Positions 1 to 50,210 of a DNA stretch of 50,210 nucleotides are shown here, in pieces. Location of the stretch: contig JAGTQF010000008.1 of the NCBI GenBank assembly GCA_018396655.1, positions 1-50,210 on the forward strand. Direction: 5' to 3'. The stretch comes from Candidatus Bathyarchaeota archaeon. GTDB lineage: Archaea > Thermoproteota > Bathyarchaeia > Bathyarchaeales > DTEX01. The position numbers and the translations under genes are program-made. Each line of letters starts with the position of its first letter. Position 1 is the first letter of the stretch. The notes beneath the pieces are model-generated. The model was given only the letters and a program-made list of their open reading frames with translations, searched no databases and was not told the DNA's origin.

Positions 1-18
1 GGGTTCACCCTTACATAG

Positions 19-43
19 CTGGGGTTAACCCCAGGGTGCACCC
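19..43. repeat. two abutting perfect DNA palindromes
   Basis: CTGGGGTTAACCCCAG (19-34) and GGGTGCACCC (34-43). Confidence 0.6.
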
Positions 44-126
44 CGGAGCGGCCCCAAACCAGCAAAATATGACCCCTATAACAGAGCCAATTTCAAGCCC
101 CATTTCAAAAAATAATCAAGATTTTT

Positions 127-204
127 TGGTGCGGCCGCCGGGATTTGAACCCGGGATCGCAGGCTTGGAAGGCCTGTGTCCTAACCAGGCTAGACGACGG
201 CCGC
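127..204 (-). tRNA. tRNA-Gly(UCC), 3' CCA encoded
   Basis: Minus strand GCGGCCG-UCGUCUAGCCUGGUUAGGACA-CAGGC-CUUCCAA-GCCUG-...-CCGGGUUCGAAUCCCGG-CGGCCGC-A-CCA; complete cloverleaf, anticodon UCC. Confidence 0.95.
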
Positions 205-264
205 TTGTTCTTTATAGTCTATTTTTGTCTTTTTTGTTGCGGGTTAATTAATTTTTTGTGTTGG

Positions 265-1173
265 TTATAGGCGTGATATTTTGAATCTTGGGTGGTTTGG
301 TTGTGGGCGTTTTCCTTCCTCCATTAGTATTTGTGCGTATGCTGCGTTTATTAGGCTTATTGCTGGGAACATGTATTCTGCATCGTTTATGGGTCCATAT
401 AAGACGAAGTCTGCGCCTACCGCTATTGGCAGCCCATTCGCTATTGCTGAGCAGACCATACTCAAAATCTTATCCTTCTTTTCTTTAAGGGATTTCCATG
501 ATGCTATTGCATTATGCGCTCCACATCCAGCTGGATAACCATATCGCTCCTTAACCTCATATATTGCCTTACAAGCTAATCCCAGCGTTGCTATATCCAA
601 GACAACTGTGTCGACGAGTATCTTCTTTATTCCAGCTCCCTCAATTTTTGGGATTAGAGATTCAAAGAGCTTTATTCTTTCTTTATAGGACACTATGGCC
701 CTAGTGCTATATGTTAACGCTATGGCTGATTGTATTCCAACCTCTCTTGCCTTCTCATATATCTGCGGCTTAGTCTCTGGATTAATGGAGTTCAGAATAG
801 TCCTATCAAGTATGCCAAGCTCTTTAGCGGCGTCCATGCCACCTATGGCAGCATCCTCAGAAACATAATCTATTAGAATTGGCATACTAGTTGCATCAGC
901 TGCAAACTCAAGATATCTTCTAGCATTCTCCCGATTAGAGCATACAACATCGAGCATAGCTGGAAGCCCGGTTCTATCCGAGATCTCCTCGAGCTTTGTG
1001 ACTAAATCTTCGGCAGCCTCTTGATTAAATATTCCGGCTTTTTCGTCCTGAACGTTCTTATCGCCCCTATAAAATATGCTTCCAATCATAACGGTTGGGT
1101 TCTCACCGGGTTGCCCTCCAACCTTAATTCCCGATATCTCAAAAACAATCTGCTCCTTACTAAACTTGAACAT
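265..1173 (-). CDS. mtrH: tetrahydromethanopterin S-methyltransferase subunit H-like (MtrH)
   Basis: MFKFSKEQIVFEISGIKVGGQPGENPTVMIGSIFYRGDK..., characteristic MtrH N-terminus and full length (302 aa). Confidence 0.88.
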   Translation of the reverse strand: MFKFSKEQIVFEISGIKVGGQPGENPTVMIGSIFYRGDKNVQDEKAGIFNQEAAEDLVTKLEEISDRTGLPAMLDVVCSNRENARRYLEFAADATSMPILIDYVSEDAAIGGMDAAKELGILDRTILNSINPETKPQIYEKAREVGIQSAIALTYSTRAIVSYKERIKLFESLIPKIEGAGIKKILVDTVVLDIATLGLACKAIYEVKERYGYPAGCGAHNAIASWKSLKEKKDKILSMVCSAIANGLPIAVGADFVLYGPINDAEYMFPAISLINAAYAQILMEEGKRPQPNHPRFKISRL

Positions 1174-1323
1174 AGGGGCACTCCACCTTTTAAGCCAATT
1201 TAAATTAGAAAGGAATAGGATGCTTGAGAATTTAATGTTTTTGTTTTAACTCCATAATTTAATTTAGAGTTTATTTTGATGGAAATCTAAATTCATTTTA
1301 AGATTCGGTTGGGGTTAAATGGT

Positions 1324-1920
1324 ATGGAGAAAGGTAAGTTAATCTGCATTGAAGGGCTTGATAAGAGTGGAAAAACAACACAATCGCATCTTCTTGTTGA
1401 AGCCCTCAGGAGTTTGGGTTTCGATGCGGTCTACACAACGGAGCCTAGTGGTGGGGAGATTGGGAGGTTCATAGAGCGGTACGTTCTCCGGAGGAGGAGG
1501 CGCATATCTGCTTCTATAGAAGCTTTGTTGTTTGCGGCTGACCGAATAGACCATTTTGAGAGGGAGATAAAGCCGATGCTGGAGAAGGGGAAAATCGTTG
1601 TCTCAGATAGATATGTTTATTCATCCTTTGCCTATCAGGGTGCTGCTGGATTAGATATCGAGTGGATAAAGGAGGTGAATAGAATGGTTCCGGCACCAGA
1701 CCTAGCCATATATATAGATGTTCCACTTGAAGTTGTAATTGAGAGATGCAGAGGAAAACGGAGGTCTGTTATGGAGTTTCCGGATATACAGGCGAAGGTT
1801 CAGGAGATTTACATGCACCTTGTCAGAGAGGGTAAGCTTATCCCGGTTAATGGAAACCGCCCAATAAATGAAGTTTCGAAGGATATTCGAAGAATAGTCT
1901 TTGAGAGGCTGGGGATTTAA
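1324..1920 (+). CDS. tmk: thymidylate kinase (dTMP kinase)
   Basis: ICIEGLDKSGKTTQ P-loop, TTEPSGGEIG, SDRYVYSSFAYQGA; start ATG at 1324 preferred over 1309. Confidence 0.9.
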   Translation: MEKGKLICIEGLDKSGKTTQSHLLVEALRSLGFDAVYTTEPSGGEIGRFIERYVLRRRRRISASIEALLFAADRIDHFEREIKPMLEKGKIVVSDRYVYSSFAYQGAAGLDIEWIKEVNRMVPAPDLAIYIDVPLEVVIERCRGKRRSVMEFPDIQAKVQEIYMHLVREGKLIPVNGNRPINEVSKDIRRIVFERLGI

Positions 1921-2459
1921 GGAAGCCATAAACGCCTAATTTTAGGCATGTTAAAACCCTTCTTAGCTATCTCTGAACTTAAGCCTTCAAGGATAAATTT
2001 GAGGAGGTCTTCAGCTGATATGCGCCCTAAGCCCCTCTCATGAGATACTTTAACTTCGAGTTCACTTCTACTGAAGATGACCCTTAAGAAATAGTAGTCG
2101 AATCTTAGGGCTCTGCGTGTGCCATTATTTTTTAGCGCATAATATCTGATAACGCAGAAGAAATCTAGTATTTGGAAGATTCTCTTATTAATCTCGCTTA
2201 GAAGAAGATTCAGAATCTCCTCATTAATATAGTTGAACGCTAGCCCCTCCGCAACCCCAAACTCAAGCATGACGCTTACGTTTTGTCCAACATGATTTAG
2301 TAGCCAACCGCCCACACTGCGCCCATTTATGTTATGGAGGAAATTTAGAAGTGCCCTTTGTGCCTCATCTACTGGAGCATTAAGCTCAAGGAGCATGGAG
2401 GCGTTATATGTGCTCGGAAAATCTAGGTAAACGCCTAAGCTCCTTTTAGTAGGCTTCAT
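1917..2459 (-). CDS. hypothetical protein
   Basis: 180 aa ORF with ATGA start/stop overlap with the upstream zinc-ribbon gene. Confidence 0.65.
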   Translation of the reverse strand: MKPTKRSLGVYLDFPSTYNASMLLELNAPVDEAQRALLNFLHNINGRSVGGWLLNHVGQNVSVMLEFGVAEGLAFNYINEEILNLLLSEINKRIFQILDFFCVIRYYALKNNGTRRALRFDYYFLRVIFSRSELEVKVSHERGLGRISAEDLLKFILEGLSSEIAKKGFNMPKIRRLWLP

Positions 2460-2833
2460 GCCTTAGATTTCCCAATCCTTCTTATTCTCTCGAGATTATC
2501 CAGTAAGCTTGAGATTACAATGCTTAATCTCCGAATCTCCTCCGGGTCCTCCTCAATCTTGAGTCTCTCATTAACCTCCCAAATCTTCGTTAATAGCGTC
2601 GATTCTGTTTGGCTTAATGCCGATAGAACTTCAATCTCTCTAGCCTCTTCCTCCTCCTTAACGACGACAACCTTCTTTTGGCATTGGGCACACCAGAGCT
2701 CACCACTTTTAAGCCTAAAGATTGGTGAGGCACATGCTGGGCATGAGAGGTCCGTTAGTGTTGCACCGCTCCTCAGCATATCAGCCATTAAACGGACTTT
2801 ATCGCCTCTACCGCCCTCCTTAGACAAGCCCAT
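2456..2833 (-). CDS. Sjogren syndrome/scleroderma autoantigen 1 (p27)-like zinc ribbon protein
   Basis: MADMLRSGATLTDLSCPACASPIFRLKSGELWCAQCQKKVVVV; CxxC...CxxC. Confidence 0.75.
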   Translation of the reverse strand: MGLSKEGGRGDKVRLMADMLRSGATLTDLSCPACASPIFRLKSGELWCAQCQKKVVVVKEEEEAREIEVLSALSQTESTLLTKIWEVNERLKIEEDPEEIRRLSIVISSLLDNLERIRRIGKSKA

Positions 2834-2894
2834 ATTAACTCCCCTTTATTCCATCTTTTCTCTCACTTTAATAGGGTTCCGCCCCTATTAAGCG

Positions 2895-3092
2895 TTATTT
2901 AAGCTTAGCCTTGTATAGCTTAACGAGTTCAACGGCATCCCTAGCATCCTTAGCCTTAGCCAAAACCCTAACCCCAGTAGGGTCCATACGAATCTGGTAC
3001 CCGCATTTTAGGCATTTGGCGGTCTTCTGCCCCTCCCTAGCATATCTAATCATACCGCATTTTGGGCAGGCGAAGACTATGTAATTGGCCAT
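2895..3092 (-). CDS. small zinc-ribbon protein (DUF1922-like)
   Basis: IVFACPKCGMIRYAREGQKTAKCLKCGYQIRM; two CxxC. Confidence 0.7.
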   Translation of the reverse strand: MANYIVFACPKCGMIRYAREGQKTAKCLKCGYQIRMDPTGVRVLAKAKDARDAVELVKLYKAKLK

Positions 3093-3179
3093 GGCGCTAA
3101 ACCATCAAAAATTAAATTAGTAATCCATAATAATTTTTTCATCCACTTTAGGAAATCTTGTGCATCTATGGTATGCATC

Positions 3180-4169
3180 TCATGCAAGCCTATATAATGT
3201 GAAGCTAAATACACCGTTCCTATAAACTGGGTCTACAACTCTCGGTACAACTGGCACTGGCAGCACTATATGCCTATAAAACCTAACATCCCCATGCTCG
3301 GCTTCGATTGTAACATCCCACTCAGAAACCGATAGTCTTATGTCGCCTTCCTCTAAGCCGGGCATATAAGCCATAATAAAGATCCTATCTGGCTCAACAT
3401 AAACGTCTACAAGCGGTGTCCTAACCCAAGGTGCAACAATAGGCTTAATCGCCCTCTCCTCAGCGGCAGATATAGGCCTCCTCCTCGGCTTTATGCCGAA
3501 CGCCTTCACAGCAATCAACCCAAAGACGAAGCCACCTATGTGAGCCCAGAAAGCTACGCCGGAGCTTATGCCAGTTAGGGATATCATGCCCATCAATAGT
3601 TGATAGATAAACCAGAAGCCCAGATAGTAATATGCTGGAATACTGACGATTGTAATGAAAATATAGAATACCAAGGTTCTTATTCTAGCCCTAGGATAAA
3701 GAAGCATATAGGCGCCCAAAACAGCCGATATAGCCCCGGAAGCCCCAACAGCTGGTGTTGTAAGGTCCATAATTACGTAGTAGATTGGAGCCGTGTAGAG
3801 TGATAGAAGCGATGAGGCTATATGCGCAAAGCTAGCAAATAAGCCTCCAGCCAAATAGAAGGCTAAGTATTTCCCATGTCCAAGGGCATCCTCAATATTA
3901 TCGCCGAAAACCCATAAATATAGCATGTTTCCGAGAAGATGTAGAATATCCGCGTGGAGAAAAATGCTTGTGAGAAGCGTTTCAAGCCTCTTCCCCTCAA
4001 GAATATATATTGGCCTCATGCCATACCCGGCAATGGCCCATCTAAGAGCCCTCTGCCTCAGAGGGTCCAGAAGATAGAGGGAGAAGAAAACCAGTATATT
4101 TATGACTATTAGTGCGTAGTTCACGTAGGGTCTTCTCAGCGGCCTATTCTCATCATGGATTGGTATCAT
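3180..4169 (-). CDS. rhomboid family intramembrane serine protease with C-terminal Hsp20/alpha-crystallin-like domain
   Basis: Rhomboid HLLGNMLYLWVFG, catalytic GASGAISAVLGA, AFWAHIGGFVFG; C-terminus VDVYVEPDRIFIMAYMPGLEEGDIRLSVSEWDVTIEAEHGDVRFYRHIVLPVPV...YRNGVFSFTL. Confidence 0.85.
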   Translation of the reverse strand: MIPIHDENRPLRRPYVNYALIVINILVFFSLYLLDPLRQRALRWAIAGYGMRPIYILEGKRLETLLTSIFLHADILHLLGNMLYLWVFGDNIEDALGHGKYLAFYLAGGLFASFAHIASSLLSLYTAPIYYVIMDLTTPAVGASGAISAVLGAYMLLYPRARIRTLVFYIFITIVSIPAYYYLGFWFIYQLLMGMISLTGISSGVAFWAHIGGFVFGLIAVKAFGIKPRRRPISAAEERAIKPIVAPWVRTPLVDVYVEPDRIFIMAYMPGLEEGDIRLSVSEWDVTIEAEHGDVRFYRHIVLPVPVVPRVVDPVYRNGVFSFTLYRLA

Positions 4170-4179
4170 TTCCCGGTTC

Positions 4180-5307
4180 TCACGATTGGCTTAAGGCTCG
4201 CGATAAATCTAAAATCTTCCTAATCGCCCTTTTATAGATTTTTATGCCTACTAGATATTCCGGTATGCTTATGTATTCATTGGGGGTGTGGCTTAGGCTT
4301 GATTCCCCCGGACCATATGTTGCAACCGGCACATTATAGTGGGCTCCAAAGATATTCATGTCCCCGGTTCCGGTCTTCCGGATAAGCCTTGCCTCCTCAC
4401 CGGTCTCCTCTAGAATCGCCTCCCTCAAAGAGCTTATTATGGGCGTGTCTCTCCTAGCCACATATGGCTCAATTCTATCAACAATCCTTAATCTGATAGT
4501 GAACCCATAATCCCCACCCCTAAATTCATTCAATAGGTTGCTAACGATTTTTATTGCCTCGCCGCACTTTACTGTCGGCGGTAGTCTCAAGTCGACTTCC
4601 AGAATACATATGTCCGGTATGCTTTTTGTTGTCCCGCGCCCATAGACTCTAGTTATTGCTGGCGTTAACGAATAGAATATTCCATAAGGCGACTTATATT
4701 CTCGTTCGCAAATATCCTTAAGCCTAGTCCAGAACTCAAAACCTTTCTCAATAGCGTTTGGTAGAAGGTGCTGAGCCCCAACATGCCCAGTGAGAGTCCT
4801 AAACTCAATCCTAATTTTTAAGTGACCCTTATAAGCGAACACTATGTTTTTTATTCCGCTCGGCTCGCCGAAAATTGCATAATCAATTCTCGGCTCATCC
4901 CTCACTAAGCGCCTAATCCCCCTAGCCCTCCCTTCCTCATCAACGACGCATGCTACTAGAATTCTACCCCATGAGAGCTCTGGTTTCAAGCTTAGGGCTG
5001 AGACTATCATGGCTGCTAAAGATGATTTCGCATCCACTGAGCCCCTACCATAAATCCTCTCGCCCTCAATCCTAACCGGTATCCAGCCCGGCACGGTATC
5101 CATATGCCCACATAAAAGGATTGTTGGTCCATCTGAGCCAATCTCACCATAAACATTACTGACCGAGTCCATCCAAACCCTACTAAAACCAATTCTCTTA
5201 AGTTCATCAGCTAGAAAAGATGCCATTTCATCCTCCTTGCCACTTGGGCTGTAAATTTCAAGCATCCTCTTTAGAAGCTCTATCGGATACTGTTCATCCA
5301 TATACAT
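4180..5307 (-). CDS. lysK: [LysW]-lysine/ornithine hydrolase (LysK, M20 family)
   Basis: LLCGHMDTVPGWIPVRIEGERIYGRGSVDAKSSLAAM, EEGRARGIRRL; position in the lys operon. Confidence 0.88.
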   Translation of the reverse strand: MYMDEQYPIELLKRMLEIYSPSGKEDEMASFLADELKRIGFSRVWMDSVSNVYGEIGSDGPTILLCGHMDTVPGWIPVRIEGERIYGRGSVDAKSSLAAMIVSALSLKPELSWGRILVACVVDEEGRARGIRRLVRDEPRIDYAIFGEPSGIKNIVFAYKGHLKIRIEFRTLTGHVGAQHLLPNAIEKGFEFWTRLKDICEREYKSPYGIFYSLTPAITRVYGRGTTKSIPDICILEVDLRLPPTVKCGEAIKIVSNLLNEFRGGDYGFTIRLRIVDRIEPYVARRDTPIISSLREAILEETGEEARLIRKTGTGDMNIFGAHYNVPVATYGPGESSLSHTPNEYISIPEYLVGIKIYKRAIRKILDLSRALSQS

Positions 5308-5313
5308 GCAGTT

Positions 5314-6534
5314 TCACGTGCCATCATTTATTACGCCTTTTGCGAGAAGTGCCTCCTCCTCGGAGATTGCCTCTCTAAGAACGTTGGCGACGGTCTCAAG
5401 TTGCTCCATGCTTATAACTAGTGGTGGGAGGAAGCGTATCACGTTTCTGCCACAGTAGAGCAGTATTATACCCATCTTAAGAGCCCTCATGAGAATATTA
5501 TGAATGTCTACTCTAGCCTCTAAACCTAACATTAAGCCTAAGCCTCTAGCCTCCCTCAAAATCCTAAACTCATCAATCATATCATTTAGAATTCTCTTAA
5601 AGCGCTCACCGAGAATCCTAGCCCTCTCAACGAGATTCTCCTCAATTATCACATCTATTGTTGCGCATGCAGCAGCGCATGCAAGTGGGTTCCCGCCGAA
5701 GGTGCTTGTGTGCTCACCAACCTTAAGCGACCCCATCACATCATCCCTTCCAATAGTTGCTCCTATCGGCACACCACCACCCATGGCCTTAGCAACACAC
5801 ATTATGTCCGGTCGAACGCCCCAATGCTCGGATGCCCACATGCACCCGGTGCGCCCGAAGCCAGTTTGGACTTCATCGAAGATTAAAATAATCCCGTGCT
5901 CATCGCAGAGTTTACGTAAGCCCTCAAGAAATCCGTTTGGTGCTACATGAACTCCTCCCTCACCCTGAATTGGCTCAACGATTATTGCAGCTGTATCCTT
6001 GGTTATTGCCTCCTCAACCCTATCAAGCTTACCAAATGGCACAAACTTGAAATTTGGATTTATAAGATTTCTGAATGGCTCACGGTATTTTGGATTCCAC
6101 GTTGCCGATAATGCGCCGAGCGTTTTGCCGTGAAAGCCCCTAACCATACTTATAATCTCATGCTTACCCGTGTATTTTACGGCGGCTTTTATTGCGCACT
6201 CAACAGACTCGGCCCCACTATTAGACAAAAATATCCTATTTAATCCTTTAGGGGCTATCTTAACAAGCTTCTCGAGAAGCTCAGCCCTCCTATCATTATA
6301 GAGCGAGCCATGGCATGCTATTAATCTCTCACACTGCTCCTTTATGGCTTTAACAAGTTTAGGGTGGCAGTGTCCAACTAGGCTTACGCCGTAGCCGCCC
6401 ATACAGTCTATATATGCCTTGCCGTTCACATCATATAAGACTGCGCCTTCTCCCCTAACAATACATACCGGAAACTTCTGGTAAACGTTCGCTAGATAAG
6501 CGTTTTCAGCGGCTAATATTTCTTCCTCATTCAG
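5314..6534 (-). CDS. lysJ: [LysW]-aminoadipate semialdehyde/glutamate semialdehyde transaminase (LysJ); apparent CTG start
   Basis: Class III aminotransferase (GGYGVSLVGHCHPK, FDEVQTGFGRTG, STFGGNPLACAAA). Frame stays open upstream of the called GTG(6429): LNEEEILAAENAYLANVYQKFPVCIVRGEGAVLYDVNGKAY, back to TAG(6540); SD-like GGTGA before CTG(6534). Confidence 0.85.
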   Translation of the reverse strand: MNEEEILAAENAYLANVYQKFPVCIVRGEGAVLYDVNGKAYIDCMGGYGVSLVGHCHPKLVKAIKEQCERLIACHGSLYNDRRAELLEKLVKIAPKGLNRIFLSNSGAESVECAIKAAVKYTGKHEIISMVRGFHGKTLGALSATWNPKYREPFRNLINPNFKFVPFGKLDRVEEAITKDTAAIIVEPIQGEGGVHVAPNGFLEGLRKLCDEHGIILIFDEVQTGFGRTGCMWASEHWGVRPDIMCVAKAMGGGVPIGATIGRDDVMGSLKVGEHTSTFGGNPLACAAACATIDVIIEENLVERARILGERFKRILNDMIDEFRILREARGLGLMLGLEARVDIHNILMRALKMGIILLYCGRNVIRFLPPLVISMEQLETVANVLREAISEEEALLAKGVINDGT

Positions 6535-7333
6535 TCTCTATCACCGTGCCATTTAAGCCATTTAAGGCGCTTAATATTGGATTCTCTACTAGACCGCATG
6601 CTATTATAGCCACCTTAGCGCCAGCTTCCAAAGCCTCTATTGAAGCAATAACCTTCTTATCCATGCCCGGCCCTATCCTTGGAAGAATATTTTTGGCTCC
6701 ACTTAAGGAGGTTCTCTTAATATATTCCTCGCCTAATTTGACACCCGGAACATCTGTCAGAAAAATTATCTTATCAGCCTTGAGCGCTCCAGCTATCTGC
6801 CCAGCAGCCCTATCACTATCAACATTCAAGTATTCATTCTCTTCGCCTATAGCCACCGGCGAGACCACTGGAACATATCCATTCTCGATGAGAACTTCAA
6901 GAAGACGCGAGTTAACTTTAGATATCTTACCAGTGAATCCTCCATCAATTATGCGCTTTCTACCCCTCTCATCGATTATAAGGAGCTTCTTCTTTCTACT
7001 CGCAACCATCAACGCTCCATCTATGCCGGATATGCCGACTGCAGGTATGCCGTGGCTTATAAGCCATCGGACAATCGCCTTATTTATTCTTCCAGCCATA
7101 ACCATAGTATATATTTCAACTGTTTCCTCATCAGTATAACGGCTTCTTATACCCTCAGGTGAGGTTACGAAGACCTGCTCCTTACCGAGCTTCTCGGCTA
7201 TCTCTGTGACTTCATCCCCTCCACCATGAACTATAACTAGCCTATCGCCCTCAAGAATCCTCTTTATGTCGTTGGCTAGGGAATCATTTAGTCCGCCCCT
7301 AAATATATCTCCACCAATTTTCAGAACCAACAT
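6527..7333 (-). CDS. lysZ: [LysW]-aminoadipate/glutamate kinase (LysZ)
   Basis: LVLKIGGDIFRGG, LVIVHGGGDEVTEIAEKLG; amino acid kinase family in lys operon. Confidence 0.88.
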   Translation of the reverse strand: MLVLKIGGDIFRGGLNDSLANDIKRILEGDRLVIVHGGGDEVTEIAEKLGKEQVFVTSPEGIRSRYTDEETVEIYTMVMAGRINKAIVRWLISHGIPAVGISGIDGALMVASRKKKLLIIDERGRKRIIDGGFTGKISKVNSRLLEVLIENGYVPVVSPVAIGEENEYLNVDSDRAAGQIAGALKADKIIFLTDVPGVKLGEEYIKRTSLSGAKNILPRIGPGMDKKVIASIEALEAGAKVAIIACGLVENPILSALNGLNGTVIETE

Positions 7334-7362
7334 CTCTAAGCTTATCCTCCAGAAGGCTGAGA

Positions 7363-8415
7363 TTAGATTGGGTGTAGGGCTGAGTAACGCAGCCCCTCCC
7401 CCTCATCCCAACCACACATGATGTTCATGTCCTGGACCGCCGTTCCAGCAGCACCCTTCATTAAGTTATCTATGGCAGATAAAATAACAAGCCTATTAGT
7501 ATACTCGTCTATTTCAAAGCCTATATCGCAATAGTTTGAGCCGACAACGATTTTGGGGTCCGGATACCTGAAGACGCCCTTAACATCACGCATGAATCTT
7601 ATGAAGGGTTCATTGGCGTAAAACTCTCTATATGTGCGCCAAACCTCAATGGATGTTACTGGTTCCCTTAGGAAGACGTGGCATGTCGAAAGTATTCCCC
7701 TAACCATATTAACGGCGTGGGCGGACATCGAGACCCTAACTCTCTCGCCACATAACAGGCTCAGCTCCTGCTCTATCTCGGCCGTATGCCTATGCCCAAC
7801 TGGCTTGTAAGGTCTAACAACACTATAATGCTCAGAATGATGCGTCGATAATGATGGCTTAGCTCCTGCGCCAGATGAGCCAACCTTAAAATCTATGACG
7901 ATTCTGTCTCTCTCGACTTTATTGGACCTAACTATTGGGGCAAGCGCAAGTATCCCGGCAGCAGCCATGCAGCCCGGAACAGCAACTAATTGAGCATCTT
8001 TTATCTCCTTACGATGAAGTTCCGGTAAGCCATAAACGGCCTTTTCAAGGAGCTCCGGACATTTATGGCTCCAGCCATACCACTTTACGTAGTTCTCTGG
8101 GTTTTTAAGTCTAAAGTCCGCGCTGGTGTCAATTACTTTAAGCCCCGACTCGAGGAGCTGCGGTATAAATGTTGATGAGACCCCATGTGATGTTGCCACG
8201 AAAAGTATGTCACACAATCCCATAACCTTTGCTGGGTCGGACTTAATGAATTTTAGGGTTGTTTGACCCTTCAGGTTTGGGTGAACCCTGTGAACATACT
8301 CACCTGCATACGTGTTTGATGTTGCAGCTGTAACTTCAACTCTTGGGTGTGCGAGTAGGAGGCGGAGTAACTCGCCGCCTACATATCCTGATGCGCCGAA
8401 AATACCAACTCTCAT
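7363..8415 (-). CDS. lysY: [LysW]-aminoadipyl/glutamyl phosphate reductase (LysY)
   Basis: MRVGIFGASGYVGGELLRLLLAHPRVEV, VPGCMAAAGILALAPI; ArgC/LysY family. Confidence 0.9.
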   Translation of the reverse strand: MRVGIFGASGYVGGELLRLLLAHPRVEVTAATSNTYAGEYVHRVHPNLKGQTTLKFIKSDPAKVMGLCDILFVATSHGVSSTFIPQLLESGLKVIDTSADFRLKNPENYVKWYGWSHKCPELLEKAVYGLPELHRKEIKDAQLVAVPGCMAAAGILALAPIVRSNKVERDRIVIDFKVGSSGAGAKPSLSTHHSEHYSVVRPYKPVGHRHTAEIEQELSLLCGERVRVSMSAHAVNMVRGILSTCHVFLREPVTSIEVWRTYREFYANEPFIRFMRDVKGVFRYPDPKIVVGSNYCDIGFEIDEYTNRLVILSAIDNLMKGAAGTAVQDMNIMCGWDEGEGLRYSALHPI

Positions 8416-9275
8416 CTCTTCATCACCTTAACAGCGTATTCAATAATCTTTTTTGGTATATCAGCCTTAGTCGCCGAATATAATCCCTTAAACTCCGGAG
8501 TATTATTAACTTCATGCACAATTATGCCATTTGGAGACTCCATACAGTCGACTGCTAGAACCCCTCCACCAACAGCCTTAGATGCCTTAAGGGCTATCTC
8601 AGCAAGCTCACTGGTCACTGGGAGGGGCTCTGTCCTTCCACCCCGCGCAACATTCGTTCTCCATTCTCCATTAGCCGAGTAACGATATGCCGCCGCAACA
8701 ACCTCATCGCCAATAGTTAATACGCGTATATCCCTTGGGGGTCTCTTAACGTATTCCTGGAGATAATATATTTGCATGAGGGAATTCTGCATCTCCTCAC
8801 GGGACTCTATTAAAGCCTGTGCTGAATCCCTATCTCTAACAAGCGCGACGAGACGGCCCCAACTGCCAATAACTGGCTTTAGGACTGCTGGATAGCCAAG
8901 GGCATCTAGGGCTTTAAAGGCGCTCTCGTCAGTGAACGCTACTAAGGTCTTTGGAACTGGAACGCCAGCCTTAACCAGAGCTAATATTGTAAAGAGTTTA
9001 TTGCCGCATATTAGAGAAACATTAAATGGATTAATCACCTGGAGTCCGGAGTTCTCTAGTATGGCTGTTATATGTAAGCCTCTGAAATAGCTTATGCAAC
9101 GCTGGATAACTATGTCGCCGAACTCCTCCCTAATCCTACCGGAATCCTCATCGGCACTTAAATAAATATCCTTTGAATCGGTTAGCTTTAACTCTATACC
9201 AAGCTTTCTTGAAGCATCTATTAGCGCCTTCTCCTCCCACCGAATCCTATCATACACTAGACCTACTCGGTTCAT
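8412..9275 (-). CDS. lysX: LysW-aminoadipate/glutamate ATP-grasp ligase (LysX/ArgX)
   Basis: ATP-grasp YPAVLKPVIGSWGRLVALV, VHEVNNTPEFKG; adjacent to lysW. Confidence 0.88.
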   Translation of the reverse strand: MNRVGLVYDRIRWEEKALIDASRKLGIELKLTDSKDIYLSADEDSGRIREEFGDIVIQRCISYFRGLHITAILENSGLQVINPFNVSLICGNKLFTILALVKAGVPVPKTLVAFTDESAFKALDALGYPAVLKPVIGSWGRLVALVRDRDSAQALIESREEMQNSLMQIYYLQEYVKRPPRDIRVLTIGDEVVAAAYRYSANGEWRTNVARGGRTEPLPVTSELAEIALKASKAVGGGVLAVDCMESPNGIIVHEVNNTPEFKGLYSATKADIPKKIIEYAVKVMKR

Positions 9276-9281
9276 TCGCTT

Positions 9282-9461
9282 CTACTCGCCCCAATCTTCT
9301 CCCTCTATCTCAGCTACCTTAAGGCTCACCATGCCACTCTCATCAAACTTAACCTCTAGGTCCAAGCCGCAATCTGGACAGCTAACTATCTCACCCGAGA
9401 TTGCGTCATCTGGAACCTCAATTTCGGCATCACATTCAGGGCATCTTGTTTTGAAGGCTAT
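9282..9461 (-). CDS. lysW: amino-group carrier protein LysW; apparent ATA start (absent from the ORF track)
   Basis: Manual translation: (I/M)AFKTRCPECDAEIEVPDDAISGEIVSCPDCGLDLEVKFDESGMVSLKVAEIEGEDWGE*; zinc ribbon CPxC...CPDC and diagnostic C-terminal EDWGE. Confidence 0.92.
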   Translation of the reverse strand: MAFKTRCPECDAEIEVPDDAISGEIVSCPDCGLDLEVKFDESGMVSLKVAEIEGEDWGE

Positions 9462-9504
9462 CGCCCCCTCTCACTTTATCCTCTAATAGGAGAATACATT
9501 TTCT

Positions 9505-9518
9505 TTATAAATATTTCG
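9505..9518 (-). promoter_or_regulatory. putative TATA-like element of lysW operon promoter
   Basis: A/T-rich AAATATTTATAAAG on minus strand about 45-55 nt upstream of lysW. Confidence 0.4.
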
Positions 9519-9561
9519 GATTGCTCAAAAAATCTTTAACATTTTCTTAATTGAATATTTT

Positions 9562-9594
9562 TTCCTCAAACAATTTATATACTTGAATGAGGAA
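9562..9594. promoter_or_regulatory. inverted repeat flanking the putative TATA box of the lrp gene
   Basis: TTCCTCA(9562-9568)...TTTATATA(9574-9581)...TGAGGAA(9588-9594). Confidence 0.5.
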
Positions 9595-9622
9595 TTTTTA
9601 TTGAGGATGGAGGGTTAATAGG

Positions 9623-10069
9623 CTGAGCATCGATGAAGTTGATAGAGAGATTTTAAGGATGCTGCAGGAGGATGCTCGGATATCATTTAGAAAGATAGCT
9701 GAGAGACTAAATATGAGTGAGGCAACAGTATTCGTTAGGGTTAAGAAGCTCCTTAAGAAGGGCATTATAAAAGGCTTTACAACAATAGTTTCGCCGGAGG
9801 CCTTAGGAAAAAGAATGACGGCATTTGTCTTGATAAGCGCCGACCCAAAAAAGCTTCAAAAGGTTCTTGAAACTCTAAGTAAAATGAAAGACGTATATGA
9901 GGTCTATGACGTAACAGGCACATACTACGCCATAGCAAAGGTTCGCGCCGAAGACCAAACCCAGCTGGCGAGAATAATTGATGAGATAGGTATGATTGAT
10001 GGTGTTACAAGCACTGAAACGGCGCTAGTCTTAAGGAGCATAAAAGAGGAAATGCGAATAAGCATCTAG
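9623..10069 (+). CDS. Lrp/AsnC family transcriptional regulator; apparent CTG start
   Basis: LSIDEVDREILRMLQEDARISFRKIAERLNMSEATVFVRVKKLLKKGIIKGF HTH plus RAM domain; called ATG(9659) truncates the conserved DxxDREIL helix; SD GGAGGG 8-9 nt before CTG. Confidence 0.88.
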   Translation: MSIDEVDREILRMLQEDARISFRKIAERLNMSEATVFVRVKKLLKKGIIKGFTTIVSPEALGKRMTAFVLISADPKKLQKVLETLSKMKDVYEVYDVTGTYYAIAKVRAEDQTQLARIIDEIGMIDGVTSTETALVLRSIKEEMRISI

Positions 10070-10155
10070 GCTATAATGTTTAGTCAGGAGTCGGTAAAAG
10101 ATATTTAAGGCGGCTAACGTGATTATGGTTAGTTTATCTTAAGGGAGGATATCAT

Positions 10156-10740
10156 ATCAGACGTATAATAGTTATTACTGGGACTCCAGGCGTCGGTAAA
10201 TCCTCTGTTTCAAGGGTCCTTGCTTCTAAAATAAATGCGCACCTTATATCTATAGGTGAACTTGTTAAGAGGGAGAAGATTTATAGCGGCGTGAATAAGA
10301 ATCGTAATACCTTAATTGCGGATATAGATAAAGTCTCAAGGCGAATTAGAGAGATTATGGCTGAGGTCTCAGGCGACATCATAATTGAAGGGCACTTCGC
10401 TGTCGATGTTGTTCCACTCGAGGAGGTTACAGCGGTCTTCGTCTTAAGAAGAGACCCTGAAGAGCTTAAGGGGATTCTTGAAAGCCGCTCATACAGTGAG
10501 AGGAAGATTAGAGAGAATCTTGCAGCCGAGATTCTAGATGTCTGCCTTTATGATGCAATAAAGAGGTGTGGTGTTGAGAAAGTTTGTGAAGTAAATGTGA
10601 CATCAAGGGATGTTGAGGATGTTGTTCAAGAAATCATGGAGGTTCTTAATGGCACGAGGGAGCTCAGAGTTGGAATCGTGGATTGGCTTGGAAAACTTGA
10701 GTCTGAGGGAAAACTCGACGAATATTTAAAGGGATTCTAG
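10156..10740 (+). CDS. AK6/Fap7-like P-loop nucleotide kinase; apparent ATC start
   Basis: Upstream of the called GTG(10291) the frame encodes IRRIIVITGTPGVGKSSVSRVLASKINAHLISIGELVKREKIYSG; Walker A GTPGVGKS; SD GGGAGG 7 nt before ATC. Confidence 0.82.
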   Translation: MRRIIVITGTPGVGKSSVSRVLASKINAHLISIGELVKREKIYSGVNKNRNTLIADIDKVSRRIREIMAEVSGDIIIEGHFAVDVVPLEEVTAVFVLRRDPEELKGILESRSYSERKIRENLAAEILDVCLYDAIKRCGVEKVCEVNVTSRDVEDVVQEIMEVLNGTRELRVGIVDWLGKLESEGKLDEYLKGF

Positions 10741-11081
10741 AAGGTTTTTATGCCCCTCAAAATGTCCGACCTAGAGAGTAGCCTTATCCCCCTACGGCTT
10801 GCATAAGCCTTTGCATGCTCGCTGAATTTCTCTGCTATAATGATTGGATTTGAGAAACCGAGGTTCTGAGCGACCTTATCCGTGTTTATAACGATATTTA
10901 CACCGACAGTTCTATTCCACTCCTTAATCCAGACCGGATATGCTTCGCTCCCTCTTCGTACCAATAAATCGAACTTCTTGGTCGATGATGGATTATCGTT
11001 TTGTCCCGGATTCTTATCTACAATATAACCTCTTCTAGTGAAGTACTGTATAGCGAGGTTTTTTAGTGACCGCCGGTTCAT
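10737..11081 (-). CDS. restriction-endonuclease-like (PDDEXK-type) hypothetical protein
   Basis: KKFDLLVRRGSEAYPVWIKEWN...AYASRRGIRLLSRSDI; start ATG(11081) preferred behind GGAAGGA. Confidence 0.5.
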   Translation of the reverse strand: MNRRSLKNLAIQYFTRRGYIVDKNPGQNDNPSSTKKFDLLVRRGSEAYPVWIKEWNRTVGVNIVINTDKVAQNLGFSNPIIIAEKFSEHAKAYASRRGIRLLSRSDILRGIKTF

Positions 11082-11133
11082 TCCTTCCACACTAAAAGAT
11101 TGACATGAGAGTAGAAAAACCTTTTCATCAAAT

Positions 11134-12192
11134 TTATGTCTCTTTAGGGTCTCTGCTGAGCAGGCTTTTTACACCTATCCATTGAGCTATCGCGTAGCCA
11201 ATTATTATCTGAAGCCAGAATGTCACAACCCTTATAAGAAGCGTTGCGATTCCGCTAAGGGCTAATGGAATACTAAATAGTGTATAAAGATTTGTCATAA
11301 CTATTTCCACAAGACCTAATGGCAGCGCTACCGGAATGGACTGAAGCGCCATGCTTAATGAGTAAACCACGATGGTTTCAGAGATTTTTGTTGAAATCTC
11401 ATAGAAGCCCAGTGCATAAAAGACTAGGATGAAGATGCTCATGTGAAAGAGCCATGCCATGATGCCATAGGTAATGGAGCATGCTAATGCCCCTCGTTTT
11501 TTGCCAAAGGACTTAAACCCGCTGTGAAAGTGAATGAGGTTCCGTTGGACCCTCTCTTTGATATTCATGATGTTTAAGCGACCTCTAACTATGAATGCGA
11601 TTAGCCTAAGTGGTAAATCGATAAGCCTCTCAGCAGCCTCCTTCTTTAGAGATAAATAGACCAGAGATACTATCATTATTATTGAGCCGGAGAGAACTGT
11701 CAGAAGAAGATATACTACTTCAAAGCTGATTTCATATTTCAGAAGAAAAAGGAAGGACGCGAAAATCAGGCTGCCTAACGTTATAATCGTCGTTATTATG
11801 CGGTGGACAAGAACGGACGCAACAATCCTTCCAGAAGAATCACCCGTTTCCTTATGGACAAGATAGATTCTGGTCACTTCCCCAGATATTGTTTCTAATG
11901 GAACTACTAAGTCAACGAATATTCCCAGCCAACAATATATAAAGGCCTTTTTTAAGCCTACATTTATCGATAGGGCTTTTAGCAGACTGTTCCAGCTCAT
12001 TGAATAAAAAAGCATGCTTAGCAGCATAGCTATAATGGCGACAGAATAATATATTAAGTATTTAGAGGGGTCAACAAGCCTGAAAACCTCAATGATATCG
12101 TTGAAGCCAACAAAAAAATATAAATATAAAGCGAAGACTGAAACTCCAACGCCAATAAAGAGAGATAATTTAGCAGATGAACCTATTTCCAT
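11134..12192 (-). CDS. lysylphosphatidylglycerol synthase TM-region/flippase-like membrane protein
   Basis: Multiple TM helices; GEVTRIYLVHKETGDSSGRIVASVLVHRI and C-terminal PVALPLGLVEIVM. Confidence 0.7.
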   Translation of the reverse strand: MEIGSSAKLSLFIGVGVSVFALYLYFFVGFNDIIEVFRLVDPSKYLIYYSVAIIAMLLSMLFYSMSWNSLLKALSINVGLKKAFIYCWLGIFVDLVVPLETISGEVTRIYLVHKETGDSSGRIVASVLVHRIITTIITLGSLIFASFLFLLKYEISFEVVYLLLTVLSGSIIMIVSLVYLSLKKEAAERLIDLPLRLIAFIVRGRLNIMNIKERVQRNLIHFHSGFKSFGKKRGALACSITYGIMAWLFHMSIFILVFYALGFYEISTKISETIVVYSLSMALQSIPVALPLGLVEIVMTNLYTLFSIPLALSGIATLLIRVVTFWLQIIIGYAIAQWIGVKSLLSRDPKET

Positions 12193-12327
12193 CGTGAATC
12201 AACCAAAGATACTCTCTAAAGCAATATATAGATTATCTTATCCCATCCATTAATTATTAGCGATACTGTTCACCCGGCATCAACCTTTTTATACTCATAT
12301 TCTCTAGTGGAATACTAGGATTGCCAG

Positions 12328-12990
12328 ATGGGTAGTGTGAAAGCCGTAATATTTGATTTAGATGATACATTAATTTATTCTGGAATAAACTATTATGGAG
12401 TGAAGGCTTCAGTAATCAGATTTTTAGTTGAGGTGGGGGTAGACTCAAACGCCATAAGCGAAAATATGCCAAACCTAGAAATAATTAGGGCAGCTGTAAA
12501 AGACCTGCGTAGTAAGGGTATGTCTGAGATTGAGATTAAGAGGGTTCTAAATCACGTCGATAGCATTATGGATAGAGCTGAGATAGACTCGTTGGGTAAT
12601 GCTAGATTGAGAGAGGACTCTTTAGAGGTGTTGAAATCTCTGAAGGAGCGTGGATTAAAAATTGGTATAATAACTAATGGTTGCAGGGATTACGCTACCA
12701 GAGTAATTGAAATGTTCTCGTTAAATAGTTATGTTGACGTATTAGTCGCTAGAGATGACGTTATCAATCAGAAACCAAGCCCTGAACCCCTCCTAAAAGC
12801 CCTTAAAATTCTAGGTTTTTCAGCTGGGGAGATAATTTTCGTAGGTGACCACTGGATAGATGCTCTATGCGCGGAAAGGGCTGGTGTCAAATTCATTTTG
12901 CTCCAAAATAAAAGATGGAATTTTGAGGGATTAAGGATTAGAGCGATGGCAGTTATTGAGGATTTAAGGGATATTGTGAGATTGCTTTAA
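12328..12990 (+). CDS. HAD superfamily hydrolase
   Basis: AVIFDLDDTLIYSG, GIITNG, PSPEPLLKAL, FVGDHWIDALCAERAG. Confidence 0.88.
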   Translation: MGSVKAVIFDLDDTLIYSGINYYGVKASVIRFLVEVGVDSNAISENMPNLEIIRAAVKDLRSKGMSEIEIKRVLNHVDSIMDRAEIDSLGNARLREDSLEVLKSLKERGLKIGIITNGCRDYATRVIEMFSLNSYVDVLVARDDVINQKPSPEPLLKALKILGFSAGEIIFVGDHWIDALCAERAGVKFILLQNKRWNFEGLRIRAMAVIEDLRDIVRLL

Positions 12991-13058
12991 GGCGCGAAAC
13001 ATTTATTATAGTGGCGTAATATTCACCAAAATGCCAACATCAGGGCGGTTAATACTTA

Positions 13059-14054
13059 ATGGAGTATGCTGTTGAAACATTCGATTTAACCAAGGTATTT
13101 GTGGATAAAGAGAAGAAGGGTGCTGAGCGGTATGTTAAGGCAGTTGACCATGTGAACATTAAGGTTAAGCATGGAGAATTCTTCGGTCTACTCGGCCCAA
13201 ACGGTGCTGGAAAAACCACCCTCATAAAGATGCTCTGCACAATAATACTTCCAACTGAAGGAACTGCTAAGGTGAACGGCTATGATATACTCAAGGAACC
13301 AGTGAAGGTTAGGAGTTGCTTAGGATGGTTTCACGGTGAAACCGGTGGGAGGTCGCTCTACTGGAGACTTAATGCGGAGGACAACCTAAGATTCTATGCA
13401 TATCTGCAGAATGTTCCTAAGGATGTTGCTGAGAAAAGGATTAATGCACTCTTAGAGTTTTTTGAGTTAAGCAAGGATAGAAAGAAGCTCGTTAAAGACT
13501 ACTCGACTGGTATGAAGGTTAGGGTTATGCTGGCTAGAGCCCTACTCCATAATCCACCAATTCTATTTATGGATGAGCCAACAATAGGGCTTGACACTAT
13601 AAGCGCCGTTGAAACCAGAAAGCTTCTGAAGGCCCTAAATACTGAGCTCGGAAAAACCATAATCTTCACAAGCCACAACATGTTTGAGGTTGAGCAACTA
13701 TGCGAGAGAATCGCAATAATGAAAGATGGGCGCATAATAGCGGATGCTCCACCATCTGTTCTGAGAGAGATGCTCAGGGATGTCCACGCAATTGAGATTG
13801 AAATTAGAGAAGTCAACAACATCTCTGAGACCATTCAGAGCCTATCCAGCCTATCGATTGTTAGAAAAGTTGTTGAGACGAGAAATGATTCACTGAGTAT
13901 CATAGTGCGCCTTCAGGTTGATGACGAGTATGAGGCTATACCAATTATAGCCAGTAAGCTCCGCTCTTTAGGCGTTAAGGTTTCAGCTATCCGCAGGTCT
14001 GAGCCAACCCTAGAGGATATATTCGTGAGGTTAACTAAGGAGGGAGCTGCTTGA
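13059..14054 (+). CDS. ABC transporter ATP-binding protein (ABC-2 type)
   Basis: LLGPNGAGKTTLIKML, YSTGMKVRVMLARALLHNPPILFMDEPTIGLD. Confidence 0.93.
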   Translation: MEYAVETFDLTKVFVDKEKKGAERYVKAVDHVNIKVKHGEFFGLLGPNGAGKTTLIKMLCTIILPTEGTAKVNGYDILKEPVKVRSCLGWFHGETGGRSLYWRLNAEDNLRFYAYLQNVPKDVAEKRINALLEFFELSKDRKKLVKDYSTGMKVRVMLARALLHNPPILFMDEPTIGLDTISAVETRKLLKALNTELGKTIIFTSHNMFEVEQLCERIAIMKDGRIIADAPPSVLREMLRDVHAIEIEIREVNNISETIQSLSSLSIVRKVVETRNDSLSIIVRLQVDDEYEAIPIIASKLRSLGVKVSAIRRSEPTLEDIFVRLTKEGAA

Positions 14055-14932
14055 GGGTTGAGGATATAATTGAGCTTTTTAGGGAGGATAAGCCTCGCGT
14101 ATCATCAGAGATTAGGCATGTTTGGGCTGTCTTCTGGGCTAATTTCAAAATATTCCTCTCTTATCGAACATGGGTCATAATGGAGACCATAAGTACCGTT
14201 GCATCGGTTGCCATGTATTCCTTCATGGGGCTGCAAGTTGATGCGAGAAGGGTTGCTTTAGCTGGTTATGGTGAGGTTGATTGGCTATCCTTCGCTCTGG
14301 TTGGTGTTGCCACCGCGAACTACTTATGGATGTGCATTAGTAGGTTAAGCCACTCCCTCCAGCATGAGATACGTGAGGGAACATTGGAACCCATAATCAC
14401 ATCATTAATAAACATGAGGTCTTATATTATTGGGCAATCAATTAGGGGTTTTATAGTTAGCGGATATTTTATGCTGGGAGTTTTAGTTGTTGGCATAGGT
14501 ATTTTAAGGGTCCCATTAGTAATTAACCCCGAAACAATTCTATCCTTCATAGCCATAATACTGCTAATGGTTCTAAGCTATGCTGGAATAGGGATAATGG
14601 CGGCTGGGCTAATCCTCGTATATAAAAAGGGCGACCCACTGACCTTCCTTTTTGCCAGTATAACAGAATTTTTGGGAGGGGTTCTATTCCCATTAAAATA
14701 TCTCGAGAGCATACCAATTCTCTACGCAATAGCTTGGTTAATGCCCTACACCTATGCTCTTGACGCTGCTCGTAGGATTCTAATCAATGGTGCAACTATA
14801 TTTTCCCTAAACGTCCTCATAGACGTCGCGGTTCTGCTTGCCTACACTATAATATTTATCCCAATAGGATTGAGAGTTTTTAGATGGGGTGTTAATCGCA
14901 TAAGATACGAGGGAACCGTAGCGACATATTAA
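14051..14932 (+). CDS. ABC-2 type transporter permease
   Basis: Multi-TM protein overlapping the ATPase gene; TTG start. Confidence 0.82.
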   Translation: MRVEDIIELFREDKPRVSSEIRHVWAVFWANFKIFLSYRTWVIMETISTVASVAMYSFMGLQVDARRVALAGYGEVDWLSFALVGVATANYLWMCISRLSHSLQHEIREGTLEPIITSLINMRSYIIGQSIRGFIVSGYFMLGVLVVGIGILRVPLVINPETILSFIAIILLMVLSYAGIGIMAAGLILVYKKGDPLTFLFASITEFLGGVLFPLKYLESIPILYAIAWLMPYTYALDAARRILINGATIFSLNVLIDVAVLLAYTIIFIPIGLRVFRWGVNRIRYEGTVATY

Positions 14933-14959
14933 CTTGGCTAAAAACCTGGGGATTAGGGA

Positions 14960-15835
14960 ATGGATGTTAAGAGACTTATCGAAATAATCTCTGAGGATAT
15001 ACCGCGAAAGAAGACGCCTATATACCGGATAGTTCTCTCCTTCATCATTAGAGATTTTAAGGTCTGGTGGACATATAAGTTCTGGCTGCTCTTAGATATC
15101 TCAGGAATAATCCTATTCGTCATCACATATTACTTGTTCTCGCTCATCACAACCTCACAGCAGGTTCAAGAGGCTGGCTACATGGTTGGGGGATACTTCA
15201 CATTTGCCCTAATAGGCATAGCATTCCAGCAATACGTTCACTTTGCGGTCCAGAGCATAAATGAGAGTATTCGTGAAGAGCAATGGAATGGAACTATGGA
15301 GACGATTCTCTCAACGGCAACAGACTTTAAAATATTTCTTTTAGGCGAGGTCTGCTTCTCATTTATAGTCTCATCCGCCCTACTCCTAATGTCTCTTCTG
15401 CTGGGCATTCTTTTAGGTGCAGAATTCTATACGACGCCAACCTCGATTCTAACAGCTATAATATTGACAGTTCTCCTAATTGCAAGCCACATGGACATTG
15501 GAATATTAAGCGCTGGAGTAATAATGAAGGTTAAACAGGGCAGTCCAGTTACATGGGCGTTCTCATGGCTAAGCCAGCTCGTCTCCGGAGTCTTTTATCC
15601 GCTCAAACTATTGCCATGGTATCTTGAGTGGCTTGGAAGGGCTTTTCCATTGACATATTCTCTTGATGGGATAAGGTTATGCCTACAATCTGGTAAAGAT
15701 TTAACATCACCAGCAATACTCTCAAACATCATGTGCTTAATCGTATTTGTGATTGTAGCAACACCTATAGCCCTTTACATATTCAAAGTAGGTTATGATG
15801 CGGCTAGAAGAGATGGCTCACTAGGACAATATTAG
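14960..15835 (+). CDS. ABC-2 type transporter permease
   Basis: Multi-TM paralogue of the preceding gene (GVFYPLKLLP, LTYSLDGIR). Confidence 0.82.
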   Translation: MDVKRLIEIISEDIPRKKTPIYRIVLSFIIRDFKVWWTYKFWLLLDISGIILFVITYYLFSLITTSQQVQEAGYMVGGYFTFALIGIAFQQYVHFAVQSINESIREEQWNGTMETILSTATDFKIFLLGEVCFSFIVSSALLLMSLLLGILLGAEFYTTPTSILTAIILTVLLIASHMDIGILSAGVIMKVKQGSPVTWAFSWLSQLVSGVFYPLKLLPWYLEWLGRAFPLTYSLDGIRLCLQSGKDLTSPAILSNIMCLIVFVIVATPIALYIFKVGYDAARRDGSLGQY

Positions 15836-15858
15836 CCAATCGTTACTTCCTAAAACTA

Positions 15859-16452
15859 TCATTTGTTACTTCCAAAACATCTTACACCAAGAATTTTTAA
15901 TGCCGAATGTATAAGGCATGATGTGACGGCTATGGCTGAGATTATTTCGGGAACCGCTATGCCCGCACTGTAAACTTTAGCCCAGTAGAGCAGCCATGCC
16001 AGTAGCCCTACCGAAAATGCTCCCACACCTAACATAGACCTTCTCTCCACAGAATAAATAATGCAGGATACGCCAGTTGAAACAAAGAATAGCACCGAAA
16101 CCGTTGTGTGGAGTCTGCCGTAAATTTCATCAAATGTTGCCACGGTTTGAAGCATTAGGGCTGAGAACGCTAACGATATGCTCGTGTATCTAGCATAATT
16201 AATTAGGGACCTAACCGAATATATCGCTGTCAGGAAACCGGAAACCAGTAGGCCAAGATTGAATATTGGCGCGACACTACTATTCCGAGCGTGCCCGAGG
16301 TCGCTTAAGGCATTCTTATACCAGCTGAAGGATGGCGACAAGTAGATTGATAGCCCTATAGATGCATAGGCTATTAATGGCCCTATAATTCCAAGTAAGG
16401 CAAAATTTTTATCATTCCAAGATTTATCCAATCCATTCACTCCTCTAATCAT
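15859..16452 (-). CDS. DUF998-family membrane protein
   Basis: GIIGPLIAYASIGLSIYLSPSFSWYKNALSDLGHARNSSVAPIFNLGLLVSG. Confidence 0.75.
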   Translation of the reverse strand: MIRGVNGLDKSWNDKNFALLGIIGPLIAYASIGLSIYLSPSFSWYKNALSDLGHARNSSVAPIFNLGLLVSGFLTAIYSVRSLINYARYTSISLAFSALMLQTVATFDEIYGRLHTTVSVLFFVSTGVSCIIYSVERRSMLGVGAFSVGLLAWLLYWAKVYSAGIAVPEIISAIAVTSCLIHSALKILGVRCFGSNK

Positions 16453-16560
16453 CCCCTCTTATACCTCGCTATTCCAAAAATCTATCGCATTACAATTAAT
16501 AAACGTGAGGGATAAAAAGGATGGAGGAGCTGGCTAGAGTTATTAGGGGCATTCGCAATC

Positions 16561-19548
16561 TCATTTAAACACTAAGATTTTGACGCTCTTCACCCCAAAT
16601 GGTCTCAGCATATACTCATCAGTCCAGTTGGCCATGTCCCTAAATGTCTCCGGCCTTATAGATAGTGGTTCTCCCCCCTTATAATGGAGTGGACCTAAAG
16701 CATTTCTCAAGCTTCCAACCAATAGAATTTTTATCTCGTTCTCTCCCGACCTCAGGAGGCTTGTAACGTCAACATCGTATGGTGGTAGTATAGCTTTTCC
16801 AGCCTCCTTACCGTTAACGTAGATTATAGCTAGCGAGGAGCTAGGCTCTTCAAGCCTAATGGTGGCTCTAGCTTTTTCCGGCAAATCCAGATTGATGTGC
16901 TTAGCTAGCTCTATCTCTCCAGCATAGAATGGGTAGCCCACCTTGCATAGGTCTCCGAGGCTCGCATAGAGTGGCTCCTCAATTATCTTCGATGTGCCTT
17001 TCTCGCCAACCTTAACCCCAAAGTCGCCCAATAAATAAATGTTTTCCAGTTCAGGCTCCGAGCCAACCACTCCCTCAAACTCTATAATGTTTAGACCCTT
17101 CCCGACTAAGCCTGAAATATCTATCATTGGGAAGTTCCAGTCGAGCCAGTATCCACTTGATTTGGGCTCAATGTTAACTCCATTTACGTAAATTTTAAAG
17201 CGCTCTGGTCTTTCAATGACTAAGTATATACTTCTACCTTTAAGCTCAATCTCCGACTCAAACTCAAACCTCAACGAAAACCTCGTTCCTAAACCGCTCT
17301 GCACCAGAGAGTCGTGCACCATGTAAACTGGCATATTATCGCTCCAAGCCCCTCTAATGCGATACCTGCAATAATCCAAGACAAGTATGTTTGGATTTAG
17401 CCTCCTAATCCTCCATAATCCTTCCAAGGGAATCTCACAAATCTTAGCCCGCTCTTCGCTGAAAGTCTCCTTTCCAATTTTATCAGCTTTTAGAACGAAG
17501 AGCGCTGAGCCAATAGGCTCTAGCCTTGTGCACCAAAAGGTCTTTCCGCAGCTAAACTCTGATGGGTATGTTTTTATCTCCCCGCTTATTGCGTCCCAAG
17601 TCTCAACTTTAAATGAGCCATCCACGGACAGTCTCAAATTGTGAGAGTTTTCGCGGCTTGTATTAGCTAAGAAGAGTATGAGCGCTCCGCTCTCGTCATC
17701 CCGTCTCAAATGATATAATATGTCTCCCTCCTCATCCCCTTCTAATATAAGCGGTTTTGGAATGTCTTCAAGGGCTTTGATTATTGACATCTTCTCAATC
17801 CCATCAATAATAGTCGCCCTCTTCAGCAACTCTTTAATAGATTCTTCAGGCTTCCCTTCAATCAAGAATGGTGTTGGCGACACAGCTATTAATTTGCCAC
17901 CCGACTCTACAAATTTATGCAGTAGCTGAACAGTGCTACTCGCTAAAGTTATGCTTGGCGGTATTATGACAGCATCATAAGACATCTTGCCAACAAGAAG
18001 TTTTCCACAGCTGACATCGCCATATTTCGCCATTAAAATTTCGTCTCCCAAGTCGAAGTCCATATGCGCTGAGAGGAGCGTTCTAAGTAGCGCCGTAAGA
18101 TTTTCATCGAGCTCTCTCACCTTGGATGTGTTTAGATGCGTAAAGACCGCCCATGCGCTGCCGATTGGATGTATGACCAAAATGTTAACTACTCGCTTGC
18201 CTCGAGAGAGCATGTAGCTTAGTCTGGCAAAATAGTCCTCTATAATCCTATTATATTTCCACCATGGCTGGCTCCAATGAAAATTAAGTCCATAATCTCT
18301 CTTTCTCCTACCGCGCATCGAGTATGGGACGAGATGGTGGTTTAGAAGGTTGATGCCCATAGCGTATAGCCAATCCCCAATCCACTTCCTATCAGCAAAA
18401 GAGGGGTAATTTCCAGTGCAACCATAAGCTTCGCATAGAACCCTCTCCTTCCCGAGCTGATTAGCTACGCTTGAAACCTGCTTGGCGGTTAGTAGGCTAC
18501 CCCAAATATGCATACCTAAATGGTCTATTCCAGGAACATGCTGATATTCATAGTGTGGCATAACCATGCCAACATGCGTTAGCTGGCTGAGAAGGGTGTC
18601 CTCGGCTAAATAGTGGCCAGTAAACTTCAATCTGTGCCTATCACACCAATCATATATTTGCTTTGAGAACGCCTCTAGAAACATAATGCTCACTGTTCTC
18701 CAGAAGTCATATCTAGTCTTCATGTAATTTCCAATATCAAAAAAGAGCTCAGGCAACCTATCCACAATATTATAGCCATTCATCTCCTTAAAGCGCTCAA
18801 CAAGTCCATCGGTCCATGGTAGAGCGAGCGAAGGAAACCTTGGCCCTCTAGGCGGAATTGTCCTTTGAGGCAAGACGAACCTAGGTCTACTACTTGAGAT
18901 ATTTGGTTCATCAGTAAATACACCTGGTATACATTTTCCAATCTCATCCTTAAAGCGGCTTATATAGGGCGCGTAAGCTACTTCAAGGAACTTTTCAACA
19001 ACCACCGGATTAAGCAGGTCAACGTAGCTTAAACCACTAAACCACGTCTCACCAGGCGGAGCAACATAAGTTATGAATGACAGATAGATGTAATTGCCGC
19101 CCTCCTCACCAGGCTTCGCAATCTCATACTCGCAGGGAATCCCATTAGTATCAATTTTACACTTAAAGTTCGCTATGATTTCCTCACCGCCATAAGCCCT
19201 CTCACCCATAATCATCACTAAAGCTTTAGCCCTATACTTCGGACTTAAAGCCGGAACAATTCCACCGGCGAACCCGGATGGCCACCAAAGCTCATCATAT
19301 ATCCAGACATACATACCGCGCTTTTTAGCTTCGTCAACCGCAGCCTCAAAAGCCCTAAACCACTCCTCACCGAGGAATGGTGTAACTAACCCCTCCCTTG
19401 CGTGGAAGAAGACCCCTCCGTATCCACCCTCCTCCAAAAGAATGATTTGACGTGCCACCTCCTTTGGGTCAAGCTGGTCATTTATTGACCAGAATGGCAC
19501 GCCCCTAAATTCTGGCTTAGGGTTCCTAAACTCCTCCTCAATCAACAT
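16561..19548 (-). CDS. large glycoside hydrolase, GH106/alpha-L-rhamnosidase-like
   Basis: FRNPKPEFRGVPFWSINDQLDPKEVARQIILLEEGGYGGVFFHAREGLVTPFLGEEWF, YDELWWPSGFAGG; C-terminal galactose-binding-like regions. Confidence 0.72.
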   Translation of the reverse strand: MLIEEEFRNPKPEFRGVPFWSINDQLDPKEVARQIILLEEGGYGGVFFHAREGLVTPFLGEEWFRAFEAAVDEAKKRGMYVWIYDELWWPSGFAGGIVPALSPKYRAKALVMIMGERAYGGEEIIANFKCKIDTNGIPCEYEIAKPGEEGGNYIYLSFITYVAPPGETWFSGLSYVDLLNPVVVEKFLEVAYAPYISRFKDEIGKCIPGVFTDEPNISSSRPRFVLPQRTIPPRGPRFPSLALPWTDGLVERFKEMNGYNIVDRLPELFFDIGNYMKTRYDFWRTVSIMFLEAFSKQIYDWCDRHRLKFTGHYLAEDTLLSQLTHVGMVMPHYEYQHVPGIDHLGMHIWGSLLTAKQVSSVANQLGKERVLCEAYGCTGNYPSFADRKWIGDWLYAMGINLLNHHLVPYSMRGRRKRDYGLNFHWSQPWWKYNRIIEDYFARLSYMLSRGKRVVNILVIHPIGSAWAVFTHLNTSKVRELDENLTALLRTLLSAHMDFDLGDEILMAKYGDVSCGKLLVGKMSYDAVIIPPSITLASSTVQLLHKFVESGGKLIAVSPTPFLIEGKPEESIKELLKRATIIDGIEKMSIIKALEDIPKPLILEGDEEGDILYHLRRDDESGALILFLANTSRENSHNLRLSVDGSFKVETWDAISGEIKTYPSEFSCGKTFWCTRLEPIGSALFVLKADKIGKETFSEERAKICEIPLEGLWRIRRLNPNILVLDYCRYRIRGAWSDNMPVYMVHDSLVQSGLGTRFSLRFEFESEIELKGRSIYLVIERPERFKIYVNGVNIEPKSSGYWLDWNFPMIDISGLVGKGLNIIEFEGVVGSEPELENIYLLGDFGVKVGEKGTSKIIEEPLYASLGDLCKVGYPFYAGEIELAKHINLDLPEKARATIRLEEPSSSLAIIYVNGKEAGKAILPPYDVDVTSLLRSGENEIKILLVGSLRNALGPLHYKGGEPLSIRPETFRDMANWTDEYMLRPFGVKSVKILVFK

Positions 19549-19680
19549 ACCAATCCCTCAACCAGCAATATGATACTAAACCTCTCAGTTTAAAACATTT
19601 ATTATTGAGCTGGCTCGCTTATTAAGGCTGGAGTAGATATTTGTATTGGAGCATGAAGGAGTGTAAGGTGGCTGAAACCA

Positions 19681-21753
19681 TTGAAAAATCTCACCCGCCC
19701 AAAATTTATAGCCCTTTTAATTCTCCTATTATGCTCTTCCATGGAGGCCTTTTCTAAGGCTCAACCAGCAGCACAAATTCTCGACTTTAATGTTGTCAGA
19801 ATTGCTCCCTTAACGATTAGGGTAATATTTGTGGGCCCATACTTTGAGCCGAAGATAATTGATGCGGCGGCTCTTGAGAGTCTACTGCCAAAAGAAAAGA
19901 ATGGCAGAATTCTCATGGATGAGAATACAACCGGTGTTATGTATAAATTTGATTACGAGTTCATTTTCGCACCTTCATCCTTCAGAACAAAACTCCTAAA
20001 ATTTCTCACAAGTATTGAGGAGAGGATTGAAATAGAGAACCCATGGTTCTATACTTTTGAAGCCGGGGAAGAGTGGTTTGTAACAAAGCCAACTAAGGTT
20101 ACAGCGGCAATTTATGACGCTAGAAAAGTGGAGGAGTGGTTGATGGAGAACATAAGTGAACTCGGCGGACAGCCAGAAAACGGATATACCATAATAATAG
20201 CCGACTTAAGAGACTTGCCATCAGCAACATATAATGAAATCTCGGCGTTTTTAAAGGCGAGAACCTTCGGAATTACTCCACCTCAAGTTAAAGCTCACTA
20301 TTATAAAGTGAATTATGTAGATTTTGATAGGGGTTATAGGCTGAGATATAGAGAGTTTGCCATTGGATGGGGAGGCTCATCTAGATTCTGGTTTATCGAT
20401 TTAAGCGCCGGCCCAACTTTTGTTTCAATGTGGTATGACCTTCCAATACAGGTTGTCATGGAGGACCAATCCATTAATCCCTTCACCAGTAATGGTGCAA
20501 TGTGGCTTACAGAGTATCTAGCCGACTACATATGGGAGTTCATCTATAATTTGGCAGCTCCAGACTTCGTTTACGACCCTCCCTGGAGCATGAGGTTTAC
20601 GATTAAAATATCAGTTATCGACTGTAGGAGCGAAATCGAGAGGGCTGCTGTTCCAATAGAGGGGACGGTAAACTCTACGCTAATAGAGGAGGCTATAAGG
20701 GAGCTTCTACCATTATCGGAGGTCGATGTGGAAGTTGCCTTCCTAAATATATCCGGACTCCCGGAGCTTAATGCGCTCATCCAAAAATATTCGGGGGTTC
20801 TTAAGTCTTGGATACATGAGTATCTCTTTCTCTCTCCAACAAATCTGCCCTATGTCGACGCGCAACCAATATATGAATATATCAAAGGTAATCTCAACTT
20901 ATTTACGCCTAGAATCGTTAGGAATGAGAGTGAATATGTAATACCCATCGTGGCATTTGCATTCAGCCAAGACAAGCACTTCATGTTTAAGTATAAGTGG
21001 CTGATTGCAGGAGTTAATCCCGAGACGAGAATGATTTGGGGCTTCTCCTTCAGAGAGTTTGCCTTAATAGGATTAAGCCACAGGGACTTCCTTTATGGAG
21101 ATTATGTAGAGCCAAAGCAGGAGGGTAAGGGCTTCGGCTTCAGCCAAGCAATCATTCATGAGATTGGACATATGCTTGGCCTATCCCACCCGCATACATA
21201 TGGCGATTTAGGGGACTTTGTATGTTCCGCTATGAGCTACTTTTCATATGAGTATGGATTCAGCGTATTTGATAAAGACGCTTTGGCTAGGATGCATGCT
21301 GATAAACTCCTTATAAAGGCGTATAAGGAGGTATCTAAGGCTAAGAGCGAATTGTCTCTGAAACTTGACCCTGAAGGGGTTAGCGCCATAGAGAACTTAA
21401 TAATAAATGAATTTAATGGTCTACTTGCCAAAATAGATGATGAATATTCTAGAATGAATTATGTGGAGGCATGGAGGATGGCATTAAATGCGTATGATAT
21501 GGCACGCAAGATACTCGAGAAGACAGAGTCTCTACCATCAATACCCAGAGAAATTCTGAGGGAGCTGGAGGAGAAAGATTTAGAGATTAAACTTTTAAAC
21601 GAGAGATGCCTAGAATTAGAGGCTAAATATGAGACCCTTTTAAGCGAACTATCCCTCTCTAGAGGCTTAATCATCGCTCTCTCAATTATAGTGGTTTCCC
21701 TTACAATTGTAACTCTTCTTCTTAGGAGAAGAGCTGCCCCCATGCCGAAATAA
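19681..21753 (+). CDS. secreted, membrane-anchored metzincin-type zinc metalloprotease
   Basis: N-terminal signal-like FIALLILLLCSSMEAFSKAQ; HEIGHMLGLSHPH zinc motif; Met-turn-like CSAMSYFSY; C-terminal TM LIIALSIIVVSLTIVTLLLRRR. Confidence 0.72.
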   Translation: MKNLTRPKFIALLILLLCSSMEAFSKAQPAAQILDFNVVRIAPLTIRVIFVGPYFEPKIIDAAALESLLPKEKNGRILMDENTTGVMYKFDYEFIFAPSSFRTKLLKFLTSIEERIEIENPWFYTFEAGEEWFVTKPTKVTAAIYDARKVEEWLMENISELGGQPENGYTIIIADLRDLPSATYNEISAFLKARTFGITPPQVKAHYYKVNYVDFDRGYRLRYREFAIGWGGSSRFWFIDLSAGPTFVSMWYDLPIQVVMEDQSINPFTSNGAMWLTEYLADYIWEFIYNLAAPDFVYDPPWSMRFTIKISVIDCRSEIERAAVPIEGTVNSTLIEEAIRELLPLSEVDVEVAFLNISGLPELNALIQKYSGVLKSWIHEYLFLSPTNLPYVDAQPIYEYIKGNLNLFTPRIVRNESEYVIPIVAFAFSQDKHFMFKYKWLIAGVNPETRMIWGFSFREFALIGLSHRDFLYGDYVEPKQEGKGFGFSQAIIHEIGHMLGLSHPHTYGDLGDFVCSAMSYFSYEYGFSVFDKDALARMHADKLLIKAYKEVSKAKSELSLKLDPEGVSAIENLIINEFNGLLAKIDDEYSRMNYVEAWRMALNAYDMARKILEKTESLPSIPREILRELEEKDLEIKLLNERCLELEAKYETLLSELSLSRGLIIALSIIVVSLTIVTLLLRRRAAPMPK

Positions 21754-21806
21754 ATGCTGCTAATGCTCGAAAAATTCGGGTTAAAACGATAGGCTAGAGC
21801 CTACCC

Positions 21807-22388
21807 TTATCTTGGCTTACATATAATCTCCCTAATTTTTCTCCGCTCTTCCTTCCTGCCGAAAATAGTCTCCAACTCAAGGAAGCTCTTACTCCTCATG
21901 GCCTCAACCACTATGGCGGTATCCATCCCACCACCCTTATCGTAACCAAGTCTCCCAGTTCCCCCAATAGCGATAACCTCCTCACCTGGCTTAATGAACC
22001 CAGCTTCAGTCGCCACTAACGTGACCTCAACGCAAACCTTAAGCCCCTCACAGAACCTACGTAGTGTGTTTTGCACAGCCTCCGGAAACTCATATTTAAC
22101 ATCCGAGGCGTAACAGAAATTGTGCCCCATCTGCTCCAGCTTACGCCGTAAATCCTCCGGAAAACCAGGAAAGGGCGAACCCGGCGGGCCCTTTAGACTA
22201 ACGATGGTCAGCTTAATATTTGTATCCTTGAATATTTCCAGTGCTCTCTCAGCTGAGAAGCCTGTGGTCGAAGCCAAGATAACGTTCTTTATTCCTCTCT
22301 CAATAGCCCTCTCCTTAGCCAATTCAAGCGTAGCGTCAGTATTATGTCTCCCACCACTTTCGAAGTAAACTATCTTTTCCGATATCAT
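21807..22388 (-). CDS. pyruvate kinase alpha/beta (C-terminal) domain-like protein
   Basis: ERAIERGIKNVILASTTGFSAERALEIF...VTLVATEAGFIKPGEEVIAIGGTGRLGYDKGGGMDTAIVVEAM. Confidence 0.7.
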   Translation of the reverse strand: MISEKIVYFESGGRHNTDATLELAKERAIERGIKNVILASTTGFSAERALEIFKDTNIKLTIVSLKGPPGSPFPGFPEDLRRKLEQMGHNFCYASDVKYEFPEAVQNTLRRFCEGLKVCVEVTLVATEAGFIKPGEEVIAIGGTGRLGYDKGGGMDTAIVVEAMRSKSFLELETIFGRKEERRKIREIICKPR

Positions 22389-22455
22389 TGTCGGGTTCTC
22401 CCCATTCTACATAGTCGAATTTATATTTGCTTTAAGTATTTAAAATATGGTGATT

Positions 22456-22875
22456 TTAGGTGCTCTTTATCCAGTATGAACCCTTTTCAGTAACCTCTCT
22501 CTTCCATATTGGAACTTCATGCTTCAGTCTCTCAATTAATTCTATTAGGGATTTAAAGCCCTCCTCCCTATGCCTTGATGCTACTAGCGCATAAACCGTG
22601 TCCTCACCCACATGTGCTGGGCCAATCTTGTGCTCGACTATGGCATCAATTATCCCATACTTATCCTTTAAATCCGAGATTATCTTCTCCAGGGTTTTCT
22701 CGACAACCCCCTCATAGGCTTCGTATTCAAGTCTTAAAACCCTCTCGCCATCCCTACCTAAACCTCTGACTGAACCAACGAAGATTATTATGGCACCTAT
22801 ATCGGTAGATGTCTCCTTAATCTCATTCAGCAAACTGTTTAGGTCATCAAGCTTATCGGAAATCTTAACTTTCAT
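22456..22875 (-). CDS. moaE: molybdopterin synthase catalytic subunit (MoaE)
   Basis: GAIIIFVGSVRGLGRDGERVLRLEYEAYEG, HKIGPAHVGEDTVYALVASRHREEGFKSLIELIERLKHEVPIWKRE. Confidence 0.92.
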   Translation of the reverse strand: MKVKISDKLDDLNSLLNEIKETSTDIGAIIIFVGSVRGLGRDGERVLRLEYEAYEGVVEKTLEKIISDLKDKYGIIDAIVEHKIGPAHVGEDTVYALVASRHREEGFKSLIELIERLKHEVPIWKREVTEKGSYWIKST

Positions 22876-23195
22876 TTAGCATTGCCGCCTCCAACCGGTG
22901 GAAGAATGGCTATCTCATCTCCATCCTTAAGCCTATAATTTAGCTCCGTGCTCTTGCCGCTAACAAGTATGAAATGGTTCTTTAAGATTGGCATTCCATC
23001 TTTATTGATGGCAACCTCGCCCCTAACCGTTGCGAAAACCGTTTCCCTCCACTTATCGGCAACCCCAGCGTGTCTATCAGGTATATACTTTAGAAGGAGC
23101 TCGGCTATAGTAGCATCTTCAACGTCATACTCTTCCTCCCTAATGCCCAAAATGTCATGCAGTTCACCAAAATACTTAACCCTGACCTTAACCAT
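22872..23195 (-). CDS. moaD: MoaD/ThiS-family ubiquitin-like protein
   Basis: YRLKDGDEIAILPPVGGG near C-terminus; overlaps moaE. Confidence 0.85.
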   Translation of the reverse strand: MVKVRVKYFGELHDILGIREEEYDVEDATIAELLLKYIPDRHAGVADKWRETVFATVRGEVAINKDGMPILKNHFILVSGKSTELNYRLKDGDEIAILPPVGGGNAK

Positions 23196-23344
23196 TCGAC
23201 AAATCCTCCTTTGGGGATGGTTCTCAACGCGCTTAGCTTTAAAAGTGATGCGGTGGATTTAATCTTTTCCTTTAGAGCGAAAATGTAGGTGGATTATGAA
23301 GGTAAGTTTATTACATTCAATATTATCCATTCATGTGATTAAGG

Positions 23345-24691
23345 TTGCTTGAGAGCGATAAAACTGCATGTATGGAGCGGTTGAGCGAACTTAGAGTCCC
23401 TAATCTAGGGAAGAGTATATATATTGAGAGTTATGGTTGCGCCGCTAATAAGGCTGACCTTGAGATAATGCTCGCCCAAATATTAGATTCTGGCTATAGG
23501 GTTTCTGAAAGCCCCGAGGCTGCCAATATAATTCTGCTGAATACTTGTGGTGTGAAGAAGCCAACTGAAGACCGGATGATAGAGAGGCTTCGGAGACTTA
23601 GCGAGCTTAATAAGCCGCTTATAATTGCAGGCTGCTTACCAAAAATAAACTTCAAATCAATAGTTAGCGCTGCTCCAAACTTCTCGGCTCTCTTAGACCC
23701 CTACAGCATTGACAAGATAGTTTTAGCGTTAAAGTCAGCTGAGAGTGGAGAAAAGGGAAGAATCTTTTTCTCAGATAAACCGCCCATTAAGGTTAAGTTA
23801 CCTAAGATTAGGCTTAACAGCGTTATTGAGATAATTCCGATATCTGAGGGCTGCTTAGGCGCGTGCTCGTTCTGCTGCGTTAGGTTCGCTAGAGGCACAT
23901 TGTTCTCCTACCCAATCGATTTAATTGTCGATAGGCTTAAGAAAGCGGTCTCCGAGGGTGCTAAGGAAGTATGGTTGACATCCCAGGATAATGGTGCATA
24001 TGGATTGGACATAAAGACTAATTTGGCTGAGCTTTTAAAGGAATGCTGTGGTGTTGATGGCAAATTCTTTATTCGTGTTGGAATGATGAACCCAAACCAT
24101 GCAATAAAAATTCTGCCAGAGATGATATCGGCCTATAAGGATAGGCGGGTTTTCAAGTTCTTACATATACCAGTCCAGAGCGGTGATAATATAGTTTTAC
24201 AGCTGATGAGACGCCGATATACCGTTGAAGAGTTTAAGAAGATAGTAATCTCGTTTAGGGAGGAAATCCCAGATATAACCATTGCCACAGATGTCATATG
24301 TGGTTTTCCAGGTGAAAGCAGAGATGCTTTTGAGCAAACTTTAAAGTTAATTGAGGAGGTTGAACCAGACATAACCAACATATCGAAGTTCTTTCCAAGA
24401 CCAAATACACCAGCCTCGAAAATGAAGCAGGTTGATACAAGAGAGGTTGCTGCCAGAAGTCGCATGATGACAGAGTTAGCTAGCAAAATATCGCTCAAGA
24501 GGAATGAGAGGTGGCTTGGCTGGGAGGGTGAGATATTGATTGACGAGAAGGGCTCGGGTGACTCTTGGATTGGGAGAAACTACGCCTATAAACCAATAGT
24601 TGTGAATAGCAAAAGAGACCTCTTAGGGGAATTCGTTAATGTTAGGATTGTCGAGGCTCACGTAAACTATTTGAGCGCTAAGATTATATAG
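23345..24691 (+). CDS. tRNA threonylcarbamoyladenosine methylthiotransferase (e-MtaB/CDKAL1-like radical SAM)
   Basis: YIESYGCAANKAD, ISEGCLGACSFCCVRFARG (CxxxCxxC), CGFPGE, TRAM-like C-terminus. Confidence 0.9.
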   Translation: MLESDKTACMERLSELRVPNLGKSIYIESYGCAANKADLEIMLAQILDSGYRVSESPEAANIILLNTCGVKKPTEDRMIERLRRLSELNKPLIIAGCLPKINFKSIVSAAPNFSALLDPYSIDKIVLALKSAESGEKGRIFFSDKPPIKVKLPKIRLNSVIEIIPISEGCLGACSFCCVRFARGTLFSYPIDLIVDRLKKAVSEGAKEVWLTSQDNGAYGLDIKTNLAELLKECCGVDGKFFIRVGMMNPNHAIKILPEMISAYKDRRVFKFLHIPVQSGDNIVLQLMRRRYTVEEFKKIVISFREEIPDITIATDVICGFPGESRDAFEQTLKLIEEVEPDITNISKFFPRPNTPASKMKQVDTREVAARSRMMTELASKISLKRNERWLGWEGEILIDEKGSGDSWIGRNYAYKPIVVNSKRDLLGEFVNVRIVEAHVNYLSAKII

Positions 24692-24716
24692 TTGGTGGAA
24701 AGTCTCCAGCAGCCAT

Positions 24717-25424
24717 TCAGATTTTCTCCCTAAACAGTTTGAGCATTTCTTGGGCATTATGCAGCATATTTGTATCATTATTGAAGAATATGTAGACGGC
24801 CTTAGGATTTACTTCGAGAACCCTCTTTTTTATCTCCTCCATTTCTCCACATGTGTAGTTATGAGAATACCATGCTGCTCTCCCATGCATCCTCAAGTAG
24901 ACTATGCCGTTTGTATTGAAGATTTCTAGTGGGAGGTCTGGACAGTCAACGCTCACAAGAGTTATGCCCAAATCTGAGGCCCACCTAACAACGTCATCGC
25001 TGCCAAACCACGTTATATTCCTCGGCTCTAAAGCGAACTTCTCTCCAAGATTAGCGGCATTTATAAACGTCTCTATTCTAGAAATGTAGGAGACCTTAAT
25101 TGATGGTGGGAGCTGAAAGAGATAAAAGTCGATTATATGGTTCATGGGCTTGAATATTTCCTCAAATCTCCTCCATGTGCCAAGCGCCTTCTCATTAAAC
25201 TTGAAAACATGAGTTATCAGCCTGTTGACTTTAATGGCCCACCTCAGTTTCCCGCCCTTAACGCTCCAAGACCTCACGGCGTTTGGGAAGGGGAACCTAT
25301 AGAAACTAGCATTTAATTCTACGGCGTTCAGCCCAGAATTAGTAACATACCAATCTAGACTCCCACTCTCATTCCAACTATACATCCAACCAGATGTACC
25401 AACATAAATATCCAAATAGACCAC
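24717..25424 (-). CDS. DUF72 domain-containing protein
   Basis: YVGTSGWMYSW...LNAVELNASFYRFP, YIFFNNDTNMLHNAQEM. Confidence 0.85.
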   Translation of the reverse strand: MVYLDIYVGTSGWMYSWNESGSLDWYVTNSGLNAVELNASFYRFPFPNAVRSWSVKGGKLRWAIKVNRLITHVFKFNEKALGTWRRFEEIFKPMNHIIDFYLFQLPPSIKVSYISRIETFINAANLGEKFALEPRNITWFGSDDVVRWASDLGITLVSVDCPDLPLEIFNTNGIVYLRMHGRAAWYSHNYTCGEMEEIKKRVLEVNPKAVYIFFNNDTNMLHNAQEMLKLFREKI

Positions 25425-25506
25425 TCATCCCCACAAAAATTATTCTTGGTTAAAGATAAATGTGATGAGAGAATTTAAGGATGAGCCTTTTAGCGTCTCC
25501 TTTTCC

Positions 25507-26607
25507 CTATAGCCACATATATTGCTCCATAGATTCGATAATGGCTTCTACATTTGCTGGTGGTGTGGGCGGGTGTATTTCAGCCTCAATCATTAAGCCT
25601 CCCTCCTTCATGGAGAGCTCCTCAACGATGCTTTTTATGTGGGATTTAATCTCTCCGGGCTTCCCAAAGGGGATAAGATGCTGCCTATCAACATCAACAT
25701 CTACGCATATCCTGCCTTTACATAGAGATTCTATATTATCTATGCCATTCACTCTATCCTGAACATTCAGTATGCTAGCTCCAGCTTCAATCAACTGGTC
25801 TAACACTTCAATTACATGCCCATCTGAGTGAAAGTATACGTGAACGCCCTTCCCTCTTATTCGCCCGAAGATTTTCCGGTAACTAGGATATAAGAGTTCT
25901 TTGAATGCCGCTGGGCTTATGGGCATTCTTGTTTGTGTGCCTAAATCATCACCAATGTATATTACGTCTATTGGGCCGCACTGCAGGAGCCTATCGATGA
26001 GTGCCAGAATATATTCTGTCAATCTGTCTATTAGCTCGTATATTTGTGGGGGACGCTCCATAAAATCCCTCATTAAATTTACGAATCCACGGAGATAATA
26101 GAGCCGCTGAAAAAGTAGCCCATGCATCAGCGACACCTGAACTAAACTACCCTCAGCCTTCAGCCGCTTAATATTCTCAGAGATTGTGCTCCAGGGTGTA
26201 ATTTTATCCGAACCCTCTGAGGGCAAACCCTTTTCTGGGTCTGGGAACTCATAATTCTTGAGGCTCTCCCACTTTGCGAGGGGGTGCTTAATAACCTGCC
26301 CCTGATAGCCTTCTATGTTGAAGCTCCATGTGCATCCGAACGGGTCTATAAGCGTTCGACTCACTCTGGGAACATATAGTCCTTCATCGCGCTTTTCACC
26401 CTCCTGTCTAATTATCCCATCCCAGGATGGGTGAATAACATGTGGGTGGATGAGGGGTTGACGTCTCTGGAGGGCTTTCTTAATCTTCTCCCCATATATG
26501 CGCCAGAGGGGCCATGTGATTGATACCCGACATGGTATATACTCTGGTCCTCTGAATTCAATGCTCCTCAAATAATTCTCTCTGAATGAGAGAATGGGCT
26601 TCCTCAT
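25507..26607 (-). CDS. uroporphyrinogen decarboxylase (URO-D) family protein, possible methyltransferase
   Basis: YIGDDLGTQTRMPISPAAFKELLYPSYRKIFGRIRGKGVHVYFHSDGHV, ASILNVQDRVNG. Confidence 0.78.
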   Translation of the reverse strand: MRKPILSFRENYLRSIEFRGPEYIPCRVSITWPLWRIYGEKIKKALQRRQPLIHPHVIHPSWDGIIRQEGEKRDEGLYVPRVSRTLIDPFGCTWSFNIEGYQGQVIKHPLAKWESLKNYEFPDPEKGLPSEGSDKITPWSTISENIKRLKAEGSLVQVSLMHGLLFQRLYYLRGFVNLMRDFMERPPQIYELIDRLTEYILALIDRLLQCGPIDVIYIGDDLGTQTRMPISPAAFKELLYPSYRKIFGRIRGKGVHVYFHSDGHVIEVLDQLIEAGASILNVQDRVNGIDNIESLCKGRICVDVDVDRQHLIPFGKPGEIKSHIKSIVEELSMKEGGLMIEAEIHPPTPPANVEAIIESMEQYMWL

Positions 26608-26713
26608 ACAATTGTCAATCAGCAATAATAGTCCATAAATAGTTTATCACCTAGGAAAGTCAGCACTAACTAAATTAATGGGGAATCCGCAATTATCTTG
26701 CGTGAAAGAGAAC

Positions 26714-27610
26714 ATGCAAAAGATAGGCATATTAACGAGAAATGAGCGTTCATGGTGCTCAAGCCAGCTAGGAGAAGCCATTATTAAGCGTGGTTTCCAA
26801 CCAGTCTACTTTATTTTTCCAAGGTTGATGGCTAGGGTTGGCTTTAAACCCGAAGTGTCCCTTGAAGATATCGATGTTTTAAGGGGCCTTAAGGCCATAA
26901 TTGTTCGTCCAATTGGGCGTGGCTCACTGGAAGAAATCATATTTCGGATGGATTTGCTGCATAGACTTAGAAGACTCGGCCTATACATACTGAACCCTCC
27001 GCATGCAATTGAGCGTTCAGTTGATAAATATTATACACTATCGCTTCTCGAGGAAGCCGGCTTACCGGTTCCGAAAACCGCTGTAACCGAAAGTGCGCGT
27101 GATGCCCTAAAAGCCTTTAATGAGCTTGGCGGGGATGTTGTCATTAAACCCATATTTGGGTCACGTGGGGTTGGTTCTGTGAGGGTTTCAAGTCCGGATG
27201 TCGCCGAGAGAATATTTAGGGCGCTTGAATTCCACCATCAAGTCATATATATGCAGGAGTTTATAGAGCATGGAAACTATGACCTGAGAATATTCGTTTT
27301 GGGTGGGCGTGTGCTGGCTGCGATGCGTAGGGTATCCCAAGGCTTATGGAAGACTAATGTTAGTCTTGGAGCCACACCAGTACCTTATGAACCACCAATG
27401 GAGATTGGAAGATTAGCTGTGAGGGCTGCTGAGGTTGTGGGCTGTGAGGTTGCTGGAGTCGATATATTAGAAAGTGATAGGGGCCCATTTATTATCGAAA
27501 TTAATAGTCAGCCGGGGTGGAGGGGGTTACAGACGGTAACAAAATTTAATATAGCCGAGAAGATTGTCGATTACGTTATCGGCAGGATTAGTGAAATGGA
27601 GAAAGGGTAA
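26714..27610 (+). CDS. mptN: RimK-type ATP-grasp ligase, probable tetrahydromethanopterin:alpha-L-glutamate ligase (MptN)
   Basis: GDVVIKPIFGSRGVGSVRV, FIIEINSQPGWRGLQTVTKFNIAEKIVDYV. Confidence 0.7.
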   Translation: MQKIGILTRNERSWCSSQLGEAIIKRGFQPVYFIFPRLMARVGFKPEVSLEDIDVLRGLKAIIVRPIGRGSLEEIIFRMDLLHRLRRLGLYILNPPHAIERSVDKYYTLSLLEEAGLPVPKTAVTESARDALKAFNELGGDVVIKPIFGSRGVGSVRVSSPDVAERIFRALEFHHQVIYMQEFIEHGNYDLRIFVLGGRVLAAMRRVSQGLWKTNVSLGATPVPYEPPMEIGRLAVRAAEVVGCEVAGVDILESDRGPFIIEINSQPGWRGLQTVTKFNIAEKIVDYVIGRISEMEKG

Positions 27611-28242
27611 TGGATAGAACAGCAATAATACTTGCCGGAGGCTCCTCAGAGAGGTTTGGAGCCGATAAGGGGCTTGTAAAACTCGCTAATAAACCGTTAA
27701 TATTGCATGTTATTGAGAGAGTTCGAGACTTGGTTGATGAGGTTATTGTCTCCGTAAAATCTAACGCCCAACTATCACTTTACAGGCCATTAATGTCGAA
27801 TTGTGATAAAATAGTTGTTGATATGGAGGGTTTTCCAGCATGTCCTCTCACTGGCGCCCTAACTGGACTAGCAAACTCGGGGGGTGAGTATTCGATTCTG
27901 CTGCCATGTGATACGCCATTTATTTCAAGGAGCGTTATAGACCTACTCTTTGAGATAGCGGTTGGGGTTGATGCTGTAATTCCAAGATGGCCTAATGGTT
28001 ACATAGAACCATTACAGGCGGTCTATAAAACCAGTAGCGCTCTTAAGTCTGCTAGGGAATCTCTTGAGAGGGGTGAGATTAGGATGCAGTCCATGATATC
28101 TCGGCTTAGAAGGGTCCGCTATTTATCAACCCTAGTTATTGGGGAGATTGACCAGAAGATGCTCACGTTCTTCAATATTAATACGCCTATCGACCTCAAG
28201 AAAGCTGAAGCCTTAATAAAAAGGGGTGTATTGGACGAGTGA
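27610..28242 (+). CDS. mobA: molybdenum cofactor guanylyltransferase-like (MobA)
   Basis: AIILAGGSSERFGADKGLVKLANKPLI, LLPCDTPFIS, EPLQAVY. Confidence 0.85.
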   Translation: MDRTAIILAGGSSERFGADKGLVKLANKPLILHVIERVRDLVDEVIVSVKSNAQLSLYRPLMSNCDKIVVDMEGFPACPLTGALTGLANSGGEYSILLPCDTPFISRSVIDLLFEIAVGVDAVIPRWPNGYIEPLQAVYKTSSALKSARESLERGEIRMQSMISRLRRVRYLSTLVIGEIDQKMLTFFNINTPIDLKKAEALIKRGVLDE

Positions 28243-28252
28243 AACTGAAGAT

Positions 28253-29011
28253 TTATATGAAGAGGTCCTTTTCTCTGGGTCTTATAAGGTCCTTCGCTGT
28301 TGCACCCTCATCCCTCTCGTAAGCGTAGCCTCTAATTATGGCTGCTGGTATGCCCTCATCGGCTTGCCCTATAACCAGCTCGGCTGCTGAGGAGAGTTCA
28401 TCGGCTATGGCTGTCTGCTTAACCCTAAGCACATATCCGAAGAGGTCCTTTTCGCCCCGCCTATCACGGATGGGCTTTATTCCAGCCACACCAACCGCAA
28501 CATTTATCTCACCGTTTCTGAGGGGTCTACCATGAGTGTCAGAGATTATAACAGCCACGTCTTTTCCACTGACCTCTCTTATTCTCCGCCTTATTATGCG
28601 GGCTGATAGGTCTGGGTCTTTCGGTAGTGGCGCTACATTCCTCTCTCCGGGAACATTAGATTTGTCGACGCCCGCGTTTGCGCATATAAACCCATGTTTT
28701 GTCTCAGATATTATGTGTCCGTTGCCCATGCGGATAATGGACTTAGATTCTCTAAGGATAACCTCAACTAGGGCCGGGTCTTTCCCAAGGTTTTCGGCCA
28801 CAGTCTTTGCGAATTCCGATGGGATTATGCTGTCAAGGTTTACTATATTTCCCTCGGCTCTAGAGACGATAACATGTGTTATAACTATTATATCGCCATC
28901 CTCTATAGGCGTGCCCTGCCTTGCCGCTGCCTCACATATTAAAAGTCCTAGGTCGTCACCACTCCTAATTATCGGCATTCCAGTAATTGGAATAATCTCA
29001 ATTCTGCGCAT
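28253..29011 (-). CDS. cofE: coenzyme F420-0:L-glutamate ligase (CofE)
   Basis: IIPITGMPIIRSGDDLGLLI, GFICANAGVDKSNV, VIISDTHGRPLRNGEINVAVGVAGI. Confidence 0.92.
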   Translation of the reverse strand: MRRIEIIPITGMPIIRSGDDLGLLICEAAARQGTPIEDGDIIVITHVIVSRAEGNIVNLDSIIPSEFAKTVAENLGKDPALVEVILRESKSIIRMGNGHIISETKHGFICANAGVDKSNVPGERNVAPLPKDPDLSARIIRRRIREVSGKDVAVIISDTHGRPLRNGEINVAVGVAGIKPIRDRRGEKDLFGYVLRVKQTAIADELSSAAELVIGQADEGIPAAIIRGYAYERDEGATAKDLIRPREKDLFI

Positions 29012-29136
29012 AACACTATATTGAGCAAGGCTGTATATAAAAAGATGACTTTAGGGCTTGAAAACAATAAAAAACAAAAAGGGTAAAATTAATATTATCT
29101 TGACGGGAAATCTCTCACTATGCTTTAATAGAGGAG

Positions 29137-30150
29137 TTGATTAGTATGCCATGCATAGTAGTTGTCTGCGGATTTTTCGGCGATACCGGGAAGGGGAAAA
29201 TAATATCTTATCTCGCGCTAAAAGACAAGATTAGCGTAGCTGCCAGGGCGGGTGTAGGTCCAAACGCCGGACACACTGTTGTCTATGGAGATAAAACCTA
29301 TAAGGTCCGCATGATACCAAGCGCCTTCGTCTATGAAAAGTGCCGCCTATTGATAGGGCCGGGGGTCTTAGTGGACCCAAAAATATTTCTGGATGAGGTT
29401 AGACTCGTTAATGCCGAAAATAGGGCTGGGCTTGACCCTCAATGTGCCATAATAGAGCCTAAGCATATTGAGGCTGATAGAGCTGGGCACTTAGCATCAG
29501 AGATTGGAACAACTGGAACTGGAACTGGACCATGTAATGCTGACCGGGTGCTTAGAAGGGCTAAGCTGGCGAGAAACATCCCTGAGCTCCAGCGTTTCCT
29601 CACTGATGTTCCCCTAGAAGTTAATAATGCAATTGATAGCGGAGAGAATGTTTTGATTGAGGGGACTCAGGGAACATACCTCTCCTTATGGCATGGAACA
29701 TATCCATACGTTACGTCTAAGGATGTGACTGCATCAGCGGCTTGCTCGGATGTTGGGGTTGGGCCAAAGAAGGTTGATGAGGTAATAATTGTTTTTAAGG
29801 CGTTTGTAACTAGGGTTGGAGCCGGACCACTTCCAGGCGAGATTCCATGGGAGGAAGCGGAGAAGAGGGGATGGGCTGAAGTAGCAACGGTTACTGGTAG
29901 AAGGAGAAGGGCTGCACCATTCAACTTTGATTTGGCTAAGAGGGCTGTCATGCTAAATAGCGCTACGCAAGCTGCCATAACTAAAATCGACGTGTTATTC
30001 CCGGAGTGTAAGGGCGCAAGAACATTTGGAGATTTATCGGATGAGGCCAGAAAGTTCATTAGAAGGGTTGAGGAGGAGATAAAGATTCCAGTAACATTAA
30101 TAGGAACCGGGCCGGAAGTCTGGGATATTGTGGATAGGAGATTTGAGTGA
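29137..30150 (+). CDS. purA: adenylosuccinate synthetase
   Basis: VVCGFFGDTGKGKIISYLAL, VGPNAGHTV, EGTQGTYLSLWHGTYPYVTSKDVTA. Confidence 0.93.
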   Translation: MISMPCIVVVCGFFGDTGKGKIISYLALKDKISVAARAGVGPNAGHTVVYGDKTYKVRMIPSAFVYEKCRLLIGPGVLVDPKIFLDEVRLVNAENRAGLDPQCAIIEPKHIEADRAGHLASEIGTTGTGTGPCNADRVLRRAKLARNIPELQRFLTDVPLEVNNAIDSGENVLIEGTQGTYLSLWHGTYPYVTSKDVTASAACSDVGVGPKKVDEVIIVFKAFVTRVGAGPLPGEIPWEEAEKRGWAEVATVTGRRRRAAPFNFDLAKRAVMLNSATQAAITKIDVLFPECKGARTFGDLSDEARKFIRRVEEEIKIPVTLIGTGPEVWDIVDRRFE

Positions 30151-30245
30151 TTCTTCAGGCTCTAAAAACTTATCTTCTTGGCGATTAGTCAAAAAGTTTT
30201 TAAATTACTCCTATATAGCATTTATAGCCTTAAGCGATAATTATT

Positions 30246-30261
30246 CCAAGTCGTGATTTGG
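30246..30261 (+). promoter_or_regulatory. hairpin/near-palindrome immediately upstream of rpo7 ribosome binding site
   Basis: CCAAGT-CGTG-ATTTGG directly abutting AAGGAGTGA. Confidence 0.4.
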
Positions 30262-30276
30262 AAGGAGTGAGCGATT

Positions 30277-30864
30277 ACGTTCAATCTAGCAACTGTGGAG
30301 GATACGGTTCGCATACCGCCCGACAAATTTAATGAGCCACTTGAGAAGGTCGCATTAGAGCAGCTAAAGATGAAATATGTGGGCGTAATTGACGATGAGC
30401 TGGGCTATTTAATAGCGGTCACAAACGTTAGAGTCTCCCCCATTGGAAAGATAATTCCCGGGGATGCTGCAATCCATCATAAGGTAACCTTTATGCTCCT
30501 AACATTTCTGCCAAAGGTTCAGGAGATAGTTGAGGGTGAGGTTGTTGAGGTTGCAGACTTTGGGGCCTTTGTTCGTATAGGGCCCGTTGACGCTCTCCTC
30601 CATGTGTCACAGTTAATGGACGACTTCATAACGTATGATGAGAAGCAGGGTGTTTTAATGGGCAAGGAGACTAAGCGTAAGGTGACTGTTGGCGATAGGG
30701 TGCGCGTTAGGATAACAGCCGTGTCGATAGGTAGGGGTGCTGGCTTCGGGAAGATAGGCGTGACCGCACGCCAACCCTTCCTTGGAAAGATTGAGTGGAT
30801 TGAGGAGGATTTGAAGAAACTGAAGGCTGAGGCTCAGGCGGCTGAGGCTAAGGGAAAGGAGTAG
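30277..30864 (+). CDS. rpo7: DNA-directed RNA polymerase subunit Rpo7 (RpoE'); apparent ACG start
   Basis: (T/M)FNLATVEDTVRIPPDKFNEPLEKVALEQLKMKYVGVIDDELGYLIAVTNV...; aligns residue for residue with archaeal Rpo7 N-termini (MYKLxxxxxxVRIPP); called GTG(30295) truncates 6 aa. Confidence 0.92.
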   Translation, partial: TFNLATVEDTVRIPPDKFNEPLEKVALEQLKMKYVGVIDDELGYLIAVTNVRVSPIGKIIPGDAAIHHKVTFMLLTFLPKVQEIVEGEVVEVADFGAFVRIGPVDALLHVSQLMDDFITYDEKQGVLMGKETKRKVTVGDRVRVRITAVSIGRGAGFGKIGVTARQPFLGKIEWIEEDLKKLKAEAQAAEAKGKE

Positions 30865-30879
30865 TGTGGTGATATCGGA

Positions 30880-31065
30880 TTGGTTGAGAGGGCTTGTAGG
30901 AGATGCCATTATATAACTGAAGAGAATATTTGTCCAAACTGTAAGTCGACGGATTTAAGCGAGGACTTCAGTGGACTAGTAGTAATATTCGAGCCAAAAA
31001 GCTCCGCCATAGCTAAAACGATGAAGATTGAGAAGAAGGGGCGGTATGCCATAAAGGTGAGGTAG
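30880..31065 (+). CDS. spt4: transcription elongation factor Spt4 (RpoE'')
   Basis: ERACRRCHYITEENICPNCKSTDLSEDFSGLVVIFEPKSSAIAKTM. Confidence 0.92.
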   Translation: MVERACRRCHYITEENICPNCKSTDLSEDFSGLVVIFEPKSSAIAKTMKIEKKGRYAIKVR

Positions 31066-31073
31066 AAAGTGGC

Positions 31074-31595
31074 ATGTATATTCTCACGCCAGAACTTAGA
31101 GACGAGCTTAAAGCCCCATTAGGCCACCTCATCAGAGGTTCACTTGATGATGTTATTAGAGAGTTAAAGGAGCTGATGGAATCAGTTAGGCCTGTGAAAA
31201 TAATCTCCGTGGGCGATGTTATATCGAGAAGCATGCTTGAGAGGGGGCTTCCACTAAATGTTTTCATAGTTGATAACAAGTCTATGCGAAGGCCCACCGA
31301 GCCCATAAAATTTAGGGCGGATAGAATAATGGAGCTCACCAATCCGGCTGGCACAATTATGGATGATGCCTGGCGTGTTATAGGTGAAGCCACTAAATTG
31401 GATGGTTTAGTTGAAGTTCTAGTTGATGGCGAAGAGGATTTACTCACAATCGTTGCGGTCCTTGTGGCTCCTGAGAAATCCATGGTCGTCTATGGTCAGC
31501 CTAATGAGGGAGTTGTTGTGATTAATGTTGATGAAGAGACTAAAGCTAGGATGCGTAGGATTTTGGAGAGGATGGAGCATAAACCGGAAAGCTAA
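31074..31595 (+). CDS. GTP-dependent dephospho-CoA kinase (DUF359)
   Basis: IISVGDVISRSMLERGLPLNVFIVDNKSMRRP...NPAGTI, DGEEDLLTIVAVLVAPEKSMVVYGQPNEGVV. Confidence 0.9.
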   Translation: MYILTPELRDELKAPLGHLIRGSLDDVIRELKELMESVRPVKIISVGDVISRSMLERGLPLNVFIVDNKSMRRPTEPIKFRADRIMELTNPAGTIMDDAWRVIGEATKLDGLVEVLVDGEEDLLTIVAVLVAPEKSMVVYGQPNEGVVVINVDEETKARMRRILERMEHKPES

Positions 31596-31648
31596 AGTAT
31601 GGGGAGCTCTTTCAAGATTTAAGTTAGAATCTGGAGGTCTACGCCGAA

Positions 31649-31942
31649 ATGAAGATTAATATTATAAGCAATAGGCGTAATGAGCTGCTTAAGAGAAACG
31701 AGATTATTTTCAGCGTTATACATGAGCGTGCACCAACCCCATCCCGTATAGAGGTTAGGCGGGAGCTTGCCAGAATACTCAGGGTTGATGTTGAGAGGGT
31801 TTATGTTAGGAAGGTGGAGAGCGTGACTGGGGCTTCGATGACTATGGGTGAAGCGCATGTTTATGATTCGGAGGAGCATGCTAAGCAAATAGAACCGGAA
31901 CATATAATAATGAGGAATTCACCTCAAACAAAGGAGAAGTGA
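31649..31942 (+). CDS. rps24e: 30S ribosomal protein S24e
   Basis: NRRNELLKRNEIIFSVIHERAPTPSRIEVRRELA; conserved archaeal synteny. Confidence 0.92.
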   Translation: MKINIISNRRNELLKRNEIIFSVIHERAPTPSRIEVRRELARILRVDVERVYVRKVESVTGASMTMGEAHVYDSEEHAKQIEPEHIIMRNSPQTKEK

Positions 31943-31948
31943 TAAGTA

Positions 31949-32167
31949 ATGTCCAAGAAGGGGAAGAAAAAGAAGTTTATCTCCTCATATTACAAGATTG
32001 AGGATGGGAAGATTAAGAGGCTACTTCCGGTGTGTGATAGATGTGGGCCGGGATACTTTATGGCCGACCATGGAAACCGCTACGCTTGCGGACACTGCGG
32101 CTTCACGAAGTATAAGACGCCGAGTTTAAATAAGAGGGGTGCTGAGGAAGATTATTCCTCAGAATGA
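31949..32167 (+). CDS. rps27ae: 30S ribosomal protein S27ae
   Basis: CDRCGPGYFMADHGNRYACGHCGFTKYK. Confidence 0.93.
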   Translation: MSKKGKKKKFISSYYKIEDGKIKRLLPVCDRCGPGYFMADHGNRYACGHCGFTKYKTPSLNKRGAEEDYSSE

Positions 32168-32370
32168 GCTGGAGGCCTTAAAAGGAGGAATAGCTCTATA
32201 CCCGCCGCGACACCAAGAAGACCGATTATTAGGAGCGTTATTGGGACGATAGGCTGCATTTCTGGATAACTGCTTATTACCGGAAAGAAAACCAGCCCGA
32301 TATAGCCTATAAGGATTAAGGTGCATATAAAAGAGATTAAATAGAAGATGTTTATCTTACGTTCGCCCAT
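32152..32370 (-). CDS. small two-TM membrane protein
   Basis: 72 aa with two hydrophobic segments; no clear family. Confidence 0.5.
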   Translation of the reverse strand: MGERKINIFYLISFICTLILIGYIGLVFFPVISSYPEMQPIVPITLLIIGLLGVAAGIELFLLLRPPAHSEE

Positions 32371-32535
32371 AAATGTCTCCTCAAATCTAACACTAAAAGA
32401 ACATCTTAACCAGACTATTTAATATTTTCCGCCTTTACTAGTGTTCAATAATTGATACCTCCCTATCATCTTGATAGCCTCTCCCTCTTCCCCTAAAACC
32501 CTATAAAATCATCTACTCCTACATGAGTGGTGAAA

Positions 32536-32628
32536 GGCACCAGAGCCCTTCGCTAGGGTGTGCCCTATACTTTAGCGTTAATAAACTGGAAGATGGCTGA
32601 TGGCGAATTTAAGCCCGCTAGGCTCTTA
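32536..32628. other. candidate structured intergenic element (two hairpins sharing a CGCTA loop)
   Basis: GGCAC-CAGAG-CCCT-TCGCT-AGGG-T-GTGCC (32536-32564) and GCC-CGCTA-GGC nearby, with TAGCG (32573-32577) between them. Confidence 0.3.
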
Positions 32629-32632
32629 ACCA

Positions 32633-33145
32633 TTAAGTTTGAAGAGTTATTATCTCGGCTCGCATGGCTTTAACGTCTAGAATCGCCATCGTTGCATGTC
32701 CAGTCAGATACCCGCATACCTCACCAGGATTTATCACTAAAGTCTTTCCAACATTATAGGTTTCGGCCTTATGTGTGTGGCCATGAACCACGACATCATA
32801 ATAATTCGAGTTGATTAAAGCCTTAAGTAATATTTCGTCCTCACCATGAATTAGCGCCATTCTCAATCCATCAACGTTTATCTCCGCGAACCTTCCATAT
32901 ATTTGGGCCCCAACCTCCTCAAACCTTCTCCTCAGTAAATTCTGGTCCCCATCGTTGTTGCCAAAAACACCTATCAGCTTGGCTTTGAGAGGTTTAAATC
33001 GTAGGGCTGTGAATGGAGCAATATAGTCTCCGGCATGGAGCACAAGCCTAACACCCTCACTATTTAATCTCTCCACAGCAGCATCGATAAGCTGAAGTCT
33101 ATCATGCGTATCAGCAATTATACCAATCTTATCCCAAGCAGCCAA
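32633..33145 (-). CDS. YfcE/MJ0936-type metallophosphodiesterase
   Basis: IGIIADTHDRL, LHAGDY, VFGNNDGD, VVHGHTHKAE. Confidence 0.9.
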   Translation of the reverse strand: MAAWDKIGIIADTHDRLQLIDAAVERLNSEGVRLVLHAGDYIAPFTALRFKPLKAKLIGVFGNNDGDQNLLRRRFEEVGAQIYGRFAEINVDGLRMALIHGEDEILLKALINSNYYDVVVHGHTHKAETYNVGKTLVINPGEVCGYLTGHATMAILDVKAMRAEIITLQT

Positions 33146-33221
33146 TTAAATCACCACCGGATTTCAGACCAAAATTATCTATTGGCTCCATAACTTAAAA
33201 TTAGCGTACTAATCAGCACTC

Positions 33222-33344
33222 ATGAAAAGGAATATCCTAGTTCTCAACTTGGGAGGAGAGAGGAGAGGTTATCATGATGATAGGGAGTATCAACTGGTAT
33301 ATTTGAGGGTAGGTTGGAAATTCGGCGAATCCAACAAGGCTTAA
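33222..33344 (+). CDS. possible 40-aa small ORF
   Basis: MKRNILVLNLGGERRGYHDDREYQLVYLRVGWKFGESNKA*; no clear SD, may be fortuitous. Confidence 0.2.
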   Translation: MKRNILVLNLGGERRGYHDDREYQLVYLRVGWKFGESNKA

Positions 33345-33371
33345 ATTTGCCGTAGCTTACTTTCTCAGCCA

Positions 33372-34049
33372 ATGTCAATGGAAGAGTTAAGGGCTATCTT
33401 AAGGAAGGCGGTCAGCCTAACGCTTATATTTAATTCAGTTGCTAGCCTACTCTCCTCTATAGGCGTTTTATGCGGGATTTATGTGGGGGTTTCATTCATT
33501 TTCATCTGCAGCCCATGCTCCCTAGAGGGCCTCCCACTCTTCTTCGTAGCCGCAACATCAATATTGAACATAGCTCCAGCAAAGACTATTGGGAGAGTAA
33601 ACTTGAGGAGGATAATGTTCCATCACTACGTTTATGGCCTCCTATCAATAGCCGCTTACTTCGCTCTCTCCATTCCACATCTCCTACTAGTGGACGCATT
33701 TTCCTTCAGCAGATACCAGGTATATGCGAGCCTCTTCCTCTACTGGGGAATAACACTCACGATAGACGATTTAGCCGACGTATCGCCTAGAATAGCGCGC
33801 CTCCTCAATCTGATTGGGAATAAGGTGAGAAAGGCTGGATGGCTGATTCAAAAGGTCCATCTCATATCAAGTTTGATCTCGGTTTTCGCCGCAATTCATG
33901 TTCTAGTATGCTCTCTTGAGAGCCGCTTTCTCCTAATTGACAACTCCTTTCTCAGCTTTCTCCATGCACTTTTAATAGTGAATCTGCTGATAACCGCAGT
34001 ATATGGGCTGAAGATATGCGGGGAGAAGGTTTGGCTTAAAAGTCTCTAA
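33372..34049 (+). CDS. hypothetical multi-TM membrane protein
   Basis: 225 aa with several hydrophobic helices. Confidence 0.65.
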   Translation: MSMEELRAILRKAVSLTLIFNSVASLLSSIGVLCGIYVGVSFIFICSPCSLEGLPLFFVAATSILNIAPAKTIGRVNLRRIMFHHYVYGLLSIAAYFALSIPHLLLVDAFSFSRYQVYASLFLYWGITLTIDDLADVSPRIARLLNLIGNKVRKAGWLIQKVHLISSLISVFAAIHVLVCSLESRFLLIDNSFLSFLHALLIVNLLITAVYGLKICGEKVWLKSL

Positions 34050-34063
34050 AATTCAATTCCAGC

Positions 34064-34774
34064 TCATCCGGGCTTTAGTACGGTGATATTCTTCTTTAAC
34101 CCCTCCCATCCACCCTCAGCCTTTAGCATTAAAATCCTAAATGCTGTTTTAGAGTCCATCTTATCCCAGACTTCACCAGTTGCCTCTTTAACCAAATATT
34201 TCGCGGCATTCAAAACCTCGGCATTCATCCTTGAGTCGGCTTCATCCGCAATATGGCAGATTAAAGCCTCAATAGTTTTAGGCGATATTGGGCCGGCTTG
34301 ACCGTGACTGGCAACAACAATATGAATCAAGTCGAGTGGGAAGCCCCTCTTAATAAGCTCCGAGGCCGCTAAAGTTAAGTGGTCTAGGCGTTCGCCTAAA
34401 GGTGAATTTCGATAGGCACCATTCTCCCCCCTCTCATATGTTAGTGGCTTAAAAATGTCATGCAATAAAACTCCGCTGATAACGAGGTCTCTATTCACCC
34501 TTCCACCATAAATCTTTTCGATGGAATCGCATATCGCCATAGCAATATTAATCGTCGATAGTGTATGCTCTAGAAGCCCACCCGGATAGCTATGGTGATG
34601 AAATCTGCTTGCGGGTGCCTCTTCAATAGGCATCCCAGAGTAGGATGAAGCACCAAAGTTCACTGAGAGGTCGCTTAGGAGCCCTAAGATTTTCTCCCTT
34701 AGAGACTCATCCTTAATCTTATTTACAATCCTCTTGAGTTTAGAATTCAAATCTCCCTCCACCAATCCACCCAA
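34064..34774 (-). CDS. HD-domain protein, YhaM-like
   Basis: RFHHHSYPGGLLEHTLSTINIAMAI, GVLLHDIFKP, HLTLAASELIKRG, ASHGQ. Confidence 0.8.
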   Translation of the reverse strand: MGGLVEGDLNSKLKRIVNKIKDESLREKILGLLSDLSVNFGASSYSGMPIEEAPASRFHHHSYPGGLLEHTLSTINIAMAICDSIEKIYGGRVNRDLVISGVLLHDIFKPLTYERGENGAYRNSPLGERLDHLTLAASELIKRGFPLDLIHIVVASHGQAGPISPKTIEALICHIADEADSRMNAEVLNAAKYLVKEATGEVWDKMDSKTAFRILMLKAEGGWEGLKKNITVLKPG

Positions 34775-34780
34775 ACAAGC

Positions 34781-35500
34781 CTATCTTATCTCAGATACCA
34801 TTCCCCTTTTAGTCTTTTCGGCGAGAATATGCGCCACTCTTAGAGGCTCAGGAATCCTATGCCCTCTAGAGCAGTCTAGAACGATTTTTATGGCGGTCTC
34901 CAGCGAGATTTTATGTCCAACGCTAACATAAATGGGCTTTGCACCCAATTTTGTGAAGACAGCCCCACCGACAACCTCACCATTAAAGATTATGGGCTTC
35001 CAGAGTTCACAGCCACCCTCACCCACATCACCACATAATAGGCTTTTCGCAACCCCAACCGTAACTATATCCAATGTTACGCCTAGATGGCTTGCGAAGC
35101 CAAGCCTATAGGGGTGAGCAATCCCCTGACCATCAATTAAGAAGACATCAGGTTTAACCGTTAGTTTCCTTATTGCTGATACAGCTGGCGGGATCTCCCT
35201 AAATGATAATAATGTTGGTATGTAGGGGAAGCGGGTCTCAACCCTCGCTATGCTAGACTCTACGGGCTTCATGGAACCATACTCTAGAACCACAGCGGCG
35301 CCAAAAGAATATCCATGAGCATATGCAACGTCAACTCCGGCTATGAGCTCCACTGGCTTGTAGAAGCAATCCTTTACTATAACCCTTCTGGATAGGCTCT
35401 CTTGGATTCTTCTCGCCTTTTCTATAGAGAATTTGGTGTTCTGTGATAGAAACCCCTTAACCTCGACCAGGCTCCCTCCCATAGTCAATCCTCGATTCAA
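34781..35500 (-). CDS. nfi: endonuclease V (Nfi); exact start uncertain
   Basis: IAGVDVAYAHGYSFGAAVVLEY, IPTLLSFREIPP, DVFLIDGQGIAHPYRLGFASHLG. Confidence 0.92.
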   Translation of the reverse strand: MNRGLTMGGSLVEVKGFLSQNTKFSIEKARRIQESLSRRVIVKDCFYKPVELIAGVDVAYAHGYSFGAAVVLEYGSMKPVESSIARVETRFPYIPTLLSFREIPPAVSAIRKLTVKPDVFLIDGQGIAHPYRLGFASHLGVTLDIVTVGVAKSLLCGDVGEGGCELWKPIIFNGEVVGGAVFTKLGAKPIYVSVGHKISLETAIKIVLDCSRGHRIPEPLRVAHILAEKTKRGMVSEIR

Positions 35501-36134
35501 GGGTCCTCTGAAGCTCCCTCATGAGGTTATTGAGAACCATCCTCCTAGCCTCAGTTGTAACATCACCTCTCGTAGCCTCTATAACTCTTCTGCCAGTATC
35601 GCATTTCCTTCTGAGTCCTGGAATCAATATGAGTAGCTCATCGCATCCTATAAGCTCCGTATAGATTGTCTCCATGATGTCTAGGCAGCGCTCAGCACCT
35701 TCAATATCACCCCTCCTTATTAGGTCTAGAGCCCTACGTCTCAGCTCACCGATGACATCCGCCAAGCCCAGAGCATACGCCTCATCTGGAACATTAATAT
35801 CGCTTGGACCGAGGAATCTACCATTCTTAATGAGACCCAGAAATATTTGGGCCTCAGCATACTCTTCGAAAGCTGAATCGACAAGCCCTGTATAAAATAG
35901 GTCTAAATGGAGCTTTGAAATCTCAGCCAGCCTACTAAGATTTGCACCAGCCTCCTTAAGCAGATTTTCAGCCTCCTCAATTCTATCCCTATGCGTTAGA
36001 AATATTGCTTGCTTAGAGAGCCTAGTGGTTCTCCGGGCAATTACCTGAATCTCCTGCCGCAATCCATCCTTCTTAAGCGCCAACTCCCTTATATTATTAA
36101 GTATCTCGCTTAATGACATAACTCTACACACCAT
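35457..36134 (-). CDS. translin family protein
   Basis: EYAEAQIF, LGLADVIGELRRRALDLIRRGD, LDIMETIYTELIG...LIPGLRRKCDTGRRVIEATRGDVT. Confidence 0.85.
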   Translation of the reverse strand: MVCRVMSLSEILNNIRELALKKDGLRQEIQVIARRTTRLSKQAIFLTHRDRIEEAENLLKEAGANLSRLAEISKLHLDLFYTGLVDSAFEEYAEAQIFLGLIKNGRFLGPSDINVPDEAYALGLADVIGELRRRALDLIRRGDIEGAERCLDIMETIYTELIGCDELLILIPGLRRKCDTGRRVIEATRGDVTTEARRMVLNNLMRELQRTLESRIDYGREPGRG

Positions 36135-36241
36135 AAGAATATTATCCCATAGGCACTTTAAGGGTTTCCCCCAAGAATATTATGGATGACAATAAGCAAT
36201 TTAAGTGGGAAGCAACCCTTTTATCTTCTGGGTAAAATATT

Positions 36242-36700
36242 ATGGTGCTCGGTAGACTATTTAGAAGAGGGAGAAAGGTTAAAGAGGGCCTCCAAGTGCC
36301 CAGGAGCGCCTTCCTTAAGGCTAAACCCATTAGAAATCCAATATTGAAGTGGGAGAAGGATAAGAAGACAAGGGAAATAAGGATAAAGGTTCCACTAAAA
36401 ACCTCGCAGAAAGAGGAGAAAAAGAAGAGAAGCATCCTAGACAAGCTATTTCCACCAGAACCCAGAGAGAGGATAATCAGCCTTGATAGGGTTGGGTCGG
36501 TTGTCTGGGAGCTCTGTGATGGAGAGAGAACAGTAGGTGACATAGCAAATTACCTAGTTGAGAAATATAAGATAATGCCTGAGGAGGCTGAGATATCGCT
36601 GAGCGCCTACCTCAATCAGCTCTCTAAGAAGGGGCTTATAGGATTTATACTTCCAGAGGAGCTCAAAGATAAGATTAAAGAGATCGAAGGGGCGCAGTAA
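36242..36700 (+). CDS. PqqD family protein with basic N-terminal extension
   Basis: DRVGSVVWELCDGERTVGDIANYLVEKYKIMPEEAEISLSAYLNQLSKKGLI. Confidence 0.8.
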   Translation: MVLGRLFRRGRKVKEGLQVPRSAFLKAKPIRNPILKWEKDKKTREIRIKVPLKTSQKEEKKKRSILDKLFPPEPRERIISLDRVGSVVWELCDGERTVGDIANYLVEKYKIMPEEAEISLSAYLNQLSKKGLIGFILPEELKDKIKEIEGAQ

Positions 36701-36742
36701 AGTTATTAGTCGCATAACCTGGTCTGGGAGGCTAGTTAAGAG

Positions 36743-37777
36743 ATGCCAACATTTAGAGCAGAGCAACTATTGGATATTGGGAGGAGAATATTCGTAGCAG
36801 CTGGCGCCCCGGATGATGAGGCACAATTAGTCTCAGAGTTTCTTGTTAAGGCTAACTTGGTTGGGCATGATTCTCATGGTATAATACGCGTAATACAATA
36901 TGTAAATGATATTGAGAAGGGTTTAATAAAGCCCGGGGCAAAGATAGAGGTCACTAGAGAGACTAGGTCCTCAGCTATCTTAAACGGTAATTGGGGTTTT
37001 GGGCAGGTTATAGCCAAGAGAGCTATGGAATTAGCCATAAGGAAGGCTAAGGATGGGGCCGTGGGAGTGGTCTGCGCCTTCAATTGCAATCATATAGGTA
37101 GATTGGCTGATTATACGCTGATGGCCCTAAAGAACGATATGATTGGTGTGGCGATGGTTAATTCAACGAGGTTTGTGGCTCCCTTCGGTGGGAGAGAGAG
37201 GATGCTCTCAACCGGACCAATTAGCTTCGCATTTCCATCCGACCTAGAGTTTCCACTTGTAATCGATATATCTACGAGTGTTGTCGCTGAGGGAAAGGTT
37301 AGGGTTATGCTGCATAGAGGCGAGAAGATACCATATGGCTGGATAATTGATAAGGATGGAAACCCAAGCGATAACCCAAAAGACCTCTATAATGGAGGCG
37401 CAATATTACCATTAGGCGGGGATGAAGCGGGACATAAGGGCTTCGGACTTGGCTTAGCAGTTGAAATATTAAGTGGAATTCTATCCGGCGCCGGATGCGC
37501 ATATGAGGAAGCCAAGAGGGGGAACGGTGTCTTCTTCGAGGTCATAAATATCGAGGACTTTATGCCAATAGAGGAGTTCAAATGTAAGGTTGGCGACCTA
37601 ATTAGGACCATAAAGGCCTCGAAGCCTAGGCCGGGCTGGAAGGAGATAACCATACCGGGTGAGCCGGAGTATTTAACAGAGAGGATTAGGCTTAGAGAGG
37701 GCATATATATACCAGAGAGAACATGGGATGAGATAAAGCAGATAGCCAGCAAACTTGGGGTAGGCGATATACCATAG
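36743..37777 (+). CDS. malate/L-lactate dehydrogenase (Ldh2 family)
   Basis: LVGHDSHGIIRVIQYV, FNCNHIGRLADYTL, GHKGFGLGLAVEILSGILSGA. Confidence 0.9.
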   Translation: MPTFRAEQLLDIGRRIFVAAGAPDDEAQLVSEFLVKANLVGHDSHGIIRVIQYVNDIEKGLIKPGAKIEVTRETRSSAILNGNWGFGQVIAKRAMELAIRKAKDGAVGVVCAFNCNHIGRLADYTLMALKNDMIGVAMVNSTRFVAPFGGRERMLSTGPISFAFPSDLEFPLVIDISTSVVAEGKVRVMLHRGEKIPYGWIIDKDGNPSDNPKDLYNGGAILPLGGDEAGHKGFGLGLAVEILSGILSGAGCAYEEAKRGNGVFFEVINIEDFMPIEEFKCKVGDLIRTIKASKPRPGWKEITIPGEPEYLTERIRLREGIYIPERTWDEIKQIASKLGVGDIP

Positions 37778-37990
37778 CCCATAAATTGGTCTGCTCAGAG
37801 CTAACGAAATCTCAGCCGCTTTTCAACGTTAAATTCTACTTCTCCCCCTAAAGTGTGGGAAGTTGAATCTTTCATTTAAAATATCCTCTTTTATTCCTAA
37901 AACTTAGGTATGGACTAAATATTGTTAGATATGCCAGCATGTTTAGAACAATTTTAATTCCCACCAAATAATCCAATCTTTTGATGCCAG

Positions 37991-38644
37991 ATGTCTCTTA
38001 CAAAGATTCTCGCTGAGATAGACGTTGAAGTCGCGTCACTTAGATGGAAGAGGGAGATTTTAAAAGCCCTCCTCAATGAGGGCAGAGTTTCTGAGAGGGC
38101 ATTTAACGCGCTCAACAATATGTTGTCCGAGATTGAGACGGCAGCCCTCAACTTAAAGGAGAAAATTGATAGGAGTAAAAGTTTCTGGGAGAACACGGCG
38201 TATGAAGAGGCCGGAATCTTAGAGGGTCTACTCGTCGACCTTAAATTTAAGAGTTTGATTGGTGAGCTGGATGAGATGAGCTGGCGGAGCATGAGTGCGG
38301 CTATAGAGTCAGGCATAGGTTCCATCAGTGCTCACGCTAATAGAAGAAACATTAAAAACAATGATGCTAATCTGAGAGTTAATGCTTCTTTAAGGAGGCG
38401 TCAGAGTAATATTGATTTAAGCCCAAACCGAAGGAATAAAGCGCTAAATGGGCATGAGAGAAGATTTTCTGAGAGCCCACTTGAACCTAAGTCATCGGAT
38501 GGCTCTCACTGTATGAACCCATGGAAGCCAAATTGCAGAAGAACAGACATTAAGCTGAGCATCTATTATGAGGGGCGCTTCCTACCGATATGCAACGAAT
38601 GCTGGAAGGAGATAGCGGAAAAGAACATAGAGTGGACCAGATGA
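37991..38644 (+). CDS. hypothetical protein with C-terminal four-Cys zinc-binding motif
   Basis: N-terminal helical region, disordered linker, CMNPWKPNC...YEGRFLPICNECWKEIAEKNIEW. Confidence 0.65.
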   Translation: MSLTKILAEIDVEVASLRWKREILKALLNEGRVSERAFNALNNMLSEIETAALNLKEKIDRSKSFWENTAYEEAGILEGLLVDLKFKSLIGELDEMSWRSMSAAIESGIGSISAHANRRNIKNNDANLRVNASLRRRQSNIDLSPNRRNKALNGHERRFSESPLEPKSSDGSHCMNPWKPNCRRTDIKLSIYYEGRFLPICNECWKEIAEKNIEWTR

Positions 38645-38670
38645 ATATAAAGGGAAAAGGGAATCCCGGC

Positions 38671-39591
38671 TTAAGCTTTTATTAGCGGCTCTATCTTCTC
38701 CCTAATATCCTCCGTGCTCATCTTAACCTTCCCAACATTAAGAACCCTCCAAAACTCCACATGCTCAACCACATCGAAGGGCTCAACTGTTTTAAGCGGT
38801 CCAAGGGTTTCGAGCTCAAGCATCTCAGGGTTTGTGTAGACCTCAACGCTACAGCCGAAGTCAGGATACTCAGCCCCACTATCATACTGGAATTGCTTGA
38901 GGAAGAGCATGCCCTCAACCCAGTAGGCCGCCCAATTTGGGTTTGCGTTCACACCAATCTTAAGTGGACCCTTAGCCTTAGGGTCCTGCTTGACGAATAT
39001 GTATTCGCTGGTTAAAGATAGCCTTTTGTCAGCTATATTCGTGTATGGCCATATTGAGATATGCCTATCTGGAAGCAAACCCTCAGCATCAACCCTCATG
39101 GGTTTGATGGGCACTATTGCGAAGCCATTCCTCCGCATTACCGAAAGAGCCCAGCAAGCCAGCTTAATGGGCCAGCGGCCAATATTCCTAATCCTATGAA
39201 TCACTTGAATTCCACCATCCGAACCTGCCCTAACCGATATCTCTTTCTGTATGGAATTTTTCTCTTCTGGATTTCCGTAAACTCTTAGTGAGTCGGAATC
39301 AGCCTCTATCTTCACTGGCTGGTTGTCAAGTGAGTATGAGCGGGGCTTAGCCTCAGGAGCAGTCCAGAGCCTATGCCCACCGTAAATCCTCCAGAAACCC
39401 TCGGATGTCTCAATGCCGAAATATGGGAGAACGCCGAATAAATTCAGTTTTGGCTTCTCCACACTTGCGAGATAAATTATTCTTGGGCCTACATCGCATG
39501 TTACGCCGATTAATAGACCGCCTATCTGGGCAATCTTGACCCTAAAGCCCTCAATCGTTTCCTCCTTTAAAGTCATGGTCTCAGCGTTCAT
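38671..39591 (-). CDS. DUF4380-like protein (mutarotase-like fold suspected)
   Basis: GGLLIGVTCDVGPRIIYLA...FGIETSEGFWRIYGGHRLWTAPEAKPRSYSLDNQPVKIE; start ATG(39591) preferred. Confidence 0.6.
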   Translation of the reverse strand: MNAETMTLKEETIEGFRVKIAQIGGLLIGVTCDVGPRIIYLASVEKPKLNLFGVLPYFGIETSEGFWRIYGGHRLWTAPEAKPRSYSLDNQPVKIEADSDSLRVYGNPEEKNSIQKEISVRAGSDGGIQVIHRIRNIGRWPIKLACWALSVMRRNGFAIVPIKPMRVDAEGLLPDRHISIWPYTNIADKRLSLTSEYIFVKQDPKAKGPLKIGVNANPNWAAYWVEGMLFLKQFQYDSGAEYPDFGCSVEVYTNPEMLELETLGPLKTVEPFDVVEHVEFWRVLNVGKVKMSTEDIREKIEPLIKA

Positions 39592-39604
39592 GAGATATTT
39601 CCAC

Positions 39605-40708
39605 CTATATGACTGTGAAACTCTCAACCGTCTCCTTATCAAGCCTCTTAACAAGCTCGATAACGAGTTTAACCGCGTTTTCGACATCCTCTAGGCTTAA
39701 GAGACCAACGTGGCTATGTATGTGTCTAGTCGGTATGCCTATTACGACGCTTGGGCATCCAGCCCGACTAATATGTATTCTGCCAGCGTCAGTTCCACCC
39801 CTAGCAACCTGCGATAACTGAAGTGGTATTCCAGCCTCCCTAGCCACCTTTATGACGAATTCTTTTAGGGGCTGGTTCGGAATCATGCTACTATCATATG
39901 TGCATAGGCTTGGGCCCCTCCCCATCTTTGTCGGAGCCTCCATGGGCTTTATGCCCGGAACATCACCGGCAATATCAACCTCGATCACTAGGGCTACGTC
40001 CGGGTCAACTATATGGGCGACCGTTTGGGCCCCCCTTGCTCCAACCTCCTCTTGAACTGTTGCTGCACCATAAATTGTGTTTGGATGGCTAATCCTATCC
40101 TCCTTTATTCTCCTTATAGTCTCCATCATCACAAATGCGCCTATCCTATCATCAAACGCCTTCCCCATCGCAACCCTACCGCCATTAATGAGCATAAATG
40201 GGGACCATGGAACAACCGGGTCGCCAATCTTAACACCGGCCTCAATGGCTTCCTTACCAGACGTCACACCTATATCAATATACATGTTTCTCCTATCAAC
40301 CGGTTTCTGTCTCTCCTCATCCGTTAGGAGGTGGGGTGGCTTGGCGGCTATAACACCATATAGGTCGCCCTTCTCAGTCCTAACAACAACCCTCTGTGAT
40401 AGTAGAACCTGGTCCCACCATCCGCCTAGAGGATTAAATGATAGGAAGCCAGTGCTCTCATCTATGCCGGATATGACGAAGCCAACTTCATCTATATGCC
40501 CTGCTATGAGGACATGCGGTCTCTCCGATTCACCCCTACAGACAAATACTATTGAGCCTAACTTGTCAGTTAAAATCTCATCTGAGTAGGGAAGCATATA
40601 TTCCTTAATTATTTTAGCGGTCTCCCTCTCGAAGCCTGAAGGACCGAAGGACTCGGTCATCCTCTTTAAAACATTTAGGGCTTTCTCATCAAACATGTAA
40701 TATACCAC
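39605..40708 (-). CDS. M42 family metallopeptidase (aminopeptidase/endoglucanase family)
   Basis: IAGHIDEVGFVI, AFDDRIGAFVMME, QEEVGARGAQTVAH, IPTRHIHSHVGLLSLEDV. Confidence 0.92.
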   Translation of the reverse strand: MVYYMFDEKALNVLKRMTESFGPSGFERETAKIIKEYMLPYSDEILTDKLGSIVFVCRGESERPHVLIAGHIDEVGFVISGIDESTGFLSFNPLGGWWDQVLLSQRVVVRTEKGDLYGVIAAKPPHLLTDEERQKPVDRRNMYIDIGVTSGKEAIEAGVKIGDPVVPWSPFMLINGGRVAMGKAFDDRIGAFVMMETIRRIKEDRISHPNTIYGAATVQEEVGARGAQTVAHIVDPDVALVIEVDIAGDVPGIKPMEAPTKMGRGPSLCTYDSSMIPNQPLKEFVIKVAREAGIPLQLSQVARGGTDAGRIHISRAGCPSVVIGIPTRHIHSHVGLLSLEDVENAVKLVIELVKRLDKETVESFTVI

Positions 40709-40716
40709 CAGGGAGC

Positions 40717-41889
40717 CTACAACCTTGAATATTTAATAATGAAGTCTTTAATTTTTTCTACGGCCTCGACTATAATCTCAAGGCTTGTTGCATAGGATAT
40801 ACGTATATGCCCCTCACCGCTCTCTCCGAAAGCGCTACCAGGAGTCGTTGAGACACCCTCCTCCTCAAGAAGTTTCATGCATACATCAAAGCTCAACATA
40901 CCCATGTCTGGAAGCCTTGGGAAGACGTAGAATGCACCCTTAGGCATGGTGCATCTAACGCCCGGAATCCCATTTAGGGCTTCAACAATGTATCTTCTTC
41001 TGCGGTCAAATTCCTCAACCATCTTTCTGACGCACTCCTGCGGACCTTTGAGGGCCGCTATCCCGGCTTTCTGTATGAAGCTTGAGGGGCATGTCGTTGT
41101 CGCCTGCTGAATCCTGTTCATGGCATCTATTATTGTTTCGTTCGCCACAGCATAGCCGAGTCTCCAGCCTGTCATGGCATATGTCTTGCTGAATCCATTG
41201 ATAAGTATGACCTTATCTCTGACATCGTCGAAGCTAAGCATGCTTCTGGTCTGAAAGCCATCATAGATTATTTCATCATAAACCTCATCTGAGAGGACAA
41301 GTAAATCATGCTCCTCAGATAAGTCGGCTATGATTTTAAGCTCGTCTACGCTTAGAACTCCACCGGTCGGGTTGTTCGGCGAATTGATAAGTATCATCTT
41401 CGTTTTATCGGTTATCTTCTCCTTAAGCAGCTCCTCCCTTAGACTATATGTTTCCCCGCATGGAACCTCAATAACCCTCGCCTCAGCCGCCTCAACGCAC
41501 GTAAAGTGAGTCGGCCATGTAGGCGTCAAAACTAAAACCTCATCCCCCGGATTTAATGTTGCCATACATGCGCAGTATATTGCATGTTTGGCACCGGGCG
41601 TCACAATTATCTCCCTCTCTGGGTTAACCTCTAGCCCCTTCCTATCCCTTAGATAATCAGCTATAGCCCTTCTGAGCTCGATTATGCCGAGGCTGGACGT
41701 ATAGTGCGTGAAGCCACTCATCAGAGCTTCTATTGCAGCCCTCTTTATGTGCTCTGGTGTGTCAAAGTCCGGCTCACCAACATCCAGATTATATAATTTC
41801 TTTCCGCTCTTGGCCAGCTCACGGGCCTTCTCAGCCATCGCTATTGTTCCGGATGGCTTAATAATTTTCATTCTATCCGCAAGCTTCAT
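40717..41889 (-). CDS. pyridoxal phosphate-dependent aminotransferase (AspC family)
   Basis: LDVGEPDFDTPEHIK, SPNNPTGGV, NGFSKTYAMTGWRLGY. Confidence 0.93.
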   Translation of the reverse strand: MKLADRMKIIKPSGTIAMAEKARELAKSGKKLYNLDVGEPDFDTPEHIKRAAIEALMSGFTHYTSSLGIIELRRAIADYLRDRKGLEVNPEREIIVTPGAKHAIYCACMATLNPGDEVLVLTPTWPTHFTCVEAAEARVIEVPCGETYSLREELLKEKITDKTKMILINSPNNPTGGVLSVDELKIIADLSEEHDLLVLSDEVYDEIIYDGFQTRSMLSFDDVRDKVILINGFSKTYAMTGWRLGYAVANETIIDAMNRIQQATTTCPSSFIQKAGIAALKGPQECVRKMVEEFDRRRRYIVEALNGIPGVRCTMPKGAFYVFPRLPDMGMLSFDVCMKLLEEEGVSTTPGSAFGESGEGHIRISYATSLEIIVEAVEKIKDFIIKYSRL

Positions 41890-41931
41890 CTTATCACCAG
41901 CATTGAATCAGTAATCCGATATTAGTTGCAT

Positions 41932-42756
41932 TTATCTTATTTTTTGTTTTACTACTGGTGGGCTCCTCCTCTTATGCTCGGTCCTCATATATCTCTTAAG
42001 AATATCGTTGACGATATCTATTGATACGTTTAGCCTCCTACTAACCTCCTCAGCTGGAAGCTTCTCATCGAATAGACCAATTAATATCGGGTCGATTATA
42101 GAGTAGTCGGCTGGGACCTCATCTGCCAGCTTATGGCCCGGATATAACTGTGGGCTGCTCGGCTTCCTAACAATCCTCTCTGGTAAGCCTAAGTATGCTG
42201 CCATCTCCCTAACTTGCGTCTTCAATAAATGTCTTATTGGGAATATGTCAGCTGCCCCATCACCATACTTAGTGAAGTATCCTATTAAATACTCGCTCCT
42301 ATCACTCGTTCCAACAACAAGATAATTATGGAGATTTGCATAGAAATACAAGATTGCCATGCGTATTCTCGCACGTAGATTTGCCAGCGGCATCCTATAA
42401 GCCGGGTCATTCTGGTCGATTCTTAGCGCCTTCACGAATGCATCGCATATGCCATCTATGTTGATGAGTTCTGTTCTTATACCCAGCTCCCTCGCTAAAC
42501 TTATGGCGTCCTCTAAATCTTCCTTGGGTGTGAAATTCGTTGGCATTATTAAGCCTAGAACCCTATCTCTGCCAAGTGCGCGAACACAAAGGGCTGCAGT
42601 TAGACTACTATCTATGCCACCACTTAAGCCCAGAACAACACCGGATGCACCGGATTCTTCAACTCTCCCCCTTATGAAGTCCACTATCTCATCTATAGCG
42701 CTCTTAAGGTCTATTTTTGGGAAAAATTCACCCAACCCTTTCCCTCCAACCCTCAA
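41932..42756 (-). CDS. nadE: NAD(+) synthetase (ammonia-dependent)
   Basis: VVLGLSGGIDSSLTAAL, GTSDRSEYLIGYFTKYGDGAADIFPI, KPSSPQLYPGH. Confidence 0.93.
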   Translation of the reverse strand: MRVGGKGLGEFFPKIDLKSAIDEIVDFIRGRVEESGASGVVLGLSGGIDSSLTAALCVRALGRDRVLGLIMPTNFTPKEDLEDAISLARELGIRTELINIDGICDAFVKALRIDQNDPAYRMPLANLRARIRMAILYFYANLHNYLVVGTSDRSEYLIGYFTKYGDGAADIFPIRHLLKTQVREMAAYLGLPERIVRKPSSPQLYPGHKLADEVPADYSIIDPILIGLFDEKLPAEEVSRRLNVSIDIVNDILKRYMRTEHKRRSPPVVKQKIR

Positions 42757-42862
42757 CCTTAAAATCCTTTTCGCGGAATATTTAAATTAACCCAAATCTT
42801 TTCCATGGCAGTAAAACTTAAATTTATGGCTGATGCCTCCTCTCTATAGGTGATGGTTGAAA

Positions 42863-43024
42863 TTGGCGAGCGATGAGGAGACCACGTTACTTTATCAGTG
42901 CGTTAAGTGCGGTGCTATCGTTAAGTCCTCCGAGCTTGAGCTTGGTATAAGATGCCCATATTGCCGATACAGGGTTTTAAGGAAGGTTAGGCCACCTGTC
43001 GTCAAGAGAGTTTTAGCCAGATAG
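42863..43024 (+). CDS. rpo12: DNA-directed RNA polymerase subunit Rpo12 (RpoP); absent from the ORF track
   Basis: Manual translation from TTG: MASDEETTLLYQCVKCGAIVKSSELELGIRCPYCRYRVLRKVRPPVVKRVLAR*. Confidence 0.92.
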   Translation: MASDEETTLLYQCVKCGAIVKSSELELGIRCPYCRYRVLRKVRPPVVKRVLAR

Positions 43025-43091
43025 GGAAGAAGCGGCGAGCTTACTAAGTATAAAAGGTGCCTCTTTACTCATCTCTTCTCGGTGAAGAAGA

Positions 43092-44348
43092 ATGGTGGAG
43101 TTTAAGGTTAAGGACTTAGGTCTAGCCGATAGAGGCGAACTGCTAATTGAGTGGGCCTCTAGACATATGCCAGTTCTAAACCAGATTAGGGAACGCTTTA
43201 GCGTTGAGAGGCCGCTTGAGGGCTTGAGGATTGGCGCATGCCTACACGTGACCAAAGAGACGGCGGTTTTGGTTAAAACCCTTGTTGCTGGCGGGGCTGA
43301 GGTTGCATTATGCGGCTCCAACCCGCTCTCAACTCAGGATGAGGTTGCGGCGGCGCTGGCTAGGATGGGTGTTAAGGTTTATGCTTGGCGTGGTGAAACC
43401 ACAGAGGAATATTATTGGTGCATAAACCGGGTTATAGACTATCGGCCAGCAATAACGCTCGATGATGGCGCAGACCTTGTTGGAACAATCCACTCCTCTA
43501 GGAGGGAGGCATTAAAGAATGTTTTAGGTGGAACGGAAGAGACGACTACGGGTGTTATACGCTTAAAGGCTATGGCTCAAAGGGGCATCTTAGAGTATCC
43601 AATCATAGCCGTTAATGATGCCTACACAAAATATCTTTTTGATAACAGATATGGAACTGGGCAGAGCACGGTAGATGGGATTCTACGTGCAACAAATGTT
43701 CTTCTGGCTGGAAAGAAGTTTGTTGTCTGCGGATATGGTTGGTGTGGCCGTGGGCTGGCGATGAGGGCTAGGGGTATGGGCGCAAATGTAATAGTTACTG
43801 AGGTTAACCCATTAAGGGCGCTTGAAGCTGTTATGGATGGCTTCCAGGTTATGCCCATGAATGAGGCGGCCGCTGTAGGAGACATATTCGTGACCGTTAC
43901 CGGAAATATAAACGTTATAAGGGGTGAGCATATGCTTAAGATGAAGGATGGTGCAATACTGGCTAACAGCGGGCACTTTAACGTTGAGATAAGCATACCG
44001 GACTTAGAGTCAATCTCGGTCTCAAAGAGGACCATAAGACCAAACTTAGAGGAATACACGCTAAAAAATGGGAGAAGAATATATCTCATCGCTGAAGGTA
44101 GGCTTGTAAATCTAGCATCGGCTGAGGGGCATCCATCAGAAGTTATGGACATGTCCTTCTCAAACCAAGCATTATGCGTTGAGTATCTGGCTAAGGGACC
44201 TAGACTTAAGCCCGGAGTATATAGAGTTCCTGAAGATATTGATATGATGATTGCCAAGCTTAAGTTGAAGTCAATGGGCATAGAGATTGATGAAATAACT
44301 GAGGAGCAGAGAAAATACTTATCAAGCTGGGAGACTGGAACAACATAG
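43092..44348 (+). CDS. ahcY: S-adenosylhomocysteine (or S-inosylhomocysteine) hydrolase
   Basis: [57 protein letters not shown]. Confidence 0.93.
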
Positions 44349-44387
44349 CGTTAATCTTGTGGTCTGCTCTGGAGGCAGAGGGGTGGA

Positions 44388-45173
44388 TTGAGCGGGTATT
44401 ATCTGCCGAGGTGGATGCGCCCCTCAACATTGGAGGAGCGAAGGGCATTCTATACCGAAGAATTCAATATTAATGGTGTTAGTAGCTGGCTTAAGGGCTG
44501 GTTTGGTAGGGTTATATTTGCGGTTATAATTGGAAGGCATACAAGAATCTATCCACCCGAATATGAGGAGGACGCTGAAACAACAATCCTAATAGACAAC
44601 TATAGAAGTCTGGAGGATGTTAGAGGATGGATACTTGAGTTCCTACCAGAATCAGTCTACTATGACAGAAACATCTACGATGATGACGGCAAAATCATTG
44701 GTCAAGAACTAGCATTCGACCTAGACCCGGAAAATCTAACATGCCCAATACACGGCTCCCTAGAGGATAAAATGCGTAGGCATCAGGGCTTAAGCTTCTG
44801 TGAAATCGAGCTTGAGATGGTTAAGGATGAGACGATAAGGCTCTATGATGAGCTCTCAAAGGTCTTCTCAGACTTAAGAATCGTTTATTCTGGCAGGGGC
44901 TTCCACATACATGTCTTCGACATAGAGGCCTTCGGATTAAGCCTGAAAGAACGCAGCGAAATAGCCAAAAAGATTAGGGAAAGAGGATTTATGATAGATG
45001 AGTGGGTGACATCAGGAGGCATGAGGCTCATTAGGCTTCCCTACAGCCTACATGGTATGGTATCAAGAATAGCTATACCATTAGATATCAGGGAGCTCGA
45101 AGCCTTCAATCCCATTGAGGATGAGAGATGTATACCACGCTTCCTTAGGAGAGAAGAATCGCCAAAAATCTAG
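44388..45173 (+). CDS. priS: archaeo-eukaryotic primase (PriS-like), compact form
   Basis: AFDLDPENLTC (DxD), IVYSGRGFHIHVFD, DEWVTSGGMRLIRLPYSLHG; 261 aa. Confidence 0.75.
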   Translation: MSGYYLPRWMRPSTLEERRAFYTEEFNINGVSSWLKGWFGRVIFAVIIGRHTRIYPPEYEEDAETTILIDNYRSLEDVRGWILEFLPESVYYDRNIYDDDGKIIGQELAFDLDPENLTCPIHGSLEDKMRRHQGLSFCEIELEMVKDETIRLYDELSKVFSDLRIVYSGRGFHIHVFDIEAFGLSLKERSEIAKKIRERGFMIDEWVTSGGMRLIRLPYSLHGMVSRIAIPLDIRELEAFNPIEDERCIPRFLRREESPKI

Positions 45174-45200
45174 CGAATAGACGGCTGAGAAATACTCCAA

Positions 45201-45308
45201 TCATTTGCTTCTCTTGCAAGTCCTTCTCCTCTTTACCTCCTCAGCCTTCTCCTCCTTCTTTCCATAATAATAGTATTTCTTTTTCTTCTCAGCTTCAGCC
45301 TCGGACAA
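45201..45308 (-). CDS. 35-aa highly basic small protein
   Basis: TTG start behind SD GGAGGT; MSEAEAEKKKKYYYYGKKEEKAEEVKRRRTCKRSK*. Confidence 0.5.
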   Translation of the reverse strand: MSEAEAEKKKKYYYYGKKEEKAEEVKRRRTCKRSK

Positions 45309-45417
45309 CCTGTTAACCTCCGAAATTATTTAGCAGCTTTAGTGCATATAAAACTTAACATCGCTTTTATAGTGAAGAATATTTAATGCTATTAGAGAAC
45401 CGCATGCTGGTGGATAG

Positions 45418-46224
45418 ATGGGTTGGGAGCTTAGTCTGCTGAGCGAGCTTGCTAAAGAGATTTACTTGGCAGTCCATCCGATTCTCGGAACGCCGAAGGC
45501 TGGCGAAACTCTTGGCTTAGGATTTGGCGGTGACAGAACAAAATTTATAGATGCTATATCAGAGAAGGCGGCTCTCCAGTATCTAAAGGAGAAGGGGGTT
45601 TCATGCATATTTGTTGGTGAGGAATGTGGTGTTATGGAGATTGGCTCAAAGCCTGAATTCTATCTCATCGTTGATGGAGTTGATGGAACAAATAATGCCG
45701 TGAGGGGTCTGAAATTTGCCTCCGCATCAATAGCTATGTCTCCAACCGGAATGTTGCGTGATTTAGAGGCGGCCGCTGTAATAGACCTATTTGATGGCGG
45801 ATTATATTCGGCTAGGAGGGGAGAAGGCGCCAAATATAATGGTAAGCCGATTAGAACATCAAATGTGGAGAGACTTGAGAGTTCCATTATAAGCGTTGAT
45901 GTGTCAAGAAGCCAAGAGTCAATAAAAAGGACAGCGCAAATCATGGGGAGGGTCAAAGGCCTGAGGGCATTAGGCTCAGCATCTCTAGAGATATGCCATG
46001 TAGCATCCGGAATCCTAGATGCATACGTAGACCTACGCAACATGCTCAGAACAATAGATTTTGCGGCTGGCATGCTCATAGTTAGGGAGGCTGAGGGAAT
46101 ATTTCTGCAGCCGAGCGGTGAGGATATTCCAAATGTTCCATTAACTGAGGTTAGGCGATTCTCGGTTATAGCATCGGCGAATAGAAAGCTTTTTGATGAA
46201 ATAGTCTCTTTAATCAGCTTGTAA
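45418..46224 (+). CDS. inositol monophosphatase family protein (IMPase/FBPase-like)
   Basis: CIFVGEECGV, YLIVDGVDGTNNAVRGL, RTIDFAAGMLIVREAEG. Confidence 0.85.
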   Translation: MGWELSLLSELAKEIYLAVHPILGTPKAGETLGLGFGGDRTKFIDAISEKAALQYLKEKGVSCIFVGEECGVMEIGSKPEFYLIVDGVDGTNNAVRGLKFASASIAMSPTGMLRDLEAAAVIDLFDGGLYSARRGEGAKYNGKPIRTSNVERLESSIISVDVSRSQESIKRTAQIMGRVKGLRALGSASLEICHVASGILDAYVDLRNMLRTIDFAAGMLIVREAEGIFLQPSGEDIPNVPLTEVRRFSVIASANRKLFDEIVSLISL

Positions 46225-46227
46225 TGT

Positions 46228-47118
46228 TTGGTTGAGCGCATGCTTATGGCTGAGGGGAATGGAACGCTACTTAAGCCGGTGAGCCCCTACGCAGCGTTAC
46301 TAATAGAGCATGGGTCCGAGAGGGTCCTAGCCGTATCAGATATACATTTGGGTTGGGAGGCGACATTAATAGAGGAGGGCATACATGTCCCATCCCAGAC
46401 TAATAAGCTCCTCAGAAGGCTTGAGCGCATAATCTCCATAACCAAGCCAGACTCTCTAGTGATTCTCGGCGACATCAAACATACAATCGAGAAGATTGAA
46501 CTTGAAGAATGGCGTGACGTCCCAATATTCTTCGAGAAGATACGCGGAAAAATACCGCACATAAAAGTTATTCCCGGAAATCATGATGGAAACGTAGAGG
46601 TTCTACTACCGGAGGACATAGAGGTAGCACCACAGCAGGGTATGATTGTGGGCGATGTCGGTTTACTTCATGGTCACACCTGGCCGGATATTAAGCTACT
46701 TGGTTGCGAAACCCTAATTATTGGGCACATACACCCAACAATAACATTTAGAGACCCTATAGGATTCCGCATAACAAGTCAGGTCTGGGTGAAGGCTCCG
46801 TGTGACAGAGTAACACTTGTGAGGTCGACGCTTAGGCATTATAATGTCAGGTTTAAGAGGGATGAGGACCCCAAAGCCATATTAAAGTCCATGTTCTCAA
46901 TAGAGCCTAGGGTTAAAAGCCTCATTATAATGCCCTCATTCAACGATTTTCTCGGCGGAAGAGCAATAAACAGGGCTTCAATCGCTAGAGATGTGATTTT
47001 TAAGGATTTCATTGGGCCGGTTCTTAGGTCTGGGAGCGTAAACTTTGAGAGGGCTGAGATTTACTTGTTGGATGGAACCTTCATAGGAACTCTTGATAGG
47101 CTGAGCGTGCTAGAATAG
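46228..47118 (+). CDS. metallophosphoesterase
   Basis: AVSDIHLGWEA, VILGDIKH, VIPGNHDGN, LLHGHTWPD, IIGHIHPT. Confidence 0.9.
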   Translation: MVERMLMAEGNGTLLKPVSPYAALLIEHGSERVLAVSDIHLGWEATLIEEGIHVPSQTNKLLRRLERIISITKPDSLVILGDIKHTIEKIELEEWRDVPIFFEKIRGKIPHIKVIPGNHDGNVEVLLPEDIEVAPQQGMIVGDVGLLHGHTWPDIKLLGCETLIIGHIHPTITFRDPIGFRITSQVWVKAPCDRVTLVRSTLRHYNVRFKRDEDPKAILKSMFSIEPRVKSLIIMPSFNDFLGGRAINRASIARDVIFKDFIGPVLRSGSVNFERAEIYLLDGTFIGTLDRLSVLE

Positions 47119-49017
47119 GTTTTCAGGCGCCCTCAACCAGACTATCATTGGGCTACTCCCCCTATTAGCCCATGCATAATATGGTATTGCAGTAAACGAT
47201 ACCTTGCGCATGCTAAGCCTAACATCACCTCTATAAGCATATAGCCTACTGCCAAACTCCTCATGATTGAAGGCTAGGGCTTCACCGCGAACAACCATTA
47301 CGCCACCAAGCATGTTTGGCATCCACTCAGCACTTAACGGCGCATCATTTGGCAAGAAAACATCCCAGACATCGAAGTCCGGATTATCCACGCCCTCAAG
47401 GCAGTAGACTATTGGGCCGCGCTTTAATGCAACCCTACAATTATTCTCCATAACATGTGGATGTGATATAACCCTCTCAATTGGCATCTTAAGCGATAAG
47501 TCAACTCTATCGCCATATCTCCAGGGGCGATGTATTCTCGCATAACCAGATACTACCGGAGCATCAAATCGCTCACCATTAACCCTCAAGATTGCTTCCC
47601 TGCACCAGCCTGGAACTCGCAGGTATAAGCCGAACTCGGCTCCATCCTCCTCCGGATATACTGTGATGCCAATCTCTCCACTCCACGGATAATTTGTGCT
47701 CTGCACTACCGTAATGCTGGAGCCACCTAACATTATGCGCGCTCTTCCCCCAGCATACAGATGTACCCAAATACTATCATCAGATATGCTGTAAAAGTAG
47801 CCGGGTAATGACGCTATCAATCTAGCCACGTTCGGCGGGCAGCATGCACACTCAAACCAATCCTGACGCCTATGGGCGCCCCTATCAGCCAATGGATTAA
47901 CATAGAAGTATTTTTTGCCATCTAATGATATCCCGGATAGTATCCCATTATATAGGGTTAACTCCATAATATCCGCGAATGCCCCATCGCCAGTTAACAG
48001 CAGCATACGCCAGTTCCACATGAAGTTCGCTATAGCAGCGCAGGTTTCGGCATAAGCCCTCACATTAGGCAACTCATAATCGTTGCCGAAGGCTTCACCC
48101 TCATGTCTTGAGCCGACCCCACCGGTAATATACATTTTCCGCTCAGTCATACTATGCCATAGGCGCATTAGAGCATCAAATAAGGTTTTATCTCCAATCT
48201 CAGCATATACGTCGGCTGCGCCACAATTCAAATATAGTGCCCTAACAGCGTGCCCAACAATTTCGCTTAGCTCCCTAAATGGCTTATGGTCGATGTAGTA
48301 CGGTCTTCCGCCAATAACACCTCTACCACGATTATCAATGAAGAAGCATGCCAAATCCAAATAATCTTTCTTTCCAGTAGTTCTATAAAGCTCGACAAAA
48401 GCCATTTCAACCTCAGGATGCCCACAGACACCAACACGCTTACCCGGGCCGAAGACGCTGGTTATATGGTCCGCGAAGCGGCAAGATGCATCCAAGAGGG
48501 TTCTATCGCCAGTAGCCCTATAAAACGCTATGGCGGCTTGCATAAGGTGGCCAGCGCAATACATCTCATGCATATCCTTAAGGTTCTTCCATCGCTCGCT
48601 CTTCCGTTCAAACGTAAAGTAAGTGTTTAAATATCCATCTTCATCCTGTGCTGCAACAACCTCATTAATCGCTTTCCTAGCCAAATCCAGTATGTTCTGG
48701 TCCGGCTCATACGCGTATGAGTAGGCTGCAGCCTCAATCCATTTATAAACATCGGAGTCATTAAAAACTAAACCCTTAAATTCTCCGGAAACCTTGCCCG
48801 AAGCTCTCCGGAAGTTAAATAGCCGACCAGTCTCTTCGAGAAGCACATACTGTGATGGTATCGTTACTTCATGCATAAGTCTCAATCTAGGAGCCCAGAA
48901 ATCATCTTCTAAACGGACATTCTCTATTGGAACGGGCTTTAATCTTGCATATGGACTATGTGAGGTATCCGTGACAACCAGGGATGTTTTTGCATCAACC
49001 ATAGGGTTTTCCTCCAA
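47110..49017 (-). CDS. glycoside hydrolase family 127-like (DUF1680, beta-L-arabinofuranosidase-like)
   Basis: FKGLVFNDSDVYKWIEAAAYS, EMYCAGHLMQAAIAFYRATG, FECACCPPNVARLIASLPGYFYS. Confidence 0.9.
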   Translation of the reverse strand: MEENPMVDAKTSLVVTDTSHSPYARLKPVPIENVRLEDDFWAPRLRLMHEVTIPSQYVLLEETGRLFNFRRASGKVSGEFKGLVFNDSDVYKWIEAAAYSYAYEPDQNILDLARKAINEVVAAQDEDGYLNTYFTFERKSERWKNLKDMHEMYCAGHLMQAAIAFYRATGDRTLLDASCRFADHITSVFGPGKRVGVCGHPEVEMAFVELYRTTGKKDYLDLACFFIDNRGRGVIGGRPYYIDHKPFRELSEIVGHAVRALYLNCGAADVYAEIGDKTLFDALMRLWHSMTERKMYITGGVGSRHEGEAFGNDYELPNVRAYAETCAAIANFMWNWRMLLLTGDGAFADIMELTLYNGILSGISLDGKKYFYVNPLADRGAHRRQDWFECACCPPNVARLIASLPGYFYSISDDSIWVHLYAGGRARIMLGGSSITVVQSTNYPWSGEIGITVYPEEDGAEFGLYLRVPGWCREAILRVNGERFDAPVVSGYARIHRPWRYGDRVDLSLKMPIERVISHPHVMENNCRVALKRGPIVYCLEGVDNPDFDVWDVFLPNDAPLSAEWMPNMLGGVMVVRGEALAFNHEEFGSRLYAYRGDVRLSMRKVSFTAIPYYAWANRGSSPMIVWLRAPENLF

Positions 49018-49091
49018 ACTACCAAGGAGAGAATTTAATTATTAAAAAATTAATGGTCAATTATTAAAATATGTGGGAAAATAGAGGAGAT

Positions 49092-49322
49092 TTATGGTAT
49101 ACATACGGCTGTCTGGGTATGCTGGACCCCTTCAATAGCATGTATCCTCTTTATTACACTCTTTAATGTCTCCAGACTATCGAGCTCGGCGTAAACTATT
49201 ATATCATATTGGCCTGTTACGGCATGAGCCGTTTTAACACCCTCAATCTTTGATATTTCAGATGCCACCTGCCACGGCTCTCCCCTTTCAACCTCAACTA
49301 GAATGTAGACGCTTATCTGCAT
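49092..49322 (-). CDS. stand-alone Lrp/AsnC ligand-binding (RAM) domain protein
   Basis: ISVYILVEVERGEPWQVASEISKIEGVKTAHAVTGQYDIIVYAEL; no HTH. Confidence 0.85.
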   Translation of the reverse strand: MQISVYILVEVERGEPWQVASEISKIEGVKTAHAVTGQYDIIVYAELDSLETLKSVIKRIHAIEGVQHTQTAVCIP

Positions 49323-49425
49323 TGGGTACACCAAGAGTATTTTATGGTGAGAATGATTAAAAATATATCGCAGTTCCACATATTAAAGCTAGGACTTCAT
49401 GCAAAAATTTTAGGAAGCCCCTGGG

Positions 49426-50001
49426 ATGGAGGAGGAAAAATTAAGGAGGATAGCCGAGCTTAGGGAGATTCTTGAGGATAGAATTAGGAGCTTAGAAAGC
49501 GAGATTGAAGGCTTAAGAGCGCTTCTGGAATTCGTTAATGAGATTCTGTTTGAAATGAGCTTCAAAAGGGCTGAGGAGATGGTAGTGCCACCAAAAGCCA
49601 CCGAGGCAGCGCCGGCTCAACCTCCAAGCCCACCGCCAATTAAAGAGCCGGTTAAGGCAATTCCGCTTAAGACTGGTGGCGGAGAAACCTTAGCAAACAT
49701 ATACATTGAGGGCCGAAATATGCGTGTCATACCTGAGATGGATAAAAAGTTTGATATTGGCACGCCGCCCTTTAAGGCCTTCTTAGTGGATAAGGTTCTA
49801 ATGAGGATGCATGAAATTGACCAAGAAGCCGTTAGGAGGGGTGAACTTATGCCCGATGAAGCTCTATCCTTCGATATAAAAACTGAGGGAAACATACTAC
49901 GTGAGATACTGGTCAGAAATGTAACGCCGCAAAGGGAGCGGGAACTCCGCTCGGCAATAAGATGGACCCTAGAAAAAATGTATGAGAAAACAAGGGCTTA
50001 A
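49426..50001 (+). CDS. hypothetical coiled-coil protein with conserved-looking C-terminal domain
   Basis: N-terminal coiled coil, Pro/Ala-rich linker, then ANIYIEGRNMRVIPEMDKKFDIGTPPFKAFLVDKVL... Confidence 0.65.
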   Translation: MEEEKLRRIAELREILEDRIRSLESEIEGLRALLEFVNEILFEMSFKRAEEMVVPPKATEAAPAQPPSPPPIKEPVKAIPLKTGGGETLANIYIEGRNMRVIPEMDKKFDIGTPPFKAFLVDKVLMRMHEIDQEAVRRGELMPDEALSFDIKTEGNILREILVRNVTPQRERELRSAIRWTLEKMYEKTRA

Positions 50002-50016
50002 CACGAAAAGCTCATA

Positions 50017-50210
50017 TTAGACATTCGCCCTTAAGCTCTCTTGGACGATGAGGAAATCGAGGTACGAGGACGCACCCTCAGTGGATGACGAGCTTTTCCC
50101 GCTCCTGAGTCCAAAATGCTCCCTCACCATTTCCCAATAATTGTTCGCGTGGTTTAGAATGGTTTTGGCCGAATCTTTAGAAGGGCAGTTAGGGTGAAGC
50201 CAGCAAACTT
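50017..50210 (-). CDS. C-terminal fragment of an unidentified CDS running off the window
   Basis: Open frame ...VCWLHPNCPSKDSAKTILNHANNYWEMVREHFGLRSGKSSSSTEGASSYLDFLIVQESLRANV*; no start inside the window. Confidence 0.5.
   Translation of the reverse strand, partial: VCWLHPNCPSKDSAKTILNHANNYWEMVREHFGLRSGKSSSSTEGASSYLDFLIVQESLRANV

Follow-up and report, generated by a model that had tools for sequence, protein, structure and literature searches.

Where does translation of rpo7, which encodes subunit Rpo7 (RpoE') of RNA polymerase, start in a 50,210-nucleotide stretch of Bathyarchaeota DNA, hereafter called the window? A mechanical list of open reading frames opens rpo7 at a GTG, while the preliminary description placed the start six codons upstream of it, at ACG, a codon outside the start set of NCBI table 11 (ATG, GTG, TTG, CTG, ATT, ATC, ATA). 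The window, contig C47, comes from a metagenome assembly (1.32 Mb, 48 contigs), and its genome belongs to family f1 (the labels f1, f3 and so on were assigned in this analysis). Direct reading of positions 30268-30297 gave TGA GCG ATT ACG TTC AAT CTA GCA ACT GTG, and GGAGTGA was found six bases 5' of ACG, both as had been described (Table 1).

The product of the gene matched the Pfam profiles SHS2_Rpb7-N (63.9 bits) and S1 (58 bits) and the Rpo7 equivalogs NF006333 of NCBIfam (238 bits, cut-off 143) and TIGR00448 (201 bits, cut-off 124), and the gene order, rpo7, spt4, dephospho-CoA kinase, rps24e and rps27ae, is typical of archaeal Rpo7. In pairwise alignments with the solved archaeal Rpo7 chains 4qiw, 8cro and 7ok0, query residue 4 (F) fell opposite chain residue 2, which puts the threonine encoded by ACG on Met1, in agreement with the original proposal; alignments with chains 1go3 and 2pmz agree with ACG at Met1 as well. 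The in-frame TGA leaves no space for an upstream ATG, GTG or TTG start in the window, and the distance from the end of purA indicates that translational coupling is absent here.

Table 1. Positions in the window of the features at the rpo7 locus and at other genes discussed in the text
Feature	Position	Strand	Basis or remark
purA (adenylosuccinate synthetase), upstream neighbour	29137..30150	+	ends 126 nt before ACG
GGAGTGA, Shine-Dalgarno (SD)	30264..30270	+	GGAG ends 9 nt, GGAGTGA 6 nt before ACG
In-frame TGA, three codons 5' of ACG	30268..30270	+	sequence reading
GCG codon between TGA and ATT	30271	+	sequence reading
ATT, alternative start named in the preliminary description	30274..30276	+	column -1; not conserved in family
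ACG start codon (supported), Met1 column of Rpo7	30277..30279	+	alignment to solved chains; family comparison
rpo7 (RNA polymerase subunit Rpo7/RpoE') CDS	30277..30864	+	ACG to stop, 195 codons + stop; profiles, alignments
GTG, codon 7, pick of gene callers	30295..30297	+	ORF list; within family, this genome only
spt4, downstream neighbour, TTG start	30880..31065	+	ORF list, profile matches
GTP-dependent dephospho-CoA kinase (DUF359), ATG in window	31074..31595	+	ACG at same column in G001, G007
YfcE-like phosphodiesterase	33145-32633	-	TTG in window
Aminotransferase, CTG start	6534-6532	-	after GGTGAT
Lrp/LysM-type regulator, apparent CTG start	9623-9625		after GGAGGG
Small P-loop kinase, apparent ATC start	10156-10158		after GGGAGGATATCAT

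The codon at the Met1 column was then compared across relatives. The family comprises 21 genomes. In two of their assemblies rpo7 was not matched, in a third the gene lacks its start, and the remaining 18 testable genomes, which represent four genera, all carry ACG at this column. ACG was also found in nine genomes of five further Bathyarchaeia families, namely, G022 (f3), G037 (f5), G186-188 (f11), G204-205 (f17) and G218-219 (f21), giving 27 genomes in total (named records include L034-L039, L042, L047 and L062). A base-call error at this site, with ATG in the relatives, had been put forward as what would overturn the proposal; for such an error, or one of assembly, nothing speaks except the metagenomic origin of the contig, and the occurrence of the identical codon in separate assemblies from several projects has already refuted it, leaving it a practically negligible probability. 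A codon that is fixed in the family and recurs in several separate lineages looks like a genuine, functional non-standard start signal, as opposed to a sequencing artefact.

To distinguish a start codon from an ordinary threonine codon, we examined the columns around ACG in the 18 rpo7 sequences of f1 plus f3. Residue identity in the eight codons before ACG was 0.05-0.33, and the two highest of these columns correspond to the SD, whereas it reached 1.00 at ACG (column 0) and at columns +1 and +2. Codons +1 and +2 differ synonymously (e.g., TTC/TTT), but ACG is constant in all 18 sequences. In contrast, each of the five other threonine columns in rpo7 uses three or four of the codons ACA, ACC, ACT and ACG, and ACG accounts for only about 20% of threonine codons in f1 genes (725/3598). 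In five of the 18 sequences, a TGA lies in frame three codons 5' of ACG, with no NTG between this stop and ACG. The possibility that Rpo7 of this clade lacks the first six residues failed too, as F-N-[LIV]-[VA] follows ACG in 18/18 sequences, a protein-level constraint. Together with its presence in 27 genomes, this sharp conservation boundary supports, at the level of comparative DNA, ACG 30277 as the start codon of rpo7 and not as an internal threonine codon.

If ACG were an internal threonine codon, the true start would have to lie nearby, either at column -1 (ATT, GTT or another codon) or at the GTG at codon 7. ATT and GTG do exist in the window genome, but column -1 is occupied by nine codons in the 18 sequences (ATT, GTT, ACT, AAT, AAA, AAG, GCA, ACA and GCC), which excludes ATT, named as the alternative in the preliminary description, as a clade-wide start. 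Moreover, within the family, GTG occurs at column +6 in the window genome only, with GTT, ATT, GCT, CTG, TTA and other codons in its place elsewhere. Additionally, the only constant codon is ACG, while an internal threonine codon would be expected to vary synonymously. Three genomes stand apart: in G003 (L033/L113), the sequence reads TGA ATG ATT ACG, that is, with ATG two codons 5' of ACG, and in G005 and G006, GTG lies three codons 5' of ACG, inside the SD, so that another start is possible in those three. Except for them, the N-terminal boundary is marked by a conserved non-AUG codon without an in-frame canonical start, and we consider a nearby start very unlikely. In G001 and G010, ACG occupies the position of the upstream ATG of G003, two codons 5' of the start ACG.

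Among 151 distinct Rpo7 sequences, the Met1 column contained ATG in 86, ACG in 26, TTG in 21, GTG in 14, CTG in two, and TTA and CCG in one each; thus, nearly all relatives that do not carry ACG have ATG, GTG or TTG there, and rarely CTG. The single CCG (G316) was dismissed as a non-NTG start, as GTG lies one codon upstream. The single TTA (L083, Thaumarchaeota SJ3.Bin56) follows TGATGA and a strong SD. We also scanned 260 genomes of the class with an N-terminal pattern that recovers 117 of the 151 known Rpo7 N-termini (~78%). With NVG at the Met1 column, every rpo7 match had ACG, the matches in G134, G034 and G246 being dismissed as other proteins or chance, and with NNH at this column, there was no rpo7 match in these 260 genomes. 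In about 325 genomes of other Thermoproteota classes, no rpo7 with ACG was found at this ~78% sensitivity, which is probably lower for distant classes.

The distribution of ACG was also traced on a quick tree of the 151 Rpo7 proteins, built with residue 1 omitted and with SH-aLRT support only. Five changes were required for the ACG label, and well-supported branches make four of them unavoidable; shuffled labels required 24 on average. The common ancestor of f1, f3 and f5 probably already carried ACG, genus g9 of f5 having ATG, and the occurrence of ACG in f11, f17 and f21 would represent either separate gains or else several losses.

How could such a codon be recognized? A purine-rich SD precedes every ACG start. 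The duplex energy calculated for the SD of the window rpo7 was -7.1 kcal/mol with the anti-SD AUCACCUCC, which was assumed and not read from the 16S gene. The SD before ACG was stronger than that before ATG (median -8.1 vs. -5.6 kcal/mol, P ~3e-7, with sequences taken as independent and the same assumed anti-SD), and similar in strength to the SD of GTG and TTG rpo7 orthologues. A stronger SD at non-AUG starts is a reported prokaryotic trend, and the SD before ACG fits the compensation described there (PMC5622118). No conserved RNA structure or leader structure was found around the rpo7 start. The TTG or GTG triplets that overlap the SD in some genomes might serve as an out-of-frame start just upstream, followed by a frameshift into rpo7. 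However, genus g5 has no overlapping GTG (GGAGGAGAGAATAGTTACG), and in G007 the frame opened by this GTG closes within a few codons, making such a route extremely unlikely.

The initiator tRNA is encoded by two separate, normal gene copies (L325 and L326, in G000:C33 and G000:C44), identical to each other but with different surroundings, which have the CAU anticodon, the A1-U72 pair and an anticodon stem with three G-C pairs. No dedicated ACG initiator, i.e., an initiator-like tRNA with CGU, was present among the 30 tRNA loci read. In bacteria, IF3 reportedly demands Watson-Crick pairs at codon bases one and two (PMC10158994), and in archaea, initiation at codons other than AUG is disfavoured by aIF1 (PMC6237735, PMC8211752); given this proofreading, ACG would be expected to be a poor start. 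Loss or divergence of aIF1 was dismissed as a cause: ordinary, conserved aIF1 sequences were found in 32 of 34 genomes, and the two genomes in which no match was seen have less complete assemblies.

These observations suggest, with a probability that we consider high, that ACG is a genuine start of rpo7, placed by the SD, read by the initiator Met-tRNA and recurrent in Bathyarchaeia, and that the output of Rpo7 is probably low or regulated. GGAGTGA would position the small ribosomal subunit on the start, and the ordinary initiator Met-tRNA (CAU) would pair with bases one and three of ACG, the mismatch in the middle being tolerated. We infer that decoding by this tRNA lets Rpo7 still begin with methionine. 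Fixation of ACG would date back to the family's ancestor, with several origins of the codon within Bathyarchaeia, and the weak start probably keeps Rpo7, a dissociable stalk subunit, low, or ties its output to the conditions of initiation.

The search for further odd starts covered about 820 kb of ten f1 genomes and one f4 genome, and only cases checked by hand are given here, as the first automatic ortholog scans were dominated by shadow ORFs, near-identical intergenic DNA and internal columns. The dephospho-CoA kinase gene, two genes after rpo7, has ACG, with an SD present, in two congeners, G001 (L263/L009) and G007 (L248/L002), where G000 has ATG; the respective N-termini read THILTPEL and TYILTPEL as compared with MYILTPEL. 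The NAD synthetase gene has ACG in G006 (L250, G006:C6), with no in-frame NTG near it, as opposed to ATG in G004 and TTG in G008. ACG is also the likely start of an aspartate-dehydrogenase-like gene in G006:C6 (L250-L255) and G005:C1 (L230-L239), the only two sequences, which begin with TKIGAGLIG and TPIGAGLIG; in G005, a TTG lies a few codons upstream. Other codons were seen as well. The gene for a YfcE-like phosphodiesterase apparently starts in G006:C6 (L250-L255) with ATT, right after a stop and GGAGGTG, and has CTG in G005. In the window itself, CTG begins an aminotransferase gene, as it does in G005, and apparently a regulator gene whose ortholog in G005 has TTG, while the ATC apparently starting a small kinase gene corresponds to GTG in G005. 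A small and partly manual comparison with about 390 kb of four f8 genomes served as a control; of the candidates flagged there, those inspected had ATG or TTG upstream. Besides rpo7, further genes of this clade seem to begin with ACG or with other unusual codons.

The gene for methionyl-tRNA synthetase (MetRS; L350-L368, outside the window) may be a further case, and it is the most striking one. In the order, this enzyme type occurs in 20 genomes, and 19 of them have CTC at its Met1 column; a single codon is kept at none of the 21 other conserved leucine columns. CTC is preceded by a conserved GGAGGTGC, and other orders have TTG or ATG at this column. In several genomes there is no upstream in-frame NTG, but the f8 genomes carry GTG two codons upstream, so CTC is only a possible start codon of MetRS. 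The G005 assembly contains two MetRS copies, 90% identical (G005:C1:191790-192569 and G005:C10:17662-18441), and may be a mixed bin.

These additional starts bear on two other ways in which ACG could be used. First, C-to-U editing of rpo7 mRNA would turn ACG into AUG, as with some plastid initiation codons. The only codon type found in the scans is one C-to-U step from AUG, and the literature discusses plastid ACG starts together with such editing. However, at 313 internal columns with a methionine majority, the f1 rows contained ACG four times and other threonine codons six times. Although these events are few, there is no clear excess of ACG and hence no sign of general ACG-to-AUG editing, which is still compatible with editing at a specific site. 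Moreover, the apparent ATT, ATC and CTC starts of the clade could not be converted to AUG by C-to-U changes, and the strong SD beside ACG is not needed under an editing model. We know of no mRNA editing of this kind in archaea, and we consider it quite improbable here. Second, the elongator tRNA-Thr(CGU) might initiate at ACG, in which case Rpo7 would begin with threonine. This cognate tRNA is present, and so is tRNA-Leu(GAG), cognate to the possible CTC start of MetRS. Nevertheless, tRNA-Thr(CGU) is an ordinary elongator, the same as tRNA-Thr(UGU) apart from the anticodon, and binding to aIF2 in the manner of an initiator would be unexpected for it; moreover, any threonine codon should then work, yet ACG alone is used. 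We regard threonine initiation as very improbable.

More broadly, Bathyarchaeia as a whole might follow a loosened start rule, under which core genes are permanently non-NTG (ACG in rpo7, CTC in MetRS, and ACG, ATT, ATC or CTG in others), some perhaps beginning with a residue other than methionine. We offer this as a tentative idea that may well not hold. If it were true, the output of genes for transcription and aminoacylation would follow initiation stringency or the supply of the initiator Met-tRNA.

As gene callers and table 11 bar ACG, at least six N-terminal residues of Rpo7 are missing from annotations of the clade. The loss reaches about 31 residues where an early NTG is absent, and other genes may suffer too. 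Given the proofreading by aIF1 and IF3, a start with a middle mismatch that is kept family-wide and was gained repeatedly in one gene is unexpected. The ACG of rpo7 offers a natural, testable substrate for studying how archaea select start codons and for the view that translation sets the levels of the Rpo7 stalk.

Known non-AUG starts of prokaryotes are GTG, TTG and, rarely, CTG or ATT, the AUU of infC being the textbook case. They resemble the rpo7 start in that a weak codon is offset by a stronger SD and is fixed in an essential housekeeping gene, but differ from it in that the mismatch of the rpo7 ACG is at the middle base. A reconstruction of 61,358 ancestral AUG starts, which relies on annotated starts, reported switches to GUG, UUG, CUG and AUU, and none to ACG (PMC5622118). 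In a literature search that was not exhaustive, we found no published example of an archaeal gene that starts with ACG. The edited ACG codons of plastids share with rpo7 a genomic ACG at Met1 of a conserved gene; unlike in plastids, there is no internal sign of editing here, and the clade has apparent non-NTG starts that editing could not make AUG. In eukaryotes, near-cognate initiation at ACG is known from yeast ALA1 and from viral ACG starts, and e/aIF1, aIF1A and aIF2 are common to archaea and eukaryotes. As proposed for rpo7, the initiator Met-tRNA reads ACG in these cases. However, eukaryotic ACG starts depend on scanning and mostly yield extra isoforms, whereas the ACG of rpo7 would be an SD-guided codon and the sole start of a core polymerase subunit.
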